IMG/VR virus record: IMGVR_UViG_3300045996_000812
Coordinates: 1 to 41,400 of that record
Source: a virus
Length of the DNA: 41,400 bases
Direction: 5' to 3' (one strand)
The notes beneath the pieces were generated by a model. It did not search any database, was not told where the DNA came from, and was given only the letters and a program-made list of their open reading frames with translations. Made by a program: the position numbers and the translations under genes. This document shows, in pieces, positions 1-41,400 of the stretch; the stretch's first letter is position 1, and each line of letters begins with the position of its first letter.

Positions 1-7
1 GGTGCCC

Positions 8-118
8 ACCACGTCCATACCACGTCTCTATTACGTGCCACGTACTACTTACCATGTCTTACCACGTCCCAACGAAGCTAAAGCCTTTTGATGGTAGGGG
101 TTACGTGGTTTACGTGGT
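8..118. repeat. CACGT iteron-like repeat cluster
   Basis: Copies of ACCACGTC start at 8, 19 and 61, with degenerate relatives at about 30, 37 and 51, giving a spacing close to 11 bp (one helical turn). After a gap, two tandem copies of TTACGTGGT lie at 101-109 and 110-118 in the opposite orientation. Regular helical spacing is typical of protein-binding iterons (replication origin or operator), but no Rep-type gene is visible nearby and the cluster touches the window edge, so its full extent is unknown. Confidence 0.5.
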
Positions 119-458
119 CCTGCGCCGGGTTCACGCAACTTTTATACGCTGAAAACCGTCCTGGAGCCTATCTACCGCTGTATCAACGTCTTGCAGCCAC
201 TTCAAGCCGTCGAAGAAACAGTGGTACGACGCCCTACGCCGGCTGTACGCTACCGGTTCATGGTCCGGGCGGTTTCAAAGCTTTGTTTGCAGCGAGTTCG
301 CGTAATTTTTTGGGGTGTGAAAATCACAGGGAAGGGAAGAGACTGAACAGGACTACGAGGCAGAAATTCGTAGTGAAGGGTGGCGGCTCTCTCCGTGCCA
401 TGAAAACCACCACCCGCAGACGGGAATCAGGTCAATTCACTGGCTCCCGACGTCGCTA
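119..458. other. No supported gene
   Basis: No open frame here has both a credible start and a ribosome site. Forward frame 3 contains protein-like stretches (about 201-302 and 321-495) but is broken by stops at 303-305 and 318-320 and offers no ATG, GTG or TTG at the right place. It may be a decayed gene or non-coding leader. I see no tRNA or strong terminator. Confidence 0.4.
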
Positions 459-671
459 TCACGCATTCTTCTTTGCCCAACGCCGTTTTTGAGCCTCTGA
501 GATCCTTTTCCGACCAGCAGCGCTAATCTTGTGCTTCCTCTTCCTGGTCTCCACACCCGCTGCCACTGACTTGCCAGCCATCTGGCGGCTGATCTGCGCC
601 ACCTTAACGTCGATCAGCCGCAATTGCTCCTGGTAGCCTCGTATGGCGGCTTCTATCAGATCTCGTTCCAT
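459..671 (-). CDS. Small basic protein, unknown function
   Basis: A 70-residue protein. The N-terminal 40 residues are amphipathic helix-like (ERDLIEAAIRGYQEQLRLID). The C-terminal 30 are extremely basic (RKRKHKISAAGR, then KRRWAKKN). I chose the ATG at 671 because AGGAG lies 8 bases upstream; an ATG at 689 would add six residues but lacks such a site. The basic tail suggests nucleic-acid binding, as in small histone- or AT-hook-like proteins, but I recognise no named family. It is the last gene of the leftward integrase transcript, 25 bases beyond a 41-residue gene. Confidence 0.6.
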   Translation of the reverse strand: MERDLIEAAIRGYQEQLRLIDVKVAQISRQMAGKSVAAGVETRKRKHKISAAGRKRISEAQKRRWAKKNA

Positions 672-696
672 TACGCATACTCCTCTCATGAGTACT

Positions 697-822
697 CTAC
701 ACTAATTTTAGGTGTCTTGGTGGTCTACCGGCAGCGATCTCGTGCGCCACCGGGTCCTCGACCGGGACCGGCTGGTCGATCTCGTCTAGCAGTCGATCTA
801 TGTAAGCATCTTCGTCGCTCAT
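697..822 (-). CDS. 41-residue acidic mini-protein
   Basis: The ATG at 822 lies one base beyond the integrase stop codon (TGAGATG), so translation is probably coupled to integrase. The product is acidic and short: MSDEDAYIDRLLDEIDQPV, then a proline-rich stretch and a basic end (PPRHLKLV). No family recognised. A directionality factor would be conceivable from its position, but those are usually basic and carry a winged helix, which is not seen here. Confidence 0.5.
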   Translation of the reverse strand: MSDEDAYIDRLLDEIDQPVPVEDPVAHEIAAGRPPRHLKLV

Positions 823-823
823 C

Positions 824-1774
824 TCACAGCTCCTTTAACAGTGTAACCTTCTCGAATTCGTCCCTGGACTCCCTCTGAGCCAGTTTGGCCTGGTGCAGGT
901 ATTCGCCGAGCACTGCATACGACGTGTGGCCGGTGATGTTCATCAGCCGGTTCATGTCGCCGCCCTTCGCCAGGTAGTTGGTGCAGAACAGATGCCTGAA
1001 TGAGTGGGCAGAGATCCTCGGTAGACCGTGTTTCTTGCGATGGCGGGCGATGTGGCTGGCCCATGCGTCAGGACTCATCTTTGGCCTTCGAGCGCTCAGG
1101 AACACGAACTCGCTGTTTCCTGACGATTTCAGCTCTCTGCGGCGCTTGATCCAGCCCCGTAACAGCGGCACCATACCAGCGCTGATCGGGACGTTACGAC
1201 GGCCGGTCTTGCCATTCACCGAAGCGATCTTCATTTCCCAGTCAATGTCGCTCAGCCGCAGGTTGCACAGCTCGCCGATCCGCATTCCGTCGTCCATCAT
1301 GAGGCAGCTCGCCACGTAGTCTCTATGCTCGATCACCTTGCGCGTGTTGAACGTGCCCTGGAACGCCCGAATATCCCTCATCTTGGGGATGTCGTCGCGT
1401 CTGGGGTTCTTCGGGATCTGCGGCATGTGCCTCAAAAGCTTCTTGGCCACTTCGTCCAGCCGATCCTCAACACAGTCCGGGTCCTTTTCTACCCAGTGGA
1501 GAAATGCCCGCAGAGTGCGCAGCACCTGAAGCCGCGTTGATTCGCTCCATACCTTGTTTTTCTGCTTGATCAGCATCATGTCGAAGAACGCAGTGAGATG
1601 CACCCGGTTCACGTCTTCGAACCGCAGCACTGGCCGATCAGCCAGGAACCCCAGAATGACCTGAAGGTTCTCTCGGTAGATCTTGATTGTCTTTTCAGAG
1701 CACTGTTTCCGCGCTCCGTACATTCCACGACGCCGACTGTCGATGAAAAGCGGCACCATTTGCATCAAATTCAC
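824..1774 (-). CDS. int: Tyrosine recombinase / phage integrase
   Basis: A 316-residue site-specific recombinase for insertion and excision of the phage chromosome. Residues about 1-105 form the SAM-like core-binding domain. The catalytic domain follows with R165 (in GMRIGELCNL), K189 (NGKTGRR), H257-x-x-R260 (HSFRHLF), H283 (TGHTS) and nucleophile Y292 (GEYLH), the full catalytic set in the right order and spacing. It has no long N-terminal arm-binding domain, so it is short compared with lambda Int. AGGGGG precedes the ATG by about 11 bases. The proposed attP lies some 200 bases upstream. Confidence 0.95.
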   Translation of the reverse strand: MNLMQMVPLFIDSRRRGMYGARKQCSEKTIKIYRENLQVILGFLADRPVLRFEDVNRVHLTAFFDMMLIKQKNKVWSESTRLQVLRTLRAFLHWVEKDPDCVEDRLDEVAKKLLRHMPQIPKNPRRDDIPKMRDIRAFQGTFNTRKVIEHRDYVASCLMMDDGMRIGELCNLRLSDIDWEMKIASVNGKTGRRNVPISAGMVPLLRGWIKRRRELKSSGNSEFVFLSARRPKMSPDAWASHIARHRKKHGLPRISAHSFRHLFCTNYLAKGGDMNRLMNITGHTSYAVLGEYLHQAKLAQRESRDEFEKVTLLKEL

Positions 1775-1923
1775 GCGAAACCCCCTTGGCTTTTGAGCAG
1801 TTAACTACGCCGTTTCGACCCGTAAAATATTGACGCCACACATAAATTGTGTGTATTGCAACACAGACGAGTGTGATGATGAAAAAGTCAGTAAATACGG
1901 CATAAAATGTTGATTTGGTTCAC

Positions 1924-1968
1924 ACAACTAGGCCAGTTGTAAGTGTAAAACACACAACTGTGTTGTGT
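1924..1968. repeat. ACAAC/GTTGT dyads beside attP
   Basis: Two inverted repeats sit side by side: ACAACT-N5-AGTTGT (1924-1940) and ACACAAC-TGT-GTTGTGT (1952-1968). CACACAACT also occurs as a direct repeat at 1921 and 1951. They lie between integrase and the tRNA fragment, where integrase arm sites or repressor operators are expected. A related dyad lies in the DNA polymerase promoter (5596-5612), which favours an operator role. Confidence 0.5.
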
Positions 1969-1977
1969 CAAGTGTGG

Positions 1978-2023
1978 CCTGCTGATTACAAGTCAGCCGC
2001 TCTACCAACTGAGCTATCCCGGC
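1978..2023 (-). other. attP: Probable attP: 5' half of a tRNA-Thr(TGT) gene
   Basis: Reading leftward from 2023 there is a perfect tRNA 5' half: acceptor strand GCCGGGA, TA, D arm GCTC-AGTTGGTA-GAGC, and anticodon arm GCTGA-CTTGTAA-TCAGC with anticodon TGT. The sequence then leaves the tRNA pattern: there is no T-arm (GGTTCGA) and no acceptor 3' strand. The break just beyond the anticodon stem fits a tyrosine-integrase crossover in a tRNA gene. Integrase is the next gene, and phage genes lie on both sides. Phages usually carry the 3' half; here it is the 5' half. Confidence 0.75.
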
Positions 2024-2028
2024 TCATA

Positions 2029-2080
2029 ACTGCTTGCATTTCAACGTTTTACAGCGAATTCAGCCGAATCTGCAAGCAGT
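2029..2080. repeat. 10-bp inverted repeat next to attP
   Basis: ACTGCTTGCA at 2029-2038 is matched by its exact complement TGCAAGCAGT at 2071-2080, 32 bases apart. The pair brackets the promoter-like sequence upstream of the tRNA half. Candidate arm-type sites for integrase or a directionality factor. Confidence 0.45.
2048..2075 (-). promoter_or_regulatory. Putative promoter reading into the tRNA-Thr half
   Basis: On the reverse strand TTGCAG (2075-2070), a 16-base spacer and TGTAAA (2053-2048) resemble a sigma70 promoter. The predicted start, near 2041, lies about 18 bases before the tRNA 5' end. After integration this could drive the reconstituted host tRNA. The match is moderate. Confidence 0.35.
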
Positions 2081-2111
2081 CTGATCAACTAACTACCGAT
2101 TTTCCCACACA

Positions 2112-2516
2112 TCACGACGCCTTGGCGATGCGATTTCGTCGAGCGAAGGACGAGGCCATGTCGATGAGGGCCGCTCGCTGCTCCTCGTGGAGCTTAAACC
2201 ACAGCTTTTCAAGCGGTTCCAGGGTGGGGTCCTTTCCCGCCAGTTCGGCCGGAATGCTGCCATACTTCTTCTTGATCTTGTCGGATACGGCAATCTTCTC
2301 GAGATCGTGATACTTAAATTTGAACACTTCGGCGATCAGCTTCAGGACGTATTTGGACGGGATTCCTTCACCCCTGACAATCCTACGAACGTGTTCGTAC
2401 GTCACATCGAGCTTCTCAGCAAGCTCGTTCATCGTCATACCCTGCTCTTCCATCTTCGAGGTGAGCAGCTCAGCCAGTTGAGTTCTAGGAGCTTCAAGAG
2501 TGGGTTTCATGGACAT
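2112..2516 (-). CDS. XRE-family HTH regulator (candidate repressor)
   Basis: A 134-residue protein with a helix-turn-helix at about residues 14-62. The sequence TMNELAEKLDVTYEHVRRIV fits the Cro/C1 HTH, followed by a conserved hydrophobic helix (LKLIAEVFKFKYHDL). The C-terminal 60 residues end in a helix (EEQRAALIDMASSFARRN) that probably dimerises; there is no LexA-type peptidase domain. GGAGG precedes the ATG by 8 bases. A promoter and an overlapping dyad lie just upstream. Its place beside attP and integrase suggests a lysogeny repressor, but the HTH gene at 5759 is an alternative. Confidence 0.8.
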   Translation of the reverse strand: MSMKPTLEAPRTQLAELLTSKMEEQGMTMNELAEKLDVTYEHVRRIVRGEGIPSKYVLKLIAEVFKFKYHDLEKIAVSDKIKKKYGSIPAELAGKDPTLEPLEKLWFKLHEEQRAALIDMASSFARRNRIAKAS

Positions 2517-2539
2517 TCAATGTGCCTCCGGTGTTCACA

Positions 2540-2568
2540 AGAATAACCAATTGACACTCTCTGGTCAA
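2540..2568 (-). promoter_or_regulatory. Promoter with operator dyad for the XRE gene
   Basis: Reverse-strand TTGACC (2568-2563), a 17-base spacer and TATTCT (2545-2540) make a good sigma70 match. The -35 overlaps a dyad TTGAC-N8-GTCAA (2551-2568), a candidate operator for autoregulation. GGAGG and the start codon follow. Confidence 0.55.
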
Positions 2569-2612
2569 CACAAAAAATGAATGTAGTTGTGATTGAACGC
2601 TGAAATGTGTGA

Positions 2613-2662
2613 GATAAAAAACAAAAAGGGTTGTACCGGTATACACCCGATACAACCCTTTT
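2613..2662 (-). terminator. Intrinsic terminator after dUTPase
   Basis: A perfect 12-bp inverted repeat (AAAAGGGTTGTA at 2624-2635, TACAACCCTTTT at 2651-2662) has a 15-base loop. On the reverse strand it is followed by TTTTTGTTTTTTAT. It closes the polA-dut transcript just before the repressor promoter. Confidence 0.8.
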
Positions 2663-2672
2663 GAATGCAATC

Positions 2673-3125
2673 CTATTGTAGGCCGCTCGACCCGAAGCCA
2701 CCAGCGCCCCTAGCTGTCTCGGCCAGCTCCTCTTCTACGGCAAATTCTATAGGCTCATACCTTGCGACAACCATCTGCGCGATTCGATCACCCTCGTTGA
2801 TGATGATCTCCGCACCAGGCCCGCGATTGACCCCTGTCCACAGCAGAATGACGCCGATCTCTCCTCGATACCCAGGATCGACCGTGCCAGGGCTGTTCAA
2901 CACCGTGATGCCGTGCTTCAGAGCCAGTCCCGAGCGCGGCCGGATCTGCGCCTCGAATCCAGGCGGCAGAGCGATGCTCAGGCCGGTCTTTACGAGCGTA
3001 GGAACTAGTGGCTTCAGAATGGCCGGCTGGATGGCCCGCAGATCGAATCCAGCGTCTTCGTCAGGTCCGTGCGCATACGACGGAATGACCGCGTTCGGGG
3101 CCAACTTCTTAATCTTCAGTGTCAA
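2673..3125 (-). CDS. dut: dUTP diphosphatase (trimeric dUTPase)
   Basis: Hydrolyses dUTP to dUMP and pyrophosphate, keeping uracil out of DNA and feeding dTMP synthesis. At 150 residues it has the usual length of the homotrimeric family and all five motifs in order: DAGFDLRA, RPRSGLAL, the GTVDPGYRGEIG substrate loop with its Asp and Tyr, GDRIAQMVV, and the C-terminal glycine-rich RGAGGFGSSG. The start appears to be TTG at 3125, with AGGAGA about 9 bases upstream. It pairs functionally with the thyX gene at the right end of the window. Confidence 0.95.
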   Translation of the reverse strand: MTLKIKKLAPNAVIPSYAHGPDEDAGFDLRAIQPAILKPLVPTLVKTGLSIALPPGFEAQIRPRSGLALKHGITVLNSPGTVDPGYRGEIGVILLWTGVNRGPGAEIIINEGDRIAQMVVARYEPIEFAVEEELAETARGAGGFGSSGLQ

Positions 3126-3201
3126 TATCAGATCTCCTCATCTTTTTGAAAATCGCGGAAGGGGCTTCGCCTTGGTTCTAAATTCGCGAATCCAGAATCA
3201 C

Positions 3202-3354
3202 TCAACCGCAGAAATCCTCCATCCCCGAGCACTGGAGCCTGTACAACCACTCGCAGTCCTCACACAAACCGGTTTGGCCTCGCTCTTCGTTGTGAGAGCA
3301 GGTATATAGCTGGTCTTCTTCTTCCACCGGCGTCTTTCTTATTTCGTCCAGCAT
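3202..3354 (-). CDS. Cys-rich 50-residue protein overlapping polA
   Basis: The ATG at 3354 lies inside the last codons of the polymerase gene in another frame (16-base overlap), a common arrangement for coupled translation. The protein has a C-x(12)-H-free cluster: a Cys at about 19, CEDC at 31-34, and further Cys at 42 and 49. This could bind zinc. A longer upstream start (3468) in the same frame would only add a shadow of the polymerase. No family recognised. Confidence 0.5.
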   Translation of the reverse strand: MLDEIRKTPVEEEDQLYTCSHNEERGQTGLCEDCEWLYRLQCSGMEDFCG

Positions 3355-5582
3355 TCGGCTATATGTCCTTCGTACTCCATCGTCACTTTCGTCATGAATT
3401 CTGCCCCTGCTCGCCGGATGCAGTCGCCGATCATGTCCATACACGCTTGTGCCGTCAGCGTCGGACACTCAACCACAAACTCGTCATACACATGGTTTAT
3501 GAGTCTAGCGGTTTTTACTTCCAAGATCGCGTCAAACTCTTTGACGTCGCCTTTACGAAGCTCAACCCTCTCGTCACCGATCTGTACGATGTAGGTGTCG
3601 TAGTCAGGCAGCAAATGCCACATGAATGGCCTCCCGTTCTTGTCATACCCAGCACCCATCGCGGTCTTGGTGACGTCAGCGTTGCCACCCTGAATCGGCG
3701 TGTTCTTGCCCTCGCGCTCGATGCTGCCAAACATCGCACCGTACTTCTTGTTGACGTCGCGTGCTTGAGGTGCTCGCTTGAACTTCTCAGCGTCCTCCAG
3801 CGCTCTCTTCTTCGCCAGTTCCCACGTCGGCTTCTCGAAGAACCGGACACGGCCAGAGAACGTTCGCGCGCAGAGGTTCATCTTGGCGAAGTTGCCTGAA
3901 TTCGTCAGGAACGCCTGCACCTTGGAGTTCGCCTTGCGCCAGATAGCCAGCAGCTCTTGGGCTGTTTCGACTGCGACCTTGAGGTCTTCGGCTAGAGCGT
4001 AAGCTTCCTTACCGTACGCGACACCAAAGTTGATGGCTTTGGCCCCGTCGCGCATCGTCTTGTGCTCAGGGCACTCGCACTTGTTTTTGTCATGCTCGAA
4101 CCGGCAGTTGACGCCTTTGGCCGACGTCCACTTCTCTCCCTGCATACTCGATGCAATCAGGGAGTGCATGTCCCAGTTGTTCGAAAAAGCCGCGATCCAC
4201 GACTCTTCACCGCTCATCTCGGCGATGATTCGCAACTCTGCGCCGTTCTCGTCAACCGTGATGATCGAGTAGCCTTCCTCGGCGACGAAGCACTTGCGGT
4301 AGCGCTTGTCCTTCGGGATGTTGTACAGGTTTGGCTTAACGCAACTCGGTCGGCCAGTCTCGGTGCCGTTTTGAAGGTGGTTCGCGTGAATTCGTCCGGT
4401 ATCGGGGTTGATGTATTCGAACCAATTCCGGCCGAAGGACTTCAAGGCGTGTGCGCTTTTGCGAAACGCCTGGATAGCTTGGATCACAGGCTTGTCCGAG
4501 AAGCGAGCCAGCACTTTCTTGCTGGTCCCCTTCAGCGACTTGAACCCAGGCATCTTCTGGAGTGCCGATAGGAGCTGCTCAGGCGCGTCGTAATTAACCG
4601 CCGCCTCGCCCTCGTACTTGTCCTTGTCCTTATCGAACTTCTTTACGCCGCGCCTTGCTTCCCTGAATTCTTCGAGGTACTCTGCTCGACGAACTCTGTC
4701 CTTCTCGTCTCTCCACCTCTCCTCTAGAGCCTTCAGGTCTACGTCTGGAGGAGCCGCCAAACCGACAACCGGCACAAAATACTTGTCTAGTTGTTTGACG
4801 TGTTCGACATGCTCTGTTTCGATAGACTCTACGAGAGCAAGCCACCGCTCCTGAGACAGCTTCTTGCCGTTAAGCCTCATCTCGGAGAAGGCAGGGATGG
4901 CGTCGTTTTCGATCTGGACCGCGCGCTCGACTTTGAGCTTCTCAGCCATACGAAGTTGGCCGACTCGAATAGCCTTGGGGAGGCGTGTATCGAGAGCCGC
5001 ATAGTCAAGCTGGTCCTCGGTGAGAGGTGTCTCAAGATCGAACGACTTCTGCAACTCCTTGTTCATCTTCAGGCGCAGGTATCGCTCAACCATGTCGTCC
5101 ATCGCCCAGAAGCCTTTGGCGAAGTAGTCTACCTTGCCCTGGTAGAACATACGCTCCGTCTCCATGCAGTCCCAGAACCAGAACGGCCGCAGACCAAGGC
5201 ACCAGTTGGCTGTCTCGTATTCGAATGCTAGATTGACACCCACCTTAAGCCACTCTCGCGACTCCAGGACAGGTTTCACTACGTCCAGCACCGGTTGTAC
5301 CCAACGACCGGGCTTCCTCCACCCCTGGTCCATCAGAACCTCGGTGGTGCCTGCAAATTTGAGGAGGTCCACCACATACTGTTCCTCGCGATTGCCGAAC
5401 TGAAGCGTCCTCACCTTCCGGTGGACGAACGTAGGCACTATGTTGGTCTCGAAGTCGAACCCTGGCTCTTTCTCCCGCTGAAAGAAGCTGTGCAGCTTGT
5501 GCAAACCTTCCTCGTCTCCAACCAGCATTCGGTTCAAGGGCGGGTTCATCTCGGACGGAACTAGCAATCGTGATTCACTCAT
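3339..5582 (-). CDS. polA: Family A DNA polymerase with 3'-5' exonuclease domain
   Basis: A 747-residue replicative-type phage polymerase I without the 5' nuclease. The exonuclease domain (about 38-225) has D43-x-E45 (FDFET), N117 with E121 where Asp is usual, and Y194-x3-D198. The polymerase domain has TGRPS near 409-413, motif A at D444 (TVDENGAELR, diverging from DYSQIELR), motif B at 511-523 (RDGAKAINFGVAYG), and motif C at 699-701 as VYDE rather than VHDE. A Cys/His cluster (C493, C502, C504, H507) is inserted between motifs A and B. Transcribed leftward from a promoter just ahead of its ATG. Confidence 0.93.
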   Translation of the reverse strand: MSESRLLVPSEMNPPLNRMLVGDEEGLHKLHSFFQREKEPGFDFETNIVPTFVHRKVRTLQFGNREEQYVVDLLKFAGTTEVLMDQGWRKPGRWVQPVLDVVKPVLESREWLKVGVNLAFEYETANWCLGLRPFWFWDCMETERMFYQGKVDYFAKGFWAMDDMVERYLRLKMNKELQKSFDLETPLTEDQLDYAALDTRLPKAIRVGQLRMAEKLKVERAVQIENDAIPAFSEMRLNGKKLSQERWLALVESIETEHVEHVKQLDKYFVPVVGLAAPPDVDLKALEERWRDEKDRVRRAEYLEEFREARRGVKKFDKDKDKYEGEAAVNYDAPEQLLSALQKMPGFKSLKGTSKKVLARFSDKPVIQAIQAFRKSAHALKSFGRNWFEYINPDTGRIHANHLQNGTETGRPSCVKPNLYNIPKDKRYRKCFVAEEGYSIITVDENGAELRIIAEMSGEESWIAAFSNNWDMHSLIASSMQGEKWTSAKGVNCRFEHDKNKCECPEHKTMRDGAKAINFGVAYGKEAYALAEDLKVAVETAQELLAIWRKANSKVQAFLTNSGNFAKMNLCARTFSGRVRFFEKPTWELAKKRALEDAEKFKRAPQARDVNKKYGAMFGSIEREGKNTPIQGGNADVTKTAMGAGYDKNGRPFMWHLLPDYDTYIVQIGDERVELRKGDVKEFDAILEVKTARLINHVYDEFVVECPTLTAQACMDMIGDCIRRAGAEFMTKVTMEYEGHIAECWTK

Positions 5583-5590
5583 CTTTAACC

Positions 5591-5619
5591 ACTATACAAC
5601 AATTCTCGTTGTTTTGCAA
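5591..5619 (-). promoter_or_regulatory. polA promoter with ACAAC-N7-GTTGT operator
   Basis: Reverse-strand TTGCAA (5619-5614), a 17-base spacer and TATAGT (5596-5591) lie only 8 bases from the polA ATG, so the message should be leaderless or nearly so. The dyad ACAAC-N7-GTTGT (5596-5612) fills the spacer, a classic place for repressor binding. Confidence 0.55.
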
Positions 5620-5655
5620 CGTGTGGTGATTAAGTATTTTTAATGGTCAAACCAC

Positions 5656-5698
5656 TTGACAACCACCCCTTGTGTCAATTACGATGAAGTTGTACAAC
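5656..5698 (+). promoter_or_regulatory. Rightward promoter for the HTH gene, with dyads
   Basis: TTGACA (5656-5661), 18 bases, TACGAT (5680-5685). TTGACA also forms a dyad with TGTCAA (5673-5678), and the perfect palindrome GTTGTACAAC lies at 5689-5698 near the expected transcription start. A second TTGACT is at 5713-5718. Likely a regulated early promoter opposite the polA promoter. Confidence 0.55.
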
Positions 5699-5758
5699 GC
5701 GAGCGAGAGCACTTGACTCTAATGCTTTACGCTGTACCCAAGCGATTGTGAGAATAGT

Positions 5759-6052
5759 ATGCCCCAGAATGACTATAACCATTTGAAACAATGGCTATTG
5801 CCAAAAATACGAGAGAGAAAACTTTCGGTCGAGAAATTTGCAAGACTCGTGAAAATCTCCCGAGCGTCTGTGTACTTCTGGTTCAACGACGTAACCAGGC
5901 CCGACGAACAAACAATGGCCCGAGTCTGCCAGGTTCTCGGGACTCCCCTAGAGGAGGGCCTCCGTCAGTACACTCCGAAAGTTGAGGGTCGGCCGGTTGG
6001 CTTTCAGCCGGTGTCTTCCTCTCATGCACACCAGCGCAGAAATCGCAAGTGA
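5759..6052 (+). CDS. Small HTH regulator (Cro-like)
   Basis: A 97-residue protein with an XRE-type helix-turn-helix at about residues 22-66: LSVEKFARLVKISRASVYFW is the two-helix core, then EQTMARVCQVLGTPLEEGL. The last 25 residues are low-complexity. It is the first rightward gene after the divergent control region, as Cro is in lambdoid phages. No clear Shine-Dalgarno sequence. Its 3' half overlaps a convergent reverse-strand gene by about 170 bases. Confidence 0.75.
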   Translation: MPQNDYNHLKQWLLPKIRERKLSVEKFARLVKISRASVYFWFNDVTRPDEQTMARVCQVLGTPLEEGLRQYTPKVEGRPVGFQPVSSSHAHQRRNRK

Positions 6053-6134
6053 ATTCCAAGTTATTACAGTCCATATGAAGCAGCTCTACTGGCAATGTAT
6101 CGCCGCAGTCCGAGCAAGGTTCTAGCCAGATCAT
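5883..6134 (-). CDS. Zinc-ribbon-like small protein, antisense to the HTH gene
   Basis: An 83-residue frame from ATG 6134, with AGGAAG 7 bases upstream. The first 45 residues read as a zinc ribbon: C-x2-C (CSDC, residues 7-10) and C-x2-C (CDFC, near 31-34) separated by a hydrophobic-acidic stretch. The remainder lies antisense to the HTH coding region and looks non-homologous. The ribbon and ribosome site favour a real gene, but the long antiparallel overlap is unusual, so the true 3' end is uncertain. Confidence 0.45.
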   Translation of the reverse strand: MIWLEPCSDCGDTLPVELLHMDCNNLEFTCDFCAGVHERKTPAESQPADPQLSECTDGGPPLGESREPGRLGPLFVRRAWLRR

Positions 6135-6199
6135 TATCAATCTTCCTGGAATAGTTTGTTTACTTTGTATAGCTTACGGACCAACCTCTGCATTACCCC

Positions 6200-6227
6200 T
6201 TGACACTCGGAATCTGTGTGGTACACT
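6200..6227 (+). promoter_or_regulatory. Promoter upstream of the terminase module
   Basis: TTGACA (6200-6205), 16-base spacer, TACACT (6222-6227), preceded by C and with TGTGTGG just before the -10, as at 34324. A second partial copy of the motif (GAGTGTAGCATGAT, 6251-6264) follows; the same string, one base different, forms the -10 region at 20298-20311. Confidence 0.6.
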
Positions 6228-6312
6228 TAATACAGATCAAACTTGACGATGAGTGTAGCATGATTTGCATACTGTGCAACTGCTTCCTCTAGTACGCTAG
6301 TACTGACTTTGA

Positions 6313-6900
6313 ATGTTAAGGCCACAAGCCGAGCAGCTCATCGACCGCGCACGAGCGGGTGAGCGTCTGAATACCGGTGATCGCCGCCATTGTATTTCCT
6401 ACCTTATGGCGACCCAGCCTGACATGACCAAGGTCGCTATGGGCGACTTGTTTCACGTCAATGAGGCTATGATTCGCCAGGATTTCAAGAAAATCCGCGA
6501 AGAGAAGGCCAAGCTCGTCAAAGAGGACGACATCGGCCTGGTCATCGCCGACATCGCATTGACTTTCGAGAGACAGGTAATCGACATCGAGCGTAGCAAG
6601 AAAAAGTGTGAGCTGGGGAGCCGCGCTTACATGGACCACTGCCGCGCTATCGCGAGAATGCAGGTTGATCGAGTCGAGTTGCTGCAAAACCTCGGCTATT
6701 ACCCGAAGAATCTGGGGAACATGACCATCGACAAGTTCGAGTACAAATCCGTCGTCACGAAAGACGGATCGGTTGATACTCGCAGGGTGGACATGACTAT
6801 CGAAGTAGATCAGAGCGAGACTGAACGAATGGAAGCTATCGACGCTGAGTTCGAAGATGTCAAGATGCTCCCTGCTCCAGAAGAGAACACGAATGAGTAA
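6313..6900 (+). CDS. Probable terminase small subunit / DNA-recognition protein
   Basis: A 195-residue protein with a predicted HTH near residues 20-58 (MTKVAMGDLFHVNEAMIRQD resembles a helix-turn-helix that senses DNA). A long charged helix (DIALTFERQVIDIERSKKKC onward) suits oligomerisation, and the tail is acidic. Size, HTH plus coiled coil, and position upstream of terL match small terminase subunits, which bind the packaging site and feed DNA to the large subunit. No conserved signature fixes the assignment. No strong ribosome site is visible before the ATG. Confidence 0.6.
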   Translation: MLRPQAEQLIDRARAGERLNTGDRRHCISYLMATQPDMTKVAMGDLFHVNEAMIRQDFKKIREEKAKLVKEDDIGLVIADIALTFERQVIDIERSKKKCELGSRAYMDHCRAIARMQVDRVELLQNLGYYPKNLGNMTIDKFEYKSVVTKDGSVDTRRVDMTIEVDQSETERMEAIDAEFEDVKMLPAPEENTNE

Positions 6901-7081
6901 TGAGTACGAGAGCGCCGCGATCCTCACGATTAAGAATGCGGCTGAGATGTCCAAGCGAGGACGAAAATCCATCGCTACTTGGCTGAGACACGCGGCAGAC
7001 GACCTGGAGGAACTAGGAAGTCAATACAGCGGCTCGTTTCGAGCACGATATCTCTATCCTCGCCAAAGTCCCACAAGCTGA
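6893..7081 (+). CDS. Small conserved-looking phage protein
   Basis: A 62-residue protein whose ATG overlaps the end of the previous gene by 8 bases, implying coupled translation. It contains SKRGRKSIATWLRHAADDLE and then FRARYLYPRQSP. The pattern of a WLR-x-A-x-DLE helix followed by an F-x-ARYLYP end is familiar from small phage proteins of unknown function. No catalytic or membrane features. Confidence 0.6.
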   Translation: MSNEYESAAILTIKNAAEMSKRGRKSIATWLRHAADDLEELGSQYSGSFRARYLYPRQSPTS

Positions 7082-7189
7082 CGTACCAGGTGTACGAGCA
7101 GATGCGTAGGCGCTACGGCGCTGTACGCCATATCCGTTAAGCCTGTAGGCAGGCACTAAACCCCTCCCACGGATCGCATCCTGGGATCG

Positions 7190-7218
7190 ACGCCACCTCT
7201 TAACCGGGGTGGCGTTTT
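7190..7218 (+). terminator. Intrinsic terminator upstream of tRNA-His
   Basis: ACGCCACC (7190-7197) pairs with GGTGGCGT (7208-7215) around a 10-base loop and is followed by TTTTCACTTTCT. It separates the early-late junction genes from the tRNA and terL. Confidence 0.65.
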
Positions 7219-7234
7219 CACTTTCTAAACAAGT

Positions 7235-7309
7235 TTGACGGAAGCTCAACGGCAGAGCAGCGGGCTGTGAATCCGCTTGTTGCGGGTTCGAATCCCGTCC
7301 GTCAACCCA
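7235..7309 (+). tRNA. tRNA-His (GTG)
   Basis: A complete cloverleaf: acceptor TTGACGG/CCGTCAA, AA, D arm GCTC-AACGGCA-GAGC, anticodon arm GCGGG-CTGTGAA-TCCGC with anticodon GTG at 7267-7269, variable loop, T arm GCGGG-TTCGAAT-CCCGT. Position 73 is C, the histidine discriminator, and CCA is encoded. The base at -1 is T rather than the G that tRNA-His normally carries. It could support late translation. A weak promoter (TTAACC/TCTAAA, 7200-7229) would start transcription right at the tRNA. Confidence 0.9.
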
Positions 7310-7323
7310 CTTCGAGCGCTTAT

Positions 7324-7683
7324 ATGAAACTCGTCCGTCAACCTGAAGGGTCATCGCTGTGCGGACAAGCGTGTGTAGCAATGGCGGCAGGAGTTTCACT
7401 AAGCAAAGCCACTGATGCTGTAGGACATGATAAGGAGCGCGGCACTAACACACGAGAGGTCATAACAGCCTTGCGATTGCTGGGAGTCTCCTGCGCAGAT
7501 CGCCTACGTCGAGTGTCCCGTGCGAAGCCGGTATTACCGGCTAGAGCAATCCTGTACCTCAACCGTGGCAAAGGCGCTCACCACTGGATGCTGACCTGGG
7601 ACGGCGCTGTGTATGACCCAGAAGATCGCTGGCCTGATTACCACGGCTGGCGGATCACCAGCTATCTAGAAATCTACTCGTGA
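7324..7683 (+). CDS. C39-like / papain-fold peptidase-type protein
   Basis: A 119-residue protein beginning 14 bases after the tRNA. The N-terminus carries GSSLCGQACVAMAAGV, the nucleophile helix typical of C39-like peptidases; a later HHW (GAHHWMLTWDG) followed by YDPEDRW supplies the His and Asp. Such small papain-fold proteins cleave peptides or isopeptides, or serve as non-catalytic domains; the substrate is unknown. I start at ATG 7324 because the longer frame would run into the tRNA. It lies 10 bases before terL. Confidence 0.65.
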   Translation: MKLVRQPEGSSLCGQACVAMAAGVSLSKATDAVGHDKERGTNTREVITALRLLGVSCADRLRRVSRAKPVLPARAILYLNRGKGAHHWMLTWDGAVYDPEDRWPDYHGWRITSYLEIYS

Positions 7684-7693
7684 ACTGCGTCGT

Positions 7694-9046
7694 ATGCCTC
7701 GAAAAAAAGCTCCTGAGAACTTCTACAATACGTCGCAAGTTTTGACAGAGAGGACCCTAGTTAAACCGGTCACTCTCCATCTTCCCCCTCTTCACCCTCG
7801 TCAGTTCGAGCTGGTGAATGCTCTCGACGTAAATCCTGCTCTTCGCTTCATCTGCGGGGCTTGCGGCACAAAGTTTGGCAAGACCTATGGTTCGACAATC
7901 GCTCTTGTTCAGCGCGCCTGGAGATCAGAGGATACGTTGAATTGGTGGGTTGCTCCCACGTTCGCGCAGTCGAAGATGGCTTACGGCCTCGTCAAGCGTC
8001 TCCTTCCGCGAGACACGTTTGCGGAATACAAGGCCGATCTAAGGCTGGTCTTGTTGCGACCGGATGGCGCAGAGCATAGCGTCATTGAATTCAAATCAGG
8101 CGACAACCCGGATTCGCTTCGCGGGTTCGGTGTTCATTTCTTTGTCATGGATGAGGCGGCTCGCTGCCCATACGACTCCGCAGTCTCCCTGTTAACCACG
8201 GTGACGCAGACGATGGGCAAAGGCTTCTTCATTTCCACTCCTCACGCTCGGAACTGGTTTTACGACTTCTACCAACGAGGTGAGAAGTTCTTCGAGGACG
8301 GTTCACCAAAGTTTGACAACCCGGATGATGACGAGTTCCAGATGTGGTTCTCGCTCCGTATGCCGTCTTGGACGAACCCTCACGTCAAGCTAGAGTCTAT
8401 TCGACACATGAAGAAGAACCTACCGGATGATGTGTTCCGGCAGGAAGTCGGCGCGCAATTCCTCGAGGATTCGGCCGGCGTATTCAGAGGTGTCAGAGAT
8501 TGCATCAGAGGGGTTCTACAGCCGTACACAGACGGACACCGTTATGTGATGGGCGTGGACTTGGCGAAATTGAAGGACTACACAGTCCTCACCGTGATGG
8601 ATGCAGCGTCTAAGCACGTTGTTTATCACGAGCGTTTCAACAAGATGAGCTGGCAATCCCAGTATCACAAGATCATCCAAGTAGCTAGGCAGTACAAGGC
8701 GCTGGCTGTTGTCGATTCCACCGGCATCGGCGACCCAATCGTAGAGACTATCAGGAGCGCAGGTATCCCGGTTGAGTCATACAAGATCAGCGGGCCTACT
8801 GCTAAGCAGCAGCTCATTGATAAGCTAAAGATAAGCATCGAGCAGCAGAGGATCTCGTTCCCTGACATTCCTGTTCTGCGGCGCGAGCTTCAGAGTTATG
8901 AGTACAAGATGAGCGAGAGCGGGACAATCAAATACTCTGCTCCAGCAGGTCAACACGACGATTGTGTGATCTCTCTTGCTTTAGCAAACTGGCTGTGCTC
9001 CCAAGATCCTTGGGTTTATAAGTTCACACAAGTGCGTGGCATCTAA
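7694..9046 (+). CDS. terL: Terminase large subunit
   Basis: The 450-residue ATP-driven packaging motor and nuclease. The ATPase domain has a Walker A at residues 55-64 (GACGTKFGKT), Walker B at 149-155 (FFVMDEA) and a coupling motif (FISTPH, 179-184). The RNase H-like nuclease domain has D289 (GVDLAKLKDYT), a second Asp in VVDSTG and a third in GQHDDCVISLALA. Length is normal. It would assemble with the small subunit upstream and dock on the portal, although four accessory genes intervene before portal. Confidence 0.95.
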   Translation: MPRKKAPENFYNTSQVLTERTLVKPVTLHLPPLHPRQFELVNALDVNPALRFICGACGTKFGKTYGSTIALVQRAWRSEDTLNWWVAPTFAQSKMAYGLVKRLLPRDTFAEYKADLRLVLLRPDGAEHSVIEFKSGDNPDSLRGFGVHFFVMDEAARCPYDSAVSLLTTVTQTMGKGFFISTPHARNWFYDFYQRGEKFFEDGSPKFDNPDDDEFQMWFSLRMPSWTNPHVKLESIRHMKKNLPDDVFRQEVGAQFLEDSAGVFRGVRDCIRGVLQPYTDGHRYVMGVDLAKLKDYTVLTVMDAASKHVVYHERFNKMSWQSQYHKIIQVARQYKALAVVDSTGIGDPIVETIRSAGIPVESYKISGPTAKQQLIDKLKISIEQQRISFPDIPVLRRELQSYEYKMSESGTIKYSAPAGQHDDCVISLALANWLCSQDPWVYKFTQVRGI

Positions 9047-9070
9047 TCCAACGTTTAGGAATAACGACCA

Positions 9071-11131
9071 GTGAAGTTCAAACCTGTATTACGAATCCTC
9101 TTCGCGCTTGTGTGTCTACAGACAGCGCTGTGGTCGGCCACCACGACAGTGTCGCAGACCATTAAAGGGCCGGATGGAGTGGCGGCAGATGGTACCGCAT
9201 TCATCAAGATCACTGCGCCGTGCATGTCTGGGTCTGACTACGTAGGCGACAAAACCATTCCGGTGCGATTTGAGGGTGGTGATTTCAGTGTTGCTCTTGT
9301 CCCTAACGACACGTGTGTGGTTGTTGGGGTGAGCGCTTCGGCCTGGTCTTCTGCAACAGCATATCGTCCTGGCGACAGAGTCACGTATAGCAGCAGAACG
9401 TATGTAGCTCTATTGAACTCTACTAACGCCGTCCCGACATCGAACCCTACAAAGTGGTCGGTAGTGTCTACAAGTTATACCGTGTCGTTTCTGCTTAGAG
9501 GCGGAACGCAATGGTATGAGACGTGGAATGTTCCGACTTCTGTGGCAGAAGTTTCGATTGACGACGTGAAGGTCGCGCAAGGAACTCTACCGGTTATACC
9601 GCTTCGTGGAGAAAAAGGCGAGACTGGGTCTCAAGGTATCCAGGGTGTCCAGGGCGAGCAGGGAATTCAAGGAATTCAAGGCGAGCAGGGAATTCAAGGA
9701 ATTCAAGGCGAGCAGGGAATTCAGGGCGAGACAGGTCTTCAGGGTATCCAAGGTATCCAAGGTATCCAAGGCGAGACAGGAGCAACCGGAGCAACCGGAG
9801 CAACCGGAGCCACCGGAGCTACCGGTCAAGGGTACACCTGGCGCGGTGCGTGGGCTGGTGGTACGGCTTACTCAGCGTACGACGGAGTCAGCTACAACGC
9901 TGTCTCGTGGGTTGCGGTCGCGTCCAGCACGGGCGTGACGCCGGGAACCGACCCGACCAAGTGGCAGGAGTTCATGGCGGGAACTGCGCCGTATTCTTGC
10001 TCACTCGATAACGACACGGAAACCACCTGCACACATAACTTAGGTACAACGAAGCCCTGGGTTGCCTGCTACGACTCAGGCGGGGACATGCTCGGTGGAA
10101 CTGGATCGGCGACGAGCGTAACATCGGTTGTTGCGAACTCGTTGAACGCTGTGACCATCACCACCAGTGGTGCGGAAGCGAGCCGAGTGTGTGCTATCTC
10201 TTCCGGCAGTATGGGACCAGCGGGCGAGACAGGAGACACAGGTGCAACTGGTACTGCTGGCGCAAACGGAACCGGTTTTAATGGGCGAGGCACATACGCC
10301 GAAATGGTGGCTTCATCGCCTACCATCGACGACACATGGGAACTTACGAACGCCTTAGTGTCGGGTGGGTGCGGCGCGGGCGGGGGCACGGCTAAGAGTT
10401 TCTGCGTGTGGGACGGCTCGGCTTGGGTCGTCAGTAGTGCCAGCGGTGGGGATTTCTCATCCAACACATCTACCTCGGTAGATGGTGAGGTGGTGCTGTT
10501 CAGTGGCACAGGTGGTAAGACTGGTAAGCGCGCAACGGGCAGCGGCGCAGCGAAACTGACTAATGGTGTCCTCGGGAATGTGAGCGGCAGCGCGAGCGAT
10601 TGCGTCAAAGTGGATGGGAGCAGCGGCTCGTGTGGTAGCCCAACGCTCTCGTACTGGCAGGTGACGCCGCACGGTGATACAGCGTCCGGTAAAGCCGCTG
10701 GATCAGCGACAAAGGCTGTGTTGATTGGAATCTTTGTCCCAGTCACCGTCAACTTTAGCCGCTTAATGTTCCACATCCAGGTAGCAGATGGTGCCAACAA
10801 CAGTTCTCTCTGTATATACGACAGCAGTGGAACATTTGTAGCGGGGACCGTTCCAGCTACGTACGCTGGCACTGGCTTCCAAGATCAGGCTATTTCCGGT
10901 GGCGGATCGGCCACACTAACTGGTGGTAATTGGTACTACTTAGGATGGGCAAGCGCGGCTACGACTGCACGCATGGCGATTTCATCGAACGCAGGCAACT
11001 ACGTGACTAACATTGCGTGGGCACAGCAGAGCAATACCTTGACCACGAATGGTGACTGTAGACAGAATATTACACTGCCGAGTGCCGCGACCTATTCATC
11101 TGAGCGAGCGCCCTTGGTAGCGTTCCGATAG
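9071..11131 (+). CDS. Exported collagen-like tail-fibre/adhesin protein
   Basis: A 686-residue protein with a GTG start. Residues 1-22 look like a Sec signal peptide (MKFKPVLRI, then [13 protein letters not shown]). Residues 91-131 and 256-300 are two similar modules (W-x-ATAY-x-x-GD-x-V-x-Y ... NPTKW) like the chitin-binding CBM5/12 fold. Between them lie about 24 uninterrupted Gly-X-Y triplets (180-252), which form a collagen triple helix; a shorter run follows near residue 390. The C-terminal 150 residues form a beta-rich head. The architecture suits a trimeric receptor-binding fibre, but a signal peptide is unusual on a virion protein. Confidence 0.75.
9608..9826 (+). repeat. Gly-X-Y coding repeat (collagen-like)
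   Basis: Tandem 9-bp units encoding GIQ, GEQ, GET and GAT. A 27-bp unit (GGCGAGCAGGGAATTCAAGG plus AATTCAA) recurs near 9650-9720, then GGTATCCAA copies near 9745-9770, then GCAACCGGA copies near 9780-9820. Near-identical DNA copies suggest recent expansion by slippage. Confidence 0.9.
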
Positions 11132-11142
11132 ATAGGAAGATC

Positions 11143-11589
11143 ATGAAAGCGCTTATCGCAATCGCTTTGTGCGCCGCACTCTGCCTCTCGGGGCAGGTAG
11201 CGGTGACACAACTTATCCTGGAGCAGCAAGTACGACTCAGTAAACCTGCTGCTCCGGGTTCGTTCATCGGTGTCGCAGCAGACGGAGTGTCGCTCGGCAT
11301 CGTCGCGGTCGGTCCTGTGACGAAAGTAGTCTACGGTAGTCCAACTAACCCTGGATGTGTGGCAGAAGAACTGGTAGACGGAAAGTTTTCCGGTACGTAC
11401 CGCTTTGCCGCCGCGAAGATCGAATCCGCAGCGGTGTTTCGCAACGGTGTACGGCTATCGCGCGAGGGAGAGTATACGCTGGATATCACGACAGGCACAC
11501 TTAAAATTCCCGGCGCTGCGATAAACGACCCCGTGCTCTGCGATTACGTGATCAAGTTCCCCGCTGAAGACGTGGACGTAGCTCGATGA
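11143..11589 (+). CDS. Small exported protein, unknown function
   Basis: A 148-residue protein starting with a clear signal peptide (MKALIAIALCAALCLSGQ). The mature part is beta-rich, with V-x-R-N-G-V-R-L (AVFRNGVRLSREGEYTLDI) resembling the repeated beta-hairpin 'NG' motif of phage fibre and baseplate proteins. Two or three cysteines (PGCVAEEL, VLCDYV) could form a disulfide outside the cytoplasm. It lies 11 bases after the fibre gene and overlaps the next gene by ATGA, so the three are probably co-translated. Confidence 0.65.
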   Translation: MKALIAIALCAALCLSGQVAVTQLILEQQVRLSKPAAPGSFIGVAADGVSLGIVAVGPVTKVVYGSPTNPGCVAEELVDGKFSGTYRFAAAKIESAAVFRNGVRLSREGEYTLDITTGTLKIPGAAINDPVLCDYVIKFPAEDVDVAR

Positions 11590-13412
11590 AACTCTTAATC
11601 ACCGCAATCGCTAGTTGCCTGATCGCTTACGCAGCCGACGCGCCTAGTGTCACTAACATCGCCGTCACACATCACGATGGGCAGACGTTCGTGACGTGGA
11701 CGGACCCGACGACGGGGACGCCGGCCAACTATCGGTACAAGGTCTATCGATCCCTGTCGGCGATCACAGACGCACCTTCGCTCGCGGCGTCCACGTTGAT
11801 CCAGACCGGAGTTTTCAACAACAGCGGGCAGCAAACCGGACAGTTCCCGTACAATCAGACAACTCGTCAGGACACCGGAAAGCTGATGAGCATCACCGCG
11901 TCTACCGGCACAACGACACCGAATTCGTGCGGACCGGGTGTATGCGGTGCGGCGTTGGCTGCTTTGTCAGGCTTGGCGGTCCACACGGCGACGGCAAACG
12001 AGAGCGCGTACTACGCTGTTATCACAACGGATCGCACGGGTGTAGAAACGGATTCGCCCGTTTCGGTTGGAAATAATGCAACAACAGTTTCCGTAGCAGA
12101 GACGATTGCGACGATTCTACCGCTGAAGTACTACGATTCCGAAGATTCGACCACGCGCGATGCGGGCGTGGAGATTACCGGAGTCGCCAACCGTCCGTTG
12201 TTCATCAAATTGCACCAGTCGGGAGGATGCACCGGCAATATCACCTCTGGCGGCGATCTCTGGCAGTTGTGGGGCGACTCCACAATGGGCTATCAGGAGG
12301 GAATTCAGCAAATCTTCGCAGTGCGCGAGTTACATACAACCGCCAACTATCCGACCGCGCTCGGGCAACTAGCTCTGCAAGTGCTTCCGTGTGACACGCT
12401 GTGGACGGACACCGGACTGGCAGACTTGGAAACGTTTTGGTTCGGATATCTCGCGAGTCCACTGAATCATCCGACCGGGCGCGCGTGGGAGTTCAGCGAG
12501 GCTGTGTTGAATCGGATCACTGAATGGAGTATCGCGGCCTACGGTGCGAATCCGAATAAGGTCTATGCGTACGGTCAGTCGATGGGTGGGTGGGCTTCCG
12601 TCTCGTGGGCGTGGCAGCGCAGGCCCGATCTGTTTGCGGCGGTCTTTCCAAATCTCCCTCGGTGGAACGGGGAGAATACGTCAGGCATTCTTCAGATCCC
12701 CTCGATGCTGACAGGTGGCACGGTGAATCCATCGGCAGGGCAAGTGATGTCGGACGGTTCCACCTTACTGTCTACGCGTATGGACGGTATCGCAACGGCC
12801 AACGTGCCAAACTGCGCGACCAATCGACCGCCGATCATCTGGGGTATTGGTCGGAATGATACTTTTGCAAATTGGCAAAATCAACTGGATGCTGTTGCCG
12901 CATTGAAGGCATGTCATTACGCCTTTAGTTTCGCGTGGAATAATGGTAACCATTCGACCGGCGCGAACGCGATCAACGCGCTTTTCGCACACTACGACAC
13001 GGCGTACGCCAAGAATGTCAGCTATCCGGCGTTCGCCAACTCAAGCCTCGACAGCGACACGGCAAGCGGCTGCTCATCGCAGGCTTCCGTCTCAGCGCAG
13101 ACGGAGCATTGCTATATCAACGCTGGTTGGTCGTGGACCGTTACCACAGACAGCGCAACTCAGTGGGTCGCAACAATCTCTAATTCAGGGGGGAACGCGA
13201 CCGTGGACATCACGCCGAGGAATACGCAGGCGTTTCGTCCAAAGCTGGGGGGCCTTGTGTCGTACAACCTTAGCACCGGAGCAAGCGGGTTACTGCGCGT
13301 AGATGGCTACGGTCTGGTGACCTTACCATCGGCGTCGATTAGCGGGACAACGACTGTGACGTTTACGCGAGTGCCGGATTTGTTTCCCCTCCCTGGCGGT
13401 GTAGGAAGGTAG
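11586..13412 (+). CDS. Exported alpha/beta-hydrolase (esterase/depolymerase type)
   Basis: A 608-residue protein with a signal peptide (MKLLITAIASCLIAYAADA). Residues about 20-172 form a fibronectin-III-like region (NIAVTHHDGQTFVTWTDP, then YRYKVYRS). An alpha/beta-hydrolase domain follows: nucleophile S332 in GQSMGG after a helix, acid D425 (WGIGRNDTF) and H456 (NNGNHSTG), a Ser-Asp-His triad in the correct order. A beta-rich tail runs from about 470 to 608. The layout recalls secreted feruloyl esterases and polyhydroxybutyrate depolymerases. It could deacylate host surface polysaccharide for the adjacent fibre; the substrate cannot be read from sequence. Confidence 0.75.
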   Translation: MKLLITAIASCLIAYAADAPSVTNIAVTHHDGQTFVTWTDPTTGTPANYRYKVYRSLSAITDAPSLAASTLIQTGVFNNSGQQTGQFPYNQTTRQDTGKLMSITASTGTTTPNSCGPGVCGAALAALSGLAVHTATANESAYYAVITTDRTGVETDSPVSVGNNATTVSVAETIATILPLKYYDSEDSTTRDAGVEITGVANRPLFIKLHQSGGCTGNITSGGDLWQLWGDSTMGYQEGIQQIFAVRELHTTANYPTALGQLALQVLPCDTLWTDTGLADLETFWFGYLASPLNHPTGRAWEFSEAVLNRITEWSIAAYGANPNKVYAYGQSMGGWASVSWAWQRRPDLFAAVFPNLPRWNGENTSGILQIPSMLTGGTVNPSAGQVMSDGSTLLSTRMDGIATANVPNCATNRPPIIWGIGRNDTFANWQNQLDAVAALKACHYAFSFAWNNGNHSTGANAINALFAHYDTAYAKNVSYPAFANSSLDSDTASGCSSQASVSAQTEHCYINAGWSWTVTTDSATQWVATISNSGGNATVDITPRNTQAFRPKLGGLVSYNLSTGASGLLRVDGYGLVTLPSASISGTTTVTFTRVPDLFPLPGGVGR

Positions 13413-13440
13413 GCGATGGATCATCTCGGCAGACAATTGA

Positions 13441-14379
13441 ATGAGTGACTTGACAATTATCATCCCTCATCGAGGGAACGCACTTGGCTTGTGGGCCACG
13501 ATCCAGAGTTGTGAGATGGAACTGGAGTCTTCCAAGTTCACGTACAACTACGTCATCGTAACCAATGGTGAGCCGTTGCCTGCTGAAGCTAAGAGCACAT
13601 TGCTACATCTCGGTAGGACCGGTCGATTGTTGAAGCACGAGCACACCGATGATCCGCTGTCTCCACCAGAGGCTAGAGAAATCGGCGCGTCAATAGCAGA
13701 TGGTCAATTGCTGTTTTTCTTCGACAACCATTGCGTGCTAGCACCTCGATACTTTGAGCGTGCCGCGCTGGATATGAACCAGCTAGGTATTGATGTTCTT
13801 CACTCGACGACGCGGTTTTACGCAGGTGACAATACTCACTACCATTACAGGCTGAAACTCGACTACAACTTCTGGGCCGAGTCGGCCACCGCACCGCAGA
13901 ACGACTACAAGCCTTATAAGATCGCTGCTGGCGGGCATGGTGGATTTGTTGTTAGGAAATCAGTTTGGGAAGAGCTTGGCGGCTACGGGCCTTCGTCCTT
14001 GTTGCGCGGTTACGGAGGTGAAGAGCTGATCTTCGACCTCAAGGCTTGGCTGTACGGAAAGACCGTTTACCTAGACCCAAAACTAGTTCATTTTCACTAC
14101 GCCGGGGACAGAGGATATTCCAGACACTTCACCGATGAGTACTACGTGAACATGCTGGTGTCCGCTAACGTCATCGGCGGCGAAACGTGGATGTTCAAAG
14201 TGCTGGACAGCTTCGTAAGAGGTGGTCACATGCGGCTACACCCACAAGTCAGTATGTATGACATTCTCGTTAGCGCCTACGAGCGTAGCGCAGAGTATGC
14301 GCGCCAGGTGCAAAGTCGCAGCCGGTGCAGCTTGGATGAACTACTCCAAGAATTTCGACGAAATTCAGTGGCGATGTAA
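13441..14379 (+). CDS. Family 2 (GT-A) glycosyltransferase
   Basis: A 312-residue cytoplasmic enzyme without signal or membrane segment. The N-terminus has the GT-A nucleotide-binding start (LTIIIPHRGNALGLWATI). D95-x-H97 (FFFDNHC) replaces the usual D-x-D metal site, as in GalNAc-transferase-like GT27 proteins. A GG-F-V (GGHGGFVV) acceptor loop and an ED-like G192-x-EE motif (YGGEELIFDL) follow, then H217 and H219. It is the last of four accessory genes between terL and portal and abuts portal (ATG right after its stop). It could glycosylate a virion protein or host surface polymer. Confidence 0.8.
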   Translation: MSDLTIIIPHRGNALGLWATIQSCEMELESSKFTYNYVIVTNGEPLPAEAKSTLLHLGRTGRLLKHEHTDDPLSPPEAREIGASIADGQLLFFFDNHCVLAPRYFERAALDMNQLGIDVLHSTTRFYAGDNTHYHYRLKLDYNFWAESATAPQNDYKPYKIAAGGHGGFVVRKSVWEELGGYGPSSLLRGYGGEELIFDLKAWLYGKTVYLDPKLVHFHYAGDRGYSRHFTDEYYVNMLVSANVIGGETWMFKVLDSFVRGGHMRLHPQVSMYDILVSAYERSAEYARQVQSRSRCSLDELLQEFRRNSVAM

Positions 14380-16002
14380 ATGACGAACAAAAAGCAAATC
14401 ACGCTCGCGGCATTTCTACCCTCTTCCTCTGAAGAGATCGAGGAGTTGAAGAGGCTGCGGTCCCGAAACCCTTTGTACGACGAGTATTGTCCACACTGGA
14501 ACTTCTACTTGTCGGCGTATGAGGGTGGCCCTGAATTCGCCAATTCCAAGAACTTGTTTCGCCACACTCGTGAGCACGAGAGCGACTTCAACGATCGATG
14601 CGAACGAATTCACAATATGAACTATTGTGAGTCGTTGGTGGACTTCTTTACCAACTTCATCTTCGCCGAGTCGATTGATCGAGATGGAGGCAAGAACAAA
14701 GAGTGGTATCGGGATTTCTTAAAGGACGTCAACCGAAAGGGCGAGACTGTAGACGCGGTTATGCGTCAAGTGTCGGACGATGCGCAGATATTTGGGATGA
14801 GCTACATCCTGGTAGACGCGCCGCCGCTGCCTTCTGATCCGTCGAGGATCGTTACGAAGCAGGACGAGATTGACTTGAAGATCCGGCCGTATTGGGTTGT
14901 GATCAAGCCTAACGAAATCCTTGACTGGGTTGTTGATCCCTTTGGGACCATTCAGTACGCAAAGCGGATGCAGCCAGTCTGCCGTGTGATTGGAAGCTCT
15001 AAGAGAGAGCTAGAGGAATACAGCGAGTTTTATCCACATCAAACTGTTGTGACGACGGTAGATGTCACGGACCCGTTGAAGCCAGTACTGATGCCCCCGG
15101 AGCAGTTTCCGAACGAGTTGGGCGTAGTGCCTATCGTTGTGGCTCGGTTCAAACGCAGTAAGCGCCACCCCTTCATGGGGCTGTCATTCCTGAGAGACTT
15201 CGCTGGTAACCAGCGCGAAGTGATGAACTTGACGAGCCTCTTGCAGGAGTTCCTGTATCGGCAATGTTTCAACATGCTGGCGATGCAGGTGGACAGCAAC
15301 ATTCCGTTTAAGGAACAGGAAGACGGTGTAATAGGCACAGCCAACATCCTGGAGTACCCCAAGGGTGGTGAAGCACCTCAGTACATTTCGCCGCCAGCCG
15401 ACCCAGCGAAGTTCATTCAAGAGGAGCGGCAGCGAATCAAGAACGAGATGTTCCTTCGAGCATCGCAAGACGCCGCCAACGAAATGTTTAATGGTGAGAA
15501 GTCTAGTGGCTTTTCCCAGGCTCAGTCGTTCTCGAAGACCGTGCCGTTCATTTCTAGCCGAGCTGACATGCTTGAGGCGACTGAGAACCAGCTAATGAGC
15601 TTGACGCTCAAGCGGATCGGTAAGGAGTGGGACGGCAAGGTTAAGTACAAGGACCGGTACGAGCTTACGAATCTCACCGACGCGTTGACGCAGTTCATGC
15701 AGCTCGCGCGGGATCTACAGATTGAGTCTGAGACGTTTGTAAAGACCGAACTGAAGAGATTTGTTCACGAGTTCGACGGCAAGCTGCCAGTTGAGGTTCA
15801 GGCCGAGATCGACAAGGAGATCGACAAGATCGACTTCAAGAAGTGGGCCGAGACTCAGAAGACTGCTTTGGTTGGCAAGGGCAGCTCTGAAGGAAACTCA
15901 CCAGGTGAGCAGCAGAAGTCGAAAGACACGAACACGATGGCTGAGCACGCTAAGGAGTCCATGAAGCGCGCTCCAGCGGCTACGAACAAACAAAAGACCT
16001 AG
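14380..16002 (+). CDS. Portal protein
   Basis: A 540-residue protein with the order expected of a dodecameric portal: an N-terminal stem and wing (LVDFFTNFIFAES), a central region (DDAQIFGMSYILVDAPPLP, then KPNEILDWVVDPF), a long helix-rich clip and crown part (NLTSLLQEFLYRQCFNMLAM), and a lysine- and glutamine-rich C-terminal tail. It starts directly after the glycosyltransferase stop. The assignment rests on size, fold-like segments and position before scaffold and capsid; it resembles the SPP1 gp6-type group more than the lambda type. Confidence 0.8.
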   Translation: MTNKKQITLAAFLPSSSEEIEELKRLRSRNPLYDEYCPHWNFYLSAYEGGPEFANSKNLFRHTREHESDFNDRCERIHNMNYCESLVDFFTNFIFAESIDRDGGKNKEWYRDFLKDVNRKGETVDAVMRQVSDDAQIFGMSYILVDAPPLPSDPSRIVTKQDEIDLKIRPYWVVIKPNEILDWVVDPFGTIQYAKRMQPVCRVIGSSKRELEEYSEFYPHQTVVTTVDVTDPLKPVLMPPEQFPNELGVVPIVVARFKRSKRHPFMGLSFLRDFAGNQREVMNLTSLLQEFLYRQCFNMLAMQVDSNIPFKEQEDGVIGTANILEYPKGGEAPQYISPPADPAKFIQEERQRIKNEMFLRASQDAANEMFNGEKSSGFSQAQSFSKTVPFISSRADMLEATENQLMSLTLKRIGKEWDGKVKYKDRYELTNLTDALTQFMQLARDLQIESETFVKTELKRFVHEFDGKLPVEVQAEIDKEIDKIDFKKWAETQKTALVGKGSSEGNSPGEQQKSKDTNTMAEHAKESMKRAPAATNKQKT

Positions 16003-16040
16003 ACACCGGAAGCGTGTGTGCTAGAGAAAGGACACTGGGA

Positions 16041-16217
16041 ATGGGATTTCGCAATGAGGACACTGCCAAGAATCCGGCGTCAAACCACGTGAGGTCTGGA
16101 TCGCATAGTCCGAGTACTCCGAGCGTTAGCTCTGAGGGTAAGGCTACCGTGGTCGCAACCCCGAAAGGCACCGGACGTAGAGGCGTTCCGACCGCCAAAG
16201 CGCTCGCCGGTAAGTAA
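16041..16217 (+). CDS. Small Ser/Thr-rich protein, unknown
   Basis: 58 residues from ATG 16041, with AAAGGAC 8 bases upstream. Low complexity, rich in Ser, Thr, Gly, Pro and Lys (SHSPSTPSVSSEGKATVVAT). No recognised domain; probably disordered. It lies between portal and scaffold and is closed by a terminator 37 bases downstream. It could be a minor head protein. Confidence 0.5.
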   Translation: MGFRNEDTAKNPASNHVRSGSHSPSTPSVSSEGKATVVATPKGTGRRGVPTAKALAGK

Positions 16218-16253
16218 ACCGGGAACGAGCTTCAAACCGATTTTGTAGTACAT

Positions 16254-16292
16254 CGACGACCAGCCTAACCCTCTGGTCGTCGTTTAATTTTT
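16254..16292 (+). terminator. Intrinsic terminator upstream of scaffold
   Basis: A perfect 10-bp stem, CGACGACCAG (16254-16263) with CTGGTCGTCG (16273-16282), has a 9-base loop and is followed by TTTAATTTTT. It separates the terL-portal block from the highly expressed scaffold and capsid genes. No promoter is evident between it and scaffold. Confidence 0.8.
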
Positions 16293-16315
16293 GGGTGCAT
16301 AGGAAAACGAACAGT

Positions 16316-17158
16316 ATGGTTACTGAGACCAAAACTCAGGCGATTTTTAAGACGCAGCTTTTGAGTGTGAATCCGCCGCACGACGGCGAGGGCGAACAGA
16401 AGCCTGGTAAGGTGACGTTCGACGAGGCGCAACAGCGTCGAGTGGACGAACTGATTAGGGATGCGATGAGTCGAGCTGGTCGCGAGGCTCGCCAGGAGCT
16501 AGAGACTACCAAGTCTACGCTTCAGTCCCTTCAGGCTGAGCTTGACGCGGCTAAGGCCAATACCAAGAGCGGTACACCTTCCCAGCGAGCAGAGGCCGGC
16601 AAGGATGTTGAAGCTCTTCAGGCGCAGATCGATGAAATGCGCAGAGCCGGTGAGACCACCAAGTCGGAGAACGAGCGATTGCGCAAGCTCGCAGCCGATA
16701 AGGAGAAGGAAGTCACTGACGCCCGTAGTGAAGCGTTGAACGTTCGAAAGCGCGTTGCAATTCAGAACGCGGCCAACAAGTTGAACTTCGTGGATCTCGA
16801 GGACGTGATCGCTCTCTCTGAGCGAAATGTCCAATGGGATGCAGATAAAGGTAAGTGGAAAGTTCTCGGGGAGGGTGGTTCTGAGCGGTACAACTCCGCT
16901 ATCGAACCCATGAGCCTTGACGAGTACTACGCCGAGCTTGCTTCGAAGAAACCTTGGATGGTGCGCGGCGATGTTAAGAGCGGCTCCGGTTCTGCGGAAG
17001 CCGGTCGTTCAAATCTAGGCGGCGGCAAATACGCTGTCGAACAGATCTTCGGGCCTAAATCGGACCCGATCCTGGCGAACAAACTCGCTAAGGAAGACAT
17101 CAAGGAATACAGACGCCTGCGCGAGGTTGCTCGCACGGCTCGTCTAATTCAGTTCTAA
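16316..17158 (+). CDS. Capsid scaffolding protein
   Basis: 280 residues, highly charged and alpha-helical. A long coiled coil spans roughly residues 35-150 (ARQELETTKSTLQSLQAELD, ENERLRKLAADKEKEV). A C-terminal basic segment follows (KLAKEDIKEYRRLREVAR), the usual capsid-binding part of scaffolds. It lies 45 bases before the capsid gene. I prefer ATG 16316 with AGGA upstream over GTG 16295, which sits in the terminator tail. Confidence 0.8.
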   Translation: MVTETKTQAIFKTQLLSVNPPHDGEGEQKPGKVTFDEAQQRRVDELIRDAMSRAGREARQELETTKSTLQSLQAELDAAKANTKSGTPSQRAEAGKDVEALQAQIDEMRRAGETTKSENERLRKLAADKEKEVTDARSEALNVRKRVAIQNAANKLNFVDLEDVIALSERNVQWDADKGKWKVLGEGGSERYNSAIEPMSLDEYYAELASKKPWMVRGDVKSGSGSAEAGRSNLGGGKYAVEQIFGPKSDPILANKLAKEDIKEYRRLREVARTARLIQF

Positions 17159-17202
17159 TCCGCTAGACAAGCAACACAATTCATAAGGAGTAGGTAATTA
17201 TT

Positions 17203-18111
17203 ATGGCTATTACTGCCATTTCGGATATCATCAATCCCGAGGTTCTGAAAGACCAGATCTCGGCTAAGTTTCCCGACATGCTGGTCCTGGGTAACAGCAA
17301 CCTGGTGGAGGTGAACAGCACCATCCCCCTGGGTGCGCCTGGTACCAAGTTCAAGCTGCCCTTCTGGAAGCGCATCAACGGCTTCGGTGCCCTCACTGAA
17401 GGTACGGCGATGACGCCTGCCAAGGTTACGGCTGCGGCCGAGTACGCGGTTGTTCAGCGTGCTGGCGCTGCGTACGAGGTGTACGACACCGCGCAGCTCG
17501 TCTCCATTCCTGACCCGGTGACTGAGATCGCTTCTCAGATTGGTCGGCGTGCAGCGGAGTACATTGACGCGGCTCTCGTGACGGAGGCTGAGAAGACCCC
17601 GAACACCTTTGACCAGACGGGTTCCCTGAAGACGAACTCGAACGGCACGATGGACCAGAATGCCATCGTTGTGGCGATGACCCGAACCCTGGGCGACAAC
17701 TACATGAAGATGTTGCAGGGCGGCGCAATCATCATGCACTCCAAAGTGTACGGTGACTTGCTGCAACTCGGCGCGATTCAGAACCAGTATCAGTTCGGCG
17801 GCGACGTGCTGAAGAGCGGCGTCATCCCGACCCTGATGGGTCTGCCGATCTTCGTGTCGGATCGTGTCACGGTTAACGTGGTTAGCACTGTGAACAAGTA
17901 CCAGACCTACATTGTGGGTCCTGGCGCTCTGGCGCTGTTCTATCAGCGGCAGGTTCAGGTCGAGTACGACCGCGACGTTCTGTTGCAGGCTGACATCATC
18001 GCTTCCACGGTTCACTTCAGTCCCCACCTGTTCGGCTGGGATGACGACAGTGACGCTCAGGCGGCTGAGGACGTCAAGTCGATTCACGTGGTGAACGTGA
18101 AGAGCAACTAA
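17203..18111 (+). CDS. Major capsid protein (HK97 fold)
   Basis: A 302-residue coat protein. A very strong ribosome site (AAGGAG) precedes the ATG. The sequence runs from an N-arm (ISDIINPEVLKDQI) through an E-loop-like region (KLPFWKRINGFGALTEGTAM), the spine helix (PVTEIASQIGRRAAEYIDAA) and P and A domain segments (GVIPTLMGLPIFVSDRV), ending in a beta strand that returns (STVHFSPHLFGW). Position after scaffold and length support the call. There is no separate protease gene, in keeping with a non-cleaved scaffold system. Confidence 0.88.
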   Translation: MAITAISDIINPEVLKDQISAKFPDMLVLGNSNLVEVNSTIPLGAPGTKFKLPFWKRINGFGALTEGTAMTPAKVTAAAEYAVVQRAGAAYEVYDTAQLVSIPDPVTEIASQIGRRAAEYIDAALVTEAEKTPNTFDQTGSLKTNSNGTMDQNAIVVAMTRTLGDNYMKMLQGGAIIMHSKVYGDLLQLGAIQNQYQFGGDVLKSGVIPTLMGLPIFVSDRVTVNVVSTVNKYQTYIVGPGALALFYQRQVQVEYDRDVLLQADIIASTVHFSPHLFGWDDDSDAQAAEDVKSIHVVNVKSN

Positions 18112-18123
18112 GTGTCGAATCAA

Positions 18124-18162
18124 CAACTGACGGGGGAGTCGCGACCCGGCTCCTCCCAGTTG
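18124..18162 (+). terminator. Stable hairpin after capsid gene
   Basis: CAACTG-AC-GGGGGAG (18124-18138) can pair with CTCCTCC-CAGTTG (18150-18162) around a GC-rich loop. No T-run follows (TGTTCGCAGG), so it may be an mRNA-stabilising or attenuating hairpin rather than a true terminator. It sits directly after the capsid stop, where transcript abundance is often reset. Confidence 0.5.
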
Positions 18163-18188
18163 TGTTCGCAGGAAGAAAGGAATAAGGC

Positions 18189-18773
18189 ATGGCCGTCACA
18201 CTCGAAACTACTTTAACTGACCGCTACGCGAATTCCTACGTCACGGTTGACTACTGCGATGATTATTGGGAATCCCACTACAACACAACTCTCGCTGAGC
18301 AATGGGCCGGTCTATCAACAGCTCAAAAGACACTCTTGTTGATAAAGGCGTGTCGAGTGATCGAGACTGGACGGTTTACGGCAAACGCCAAAGGGAATGA
18401 GGAGTATCAACTCTACTACGACCGCAGCACTCGGACAGTGTTGTTTTTGGATCGAGAAGCTCTCCCTATCAAGTACGCCTATTACCAGAGTCTACAGTTT
18501 CCCCGGAATCTAGACCGTGACCCGACTAGCGGGGACCTCTATATCCCAGAGCCTGTCAAGATGGCACAGTGTGAACAAGCTCTCTATACCCTCAATTTTG
18601 ATGAATCTGCTGTAGCAAGTCGGATGCAGGGTATTGCTGACGAGACGACAACCGTAGGCTCTATTCGTGTACACCAACGCTTTTCGATGGGTGGTACAGA
18701 GTGGTCTCCCTCCGCTATTGAATATCTGAAGCCGTTCTTCCTGAAGCTGTCACATTCAGCAAAGAGGCAGTAA
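18189..18773 (+). CDS. Head-tail connector-like protein (DnaT_2-like)
   Basis: A 194-residue protein with AAAGGAA ahead of its ATG. The start (TDRYANSYVTVDYCDDYWES) and the helical middle (LSTAQKTLLLIKACRVIET) match the pattern of the phage 'DnaT-like' head-completion family, which begins ANSYV and continues with WxxL-x-x-A-x-KxxLLIxA. It lies immediately after capsid, the usual place of the adaptor joining the portal to the neck. It overlaps the next gene by one base (TAATG). Confidence 0.65.
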   Translation: MAVTLETTLTDRYANSYVTVDYCDDYWESHYNTTLAEQWAGLSTAQKTLLLIKACRVIETGRFTANAKGNEEYQLYYDRSTRTVLFLDREALPIKYAYYQSLQFPRNLDRDPTSGDLYIPEPVKMAQCEQALYTLNFDESAVASRMQGIADETTTVGSIRVHQRFSMGGTEWSPSAIEYLKPFFLKLSHSAKRQ

Positions 18774-19192
18774 TGGCGACCGCAAATTCGTTGATCAAAA
18801 AGATAGCGAAAGCAATGGCGAAGTACAACGTCACTGACCGCGCTGTCTATAAAAGGGTACAAACTCGGACAGGAGGTGATCCACTCACAGGTAGGGGGGT
18901 TGTGGTTACCCATATTGACACGTTGCTGTCACCACAGCCTGTAGTCAGTGCTATCGGCACCGCGCCGCTAGTTGGCACGAGCAGCACAGTGTTAGCGCCT
19001 AACGGTGAGTACCGATGCTCTGTAGTGTCTAGCGCTTTAAGCAGAGCGGAGTTGGCGAAGCCCGAGCTGGTGCTTGTGTTCAAGGATGCTCAAGGCGTCG
19101 AAGAACTGCTGTACGTAGTTGGATTTGAGCCAGCCGTGATCAACGGTACGACCGTAGTCTTTGACCTGGTGTTGGCGAGCAAGAAGAGGTAG
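18773..19192 (+). CDS. Head closure / head-tail joining candidate
   Basis: 139 residues. A basic N-terminal helix (SLIKKIAKAMAKYN) is followed by beta strands (DRAVYKRVQTRTG, VVTHIDTLLSP) and a C-terminal beta region (ELVLVFKDAQGVEELLYVVG). The size, beta-barrel look and second place after capsid fit a stopper or head-closure protein. Assignment is by position; no signature motif. Confidence 0.5.
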   Translation: MATANSLIKKIAKAMAKYNVTDRAVYKRVQTRTGGDPLTGRGVVVTHIDTLLSPQPVVSAIGTAPLVGTSSTVLAPNGEYRCSVVSSALSRAELAKPELVLVFKDAQGVEELLYVVGFEPAVINGTTVVFDLVLASKKR

Positions 19193-19196
19193 ATCC

Positions 19197-19619
19197 GTGC
19201 ATCACGTACAAGACTCGTTCCTTCATCTTATCGCAGACAATCTTGATGTTCCGGTGCATGTCATCCGTGATGATCCGACAGACCGCGCCGCTGGTGTTCT
19301 GAGAACTAATGCAGTCAATCTGTCGTTTCTCGATGTCCGTCTAGGGAATGGCATGGTTCTGTCTAATGTAGGTGCGGTAATCGACGTCATCCACGAGAGT
19401 CAGAACACGGCTATTGAATGGATCGAGAGTGTTTGGCAAATTCTGGGTGCTGCCTTCTACGCTCCTATCCTGGATTACGACGAGGACCCATCTGACCCTT
19501 CGTTGACTGGTAAAAACATGACATGGGATGCGTCGGCAGTGTCATTCAAACGAGTGGTGAATTCAGCGTACACGCATTATTCATGTGTCTTGTATCTAAG
19601 GTTCCCACTGCTTTCATAA
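19197..19619 (+). CDS. Tail terminator / tail completion candidate
   Basis: A 140-residue protein. The GTG at 19197 follows AAGAGGT by 6 bases and lies 4 bases after the previous stop. It begins HHVQDSFLHLIADNLDVPVH, a pattern common in tail-terminator proteins, in which an N-terminal helix packs on a beta sheet. It continues with VIDVIHESQNTAIEWIESVW and ends in strands (YSCVLYLRFPLLS). Directly upstream of the tail tube gene, as expected for the ring that caps the tail. Confidence 0.5.
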   Translation: MHHVQDSFLHLIADNLDVPVHVIRDDPTDRAAGVLRTNAVNLSFLDVRLGNGMVLSNVGAVIDVIHESQNTAIEWIESVWQILGAAFYAPILDYDEDPSDPSLTGKNMTWDASAVSFKRVVNSAYTHYSCVLYLRFPLLS

Positions 19620-19637
19620 CTTAAGGAGATCTATTAA

Positions 19638-20249
19638 ATGGCTGTTGTTACGAATCTTGCTACGCGGCAAGACCCGATTGCGTCTGGTTTGACCGGTACG
19701 CAGGTTATCAAATTCCTTCCCGGTTGCCGAGTCCTGATTAAAACCAAGGACACGACCGCGACCCCGCCGACCACCAAGATGGCCGGCAGTCCGAGCGCGA
19801 ATCTTTCTGGTTGGACCGATCTCGGCGTCGTGGATCAGTACGCGAAGCTGACCTATTCCAAGGAAACGCAAGAGGTGCGAACCGGTGTGGACAACTACTT
19901 GCGAGCTGTCTACATCAGTCAGAAGACTGGTCAAGTCGAATTTGACTTGAGCCAGGTGGACGACGTGGTGACGCAGAACCTCACCGGCATTTCCCCTTCG
20001 ACGATCACTGCTGGCAGCTTGGTCCAGTTCGGTATCGGCCAGGAGGATGTGGTTGAGAAGGCTCTCTTGCTGGTCATGCAGAACAAGCTTGACGGCAAAG
20101 AAATTCAGATCTACCACCCGTCTGCGTTTCTGAACTTCCAGATTACCCAGAACGGCGACTTCTTGGTTATCCGAGGTAGCGCGGACTTTGCCCCCTTCAC
20201 GTGGCAGAGCAACTCTGGCAACATCTTTGTGAAGTCGATCCACGCGTGA
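19638..20249 (+). CDS. Major tail tube protein candidate
   Basis: A 203-residue protein with a strong ribosome site (AAGGAGATC). It is mostly beta-rich: an N-arm (TNLATRQDPIASGL), strands (CRVLIKTKD, YAKLTYSKETQEVR), and a C-terminal sheet (IQIYHPSAFLNFQITQNGDF). This is the build of siphovirus tail tube proteins that stack as hexamers around the tape measure. It precedes the frameshifted chaperone and tape measure genes, the universal order. Confidence 0.7.
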   Translation: MAVVTNLATRQDPIASGLTGTQVIKFLPGCRVLIKTKDTTATPPTTKMAGSPSANLSGWTDLGVVDQYAKLTYSKETQEVRTGVDNYLRAVYISQKTGQVEFDLSQVDDVVTQNLTGISPSTITAGSLVQFGIGQEDVVEKALLLVMQNKLDGKEIQIYHPSAFLNFQITQNGDFLVIRGSADFAPFTWQSNSGNIFVKSIHA

Positions 20250-20281
20250 CGCTGTAGTTCCAACAACGTACCCGCAACCCC

Positions 20282-20311
20282 TTGACAACTACACCATGAG
20301 TGTAGTATGAT
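20282..20311 (+). promoter_or_regulatory. Strong promoter after tail tube gene
   Basis: TTGACA (20282-20287), 18-base spacer, TATGAT (20306-20311): a perfect -35 and 5/6 -10. Predicted start near 20318. It shares CTTGACA, the 18-base spacer and a GTGT(G/A)G string before the -10 with the promoter at 34324. Confidence 0.75.
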
Positions 20312-20339
20312 GGTTTGTAGGGGAAAGTGTATAAGCTAA

Positions 20340-20391
20340 CGCCCCGCTTGATTAGGCACTACGTCTGATCTCGCGGGGCGTTTTTCTGTTT
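20340..20391 (+). terminator. Terminator ending at the start codon of the tail chaperone
   Basis: CGCCCCGC (20340-20347) pairs with GCGGGGCG (20373-20380) around a 25-base loop, followed by TTTTTCTGTTT. The ATG of the next gene is the very next base (20392), leaving no room for a ribosome site outside the hairpin. It lies about 22 bases after the start of the preceding promoter's RNA. Confidence 0.8.
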
Positions 20392-20841
20392 ATGAGCGAA
20401 CAAAAAATCACAAGCATTGACATCGCCCGCGCCGCTACGAATGATCCAGCAATGGCCAGCGCCAAGGTGATTCTAGGGGACCGCGAGTTCCCGATCATGG
20501 ATATGCCGTATGAGGACAACGTGAAGTTCCTCGCATATCTACAACCTCTTTTGGAGTCCGTTGCGGGGCGCGTGGCCGGTGTCACTGGCGACTCTGGGCT
20601 GACTTCGGCGGGTCTGCTGAAGTACTGCGCTGCTTCTCTTCCAGAGATGGCCTGCATGGTGTGCAAACAATCGGATCAGTCCATCACCGTGGACGAGGTC
20701 AAGCGGCTGGGTAGAAGCCCCATCCGGTTGGCTAGCGTCGTGGCGGCGCAGATGCAGCACGACCGAACCATCAACGACATCGTCGATTTTTTCAAACAGA
20801 TGCTCCCGATGCTAAAGCTGACCAACCTCGGGAGCAAGTAG
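20392..20841 (+). CDS. Tail assembly chaperone, short form (gpG-like)
   Basis: A 149-residue protein encoded between tail tube and tape measure, where lambda gpG-type chaperones lie. It starts with a beta segment (KVILGDREFPIMDMPYEDN), then helices. The end of the gene carries a T TTT TTC slippery site (20787-20793) that lets some ribosomes enter the downstream frame. It acts on the tape measure protein during tail assembly. No Shine-Dalgarno is visible because the terminator occupies the leader. Confidence 0.7.
   Translation: MSEQKITSIDIARAATNDPAMASAKVILGDREFPIMDMPYEDNVKFLAYLQPLLESVAGRVAGVTGDSGLTSAGLLKYCAASLPEMACMVCKQSDQSITVDEVKRLGRSPIRLASVVAAQMQHDRTINDIVDFFKQMLPMLKLTNLGSK
20787..20793 (+). 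promoter_or_regulatory. -1 ribosomal frameshift site (T TTT TTC)
   Basis: In the chaperone frame the codons are GAT TTT TTC, giving the canonical X XXY YYZ heptamer T TTT TTC. Moving back one base, the frame is open from 20763 to 21098. Position, direction and the overlap agree with the conserved G/GT frameshift of long-tailed phages. Confidence 0.8.
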
Positions 20842-21098
20842 ACCACAAAGGCAATCCGTTCGTTCTGATAGACCAGTTGTGCCAAGCGTACCACTGGTCT
20901 CTTCGTGATGCTATGCGGCTAACAATGCCGCAGATCGTAATGCTGAATCACGCCTCGTCGGTGAACTATAAGCGCTCGGAGTTGAGGCGCAAGACCACCT
21001 CCGATAAGGAGGAATCTGATCCAGTTGTCATGAACGGTAAACGTGTCAGCGAGTTGAATACAGACGAGATGGATGCCTATTTAAACTCCAACACCTGA
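20793..21098 (+). CDS. Frameshift extension of the tail chaperone (gpT-like part)
   Basis: Read after a -1 slip at 20787-20793, this adds 101 residues to the first 134 of the chaperone, for a fusion of about 235. The extension reads QTDAPDAKADQPRE, then FVLIDQLCQAYHWSLRDAM, a helical domain ending MDAYLNSNT. Inside it an ATG occurs only late and has no ribosome site, supporting production by frameshifting. In lambda the T domain recruits the tail tube protein while G coats the tape measure. Confidence 0.75.
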   Translation, partial: QTDAPDAKADQPREQVDHKGNPFVLIDQLCQAYHWSLRDAMRLTMPQIVMLNHASSVNYKRSELRRKTTSDKEESDPVVMNGKRVSELNTDEMDAYLNSNT

Positions 21099-21111
21099 AA
21101 GGCGGCAAGCC

Positions 21112-21660
21112 GTGATTAAAGGCAGAATTGTCGGCAAGTTTGCCGAGCGACTGGAACGACGCATTGCGGCAAACCGAGGTGCTAGAGCAGCGGCGCGTAT
21201 CGAGACTCCACCGGAGTTGGCGTGGTGGTACTGGACGGAATTTGGCACGGCTACACGTGGTGAACCTGGTCGAGCTTCCGGTCACTACTACGAGATCGAC
21301 CCGGTAAACGCGGAGGCGTTGAGGTTTCCGTGGAACGGAGAGATGGTCATGCGCGACCATGTAGACCATCCTGGTATTCGACCCCACCGCAGCATTCGCA
21401 GCATCCTTCCAGAAATACGTGAAGCCATCAGGCGATTCGTCGAGGAGGGACTGCGTAGTGGTGCTGCGGACAACCCCAAGGTGATGCAGCAAGAGATCCT
21501 GGATGCTGTCTACAACGCTAAGGCGTTGATCGTCGAGAGCATGGCAGTAAACCTTCCTGGACAGCGTGATGTGGAGCCTAATAGCGGCCGGCTAGGAGGG
21601 GCGTCGGCGGCGCAGGTGTTTAAAGATAAAGCCACGGTTGTGGATCTGAGTGAGGCGTAG
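21112..21660 (+). CDS. Minor tail / tail-completion-like protein
   Basis: A 182-residue protein with a GTG start preceded by AGGCGG. A basic N-terminal helix (GRIVGKFAERLERRIAANRG) is followed by WYWTEFGTATRGEPG, reminiscent of the 'EFGT' turn of HK97 gp10-like neck proteins, and HPGIRPHRSIRSILPEI, like the R-P-x-x-R-P segment of that family. It lies unusually after the chaperone and before the tape measure. Family membership is a moderate guess. Confidence 0.5.
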   Translation: MIKGRIVGKFAERLERRIAANRGARAAARIETPPELAWWYWTEFGTATRGEPGRASGHYYEIDPVNAEALRFPWNGEMVMRDHVDHPGIRPHRSIRSILPEIREAIRRFVEEGLRSGAADNPKVMQQEILDAVYNAKALIVESMAVNLPGQRDVEPNSGRLGGASAAQVFKDKATVVDLSEA

Positions 21661-21665
21661 AGACT

Positions 21666-24600
21666 ATGGAAATCGAATCCCAAGCGACGTTTAAGGAGGT
21701 CTTGCAGATTGAAGCAGACCTCAAAGCTTTTGAGGCGAGTCTCGCTCAGATCAAGGCTGCGTACCAGAAGTTCATGGCCGACCTGGGAGGGATGGCCGGT
21801 GACATTCTCGGCGTCGGAGTGTTCGCAGGGCTGAAGCAAGAGATGGCCGCGAACACTGAACTACTGCGTGAGACGCTGGGCGTGATGCTCAATTTCACGC
21901 AGGAGTTTGCAGAGAAGAAGGACAGCGTCGAGGAGCAGGCTGAGGCAAGGCACCGGCAGCGTGTTAAAGAATCCGCAGAGAAAGACGTCCAGGACGCACA
22001 AGCGGTATTAGACGCTAAGAAGACACTCTTTGAGAAAGAGGGGAATACAACCCGAAACCTGACGAGTGGTCAGCGTGAAGCAGAGTTCATTGCCGACGAG
22101 CAAGAAGGAATTCAAGGCTTACGTGCGCGCAACCACATGGAGGAGATGGAGGCGCTCCACGGGAAAGCTCTGGAAGAGAATAGAGCGTTCAACGAGAATC
22201 GCCTAAAACAGGACGCCGACTACAATGCCAAGCGTGTTCGTAACGAACAAGAGGCAATGGACGCTGTCCATACGAAGGCCCTCGAAGAGAATGCCGCCTT
22301 CGACGCTAGGCGCGAACAACAGTCTATACAGTACAACGCAAAGCGCGTTCGAAATGACCAGGAAGCGCTAGACGCTATTCATGGAAAGGCTCTCGAAGAG
22401 AATGAAGCGTTCGACGCTAAGCGGCTAGAATCTAACTACAATTACAACGCCAAGAGGGTCCGTAATGATCAAGAGGCGTTGGACGCAGTTCACGCGCGTG
22501 CTCTTCAGGAGAATGAAGCGTTTGACGCGGCGCGTATAAAAACGAATTACGATTACAACGCGAAGCGTGTCCGCAATGATCAAGAGGCGCTGGACGCGAT
22601 TCATGCTAAAGCTTTAGAAGAGAACGAAGCGTTTGACGCTAAGAGGCTTCAAGCCACCCATAACAACAACGCGAAGCGAGTTCGAAACGAGAGCGAAGCG
22701 ATGGAGGCTCTCCACGCTAAAGCGTTAGTTGAGAACGAGCGCTTTAACAAAGCTAAAGAGGGACAAGATGATCAGTCCCTTATGAAGCGTATCCGTAATG
22801 AACGCGAGGCTGTTGAAGCCGCTCATGTTCAAGCTCTGAGAGAGCAGGAAGAGCGAGACCGTAAGCAGGAGGCTTCCGCGAACCAGCAGATTAACCACAT
22901 CAAGAAGATGGCGGTTAGGCTTCTGGAATACTATGCAATCTGGACGTTGATCCAAGGCGCAGTAGACGCTATCGCGTTCACGCTGGAAGCACCCTTCAAA
23001 GCGCTGGAAGCCGGTAGAAAGTATATTGATGACATCCAGAAATCGGCTGATCATCTCACAGGATCGTTGAATGCGAATATTCAGTATAGTGAAGACCTCG
23101 TCGAGAATCTGAAGCTGGCGTCTGAAGCGTCGAAGCAGTCCATTATGGCGCTGCGCGACGTCGCTAATGAGACCGGACTGTCGTTCAATCACTTGGAGGA
23201 TACCTTCCGGTCGCTGGTGACGGCTGGAGCGGCTTCTCACGTTCAGACAACGCGCGATATTGTAGCCCTCACACAAATCCTGAACATCGCTAATGAGCAG
23301 GTTAAAGGTGATGCGAATCTTCGTGGACTGTTGGGCGACATCCCTCGTTTGTTCCACGGAACCTTAGAGAAGGGTAGCGCGTTCTTGGAGGTTACACACC
23401 TCACCGCAGATGAAGCAAAGAAGCTGGTTGAGAGCACGAAAGAGCAGCGAGATCTTCTTCCAATTCTTACAGAGCGGCTGAAGCCGTACTTGTCTGCGGC
23501 AGCTCAAGCAAAAGAACACCACCGCAACATCGTCGAATCGCTTGAGGAGCAGTCTCGCCGGTTCGCGGCAATTATAGCGCTTCCTGTTTACGATAGAGTA
23601 GCTCAAGTCTTAAAGCAGATGCTTGACTGGGCGGACGCTAACAAGAATAAGGTTCAAGAGATCGCCAAGCTCTTTGGTGATATTGTTCTTCACGTTGAAA
23701 AGGTCGGCGAGAAGCTAATCGGTGTAGACGACGGAATGAAGGGTGTAGTCCTGTCGTTTTCCAGTCTCGTGATTAGCACTGCTCACTGGGTCGAGCTGCT
23801 GGGGTCTGCTGCCGCAATGCTGTTGAAGATTAGCAGCATGGCAACACCTGGAGCCAAGAAGCTTGACTTCGATCCAGACCATTTTGAGAAAGACGCTGAC
23901 GGGAACATCGACCTCAGACGAAGGAAAGCAGATGCTCCGAAGCAAGAAAGTGATCTTGAGCAACTAGCCGACCTTTACCGTCTGATGAGAGAGTCAGATA
24001 AGAAGTTCGCTGAGTATCAGTCAAAGCTAGCCAAACTAGCTAGTGCTAAGTATGCTCCTGCTGGCTTCGTCGGACCGTTCTCTGAGAACGATAATTTGAT
24101 GTATCGTTCTCAGCCTACTGTTCTTGACAACCCTATGGTAGGCAAGGGTGAGCACCCCAGTATGGACAAGAATCCTCGTCGTCGCTTTGACGCGCGAGGT
24201 GAGTTCAACGAGGAGATCGCCCTTATCAAGGACCACTACGAGCAGTACCGTGACCTTGTAAGGGACGCTGAAGCTGATCTCTTGATATCGAAACGCGAGG
24301 CCGCTGAGAAGCACGAAGACATCGCAGAGTTGGAGATCGAGGCGGTTGAAGCTGCGGGTAGCCGTCTTCGTAAGGCGCTAAAGAAGTACTACGAAGGACA
24401 GATCGCAGAGAACAAGGCAACACCAGGAGACCTGGAAGATGCTCTGAGCAAGTTCGACGCCTCTCAGATCAATGCTGAACGGCGGGCAAGAGACCAGGTA
24501 GACAAAGCTCGTAGAGCTGGCATCAAGGAAGGGAACAAGGTTGAGGAGATTGAAATCCGCAACCGTTTGACACTGCTGAAGGAAGGGGCCAGCCAAGAGG

Positions 24601-26642
24601 TCGCTATCGTTCGGGAGAAGTATTCCCAAGCGCGTATCACAGAACTGAAGGCACTTGATGAGAAGGAAGAGATCGACAAGAGCACTCACCAAGCTGAACT
24701 GAGTGCTATTGATGAAGAGGTTGCGAAGCTTGCAGAGGGTACGGACAGGCGAGCGCAGTTGCTTGCACAGCGCGCGCTCCTAGAGCAACGTTACCTCGGT
24801 GTGAGCGCACAGAATGCGTTGCAGCGAATTGCAATTGACGACCGGGAGATAGACTCTCTGCGGAAGCATCAACTCGCTCTAAAGCAGGCCGGGTTTGAGT
24901 CTGAGACTATTCAGAAGCAGATCTCTGAGTCTGTGAAGACGGTTCAAGCTGCTTACGTAGACGTCTTCGACATTCGAGATAAGGACATCGCGGCGAAGAT
25001 CCGAGAGGTGCAGATCGAGCTACAGCTTGCGTCTGCGCGAGGGAAAACGGTAGAGTCTACTCGCCAGATGCGCGAGCAGCTTGCCGGGTTGACCAATGAG
25101 CGTTTGCAAAACTTGCAGTCTCAGATTCAAACGATCAACGGGTCGGGGCAGTCAAATGTTCTCAAGCAGATTGGGACCAGGGCTGCTATTCAGAACACAC
25201 GCCGTCAAGTGATTCTGCAAGGGGTGGATGACTCGTCCCCAGAAGCGCTGGCTAGGTTCAACGAACAGTTGAGCGCCTTGGATGCCATGCTTCAGAGTGC
25301 TACTCCAAGCATCGCCAACTCCCTGCAAGCTCTAGAGCGTCAAATCTTTGGTATGGACTTCAGCGAGCTTCAGCGGCGTCTAAACGACGCGGCCGACTCG
25401 ACAGAGAAGTTTGCCATTGGTTTGGACGTCGGTCTGAAAGCGTTGTCCAACATCTCCTCTATCGTGTCGGGTGTTCAAGCCGCGTATGACAAGGGTGGAA
25501 TCCTCGGCGGTGCGGGAGCTGGACTGAAGGCCGCATCTAACGGCCTTGGTCTGCTGAAGGGGCTAGGGCTCTTTAAGGGTCTGTCCAAGTCTATACCGCT
25601 TGTCGGTGAGGCTCTGGGTGGTGTTCTGGAGTTCATCGGCCCACTGTTCACCAAGGCAGCGGAGCGGATCGCTAACGAAGTCAAGAAGTCGTTCCAAAAG
25701 ACGATGAATGATTTCCAGGCTGGGTACACGACGCTACAACAGACCTTGAGTTTGTTGGAGCAGCAGCGTATTAGCGCGATCAGTCAACTGTCTGGGAAGA
25801 AGGGTGGTCAGGACAAGCTGGACGAGATCCTGCCGCAGCTCGAACAGCAGATCCAAAGCCTTAAGCAACAGCAGCGTCAGATCATCGACAGCTTTGAGCA
25901 GTCGCTTGCCGGGTTGGCTACGCAATCCGACGCTCTGCAACAGATCCAGTCTCAGTGGACTAGCATCGTCAAGACCGTGCAGCAGTACTTGAGCGCGGGA
26001 GGTGACGCCACGAGTGCGACGAAGTACCTGTCGTACCAACTGGAGAAGATGCAGGCCGATGCTCAGTCGCAGCTAGACGACGCGAACCAGCAGGCCATCC
26101 AAGACGCTATCGCCTTGAACGACCTGTTGAAGCAGAGAGTAACGCTGGCTAAGGACTTCGAGCGAGAGAAGTTTGACCTCCTCAACGAGGACTCGCTTGA
26201 ACGTCGTAAGGCCGGCTCGGTCACTAGAGGGCAGAGGATCAAGGAGCTGGAAGAGGAACACCAGAAGCGGCTCGGCGAGCTGGATCAACAGATCAGCCTA
26301 CAGACCCGCAAGGTGGAGATGGAAGCTAAGGTCTTCAACCTCTCGATGGACATCAGTGATCTTCATCGGAAGGATGAGGAACTGACGTTGAAGGCGCTTG
26401 AGATTCAGATCCAGCGATGGACTGACCTCAAGAGCATTATCGACAGCATCCAGATGCAGCCAGGTGGAATCTTCTCCTCGAACAATCCGCTCCTGACTAG
26501 CAATCCCAGTGTCATCGTGAACATCAACGGTGATATCACAGGGGTGTCTCCGCTCGATCCTCGAACAGTCGGGGTGCAGATCGGCGACAGCGTTAGGGAG
26601 GCATTGGAGAGAAGCTTCCGAAGCGGTAGTCCTTTGGTGTAA
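21666..26642 (+). CDS. Tail tape measure protein
   Basis: The longest gene (1658 residues), almost wholly alpha-helical. By the usual rule of about 0.15 nm per residue it would set a tail near 250 nm. Residues 150-408 are seven exact-length 37-residue coiled-coil repeats. A hydrophobic stretch follows near 415-445 (LLEYYAIWTLIQGAVDAIAF). A glycine-rich hydrophobic region lies near 1280-1330 (GGILGGAGAGLKAASNGLGL), of the type that may enter the host membrane. More coiled coil follows to the end, which reads VIVNINGDITGVSPLDP. Position after the frameshifted chaperone confirms the call. Confidence 0.93.
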   Translation: MEIESQATFKEVLQIEADLKAFEASLAQIKAAYQKFMADLGGMAGDILGVGVFAGLKQEMAANTELLRETLGVMLNFTQEFAEKKDSVEEQAEARHRQRVKESAEKDVQDAQAVLDAKKTLFEKEGNTTRNLTSGQREAEFIADEQEGIQGLRARNHMEEMEALHGKALEENRAFNENRLKQDADYNAKRVRNEQEAMDAVHTKALEENAAFDARREQQSIQYNAKRVRNDQEALDAIHGKALEENEAFDAKRLESNYNYNAKRVRNDQEALDAVHARALQENEAFDAARIKTNYDYNAKRVRNDQEALDAIHAKALEENEAFDAKRLQATHNNNAKRVRNESEAMEALHAKALVENERFNKAKEGQDDQSLMKRIRNEREAVEAAHVQALREQEERDRKQEASANQQINHIKKMAVRLLEYYAIWTLIQGAVDAIAFTLEAPFKALEAGRKYIDDIQKSADHLTGSLNANIQYSEDLVENLKLASEASKQSIMALRDVANETGLSFNHLEDTFRSLVTAGAASHVQTTRDIVALTQILNIANEQVKGDANLRGLLGDIPRLFHGTLEKGSAFLEVTHLTADEAKKLVESTKEQRDLLPILTERLKPYLSAAAQAKEHHRNIVESLEEQSRRFAAIIALPVYDRVAQVLKQMLDWADANKNKVQEIAKLFGDIVLHVEKVGEKLIGVDDGMKGVVLSFSSLVISTAHWVELLGSAAAMLLKISSMATPGAKKLDFDPDHFEKDADGNIDLRRRKADAPKQESDLEQLADLYRLMRESDKKFAEYQSKLAKLASAKYAPAGFVGPFSENDNLMYRSQPTVLDNPMVGKGEHPSMDKNPRRRFDARGEFNEEIALIKDHYEQYRDLVRDAEADLLISKREAAEKHEDIAELEIEAVEAAGSRLRKALKKYYEGQIAENKATPGDLEDALSKFDASQINAERRARDQVDKARRAGIKEGNKVEEIEIRNRLTLLKEGASQEVAIVREKYSQARITELKALDEKEEIDKSTHQAELSAIDEEVAKLAEGTDRRAQLLAQRALLEQRYLGVSAQNALQRIAIDDREIDSLRKHQLALKQAGFESETIQKQISESVKTVQAAYVDVFDIRDKDIAAKIREVQIELQLASARGKTVESTRQMREQLAGLTNERLQNLQSQIQTINGSGQSNVLKQIGTRAAIQNTRRQVILQGVDDSSPEALARFNEQLSALDAMLQSATPSIANSLQALERQIFGMDFSELQRRLNDAADSTEKFAIGLDVGLKALSNISSIVSGVQAAYDKGGILGGAGAGLKAASNGLGLLKGLGLFKGLSKSIPLVGEALGGVLEFIGPLFTKAAERIANEVKKSFQKTMNDFQAGYTTLQQTLSLLEQQRISAISQLSGKKGGQDKLDEILPQLEQQIQSLKQQQRQIIDSFEQSLAGLATQSDALQQIQSQWTSIVKTVQQYLSAGGDATSATKYLSYQLEKMQADAQSQLDDANQQAIQDAIALNDLLKQRVTLAKDFEREKFDLLNEDSLERRKAGSVTRGQRIKELEEEHQKRLGELDQQISLQTRKVEMEAKVFNLSMDISDLHRKDEELTLKALEIQIQRWTDLKSIIDSIQMQPGGIFSSNNPLLTSNPSVIVNINGDITGVSPLDPRTVGVQIGDSVREALERSFRSGSPLV
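22113..22889 (+). repeat. Seven 111-bp tandem repeats in the tape measure gene
   Basis: Copies start at 22113, 22224, 22335, 22446, 22557, 22668 and 22779, exactly 111 bases apart with no insertions. Each encodes 37 residues of the type NAKRVRNDQEALDAIH, then KALEENEAFDAKR. The protein is far better conserved than the DNA, so the repeats are old and selected at protein level. The first and last copies are the most divergent. Confidence 0.9.
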
Positions 26643-26655
26643 GAGCTAGACAAGT

Positions 26656-26681
26656 GGGCGGTGTGCAACACGCAGCCGCCC
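26656..26681 (+). other. Hairpin after the tape measure gene
   Basis: GGGCGG (26656-26661) pairs with CCGCCC (26676-26681), with an inner GTG/CAC pairing. No T-run follows. It may protect or attenuate the tape measure transcript. Confidence 0.4.
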
Positions 26682-26696
26682 TCTCCCTAAATTCTA

Positions 26697-27059
26697 ATGT
26701 CACTACATCGGTTCACAGAAAAGCATATCGACGAAGACTGCGAGTCGCTGACCGGCGTACACCGCAATGAGCTGTTCTTCAATTGCCGGTTTAAGAAAAT
26801 CAACGATCTCGTTCTAGAGAACTGTGAGTTGAACGGTTCGGAGTTTCTGACGGACAGTGTTCGAGATGCTCTTGGGTTGACAATGACCTTGTCGTGCCCA
26901 AGCTTTCGAGGCGTGGCGTTGTCTTCACTTCTGTTTGATCTATACCTTTTACTGGCTTACCTCACAAAAGGCAACGATGTAAAGCGAGAGAAGTTGCTCG
27001 ATGTAATTGGAAGGCCGCGAGCGGCGGCGCTGCTGAAACTTTTAGAGGCTACCGAATAG
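26697..27059 (+). CDS. Hypothetical tail-region protein
   Basis: 120 residues. The N-terminal half (HRNELFFNCRFKKINDLVLE, NCELNGSEFL) has an F/L every five residues resembling one or two pentapeptide-repeat coils. The C-terminal half is hydrophobic and helical (SSLLFDLYLLLAYLTKGND, then a basic helix). No clear ribosome site. It is one base upstream of the next gene, so coupled. Unknown; perhaps a chaperone or small tail-tip part. Confidence 0.55.
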   Translation: MSLHRFTEKHIDEDCESLTGVHRNELFFNCRFKKINDLVLENCELNGSEFLTDSVRDALGLTMTLSCPSFRGVALSSLLFDLYLLLAYLTKGNDVKREKLLDVIGRPRAAALLKLLEATE

Positions 27060-27060
27060 C

Positions 27061-30000
27061 ATGGCATTGACATTTTCAACGACGATGACGGGCGGCAACG
27101 CGGACTACGTGAAGTACTTGTTTCAGGATGGTTCCAAGCTGACGAAAACAGACACCAAGGATCAACCTGCCCTGCTCGATTTCGCCCTGGTGCCGTGGGA
27201 CGGTAGCTTTGTTAAGTTGACGCGCGGAGCGTATATTGAGCTGTCAACCAGCACGTATCCCAACTGGTTCACCGGCTTCGTCACGAACAGCCCGGACCTA
27301 CAATATCTCGGCTCTAGGGCTGGCGTCCCTGTGTGGGGATATGTATACCGCGCTACCAGCGACGAGTATATTCTCAGCCTCAACCCGCTCGGCATTGTCC
27401 CCACCTTCTTCAATAAGCCGATGGGGCAGATCTTGAAGCTACTGGCGGAACGGTGTTCGCCGGGTGTTTTCAATGTCACCAACATCCAAGACGGTCCATT
27501 GGTGGCGCAGTATACGCCCGACCCTCAAAAGAAGTTCGGTGACGTCGCTAGAGAGTTCTGTGAAAGCGCCAGCTTTGTGTTCTATGGGAACGACAAGAAT
27601 CTCTACTTCAAGCCACAAGATGACGCGTCGTTAACGCCGGTCGTTGTGGACGGGAATGACACGAACTTCACCCCGTCAAATCTGAAGATCAAAGCCAGCA
27701 CCCAACCCATTATCAACGACTGCACCGTGCTGGGCGACGTCGAGCCTCAGACGTACGTGCATGAATACTTCGCAGGCAATGGCGTCGATGGATCGTTTCC
27801 GCTAGTCTCTAGTGTGTTCGGGGTTGATAGCTCGGTCCTGGTGGACGAGATGTTTGAGTCGTCCTCCATTGACGGCTCCAAGTGGGCAGTCTACGACACT
27901 GCGGCTCAGTTCCTCCAGGTTAGCAATGGGTACCTCAACTCTCTCGGCGGAACGGGAACAGATACGTATGATGTGCGCTTGCAGTCGGCTAGCCCCCTTC
28001 CTATGGATGGACGCCTTCGGTTCATGCACGGTGAGTGGGATTTCTTGACCGGCTCTGGTCCAGGTGTAATCGGGAGCTGCTGGACGGCTCTACCCACCTC
28101 TGGCCTGACCGGGTGCCTGTATGGATTGCGGTTCGACAGCGACACTTTGCAGCCGATTGTTCAAGGAACAATAGACTCGAGTCAGACTGTCAACATCGAC
28201 ACCACGAAGCGTTACGTGATTCGGACGCTGGTGGAATTCACCAAGACTCACCGCCGCACACAGTCCTTCGGCTACCGCAGCAGGACAGGATCGGTTGGAA
28301 CATTTGGCGGCACAGCGGTAGCAGACAGCAGCGTATGGAGCACGCTCATTACCGAGATTGACCCTTCAAACGGCGAGATCACGAATCAATGGACGTTCAA
28401 CAGTACAGCTTCCTTGAGCAGCAGTGATCTTTACGCTGTCTATATTCCACTGGCTTCAGATGACCTGGAAGCCACTGTAACTGGTATTACCGTTAGCACT
28501 CCGATCAACGCCACGCTGGAGTGGTCTAGGAATGTTGATTTCCAGAACTGGAATTTCGACACCTGGTCTGACACCACGACCCCGGCGAGCTGGGACGCAG
28601 CGGTGGGAGCACACCAGGAAAGCACGGTTGTTTACAGTGGCACCTCCTGCCGTTTGACGCCTGCCGGTGGTGTGGCTCCTTATGTTGAGCAGGACGCCTC
28701 GGCTCGTATCGAGGCCGGTGTGGCTTACAACGTGGCTCTGAAGCTGCGGAAGACGGTTGGCATGACGACCGGCAACGTTGTCGTGTCTCTGATCGGCACT
28801 GGTGTGTCGGAGTCCTTCAGCACAGCTTGCAGCGGGCTATCGACTAGCGGCTTCGAGCTGAAGTCGGGTGTGCTTACAGCCGGCCTTTCTTCGGTTCCAG
28901 GGGACCTGGTTCTCAAGGTGTCTGTGACTGGTGGTGTTGACGGGGCGAGCGTTTACGTTGAAGACCTAATCGTGAGCACCGCGTATGCCTCGCAGTTGAT
29001 CGGGCCGAACGAGATCGATGCGGCCGATGGGCTTGCGCCAGTCGCTACGATCATTCAATCGAACACCGGGTCGAGCACGAAGTCTACGCTGTTGGGAACG
29101 CCGCAGTACAATCCCGGCCAAGCTCAACTGGTGTTCTTCAAAGATTCCTTAACACTGGAATCAAACATCCCGGCGCTGAACGACCTGGTGAGGTTGTCCT
29201 ATCGAAGGGCCGGGTCGGCGATAGGGAGGGTGGTTGATCGCGATAGCGTGAACACAGAATCCTCCACATGGCTAGACAATGGATATCGTTCTGCGGTTCG
29301 CTCAGACCTGACGCCGCGCCCAAGGAACGCGGCAGAGTGTGAAGCGGCAGCGGCGGTCATCGTCGCAGAGAACGCCTATCAACACTACGAGGGTGACTAC
29401 ACTCAATGGTCTACGTACCTCAGTGGGGAACCGAGAGCAGGGGCGCTGTTCGAGTTCCAGAATCTGACGGTCGCGGATTTTCAGACGGAGGAGATCACCA
29501 GCGTAGTGACTACGTTGGAATCTGTCACCCCGGTTGAACGGTTTAAGCACCAGATTTCTTTTGGTGTGCCTGACCATTTGCAGCGGTTCCTCTCTAGGGT
29601 GACTGAACCCATTGGCGCGTTTCAACGCAACGTGGGGGCAGGGAACCCTGTTGAAGTGGATGTCAACTCGGTTGGGCTGGTGTACGCTCCTGACGTCACA
29701 AAGCCTTACCTGGTGACGTGGGACGACAGCTTGCTGTATATCAATACCGGTCAAGCTTTGGCCGCTAATGGGCTGTGGTTCGAGGTTCGCTATACGGATG
29801 ACGGTTGGGGTGTTGATGATGGTAAGAATTTGGTCACTCGCACCACGAGTCAGACGTTCTCTGTGCCTCGAAATTCAAAGGGCAGACTGTTCTTCATCCG
29901 TCAGGCTATCAAAGGGAACTTCTGTAAATGGTCGGAAGACCAAACGCAGGCGTCGGTTTACAGCGGCGCTACAGTCACCAAAGCTACCGACCGAAACCCT

Positions 30001-30660
30001 GACGGTAACATTGCACAGATATGCACAGCGGCGTTCTCCGGGGTGGACACGTTCACTGCGGCGGTTCCGGTAACCGGCTTCACACAGTATTGCTGGACGT
30101 TCAGCGTGCGCGGTCCTGCCGGGTCTACCATCACCGCTACTGTCGGGTCCGACACAGACACGTTCACGCTCAGCGGTCACTGGCAGCGGTTCTCCTTGCC
30201 TTTCACACAGGTAGGAGCGGCTACTGTCAACTGCGTGATCACGTCGAGCGCAACAATGAATCTCGACCTGACGCGGTACTCGGTCGAGGGTGACACAACC
30301 GTAGAGAAGCTGTACAGCAAGACGACCAGCAACGTGTATGGTCCGGTGTCGCGATATTCTGCGGCCGTCCATGTCGCGTTCCCGGTGGTGGAGAGCAGCT
30401 CGTCGGCTGACATCACGATCTTCGTGTCCGCTGACACTACGCTTCTTCCAGGGAACTACACAGTCAAGGTGGATGCAACAGCGGCAGACGTGACGATCAC
30501 GATGGCTCCGTACGTTCACATGAACGGCCTTCACGCCACGATTATCAAGGTGGCTGGTTCGAATGACGTAATCATCGACACACAAGGCGGCGACACTATC
30601 CGAGGAGCGGCAACATACACCATCACCGAGATCGGCCAGAGCGCTACAGTCAGTGGCTAA
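27061..30660 (+). CDS. Large tail-tip / baseplate hub protein with carbohydrate-binding-like modules
   Basis: A 1199-residue protein right after the tape measure block. The first 220 residues resemble a distal-tail/hub domain (WDGSFVKLTRGAYIELSTST, then QILKLLAERCSPGVF). Residues about 255-490 look like a concanavalin-type jelly roll (FESSSIDGSKWAVYDTAAQF). About 510-650 is a CBM-like sandwich (NWNFDTWSDTTTPASWDAA), followed by a hub-like region (IPALNDLVRLSYRRAGS). A further sandwich and a beta-rich end complete it. It probably combines structural tip and surface-polysaccharide binding. Domain limits are approximate. Confidence 0.7.
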   Translation: MALTFSTTMTGGNADYVKYLFQDGSKLTKTDTKDQPALLDFALVPWDGSFVKLTRGAYIELSTSTYPNWFTGFVTNSPDLQYLGSRAGVPVWGYVYRATSDEYILSLNPLGIVPTFFNKPMGQILKLLAERCSPGVFNVTNIQDGPLVAQYTPDPQKKFGDVAREFCESASFVFYGNDKNLYFKPQDDASLTPVVVDGNDTNFTPSNLKIKASTQPIINDCTVLGDVEPQTYVHEYFAGNGVDGSFPLVSSVFGVDSSVLVDEMFESSSIDGSKWAVYDTAAQFLQVSNGYLNSLGGTGTDTYDVRLQSASPLPMDGRLRFMHGEWDFLTGSGPGVIGSCWTALPTSGLTGCLYGLRFDSDTLQPIVQGTIDSSQTVNIDTTKRYVIRTLVEFTKTHRRTQSFGYRSRTGSVGTFGGTAVADSSVWSTLITEIDPSNGEITNQWTFNSTASLSSSDLYAVYIPLASDDLEATVTGITVSTPINATLEWSRNVDFQNWNFDTWSDTTTPASWDAAVGAHQESTVVYSGTSCRLTPAGGVAPYVEQDASARIEAGVAYNVALKLRKTVGMTTGNVVVSLIGTGVSESFSTACSGLSTSGFELKSGVLTAGLSSVPGDLVLKVSVTGGVDGASVYVEDLIVSTAYASQLIGPNEIDAADGLAPVATIIQSNTGSSTKSTLLGTPQYNPGQAQLVFFKDSLTLESNIPALNDLVRLSYRRAGSAIGRVVDRDSVNTESSTWLDNGYRSAVRSDLTPRPRNAAECEAAAAVIVAENAYQHYEGDYTQWSTYLSGEPRAGALFEFQNLTVADFQTEEITSVVTTLESVTPVERFKHQISFGVPDHLQRFLSRVTEPIGAFQRNVGAGNPVEVDVNSVGLVYAPDVTKPYLVTWDDSLLYINTGQALAANGLWFEVRYTDDGWGVDDGKNLVTRTTSQTFSVPRNSKGRLFFIRQAIKGNFCKWSEDQTQASVYSGATVTKATDRNPDGNIAQICTAAFSGVDTFTAAVPVTGFTQYCWTFSVRGPAGSTITATVGSDTDTFTLSGHWQRFSLPFTQVGAATVNCVITSSATMNLDLTRYSVEGDTTVEKLYSKTTSNVYGPVSRYSAAVHVAFPVVESSSSADITIFVSADTTLLPGNYTVKVDATAADVTITMAPYVHMNGLHATIIKVAGSNDVIIDTQGGDTIRGAATYTITEIGQSATVSG

Positions 30661-30684
30661 CAGATAGACAAGTAAAAGGATAGC

Positions 30685-33369
30685 ATGGGAGATTTTACAA
30701 TCACGGCAGAGGCGGGCGGTCCAGTTTCAATAACCGCCCCCAACGTCACTGCTACGTTGACAAGCATTTCTGGTGAGGCGTGGTCGCATCTGACTGTGCC
30801 TGTCTTCAACGGCGTCATTACGTTGCCTACTACCGATCCACATTACAGTGAATTCGGCGGCGTCAACGTGGCGCTCGAACTGTCGAACGGAGAGGTTTAT
30901 CAGTTAGGTGGGTTCTATAAACCTCCGTCCGGCACTACTATATCGTATAGCTTGGCGGCGTATGGGGTACCTTTGACGGGGTCTTCCGTTGCTGGCTGTA
31001 CGCTTCACTTTAAGGCGTTCAATAGCGTAGGTCTCGAAACATCACCAACATACGAAATCACGTCGGTGACGCTTCCCGCTCTCAGCATCACAGGTGTGAG
31101 TGGTAGTGAAAGCACCGGTAGTAGGTGGTTCACGCAAGATACACGTCAGGTTCATTCTGTCGTCCCTGTGGCAATAACCGCTAGCGTCTATCCTTTAACC
31201 GTCACGATCTGGACGAACCATCCATCCGGCTCCGTTAACGGCACGCGGAGATGGCACGGATGGTTCACGCTCACCGGCGCCAGCACAATAGATATTGGCG
31301 AGATTGGTAGCAAGACAGAGTTGTACACACCGCTAGCCGACGAATCATGGACAGCTACGGTCGAGGTGGGAGCGATTGACTCTGACGTAGCACCTAGCGG
31401 AGCGGCAGTGACTAGCTCTTCTTTCAGTGTTTCACGGATTCAGAACCCTGCGTCCGGTTTAATCACCACCATCACGGTTCCTGCTGGAACTGGACCAGAT
31501 CCCGACTTCCCATACGACGTCTCAAGTCCTGATGGGATTCATTACTGGTCACTGCCGTCCATAACCGTAAACACTTCGTCGGCGTATTCCGCGACGGATG
31601 TCTTCGCAGTGGTGCTTACCGCGCAGGATCTGGACGCTGCGGGGTCGGCCATCGGCGTCGAGCACATTTACGGCACGCCTTTACCGATAAGAGGGACGCT
31701 TGACTTTGGAAAGCTCGATGGGCCTTACGGAGACGAAGCAGATCCGGCGAGATCGGACACTATTGCGGGGGTCCGTCTAAAGGTTTATTTGGTGAACCGA
31801 ATCGACCAGACTACCTCTTCGTGGCAGAACACTTCTGCAAGGACTCTCCAAGCTACGTTGGACGTAGTAGTGGCGGTTGGCGGCGCTGTTCCTGACGGCG
31901 CTATTCCTTCTGACCGATTGGATGCCGCCACGCTTGATCCAACGCTGGTTCTTAGATCGAGCGGGCTATCTGTAAATTCGAGTAATCTTGCGAACGTGGT
32001 TCTCAATCCAGACTTCGAAAGCGACTTCGTAGGCTGGGTCACTGACGACGCCTTTATCACCTCCACGGTTTACACCGGCACAAAGGCTTGTAGGCTAGAC
32101 CCTACTGTCAACGGCGACTTCTTTGTTTATGAGGAACGGTCTCACGGATGTCGCCCAACAGATGAGATATATGCAGAAGCGTATATTGGTAGTGACGCTG
32201 GTGTGGGGTCGGGCGGCTTTAGCGGGTTCCGCATCATTGTTAGATTCTACGATGCGGCTGATGTCCAAGTTGGCACCGATCAATCAGCTCCTATTCAAGG
32301 AGACACGTCAGCCGCTTGGGTGCTGAATTCGGTTCTCGCAACTGCTCCCTCTGGAGCGTCCGCATATCGAATCATTCTTTATGGATCTTCGGTCTCGCCG
32401 CCAGCGGGCAAGTACTGGTATGTGGACAACGTATTCGCCTGTAGACAGACCCCAACCGGGCCGGGAACTCAGCCGAACGGTAGAGGCGGTGTGCAGGTTA
32501 GAGTGGCAGGGCCGATCTATACCGATGTCTCGGATAACCTGAACATTCAAATCTCAAGTGACTTCGTGGTGTCTGGTGGCGCACTCACGCAGAACATTGT
32601 GGACTTGGCAAAGGCTAGCAACTTCGGCACCGAGTTTACGAAGTCTGGTGGGCTGTTCATTGTCAATGCGATTGCTGTGAACAAGCTGGTCGCGGGAGAT
32701 GCGTTGTTCGCGGGGCAAGCTACCTTCGCCTACAGCGGTGGTGGCAAGGTTACGATCAACTCATCAGGGTTGACGATGGTTGATCATAATACCTCGCCCA
32801 ATTCCACACTGACGATTTCGTCTGCCGGTATGACTGTGGCACGCGGTAACAACAGCGTACAGGTGACGTCTAGTGGAGTGTTCATGCTGTACAACTCCAC
32901 TGTCCTGGGAACGTTTGATACTAACGGGGTGACGATTGAAAAGGGTAGTAATAGCGTAGAGATTACATCGTCGGCTGTGACGGTCGCTAGCGGGTCGAAC
33001 ACCGTGACAATTACCTCTTCAAGTATCACGTTGTCGGCGGGTGGTCCTCAAACGGTTATCTCGTCTTCATCGTTCGTAGCTCAGTATAATTCGAGCAACT
33101 CTGTCACGATTCAGTCGGGATCTGTGGTAATTAAGATTGCCGGCCTAGACACAACTATCGACTCTAGCGGCGGCATACCAAGGCTTACGACAGGGTATGC
33201 GTATGTTCACCAATTGATAGTCAGCGGAAGTGGCACTACGGCCCCAATCGATGTATTGGCTACGGTGAGCTTTGCTGCGGCTGCTGGTGGAGTCGCAATT
33301 CCAGCAACGTGTCTTGGATTCTTACCCATCAACATCAATGGTGTAACCAGGAAGATTGCTTATTTTTGA
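30685..33369 (+). CDS. Tail fibre/spike protein with beta-repeat region
   Basis: An 894-residue beta-rich protein; AAAGGA precedes its ATG. The N-terminal 400 residues hold Ig or fibronectin-like domains. About 430-590 is a carbohydrate-binding-like jelly roll that begins NVVLNPDFESDFVGW. About 640-830 has short repeated strands (VTINSSGLTMVDHN, LTISSAGMTVARGN, VEITSSAVTVASGS), a pattern of beta-helix or triple-stranded shafts. The C-terminus (GFLPININGVTRKIAYF) resembles the ends of phage fibres. Likely the main receptor-binding spike. Confidence 0.72.
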   Translation: MGDFTITAEAGGPVSITAPNVTATLTSISGEAWSHLTVPVFNGVITLPTTDPHYSEFGGVNVALELSNGEVYQLGGFYKPPSGTTISYSLAAYGVPLTGSSVAGCTLHFKAFNSVGLETSPTYEITSVTLPALSITGVSGSESTGSRWFTQDTRQVHSVVPVAITASVYPLTVTIWTNHPSGSVNGTRRWHGWFTLTGASTIDIGEIGSKTELYTPLADESWTATVEVGAIDSDVAPSGAAVTSSSFSVSRIQNPASGLITTITVPAGTGPDPDFPYDVSSPDGIHYWSLPSITVNTSSAYSATDVFAVVLTAQDLDAAGSAIGVEHIYGTPLPIRGTLDFGKLDGPYGDEADPARSDTIAGVRLKVYLVNRIDQTTSSWQNTSARTLQATLDVVVAVGGAVPDGAIPSDRLDAATLDPTLVLRSSGLSVNSSNLANVVLNPDFESDFVGWVTDDAFITSTVYTGTKACRLDPTVNGDFFVYEERSHGCRPTDEIYAEAYIGSDAGVGSGGFSGFRIIVRFYDAADVQVGTDQSAPIQGDTSAAWVLNSVLATAPSGASAYRIILYGSSVSPPAGKYWYVDNVFACRQTPTGPGTQPNGRGGVQVRVAGPIYTDVSDNLNIQISSDFVVSGGALTQNIVDLAKASNFGTEFTKSGGLFIVNAIAVNKLVAGDALFAGQATFAYSGGGKVTINSSGLTMVDHNTSPNSTLTISSAGMTVARGNNSVQVTSSGVFMLYNSTVLGTFDTNGVTIEKGSNSVEITSSAVTVASGSNTVTITSSSITLSAGGPQTVISSSSFVAQYNSSNSVTIQSGSVVIKIAGLDTTIDSSGGIPRLTTGYAYVHQLIVSGSGTTAPIDVLATVSFAAAAGGVAIPATCLGFLPININGVTRKIAYF

Positions 33370-33797
33370 TCATCCTGGCGAGACGGCTCACCGATAGCGC
33401 CTAGCGCGGTCACAACGACGTTCACGATTTCGGTTTCAGGTTCCAAAGGAATATCAAAGAACGTGGCAGGTTGAGGCACCTCGACGAGGGCGGCGGAATC
33501 ACCGAAGAGCGCAAATCTTAAGTCCGCACGAGCGACGAAAAAGGTTTTGCGGCTGTTGGTTCCGTCCACCCTGGTCGTGACCTCGATACGGTAGGCAATG
33601 ACCAGTTCGGTCGGCGGCAGAATGCGGATAGTTCTCGTGTCCCGAAACACCACGACGCAGGGTTTGGATTCAGGGCAGAAGTATTGTTGCCTGATTCTCA
33701 GGACGTCAAACTTTGGCGTCTGGGCCACGGCTGTTGGCGCTAGAGCAAGAATCAGGGGCAGTAAGGTCGCTTTGGCTGTAGTGGAGAAGTAGCGCAT
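33360..33797 (-). CDS. Reverse-strand exported protein ('moron'-like)
   Basis: A 145-residue protein with a signal peptide (MRYFSTTAKATLLPLILALA, then PTAVAQ), then a beta-rich mature part with one CxxxxxxC pair (FCPESKPC). It lies against the direction of all its neighbours, between spike and small membrane genes, with its own TATAAT promoter 7 bases before the ATG. An isolated, self-promoted, exported gene in a late operon is the hallmark of a phage moron; such genes often alter the lysogen's surface. A longer start at 33881 would pre-empt the promoter and lacks a signal peptide. Function unknown. Confidence 0.65.
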   Translation of the reverse strand: MRYFSTTAKATLLPLILALAPTAVAQTPKFDVLRIRQQYFCPESKPCVVVFRDTRTIRILPPTELVIAYRIEVTTRVDGTNSRKTFFVARADLRFALFGDSAALVEVPQPATFFDIPLEPETEIVNVVVTALGAIGEPSRQDDQK

Positions 33798-33804
33798 ACA
33801 ACCA

Positions 33805-33833
33805 ATTATAGTGTATTGAGGAAGGAAATGCAA
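33805..33833 (-). promoter_or_regulatory. Leaderless promoter of the reverse-strand exported gene
   Basis: Reverse-strand TTGCAT (33833-33828), 17-base spacer and perfect TATAAT (33810-33805). The ATG begins 7 bases after the -10, so transcription would start at or beside the start codon. Confidence 0.6.
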
Positions 33834-34001
33834 GCAGTGGAAACGAACAGTAAAGAAGTGGTGCTCAGCACCGAGGAGCAATCCTTCATCGCCGAGCTAC
33901 AGGCACAGATTCAAACCGCGCTTCGCTTGATCGTGCGTCAAAAAGGTCTCCAAGGGAATTGGACTCTAGACGGCAACAAGCTGGTGCAAGTAGGGGTTTA
34001 A
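33828..34001 (+). CDS. 57-residue helical protein, unknown
   Basis: The ATG at 33828 follows GAGGAAGG closely. One amphipathic helix (LSTEEQSFIAELQAQIQTAL) is followed by a short basic and glycine-rich end (GNWTLDGNKLVQVG). A small helper of the next membrane protein is possible. The TTG at 33816 is an alternative start adding four residues. Confidence 0.55.
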   Translation: MQAVETNSKEVVLSTEEQSFIAELQAQIQTALRLIVRQKGLQGNWTLDGNKLVQVGV

Positions 34002-34004
34002 ACG

Positions 34005-34319
34005 ATGGGGGACATTATCACGAAGTGGGGCGGCGAGCTGCTGACCGGATCTGTATTAGCGGTCGGTGGTTATGTGTTTCGGCTAGCCTACCGGATTGAA
34101 GTGATGGAACGGTTGTTCAAAGACAAAAAGCAAACCCTGGACGGTGTGGTCACTGCTAGCGCAGATCATGAGAAGAGGCTGGCCGTGATTGAGAGTGTCA
34201 TCGTCGATTTAAGGGAGTTGACACCAGCTCTACAGAACGTCGCAACCAAAGTAGAGACGCTGTTGGAGACATCGTTGCAGCGTATCGACCGTTTGGAAGA
34301 GCGAGTCTTCACCAAATAA
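34005..34319 (+). CDS. Small membrane protein with coiled coil
   Basis: 104 residues with one likely N-terminal membrane segment (LLTGSVLAVGGYVFRLAY) and a long soluble helix (TALQNVATK... type, ending SLQRIDRLEERVF). The layout of one anchor plus coiled coil is seen in phage lysis accessory or tail-associated proteins (holin-like or inner spanin-like), but no diagnostic motif is present. It is four bases after the preceding gene and is followed by a promoter/terminator unit. Confidence 0.5.
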   Translation: MGDIITKWGGELLTGSVLAVGGYVFRLAYRIEVMERLFKDKKQTLDGVVTASADHEKRLAVIESVIVDLRELTPALQNVATKVETLLETSLQRIDRLEERVFTK

Positions 34320-34323
34320 CTGC

Positions 34324-34353
34324 TTGACACCAAGTTCAGGTGTGTGGTATCCT
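34324..34353 (+). promoter_or_regulatory. Strong promoter upstream of the metallophosphoesterase gene
   Basis: TTGACA (34324-34329), 18-base spacer, TATCCT (34348-34353). TGTGTGG precedes the -10, as in the 6200 promoter. Predicted start near 34360; the next strong signal is a terminator at 34401. Confidence 0.7.
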
Positions 34354-34400
34354 AGTTGATGGAGGGGTGCGACTTCTCCTCAATTCGATTCTCAGTAAAA

Positions 34401-34440
34401 CGCCGCTTTTGCATAGTCTGCATAGGCGGCGATTATTTTT
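34401..34440 (+). terminator. Terminator just before the metallophosphoesterase gene
   Basis: CGCCGC (34401-34406) pairs with GCGGCG (34426-34431); an inner TGCA/TGCA pairing can lengthen the stem. ATTATTTTT follows. The gene's ribosome site (GGAGATGG) begins directly after, and its start codon is 13 bases downstream. Confidence 0.75.
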
Positions 34441-34452
34441 CATGGAGATGGT

Positions 34453-35949
34453 TTGAACAACAATGTTTCGGCTGAAGAAGTGTCACGCGCGATTTCAGCG
34501 CTGCAAGCCGCAGGAATAGAACCCAACCAAGCAACACGTGGCGACATCAAGCGCGTTGTCGGTATTGGGGATCGCCGCGCAAGGACAATCAGAGAGTGGA
34601 TCAGTCGATCCAGCGAGTCAATCGTCGCCGCTGAGGATGACGGGAAGCCGAAGAGCACCCGAGAGGACACAATCACCAGCGACGGTTGGACGATCAACTT
34701 CGTCAGTGACCGTGTGAAGAACTACGACGAGTTGGTTGCGGAGTGCAACATCGACCTCGCTATATGGGAACCAGAGCGCTTTAAGGTCAAGTCCTACGAG
34801 GTCACCTACGTCCCACGCTCCACACGGGAGACTGGTGACGACAAGTGGGTCCGACCCAGCACCAAGGCTGTAACCGTCCCAATGTTTGCGATGACAGCTT
34901 CCTTTGTACGGAAGACTGTCAAGGCTTTGAATGGGCAGAACAGCCGGGTAGAGTTCTTGAAGCAGTTCAAGCAGATCATCGCAGAGGATAAGGGCTTCTC
35001 GTTTGAGCCTAGCGCCTACGAGTTGCCCGACTCACAGAGAAACGCTAAAGAGATTTTCTGCGCTGCGGTGTCTGATCTTCACATTGCAGAAGTGGTGCGG
35101 TCGGAAGATGCCAACGGGATCAACTTCTACAACTCCATCGTCTGCGCCAATCGTCTCTGGGACCACAGTCAACAGATTAAGCAAGCAGTGCAAGAGCGAG
35201 CCGCCATTCGAGACATTGAGAAGATCTGGTCGCCCTTGCTAGGGGACATCACAAGCGGGTCGATTCACGCTGAGTACTTGTTCACCAACGACCTGACAGA
35301 CCCGGCTGCGGTGGTGCTCGGCGCTCGCCTGCTTCGTATGTTCTACGCTGAACTTGCATCGCTGGGTCTTCCTATCGAGATCGACGCGGTTCACGGTAAC
35401 CACCCGAGGCTGACACCGAAGATGCCGACCAAGCGACAGGCACATACGAACCTCGACTGGCAACTGTACGAGTTCCTGTCAGACGGTCTCAAAGGTCTGG
35501 ACAACGTTCGGATGGACATCTGCACGGCCCAGATCGGTAGCAAGAAGCTCTATGACTGGACGTACTTGTATGAGCACGGTATCGGCGTCCCGAGCGGTGG
35601 TGAGGAGAACTTCGAAGACCGGCTACGGGCACTGTTCGACGACCCTACCTACCGAGAGGTAGTTAAGAACGTCGGCGCGTCGTTTGACATGGTCGTTATC
35701 GGGAACATGCACAAGCCGAAGTTCCTGGAGCGCACCATCGTCAACGGCTCCTACATCGGGCAGAACGAGCTGGGGCAGTCCTGGCGTCTCAAGGCGATCC
35801 GGCCGCAGCAGCTCATGTGGACGATCACCCCTGACAAGGTTCGGGATTGGATGCAGGCTGCTGACATGACACACATTCGTCACGAGCGGTCGGTCAACCC
35901 GTTCTCAGATTACGCGACCTGGTTCCTGAAGAAGCACGGCAAACGGTAA
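34453..35949 (+). CDS. Metallophosphoesterase with N-terminal HTH
   Basis: A 498-residue protein with a TTG start preceded by GGAGATGG. Residues 7-50 look like a helix-turn-helix (ATRGDIKRVVGIGDRRARTI). The phosphoesterase fold follows with D208-x-H210 (VSDLHIAE), D265 (LLGDIT), N316-H317 (HGNHPR), H375 (YEHGIG) and H420 (GNMHKP), the metal-binding set of calcineurin/Mre11-like enzymes. Phage relatives of this size are often annotated as DNA nucleases or phosphatases. The DNA-binding start suggests action on nucleic acid, but the substrate is unproven. Confidence 0.8.
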   Translation: MNNNVSAEEVSRAISALQAAGIEPNQATRGDIKRVVGIGDRRARTIREWISRSSESIVAAEDDGKPKSTREDTITSDGWTINFVSDRVKNYDELVAECNIDLAIWEPERFKVKSYEVTYVPRSTRETGDDKWVRPSTKAVTVPMFAMTASFVRKTVKALNGQNSRVEFLKQFKQIIAEDKGFSFEPSAYELPDSQRNAKEIFCAAVSDLHIAEVVRSEDANGINFYNSIVCANRLWDHSQQIKQAVQERAAIRDIEKIWSPLLGDITSGSIHAEYLFTNDLTDPAAVVLGARLLRMFYAELASLGLPIEIDAVHGNHPRLTPKMPTKRQAHTNLDWQLYEFLSDGLKGLDNVRMDICTAQIGSKKLYDWTYLYEHGIGVPSGGEENFEDRLRALFDDPTYREVVKNVGASFDMVVIGNMHKPKFLERTIVNGSYIGQNELGQSWRLKAIRPQQLMWTITPDKVRDWMQAADMTHIRHERSVNPFSDYATWFLKKHGKR

Positions 35950-35967
35950 CACATAGACAACTATTTC

Positions 35968-36672
35968 ATGTCACACAAAACTCTCCTCATTGGCTTTGGA
36001 TATAAAGCGAGGAACGGTAAAGACACCGCAGCGAAGCACATCATTGAGACGTACGGAGACCGGTACGACATCCGCAAGTATGCGTTCGCCGACCAGCTCA
36101 AGACCGAGGTCTACGACGCCTTAGAGAACTGGCGCGACCAGGTGTGGAACGTGGCACCCTTCAACTACCTGGCTCTGCCGCACCCTATTACAACCGTGGA
36201 GCAATTCAATCCACAGGTGACAGACAAGGTTGCGTGGATCGACGAGAACAAAACGAATCCCGACCTGGCCCGACTATTGGTGTGGTGGGGAACCGAGTAC
36301 CGCCGCGCTCAGAACCCGTTCTACTGGGTCCAGGCGTTGCGGGCGCGGATCGAGCGTGAGAAGCCACAGATCGCTCTGATCTCGGACATGCGGTTTAAGA
36401 ACGAGTTCTACTTCATCGCCGCGTTCGGCGGCTACACGGTGAAGGTTACCAGGCACGGATTCCAGTTGAACGACGGCCGGTCGGCGACTCACCAGTCTGA
36501 AGTGGATCTCGACGGGATCAAGTTCCACTTCGAGATCGACGTACTGGACGGTGAAGTGGAGCAGTTGAAGCGCGATGCGGAGACGGTGTTCGACATGATC
36601 CTCGACGCGCAGAACCCAATCAAGGAGACGACTGATGTTGTCGAACAGAGCGAGGCAGTCCTTGCGGGTTAA
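35968..36672 (+). CDS. Deoxynucleoside monophosphate kinase
   Basis: A 234-residue P-loop kinase. The Walker A is atypical (GYKARNGKDTAAKHI), as in T4 gp1-type dNMP kinases, which phosphorylate dTMP, dGMP and 5-hydroxymethyl-dCMP. A LID-like region and D-M-R (SDMRFKNE) follow, matching the family's second-strand motif that binds the monophosphate. It complements dUTPase and ThyX in supplying dNTPs. It lies 18 bases after the previous gene behind a TAGACAA motif and has no good ribosome site. Confidence 0.8.
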   Translation: MSHKTLLIGFGYKARNGKDTAAKHIIETYGDRYDIRKYAFADQLKTEVYDALENWRDQVWNVAPFNYLALPHPITTVEQFNPQVTDKVAWIDENKTNPDLARLLVWWGTEYRRAQNPFYWVQALRARIEREKPQIALISDMRFKNEFYFIAAFGGYTVKVTRHGFQLNDGRSATHQSEVDLDGIKFHFEIDVLDGEVEQLKRDAETVFDMILDAQNPIKETTDVVEQSEAVLAG

Positions 36673-36877
36673 AGGCAACGTGGCTGAGGCTACCTACTTC
36701 GTGCCGTTCGTTACTCGAGAGACCACAGAGATGCCGACGCACGTCATCGAGAACTTTAAGGACGGGCTGAGAGCCAGGGGCTTGGTCATGTATGGAAAGC
36801 CGGTGGTAGAGATTCAGCATGAGTTGTTCACCCACGGAGACAACGTGCGGATCGCCAGCTTCGTGAGGAAGCCGTGA
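36635..36877 (+). CDS. 80-residue protein, unknown
   Basis: The ATG lies within the end of the kinase gene (38-base overlap, another frame), and the stop overlaps the endolysin ATG (TGATG). The sequence is mixed alpha/beta: NVAEATYFVPFVTRET, THVIENFKDGLRARGLVMYG. It is uncharged overall and lacks cysteines. The overlaps at both ends support a real, coupled gene, but no family is recognised. Confidence 0.55.
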   Translation: MLSNRARQSLRVKGNVAEATYFVPFVTRETTEMPTHVIENFKDGLRARGLVMYGKPVVEIQHELFTHGDNVRIASFVRKP

Positions 36878-37332
36878 TGGATATGAAATGGTTTGAAATT
36901 GCTAAGGGAGAGGTGGGCCAGCACGAGGTGGCTGGTGGGGAACACAATCCAAGGATTGTCGAGTACCACCAAACTACAAGCCTGAAAGCCACTACAGACG
37001 AGGTGCCGTGGTGTTCGAGCTTCGTCAACTGGTGTATGGCGAAGGCAGGGATCAAAGGCACTGGCAGCGCGGCGGCAAAGTCCTGGCTGAGCTGGGGAGT
37101 GCCTTGTGATCCTAAAACTGGTTGCGTGGTTGTGATTCGACAGAAGGTAGCAGGGAAGGATGCAGCTACAGGATCAGCGACTGGGTATCACGTTGGTTTC
37201 CTGGCGACGGCGTCTCCGACGCACATTGGACTTCTAGGCGGGAACCAAAGTGATTCGGTCAAGGTCTCAAACTTCCCGTGGAAGAGTTACACCGTTGAAG
37301 GATATCGTTGGCCGGTGAGCGATAGCGCCTAA
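36877..37332 (+). CDS. Endolysin, CHAP/NlpC-P60-like (TIGR02594 type)
   Basis: A 151-residue murein hydrolase. The hallmark reads HNPRIVEYH, then EVPWCSSFVNWCMAKAGIK with the nucleophile Cys (residue 46), then GTGSAAAKSWLSWG. The catalytic His is in GYHVGFL (residue 105), and GNQSDSV supplies the polar third residue. This is the phage/bacterial TIGR02594 family of cysteine peptidase-like peptidoglycan hydrolases. No signal peptide, so release needs a holin; the next gene is a candidate. A GTG at 36874 is an alternative start. Confidence 0.85.
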   Translation: MDMKWFEIAKGEVGQHEVAGGEHNPRIVEYHQTTSLKATTDEVPWCSSFVNWCMAKAGIKGTGSAAAKSWLSWGVPCDPKTGCVVVIRQKVAGKDAATGSATGYHVGFLATASPTHIGLLGGNQSDSVKVSNFPWKSYTVEGYRWPVSDSA

Positions 37333-37356
37333 TTCTATCGATCAAAAGGAGCAGGG

Positions 37357-37557
37357 ATGAAGAAGTGGAAAGAGTTCTTAGACACGTTGAATACACCGGG
37401 CGGTCACGTCTTCATCCTCCTGTTCTGCTCGACCGGTTTGTTATTCGCAGTATGGAAGGGTCTTCCAAAGGCAGACGCGTTGTTAGGTGAAGCGTTTGCT
37501 GTGCTTCTGTACGCAATGCGAGGTGAGAAGACGAATAGTGACTTGAAAGGAAAATAG
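37357..37557 (+). CDS. Holin candidate (single membrane segment)
   Basis: A 66-residue protein with an excellent ribosome site (AAAGGAG). One strongly hydrophobic segment spans about residues 17-34 (HVFILLFCSTGLLFAVW). A second weaker one lies near 42-54, and the C-terminus is charged (MRGEKTNSDLKGK). Small size, membrane segment, polar tail and place 25 bases after endolysin fit a holin. It could form the membrane hole that releases the endolysin. Confidence 0.6.
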   Translation: MKKWKEFLDTLNTPGGHVFILLFCSTGLLFAVWKGLPKADALLGEAFAVLLYAMRGEKTNSDLKGK

Positions 37558-37559
37558 AG

Positions 37560-37898
37560 TTGAACTTTCTACGTAAGATTTGGCAAGCCCTGACTGGTAA
37601 GAAGGCGCAGGAGGTTGCCAAAGTGGGTGTGTCGCTGATCGACGAGGCGATGCCGCTGATTGGGTTCTTTGCTGACGCGACCGGCAACACTACGCTGAAG
37701 TCGGTGCAGGCTGGTTATCTGAAGGTTGGATTGCCGGTGACCGACGCTTTGCGTGATGGAAAGCTGACCCAGGAAGAGCTGAAGGCTATGGCTGGTCTGG
37801 GTGTTCAGTTGGCACTGGAGAAGACCAAGGGTACGACCGGTACCGCCGCCAAGATTGCGGCTGTGCTGGCATTTGCAGAGAAGAAGTACGGAGCTTAA
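37560..37898 (+). CDS. 112-residue helical protein in the lysis region
   Basis: A TTG start with AAAGGA upstream, 2 bases after the holin-candidate stop. A short basic N-terminus (MNFLRKIWQALTGKK) precedes helices rich in Ala, Val and Leu (EAMPLIGFFADATGN, TQEELKAMAGLGVQLALEKT). Amphipathic rather than transmembrane. Unknown; possibly a lysis accessory protein. Confidence 0.55.
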   Translation: MNFLRKIWQALTGKKAQEVAKVGVSLIDEAMPLIGFFADATGNTTLKSVQAGYLKVGLPVTDALRDGKLTQEELKAMAGLGVQLALEKTKGTTGTAAKIAAVLAFAEKKYGA

Positions 37899-37905
37899 AT
37901 ATACG

Positions 37906-38508
37906 ATGAAAAACGCGATGAAGATGCTGCTGATCCTGTGTATCAGCGGCTTGACGTTGTTCGGGCAGAGCGGGCAGGTTCCTGTTCGTAATGTCATGAC
38001 GACCTTGGGTGACATGATCGTCTCGGACGGCACGGGGCCTGCGCGTCTCGCCGCTTGCGCGAACAACACCGTTCGAGTGGCTGATTCTTCGGTCACTGCA
38101 AGCGGGTGGGCATGTAGCGACACGGTTAAGGCGACCTACGGGGTGACCACTCTGGACCCCACCTCGGGACTGTTGCTGCCGGTCACTACCTCCACGACCA
38201 GCCCTATCACGGTAGCGGCTAGCGGGTTCTTCCGAAACAACGGAGCAGGCGCTATTACGTACAACCTCCCCACGATCACGGCGGCGAAGGTGGGTATGAA
38301 GTTCTGCTTCCGTAATGCGGTCACCCGCACCGGAGCGATCACCTTGCAATTGCCGGCCTCCACCTTTCTGGATCTGGAAGGGGCGAACGGCACTACAGCA
38401 GGCACGCTGGTTAGCGGCGGCGCGGCTGGAGACAACGTTTGCGTAGTGGCTGTGAGCACTACTCAGTACGAGGCGTCCGTGCAGCGAGGAACCTGGACGA
38501 ACAACTAA
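37906..38508 (+). CDS. Exported beta-rich protein, fibre-head-like
   Basis: 200 residues from ATG 37906. A clear signal peptide (MKNAMKMLLILCISGLTLFG) is followed by a beta-rich mature part with GDMIVSDGTGPARL, recalling fibre-head repeats, and spaced Cys residues (AACANN, WACSD, FCFRN, NVCVV) that could form disulfides outside the cytoplasm. No SD sequence is evident. A longer in-frame start at 37801 overlaps the previous gene and would hide the signal peptide. Confidence 0.6.
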   Translation: MKNAMKMLLILCISGLTLFGQSGQVPVRNVMTTLGDMIVSDGTGPARLAACANNTVRVADSSVTASGWACSDTVKATYGVTTLDPTSGLLLPVTTSTTSPITVAASGFFRNNGAGAITYNLPTITAAKVGMKFCFRNAVTRTGAITLQLPASTFLDLEGANGTTAGTLVSGGAAGDNVCVVAVSTTQYEASVQRGTWTNN

Positions 38509-38512
38509 TTGA

Positions 38513-39289
38513 ATGAGGAAAGCAATTCTAGCCGGAAGAGTGGTTAGGACTTGGATGGGGGCGGCGTTCTTCGCCGTCCTCCTCTACCACGCCCTGACTC
38601 TGCCGGGGAAGCTGCCATTGCAGTTCTACAACGTAAGGCGTGATGCCGCGCGAGCGGTTCTGGAGGTGCCACAGGCTATTCTCAAACCAGTGCTGAAGGA
38701 GGTAGACGTCATCGCCGAGAAGCTGGACAAGCGGATAGAGAGCATCCAGAAGGACACGAAGGAAGAGGTGGGCAAGCTGTCCGCGCAGACTGCCGACGTC
38801 GTAGGGGTCGTGAAGCAGCTCCAGGCGGATCTGAAGCCCACGATCGATAACGTGAATCAGTCTTCGAAGCACCTGGCTAGTGTTGCAGGGATGGTGGACG
38901 ACGCGTTGCCGCAGTTCACTCAGTGCTACTACGTGGACGAGGTTGGGGATATTGTAGGCGGGAATCCCGACTGTTTGTTCAATCGGTTTCAAGGGGTGAC
39001 GAAGGCAGCGGAGAAGACGATGCAGGACGTTCAGGCGATGACTGGTGAGATCAAGAAGGCTGTGCCACCTGCGTTGCACACTGTGCAGAGGATTGGTGAG
39101 AACTCGGACAAGGCCACGCTGAAGACAGCGGAGGCGATGGAGCAGACCAGACAGTTGATGTTCAATCTAGCTCAGAACACAAAGCCACTACCGGCCTGGA
39201 TTCGTTATCCAGCGGCGTTTGTCGGTGTGGCTGGCGCTGCTACTGCGCCGTGGGTGAGTGTAGCTGCTGCGACTGGAGCGTTTAGATAA
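38513..39289 (+). CDS. Two-ended membrane protein with long coiled coil
   Basis: 258 residues. An N-terminal membrane anchor (WMGAAFFAVLLYHALTL) is followed by a periplasm-sized helical rod (KPVLKEVDVIAEKLDKRIES, AQTADVVGVVKQLQADLKPT), a Cys pair (QCYYVD, PDCLF) and a hydrophobic C-terminus (YPAAFVGVAGAATAPWV). It follows the exported gene by 4 bases. The build resembles spanin-like or MCP-like rods spanning the envelope, but no lipobox or known motif is present. Last rightward gene. Confidence 0.55.
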   Translation: MRKAILAGRVVRTWMGAAFFAVLLYHALTLPGKLPLQFYNVRRDAARAVLEVPQAILKPVLKEVDVIAEKLDKRIESIQKDTKEEVGKLSAQTADVVGVVKQLQADLKPTIDNVNQSSKHLASVAGMVDDALPQFTQCYYVDEVGDIVGGNPDCLFNRFQGVTKAAEKTMQDVQAMTGEIKKAVPPALHTVQRIGENSDKATLKTAEAMEQTRQLMFNLAQNTKPLPAWIRYPAAFVGVAGAATAPWVSVAAATGAFR

Positions 39290-39299
39290 ATGGTTTGGA

Positions 39300-39323
39300 G
39301 GGGTGGGCCGCTCACACCACCCC
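39300..39323. terminator. Hairpin between convergent gene blocks
   Basis: GGGGTGG (39300-39306) pairs with CCACCCC (39317-39323) around a 10-base loop, where rightward and leftward transcription meet. No clear T-run on either side, so its strength is uncertain. Confidence 0.5.
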
Positions 39324-39500
39324 ATCCTTCTTGCGCTTCTTCCACGCGGACTTGCGTGGATCTTCAGCTCGTACTTTGATTAAGGCGGATATCAATTCAT
39401 CCGCCACTCCGTTTGCACCGATCAAAGCGTTTCGTGCGGTTTGTAGGTACTCGATCTGTTTGTCGATAAGGCTAATGAAAAGCTTGTTCGATTTGGTCAT
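39312..39500 (-). CDS. Small basic protein downstream of thyX
   Basis: 62 residues; its ATG lies inside the end of thyX (29-base overlap). A helix (KLFISLIDKQIEYLQTARNA) and a basic tail (KSAWKKRKKDG). The overlap suggests coupled translation. No family recognised. Confidence 0.5.
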   Translation of the reverse strand: MTKSNKLFISLIDKQIEYLQTARNALIGANGVADELISALIKVRAEDPRKSAWKKRKKDGVV

Positions 39501-40407
39501 TCTGTGCTAAGACAGAGGGTCCAGCCTCGCTGCTTATCTCCTTCCTAAACTGCTTCCATCCTCGAAAGTTCCCTACGTAGATACCATCCTTGATGGCCTC
39601 GGCCTGGTGCTCCAGCGGACTGAGGTGTCTCGGGTCGGTAGAGTCCCCCTTCCTAACCGCAAGCCTCTCAAACAACTCAAGGTCTCGCTTTACGTCAGAC
39701 TTCATCCCGTTCTCGGGCAGAAGGTACGAGGTCCTGGCGCACCTGGCCGCAGAGATTCTCTTGAGCGTTTCCAGGTCGTAAGCGCTACGGTCTGTGTGTG
39801 TGATGAACGGCAAGTGCCATTGCCCTGGCCGCAAGACGTTCACTCGATAGTCGGCCACGGATGCAGACTCGTTGAGCGCTTCAAAGTAAAACTTCACCCG
39901 TTTCGCGTCCAGGCGCATCTGACGCGCCAATTCTCGAAAATGAGGCTCAGCCATGTCGTGATCCCGCAGCCAGAAGAAGTTCTCTACTTCTGTAGCAGAT
40001 AGAACCTGTTGGGTCCAAATCCACGGTTCTAAAAGACGGTTGGCAATCTGTTTGTGTGCGCCTAGTTTTTCAATCACCCAAGCGGACGCGACTTGAGAGA
40101 GTCTCGATGCGTTCCAGATCCTCTCAACGGCCCAACGCTTGAACCCAGAAAGCTCAGACCCAGCTTGCATTCCCTTCTGGTTTGATCCAATGTAGCGCGG
40201 AGTGAATGGATCGTCAAGAACTGCGCGACGGATCTTCCAGGAGGGTATTGCGCGGCTGGAGGAAGTGTTCCGGGTAAACATCCGATGAGTGTTCACCTCT
40301 GCCAGAATGATCCTCGGAAAGGTGAGCAGCCACGAGTAAAGGATGTCCCCCGTAGCTGCATTTTTAGACGCTAGCAAAAGCTCTGCGTTAATCTTGTTCA
40401 CCGCCAA
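39472..40407 (-). CDS. thyX: FAD-dependent thymidylate synthase
   Basis: A 311-residue enzyme making dTMP from dUMP with flavin and methylene-tetrahydrofolate. The ThyX signature lies at residues 40-55 as THRMFTRNTSSSRAIP (a phage-type version of RHR-x7-S), with ILAEVN before it. NFFWLRDHDMAEPHF carries the dUMP/FAD-contacting residues, and HLSPLEHQA is another conserved block. The start seems to be TTG at 40407 with AAAGGA close by, overlapping the previous gene. It works with dUTPase (dUMP supply) and dNMP kinase. Confidence 0.88.
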   Translation of the reverse strand: MAVNKINAELLLASKNAATGDILYSWLLTFPRIILAEVNTHRMFTRNTSSSRAIPSWKIRRAVLDDPFTPRYIGSNQKGMQAGSELSGFKRWAVERIWNASRLSQVASAWVIEKLGAHKQIANRLLEPWIWTQQVLSATEVENFFWLRDHDMAEPHFRELARQMRLDAKRVKFYFEALNESASVADYRVNVLRPGQWHLPFITHTDRSAYDLETLKRISAARCARTSYLLPENGMKSDVKRDLELFERLAVRKGDSTDPRHLSPLEHQAEAIKDGIYVGNFRGWKQFRKEISSEAGPSVLAQNDQIEQAFH

Positions 40408-40658
40408 GACATCCTTTCAACGAGTGTTCCGATGTCCGTAGTACTACACTCCACCAATTGAAGCGTGACAATTTCCCAGTCAGAAGTGCGTGCCAGGAAC
40501 TGCGCCTTTGTTTCTTTATACTTGCGGCAGAGGTCTAGGTGTAGCTTCAAACCGCCAATACTGTTCCAGATCTTTCCGGTTTTTTGCCAACCACCATAGG
40601 TCCCGGCCCCTTTGAACAGACCTGTCGTTCTGTTTTTGATTTTGAATCCCATGATCAT
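40398..40658 (-). CDS. Small phage protein, unknown
   Basis: 86 residues. ATG overlaps the previous stop by ATGA, and its own end overlaps thyX. Contains GFKIKNRTTGLFKGAG near the start, then SIGGLKLHLDLCRKYKE and WEIVTLQLVE, a pattern I recognise from small, widespread phage proteins of unknown role. The chain of overlaps implies one transcript. Confidence 0.6.
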   Translation of the reverse strand: MIMGFKIKNRTTGLFKGAGTYGGWQKTGKIWNSIGGLKLHLDLCRKYKETKAQFLARTSDWEIVTLQLVECSTTDIGTLVERMSWR

Positions 40659-41062
40659 TGTTTGGTAAAGAAGATTACGAACTTGACTGCTTCAATGAAG
40701 GCTTGGCTAGGGTGAGGATCGTGCTCCATCGTCAGGGCCAAGTTCCCATCTGCCGTGTCAGCCTTAGCGACTATAGCGTGAGTGTCGTCTTCGAGCAGCC
40801 GGCCATTCCGCTGAGTGTGTCCGACCGCCACCACCCATACGTTGTGAAGCGCAGGGAGAGGCTCCTGGTTGGTGTCAAACACAACCACACCTAGATCTCT
40901 CTCCTTGGCCCACTTCACCATGTCTTCCAGCCACTCCTTGCTCATGCCGTCCTCACCGCTGAAGTCCGGTACACCATGAAGCGGCAGATCAAGGACGGAG
41001 GCAACCGCCGCTTGTAAGCAGTTGCCTGTCGGGTGTGACATGTCTTGAGGAACCGGCGTCAC
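40655..41062 (-). CDS. Papain-like-fold small protein (NCxQA type)
   Basis: 135 residues from GTG 41062 (GTGA overlap with the upstream gene); ATG 41041 is an alternative. GNCLQAAVASVLDLPLHGVP is the signature of a widespread phage family with a cysteine-nucleophile helix. DTHAIVAK supplies a His and LTMEHDPHPSQ a downstream Asp, the papain-like order. The function of the family is unknown; it may be a peptidase or deamidase relative. Confidence 0.65.
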   Translation of the reverse strand: MTPVPQDMSHPTGNCLQAAVASVLDLPLHGVPDFSGEDGMSKEWLEDMVKWAKERDLGVVVFDTNQEPLPALHNVWVVAVGHTQRNGRLLEDDTHAIVAKADTADGNLALTMEHDPHPSQAFIEAVKFVIFFTKQ

Positions 41063-41400
41063 TTCAACCTCTCTTGGTTGTCAATCTGTTTAGCGAGGTC
41101 CAGCATCGCTTCTCTGGCTGTAAGTCCTAACCCAACCACTTGGCCACCGACACGCCAAGACTCGCCATCCCTTGTGTTGTGCAGCCGGAATCCTCTACCG
41201 GTTGTGCTCTGCCGCGCAACCCAGGCGTAACCATTCCCCTGCGACTGAACGAAGTCCCACAGTTCGTCGCTGAGCCTCAGCTCGTACTCTTCCTTCCCAG
41301 CCGAGGACTCAATGTACGCTCGTTGCTTCGTGAAGGCTTGGTACAACTTCGTGTACTCATTCAAGAGACGCTGAACATCGTACTGGTCGTTAAGACGTGT
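41059..41400 (-). CDS. Partial gene, unknown, runs off the window
   Basis: The reverse frame is open to the window edge (12 more codons beyond the TTG at 41364: TRLNDQYDVQRL), so the start probably lies outside. Visible residues form a helix (NEYTKLYQAFTKQRAYIE) and a beta-rich part (GYAWVARQSTTGRGFRLHNT). It overlaps the next gene by GTGA. No family recognised. Confidence 0.55.
   Translation of the reverse strand, partial: TRLNDQYDVQRLLNEYTKLYQAFTKQRAYIESSAGKEEYELRLSDELWDFVQSQGNGYAWVARQSTTGRGFRLHNTRDGESWRVGGQVVGLGLTAREAMLDLAKQIDNQERLK

Follow-up and report, generated by a model that had tools for sequence, protein, structure and literature searches.

The 5' half of a tRNA-Thr(TGT) gene beside a phage integrase gene as a predicted attachment site

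Most phages that integrate at tRNA genes carry the 3' half of the gene, so that the host promoter is kept. In the soil phage sequence analysed here, the first-pass annotation had read the 5' half of a tRNA-Thr(TGT) gene beside an integrase gene and had taken it for part of an attP, which implies that the phage must also supply the transcription of the tRNA. The stretch analysed (the window) is the whole IMG/VR record IMGVR_UViG_3300045996_000812 with a length of 41.4 kb.

A tRNA 5' half between repressor and integrase genes

On the minus strand, an HTH repressor gene is followed by a gap of 88 bp, the tRNA half and a tyrosine integrase gene (Table 1). Since phage genes lie on both sides of the half, the locus is in the unintegrated (attP) form. 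The catalytic residues of tyrosine recombinases (R, K, H-x-x-R, H/W, Y) are present in the integrase as R165, K189, H257-x-x-R260, H283 and Y292, which are invariant in an alignment of the four homologues of its clade. TerL and DNA polymerase have their nearest matches in the Tunturiibacter phage Tunturi_4 (PP885687), a phage of Acidobacteriota, with identities of 50 and 35% and, therefore, the host is probably a member of the Acidobacteriota, as judged from these two proteins. Tunturi_4 has the same genome plan, with the regulator followed by the integrase, but its integrase shares just 23% identity, and the region upstream of the integrase gene yielded no recognisable tRNA half. A candidate tRNA 3' half in Tunturi_4 (L002:31920-31950) was dropped since cmscan and blast against 394 tRNAs gave no support. 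The window is probably a fragment of a longer phage genome since its relatives reach 88-109 kb.

Table 1 Features of the locus and further observations in the window
Feature	Position	Strand	Basis or remark
Tyrosine integrase, 316 aa	824..1774	-	Pfam PF00589 105.6 bits; PHROG 1 and 216
Octamer AGTTGTGT, four copies (≤1 mismatch)	1845..1968	.	candidate integrase arm-type or repressor sites
Candidate integrase promoter TTGACA-18-TACACT (10/12)	1942..1971	-	just past the tRNA half
tRNA-Thr(TGT) 5' half, predicted attP common core	1978..2023	-	Rfam match, tRNA comparison, same slot in relatives
Inverted repeat, 10 bp, perfect, gap 32	2071-2080 / 2029-2038	.	between repressor gene and tRNA half
Proposed promoter TTGCAG-16-TGTAAA	2048..2075	-	7/12 consensus match, not above chance
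HTH_3 repressor-type regulator	2112..2516	-	HTH_3 42.9 bits; PHROG transcriptional repressors; transcribed toward the tRNA half
Candidate repressor promoter TTGACC-17-TATTCT (9/12)	2540..2568	-	nearest upstream consensus-like start for a transcript from repressor to tRNA half
Strong terminator-like hairpin	2624..2662	-	upstream of the repressor unit
Contig end	1-130		numerous short CACGT/ACGTGG repeats
Complete tRNA-His(GTG) gene	7235-7309	+	between putative small terminase gene and TerL
ORF with collagen-like GXY repeats	9071-11131	+	
ORF with esterase-like GQSMGG motif	11586-13412	+	
Glycosyltransferase-like ORF			after the esterase-like ORF, adjoining portal; same in Tunturi_4

The half is 46 nt long (minus strand, 2023 to 1978; GCCGGGATAGCTCAGTTGGTAGAGCGGCTGACTTGTAATCAGCAGG) and comprises the 5' strand of the acceptor, the D arm, the complete anticodon arm and AGG of the variable loop, with nt 1 at 2023 and the final AGG ending at 1978. 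The anticodon arm is perfect (GCTGA-CTTGTAA-TCAGC); its loop CTTGTAA spans 1992-1986 and contains the Thr anticodon TGT at 1990-1988. The anticodon loop ends 211 bp ahead of the integrase start, and 88 bp separate the half from the repressor stop codon. The Rfam tRNA model scored the half with 30.7 bits, which is above the gathering score, with the T arm filled with unrelated bases. The best match among the 394 gathered tRNAs was a tRNA-Thr(TGT) with an identity of 41/42, stopping exactly at nt 46. ARAGORN called no tRNA at 1978-2023 and a matching 3' half (ending TCCCGGC, in tRNA context) was not found within the window; therefore, the element is a genuine tRNA 5' half and not a full tRNA, as the first-pass annotation had it. 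A 3' half nearby had been named there as an observation that would speak against an attP, and a split or permuted tRNA would agree with the presence of just half a tRNA, but with the 3' half absent from the window the probability of such a gene is close to nil.

The exact 46-mer had zero matches in genome_contigs and viral_contigs, which revealed neither a host genome with the matching tRNA-Thr gene nor this very phage in integrated form. With a degenerate tRNA-Thr pattern, the matches in genome_contigs were nearly all Gammaproteobacteria, and the pattern retrieved 119 tRNA-Thr genes from viral_contigs, 115 of them complete and 4 odd (masked base, mismatch, indel or contig end), with no clear 5' half.

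Relatives with 5' halves of other tRNAs

As single-protein queries, neither the integrase nor the terminase of the window found relatives, but an alignment of TerL brought in 28, three of which (L246, L252 and G006) have an integrase of the same lineage, with 33-48% identity within the clade. All three carry a tRNA 5' half in the identical slot and orientation, and each half is from another tRNA: tRNA-Arg(TCG) in L246 (GCGCCCGTAGCTCAGTTGGATAGAGCGGCTGGCTTCGAACCA) and tRNA-Asp(GTC) in L252 (GGGGACGTAGTTCAGCTGGTTAGAACGCTGCCCTGTCAC), both isotypes read from the anticodon loop, and tRNA-Lys(CTT) in G006. The similarity to tRNA-Asp in L252 ends at the anticodon loop, and that in L246 runs a few nt beyond. 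The integrase gene starts 211 (window), 206, 202 and 201 bp after the anticodon loop in the four phages, and orthologues of the repressor gene adjoin the half in L246 and L252 and lie at the attL side in G006. Judging from these sequences, four different tRNA halves at such a constant placement are not a product of chance.

An alignment of two integrases recovered, among close relatives, only the L246 contig, and one of all four added, among the matches listed, only distant integrases. Near the latter (L286, L346, L351 and others), the tRNA pieces recognised are whole tRNAs or else 3' or central portions, a pattern that, in a small sample and with a biased tRNA library, would fit a switch to the 5' half in the window lineage. 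On two further contigs of relative phages, L366 and L383, 26 tRNA genes were observed within ~7 kb (2202-9091).

G006 (IMGVR_UViG_3300005529_000026, 94,356 bp), a metagenome record, is the relative in integrated form, with the integrase gene at its right and the repressor gene at its left end. Near both ends there is a 43-bp direct repeat (GTGGGCGCGTAGCTCAACTGGCAGAGCAACTGACTCTTAATCA) which equals the tRNA-Lys 5' half plus 2 bp, the core ending 3 nt beyond the anticodon loop. At the left end, phage DNA is followed by an intact tRNA-Lys (73 bits) with a host-like, 9-bp terminator-like hairpin just downstream; at the right end, a host-like promoter (ATGACG-18-TATAAT, 10/12) precedes the 5' half, which leads straight into the upstream region of the integrase gene. 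The host flanks amount to only 42 and 77 bp; joining the outer flanks gave a 197-bp piece with one complete tRNA-Lys including promoter and terminator. A tRNA gene is absent from the reconstituted attP, and the integrase gene is whole in the provirus. As read from this record, the ends of G006 are the attL and attR expected of a 5'-half attP. A prophage whose attachment sites split a tRNA at the anticodon arm, which the first-pass annotation had proposed to look for, is hence at hand for tRNA-Lys, with an integrase that is 38-39% identical to that of the window. A further complete tRNA-Thr(TGT) gene (GCCGCTGTAGCTCAACGG...) was observed close to the integrase end of G006 (L275).

The ends of G006 could also be those of a free phage which carries a full tRNA-Lys and a nearby copy of the 5' half and whose contig was broken between the two. 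The record does extend beyond the repeats by no more than tens of bases at either end, and in L252 a full tRNA is close to a half, but the break must then fall within ~120 bp of 94 kb, and the outer flanks, one with a promoter and the other with a terminator, form a complete tRNA unit when rejoined; we regard a free phage as improbable. The same data bear on the possibility that the phage integrates elsewhere, with the window fragment being a relic or a regulatory RNA that resembles a tRNA. The failure to find an integrated copy of the exact phage in genome_contigs and viral_contigs would agree with this, but in four phages, halves of different isotypes fill this slot with constant spacing to the integrase gene, and G006, when integrated, is flanked by exactly such a repeat, which makes a relic or regulatory RNA highly improbable. 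Hardly more can be said for tRNA-dependent lysogeny, in which the tRNA is broken on integration and its loss is made good by a complete phage tRNA of the same isotype. In the mycobacteriophage Fionnbharth, the core is ~10 bp and compensation comes from a separate phage tRNA gene (PMC10865867). Whole tRNA genes do occur in the group (tRNA-His in the window, tRNA-Ala in L252 and tRNA-Thr(TGT) in G006), but the cores are 43-46 bp long, the whole tRNA is rebuilt in G006 and the sole complete tRNA in the window is the tRNA-His. Fionnbharth and the window lineage nevertheless share that tRNA function after integration relies on sequence supplied by the phage.

In sum, the window element is, with a probability of about 0.88, the attP core of a temperate phage whose integrase targets the anticodon-loop region of a tRNA-Thr(TGT) gene of the host for recombination. 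The comparison of the four phages strongly supports the reading as a 5'-half attP; the half appears in its attP form in the window, L246 and L252 and in its attL/attR form in G006.

Transcription of the restored tRNA

According to the model, the phage would contribute the tRNA 5' half and, after integration, the intact tRNA would consist of the phage 5' half and the host 3' half, preceded by phage DNA of the repressor side. The host promoter would be displaced together with the original 5' half to the other end, ahead of the integrase gene. Strand exchange would take place around the anticodon loop, but since the repeat corresponds to the 5' half, phage DNA would always come to lie upstream of the intact tRNA and the host promoter ahead of the integrase gene, wherever in the core the strands are exchanged. 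This topology is apparent from the ends of G006 and would apply to the window by analogy. Since rejoining of the G006 flanks yields a promoter, tRNA-Lys and a terminator, we infer that phage sequence must transcribe the restored tRNA, and the corresponding claim of the first-pass annotation gains support from three relatives, one of them integrated.

The promoter proposed for this purpose, TTGCAG/TGTAAA in the 88-bp gap between the repressor gene and the tRNA half, is present but did not withstand analysis. It matches the sigma70 consensus of other bacteria, on which all promoter scans of this analysis were based, at 7 of 12 positions, and at least 7/12 was reached by 1980 of 2000 dinucleotide shuffles of the gap; the pair was, therefore, rejected as chance-level. 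It was also missing from the output of the scan that listed the candidate integrase and repressor promoters. This was the best sigma70 match in the gap, so that no consensus-like promoter was found there, and none at 9/12 was found in the matching gaps of L246 and L252. The 10-bp inverted repeat said to bracket the promoter (ACTGCTTGCA at 2080-2071 and TGCAAGCAGT at 2038-2029) does exist and is unlikely by chance, as a perfect 10-bp inverted pair arose in only 5 of 2000 shuffles, but no inverted repeat of at least 7 bp was found in the equivalent regions of the relatives. Folding gave no remarkable signal for a structured RNA ahead of the half either (z = -0.99), and this possibility was rejected. 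L246 and L252 have in common an element, GCTCTAACTTTTC...GTTTTTG, upstream of halves of different tRNAs, which is possibly a promoter or an integrase arm site.

Two sources of the tRNA transcript have to be weighed. A dedicated phage promoter in the gap, with or without a protein that binds the inverted repeat, would be in line with the rarity of this repeat among shuffles and with a promoter-like site in G006 (TTGCCA-18-GATAAT, 10/12) located 128 bp ahead of the tRNA, where an extra ORF lies between repressor gene and tRNA. The chance-level match in the 88-bp gap, the lack of a 9/12 site in the gaps of L246 and L252 and the arrangement in L252 speak against it, and we consider it possible, with odds clearly short of even. 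In L252, a complete, slightly degenerate tRNA-Ala(CGC) is located between the repressor gene and the tRNA-Asp half (2396-2471, minus strand). Its start, 9 bp beyond the stop codon of the repressor gene, suggests co-transcription; the tRNA-Ala may be a co-transcribed phage tRNA or the relic of an earlier integration target. Furthermore, no terminator was predicted between the repressor gene and the tRNA half in the window or in L252. Because of these two observations, readthrough from the repressor gene is favoured, and we infer it as the preferred source: transcription from the candidate repressor promoter (2568-2540) would run into the restored tRNA, whose 5' end would be made by RNase P.

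The repressor gene would be active in lysogens. It is conceivable that lysogens obtain an essential host tRNA from the repressor transcript and that this tie has been kept while the lineage moved among tRNA-Thr, -Arg, -Asp and -Lys genes; since the repressor gene would come to lie upstream of the tRNA 3' half on integration, survival of the lysogen would then depend on continued transcription of the repressor operon. We put this forward as a tentative and rather unlikely extension of the model.

The integrase gene appears to keep a promoter of its own. Counterparts of the candidate just past the tRNA half are in the same place in L252 (TTGACA-18-TACATT) and G006 (TTGACG-16-GATACT), and none was found in L246. 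The octamer AGTTGTGT occurs in this region at 1968-1961 (-), 1959-1952 (+), 1929-1922 (+) and 1852-1845 (-), with orientations given relative to the minus strand; four copies are weak evidence, as some shuffles also reach four.

A known minority class kept by one integrase lineage

The first-pass annotation regarded a 5'-half arrangement as unusual. It is indeed a minority type, but has been recorded before: of the 3919 islands listed by Islander, 159 carry a 5' and 3760 a 3' fragment of the tRNA gene, and an anticodon-centred crossover is among its recorded subsites (PMC4383910). In the 5' islands, as in the window lineage, the tRNA gene is split and the 5' fragment is displaced. This class is represented here by the attP form in the window, L246 and L252 and by the displaced 5' part at the integrase end of G006, and the cores of G006, L252 and L246 end at or just past the anticodon loop, as for an anticodon-centred site (site A). 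The fragment adjoins the integrase gene in the window, and identity to a host tRNA gene is seen in the relative G006. Islander gives counts only and names no phage lineage, whereas the lineage described here comprises four related phages which all retain the 5'-half arrangement, each with another tRNA.

Two further systems are close. Among 88 elements integrated at tRNA genes of Sinorhizobium meliloti, 9 match the 5' end and leave the gene intact (PMC11476347); that study concerns an alphaproteobacterial host, and the supply of a promoter is not addressed in its main text, where the word does not occur. The pTN3-like archaeal integrases use a tRNA 5' half as attB, with a 41-bp core, and the restored tRNA is parted from its original promoter (PMC8371274, PMC5495485). 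The use of the 5' half and the separation from the promoter are the same in the window lineage. In the pTN3-like elements, attP is inside the integrase gene, so that integration splits this gene, and the integrase promoter reportedly drives the tRNA (PMC8371274, PMC5495485), whereas in the window lineage, from another domain of life, attP lies 201-211 bp upstream of the integrase gene, which stays whole at the other end and is intact in G006, and the tRNA joins the repressor side. In view of these precedents from Islander, S. meliloti and the pTN3-like elements, the arrangement is a known minority class, rare but recorded.

What is new is an integrase lineage of Acidobacteriota phages that keeps the 5' half across four tRNAs, in a clade of four members. 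To our knowledge, little is known about the phages of Acidobacteriota, for which a target rule is gained. A lineage that changes its targets yet retains the 5' half indicates that carrying this half may serve phages as a lasting strategy and need not be an accident, and it leads to the prediction that expression of a host tRNA would come under phage control in the lysogen.
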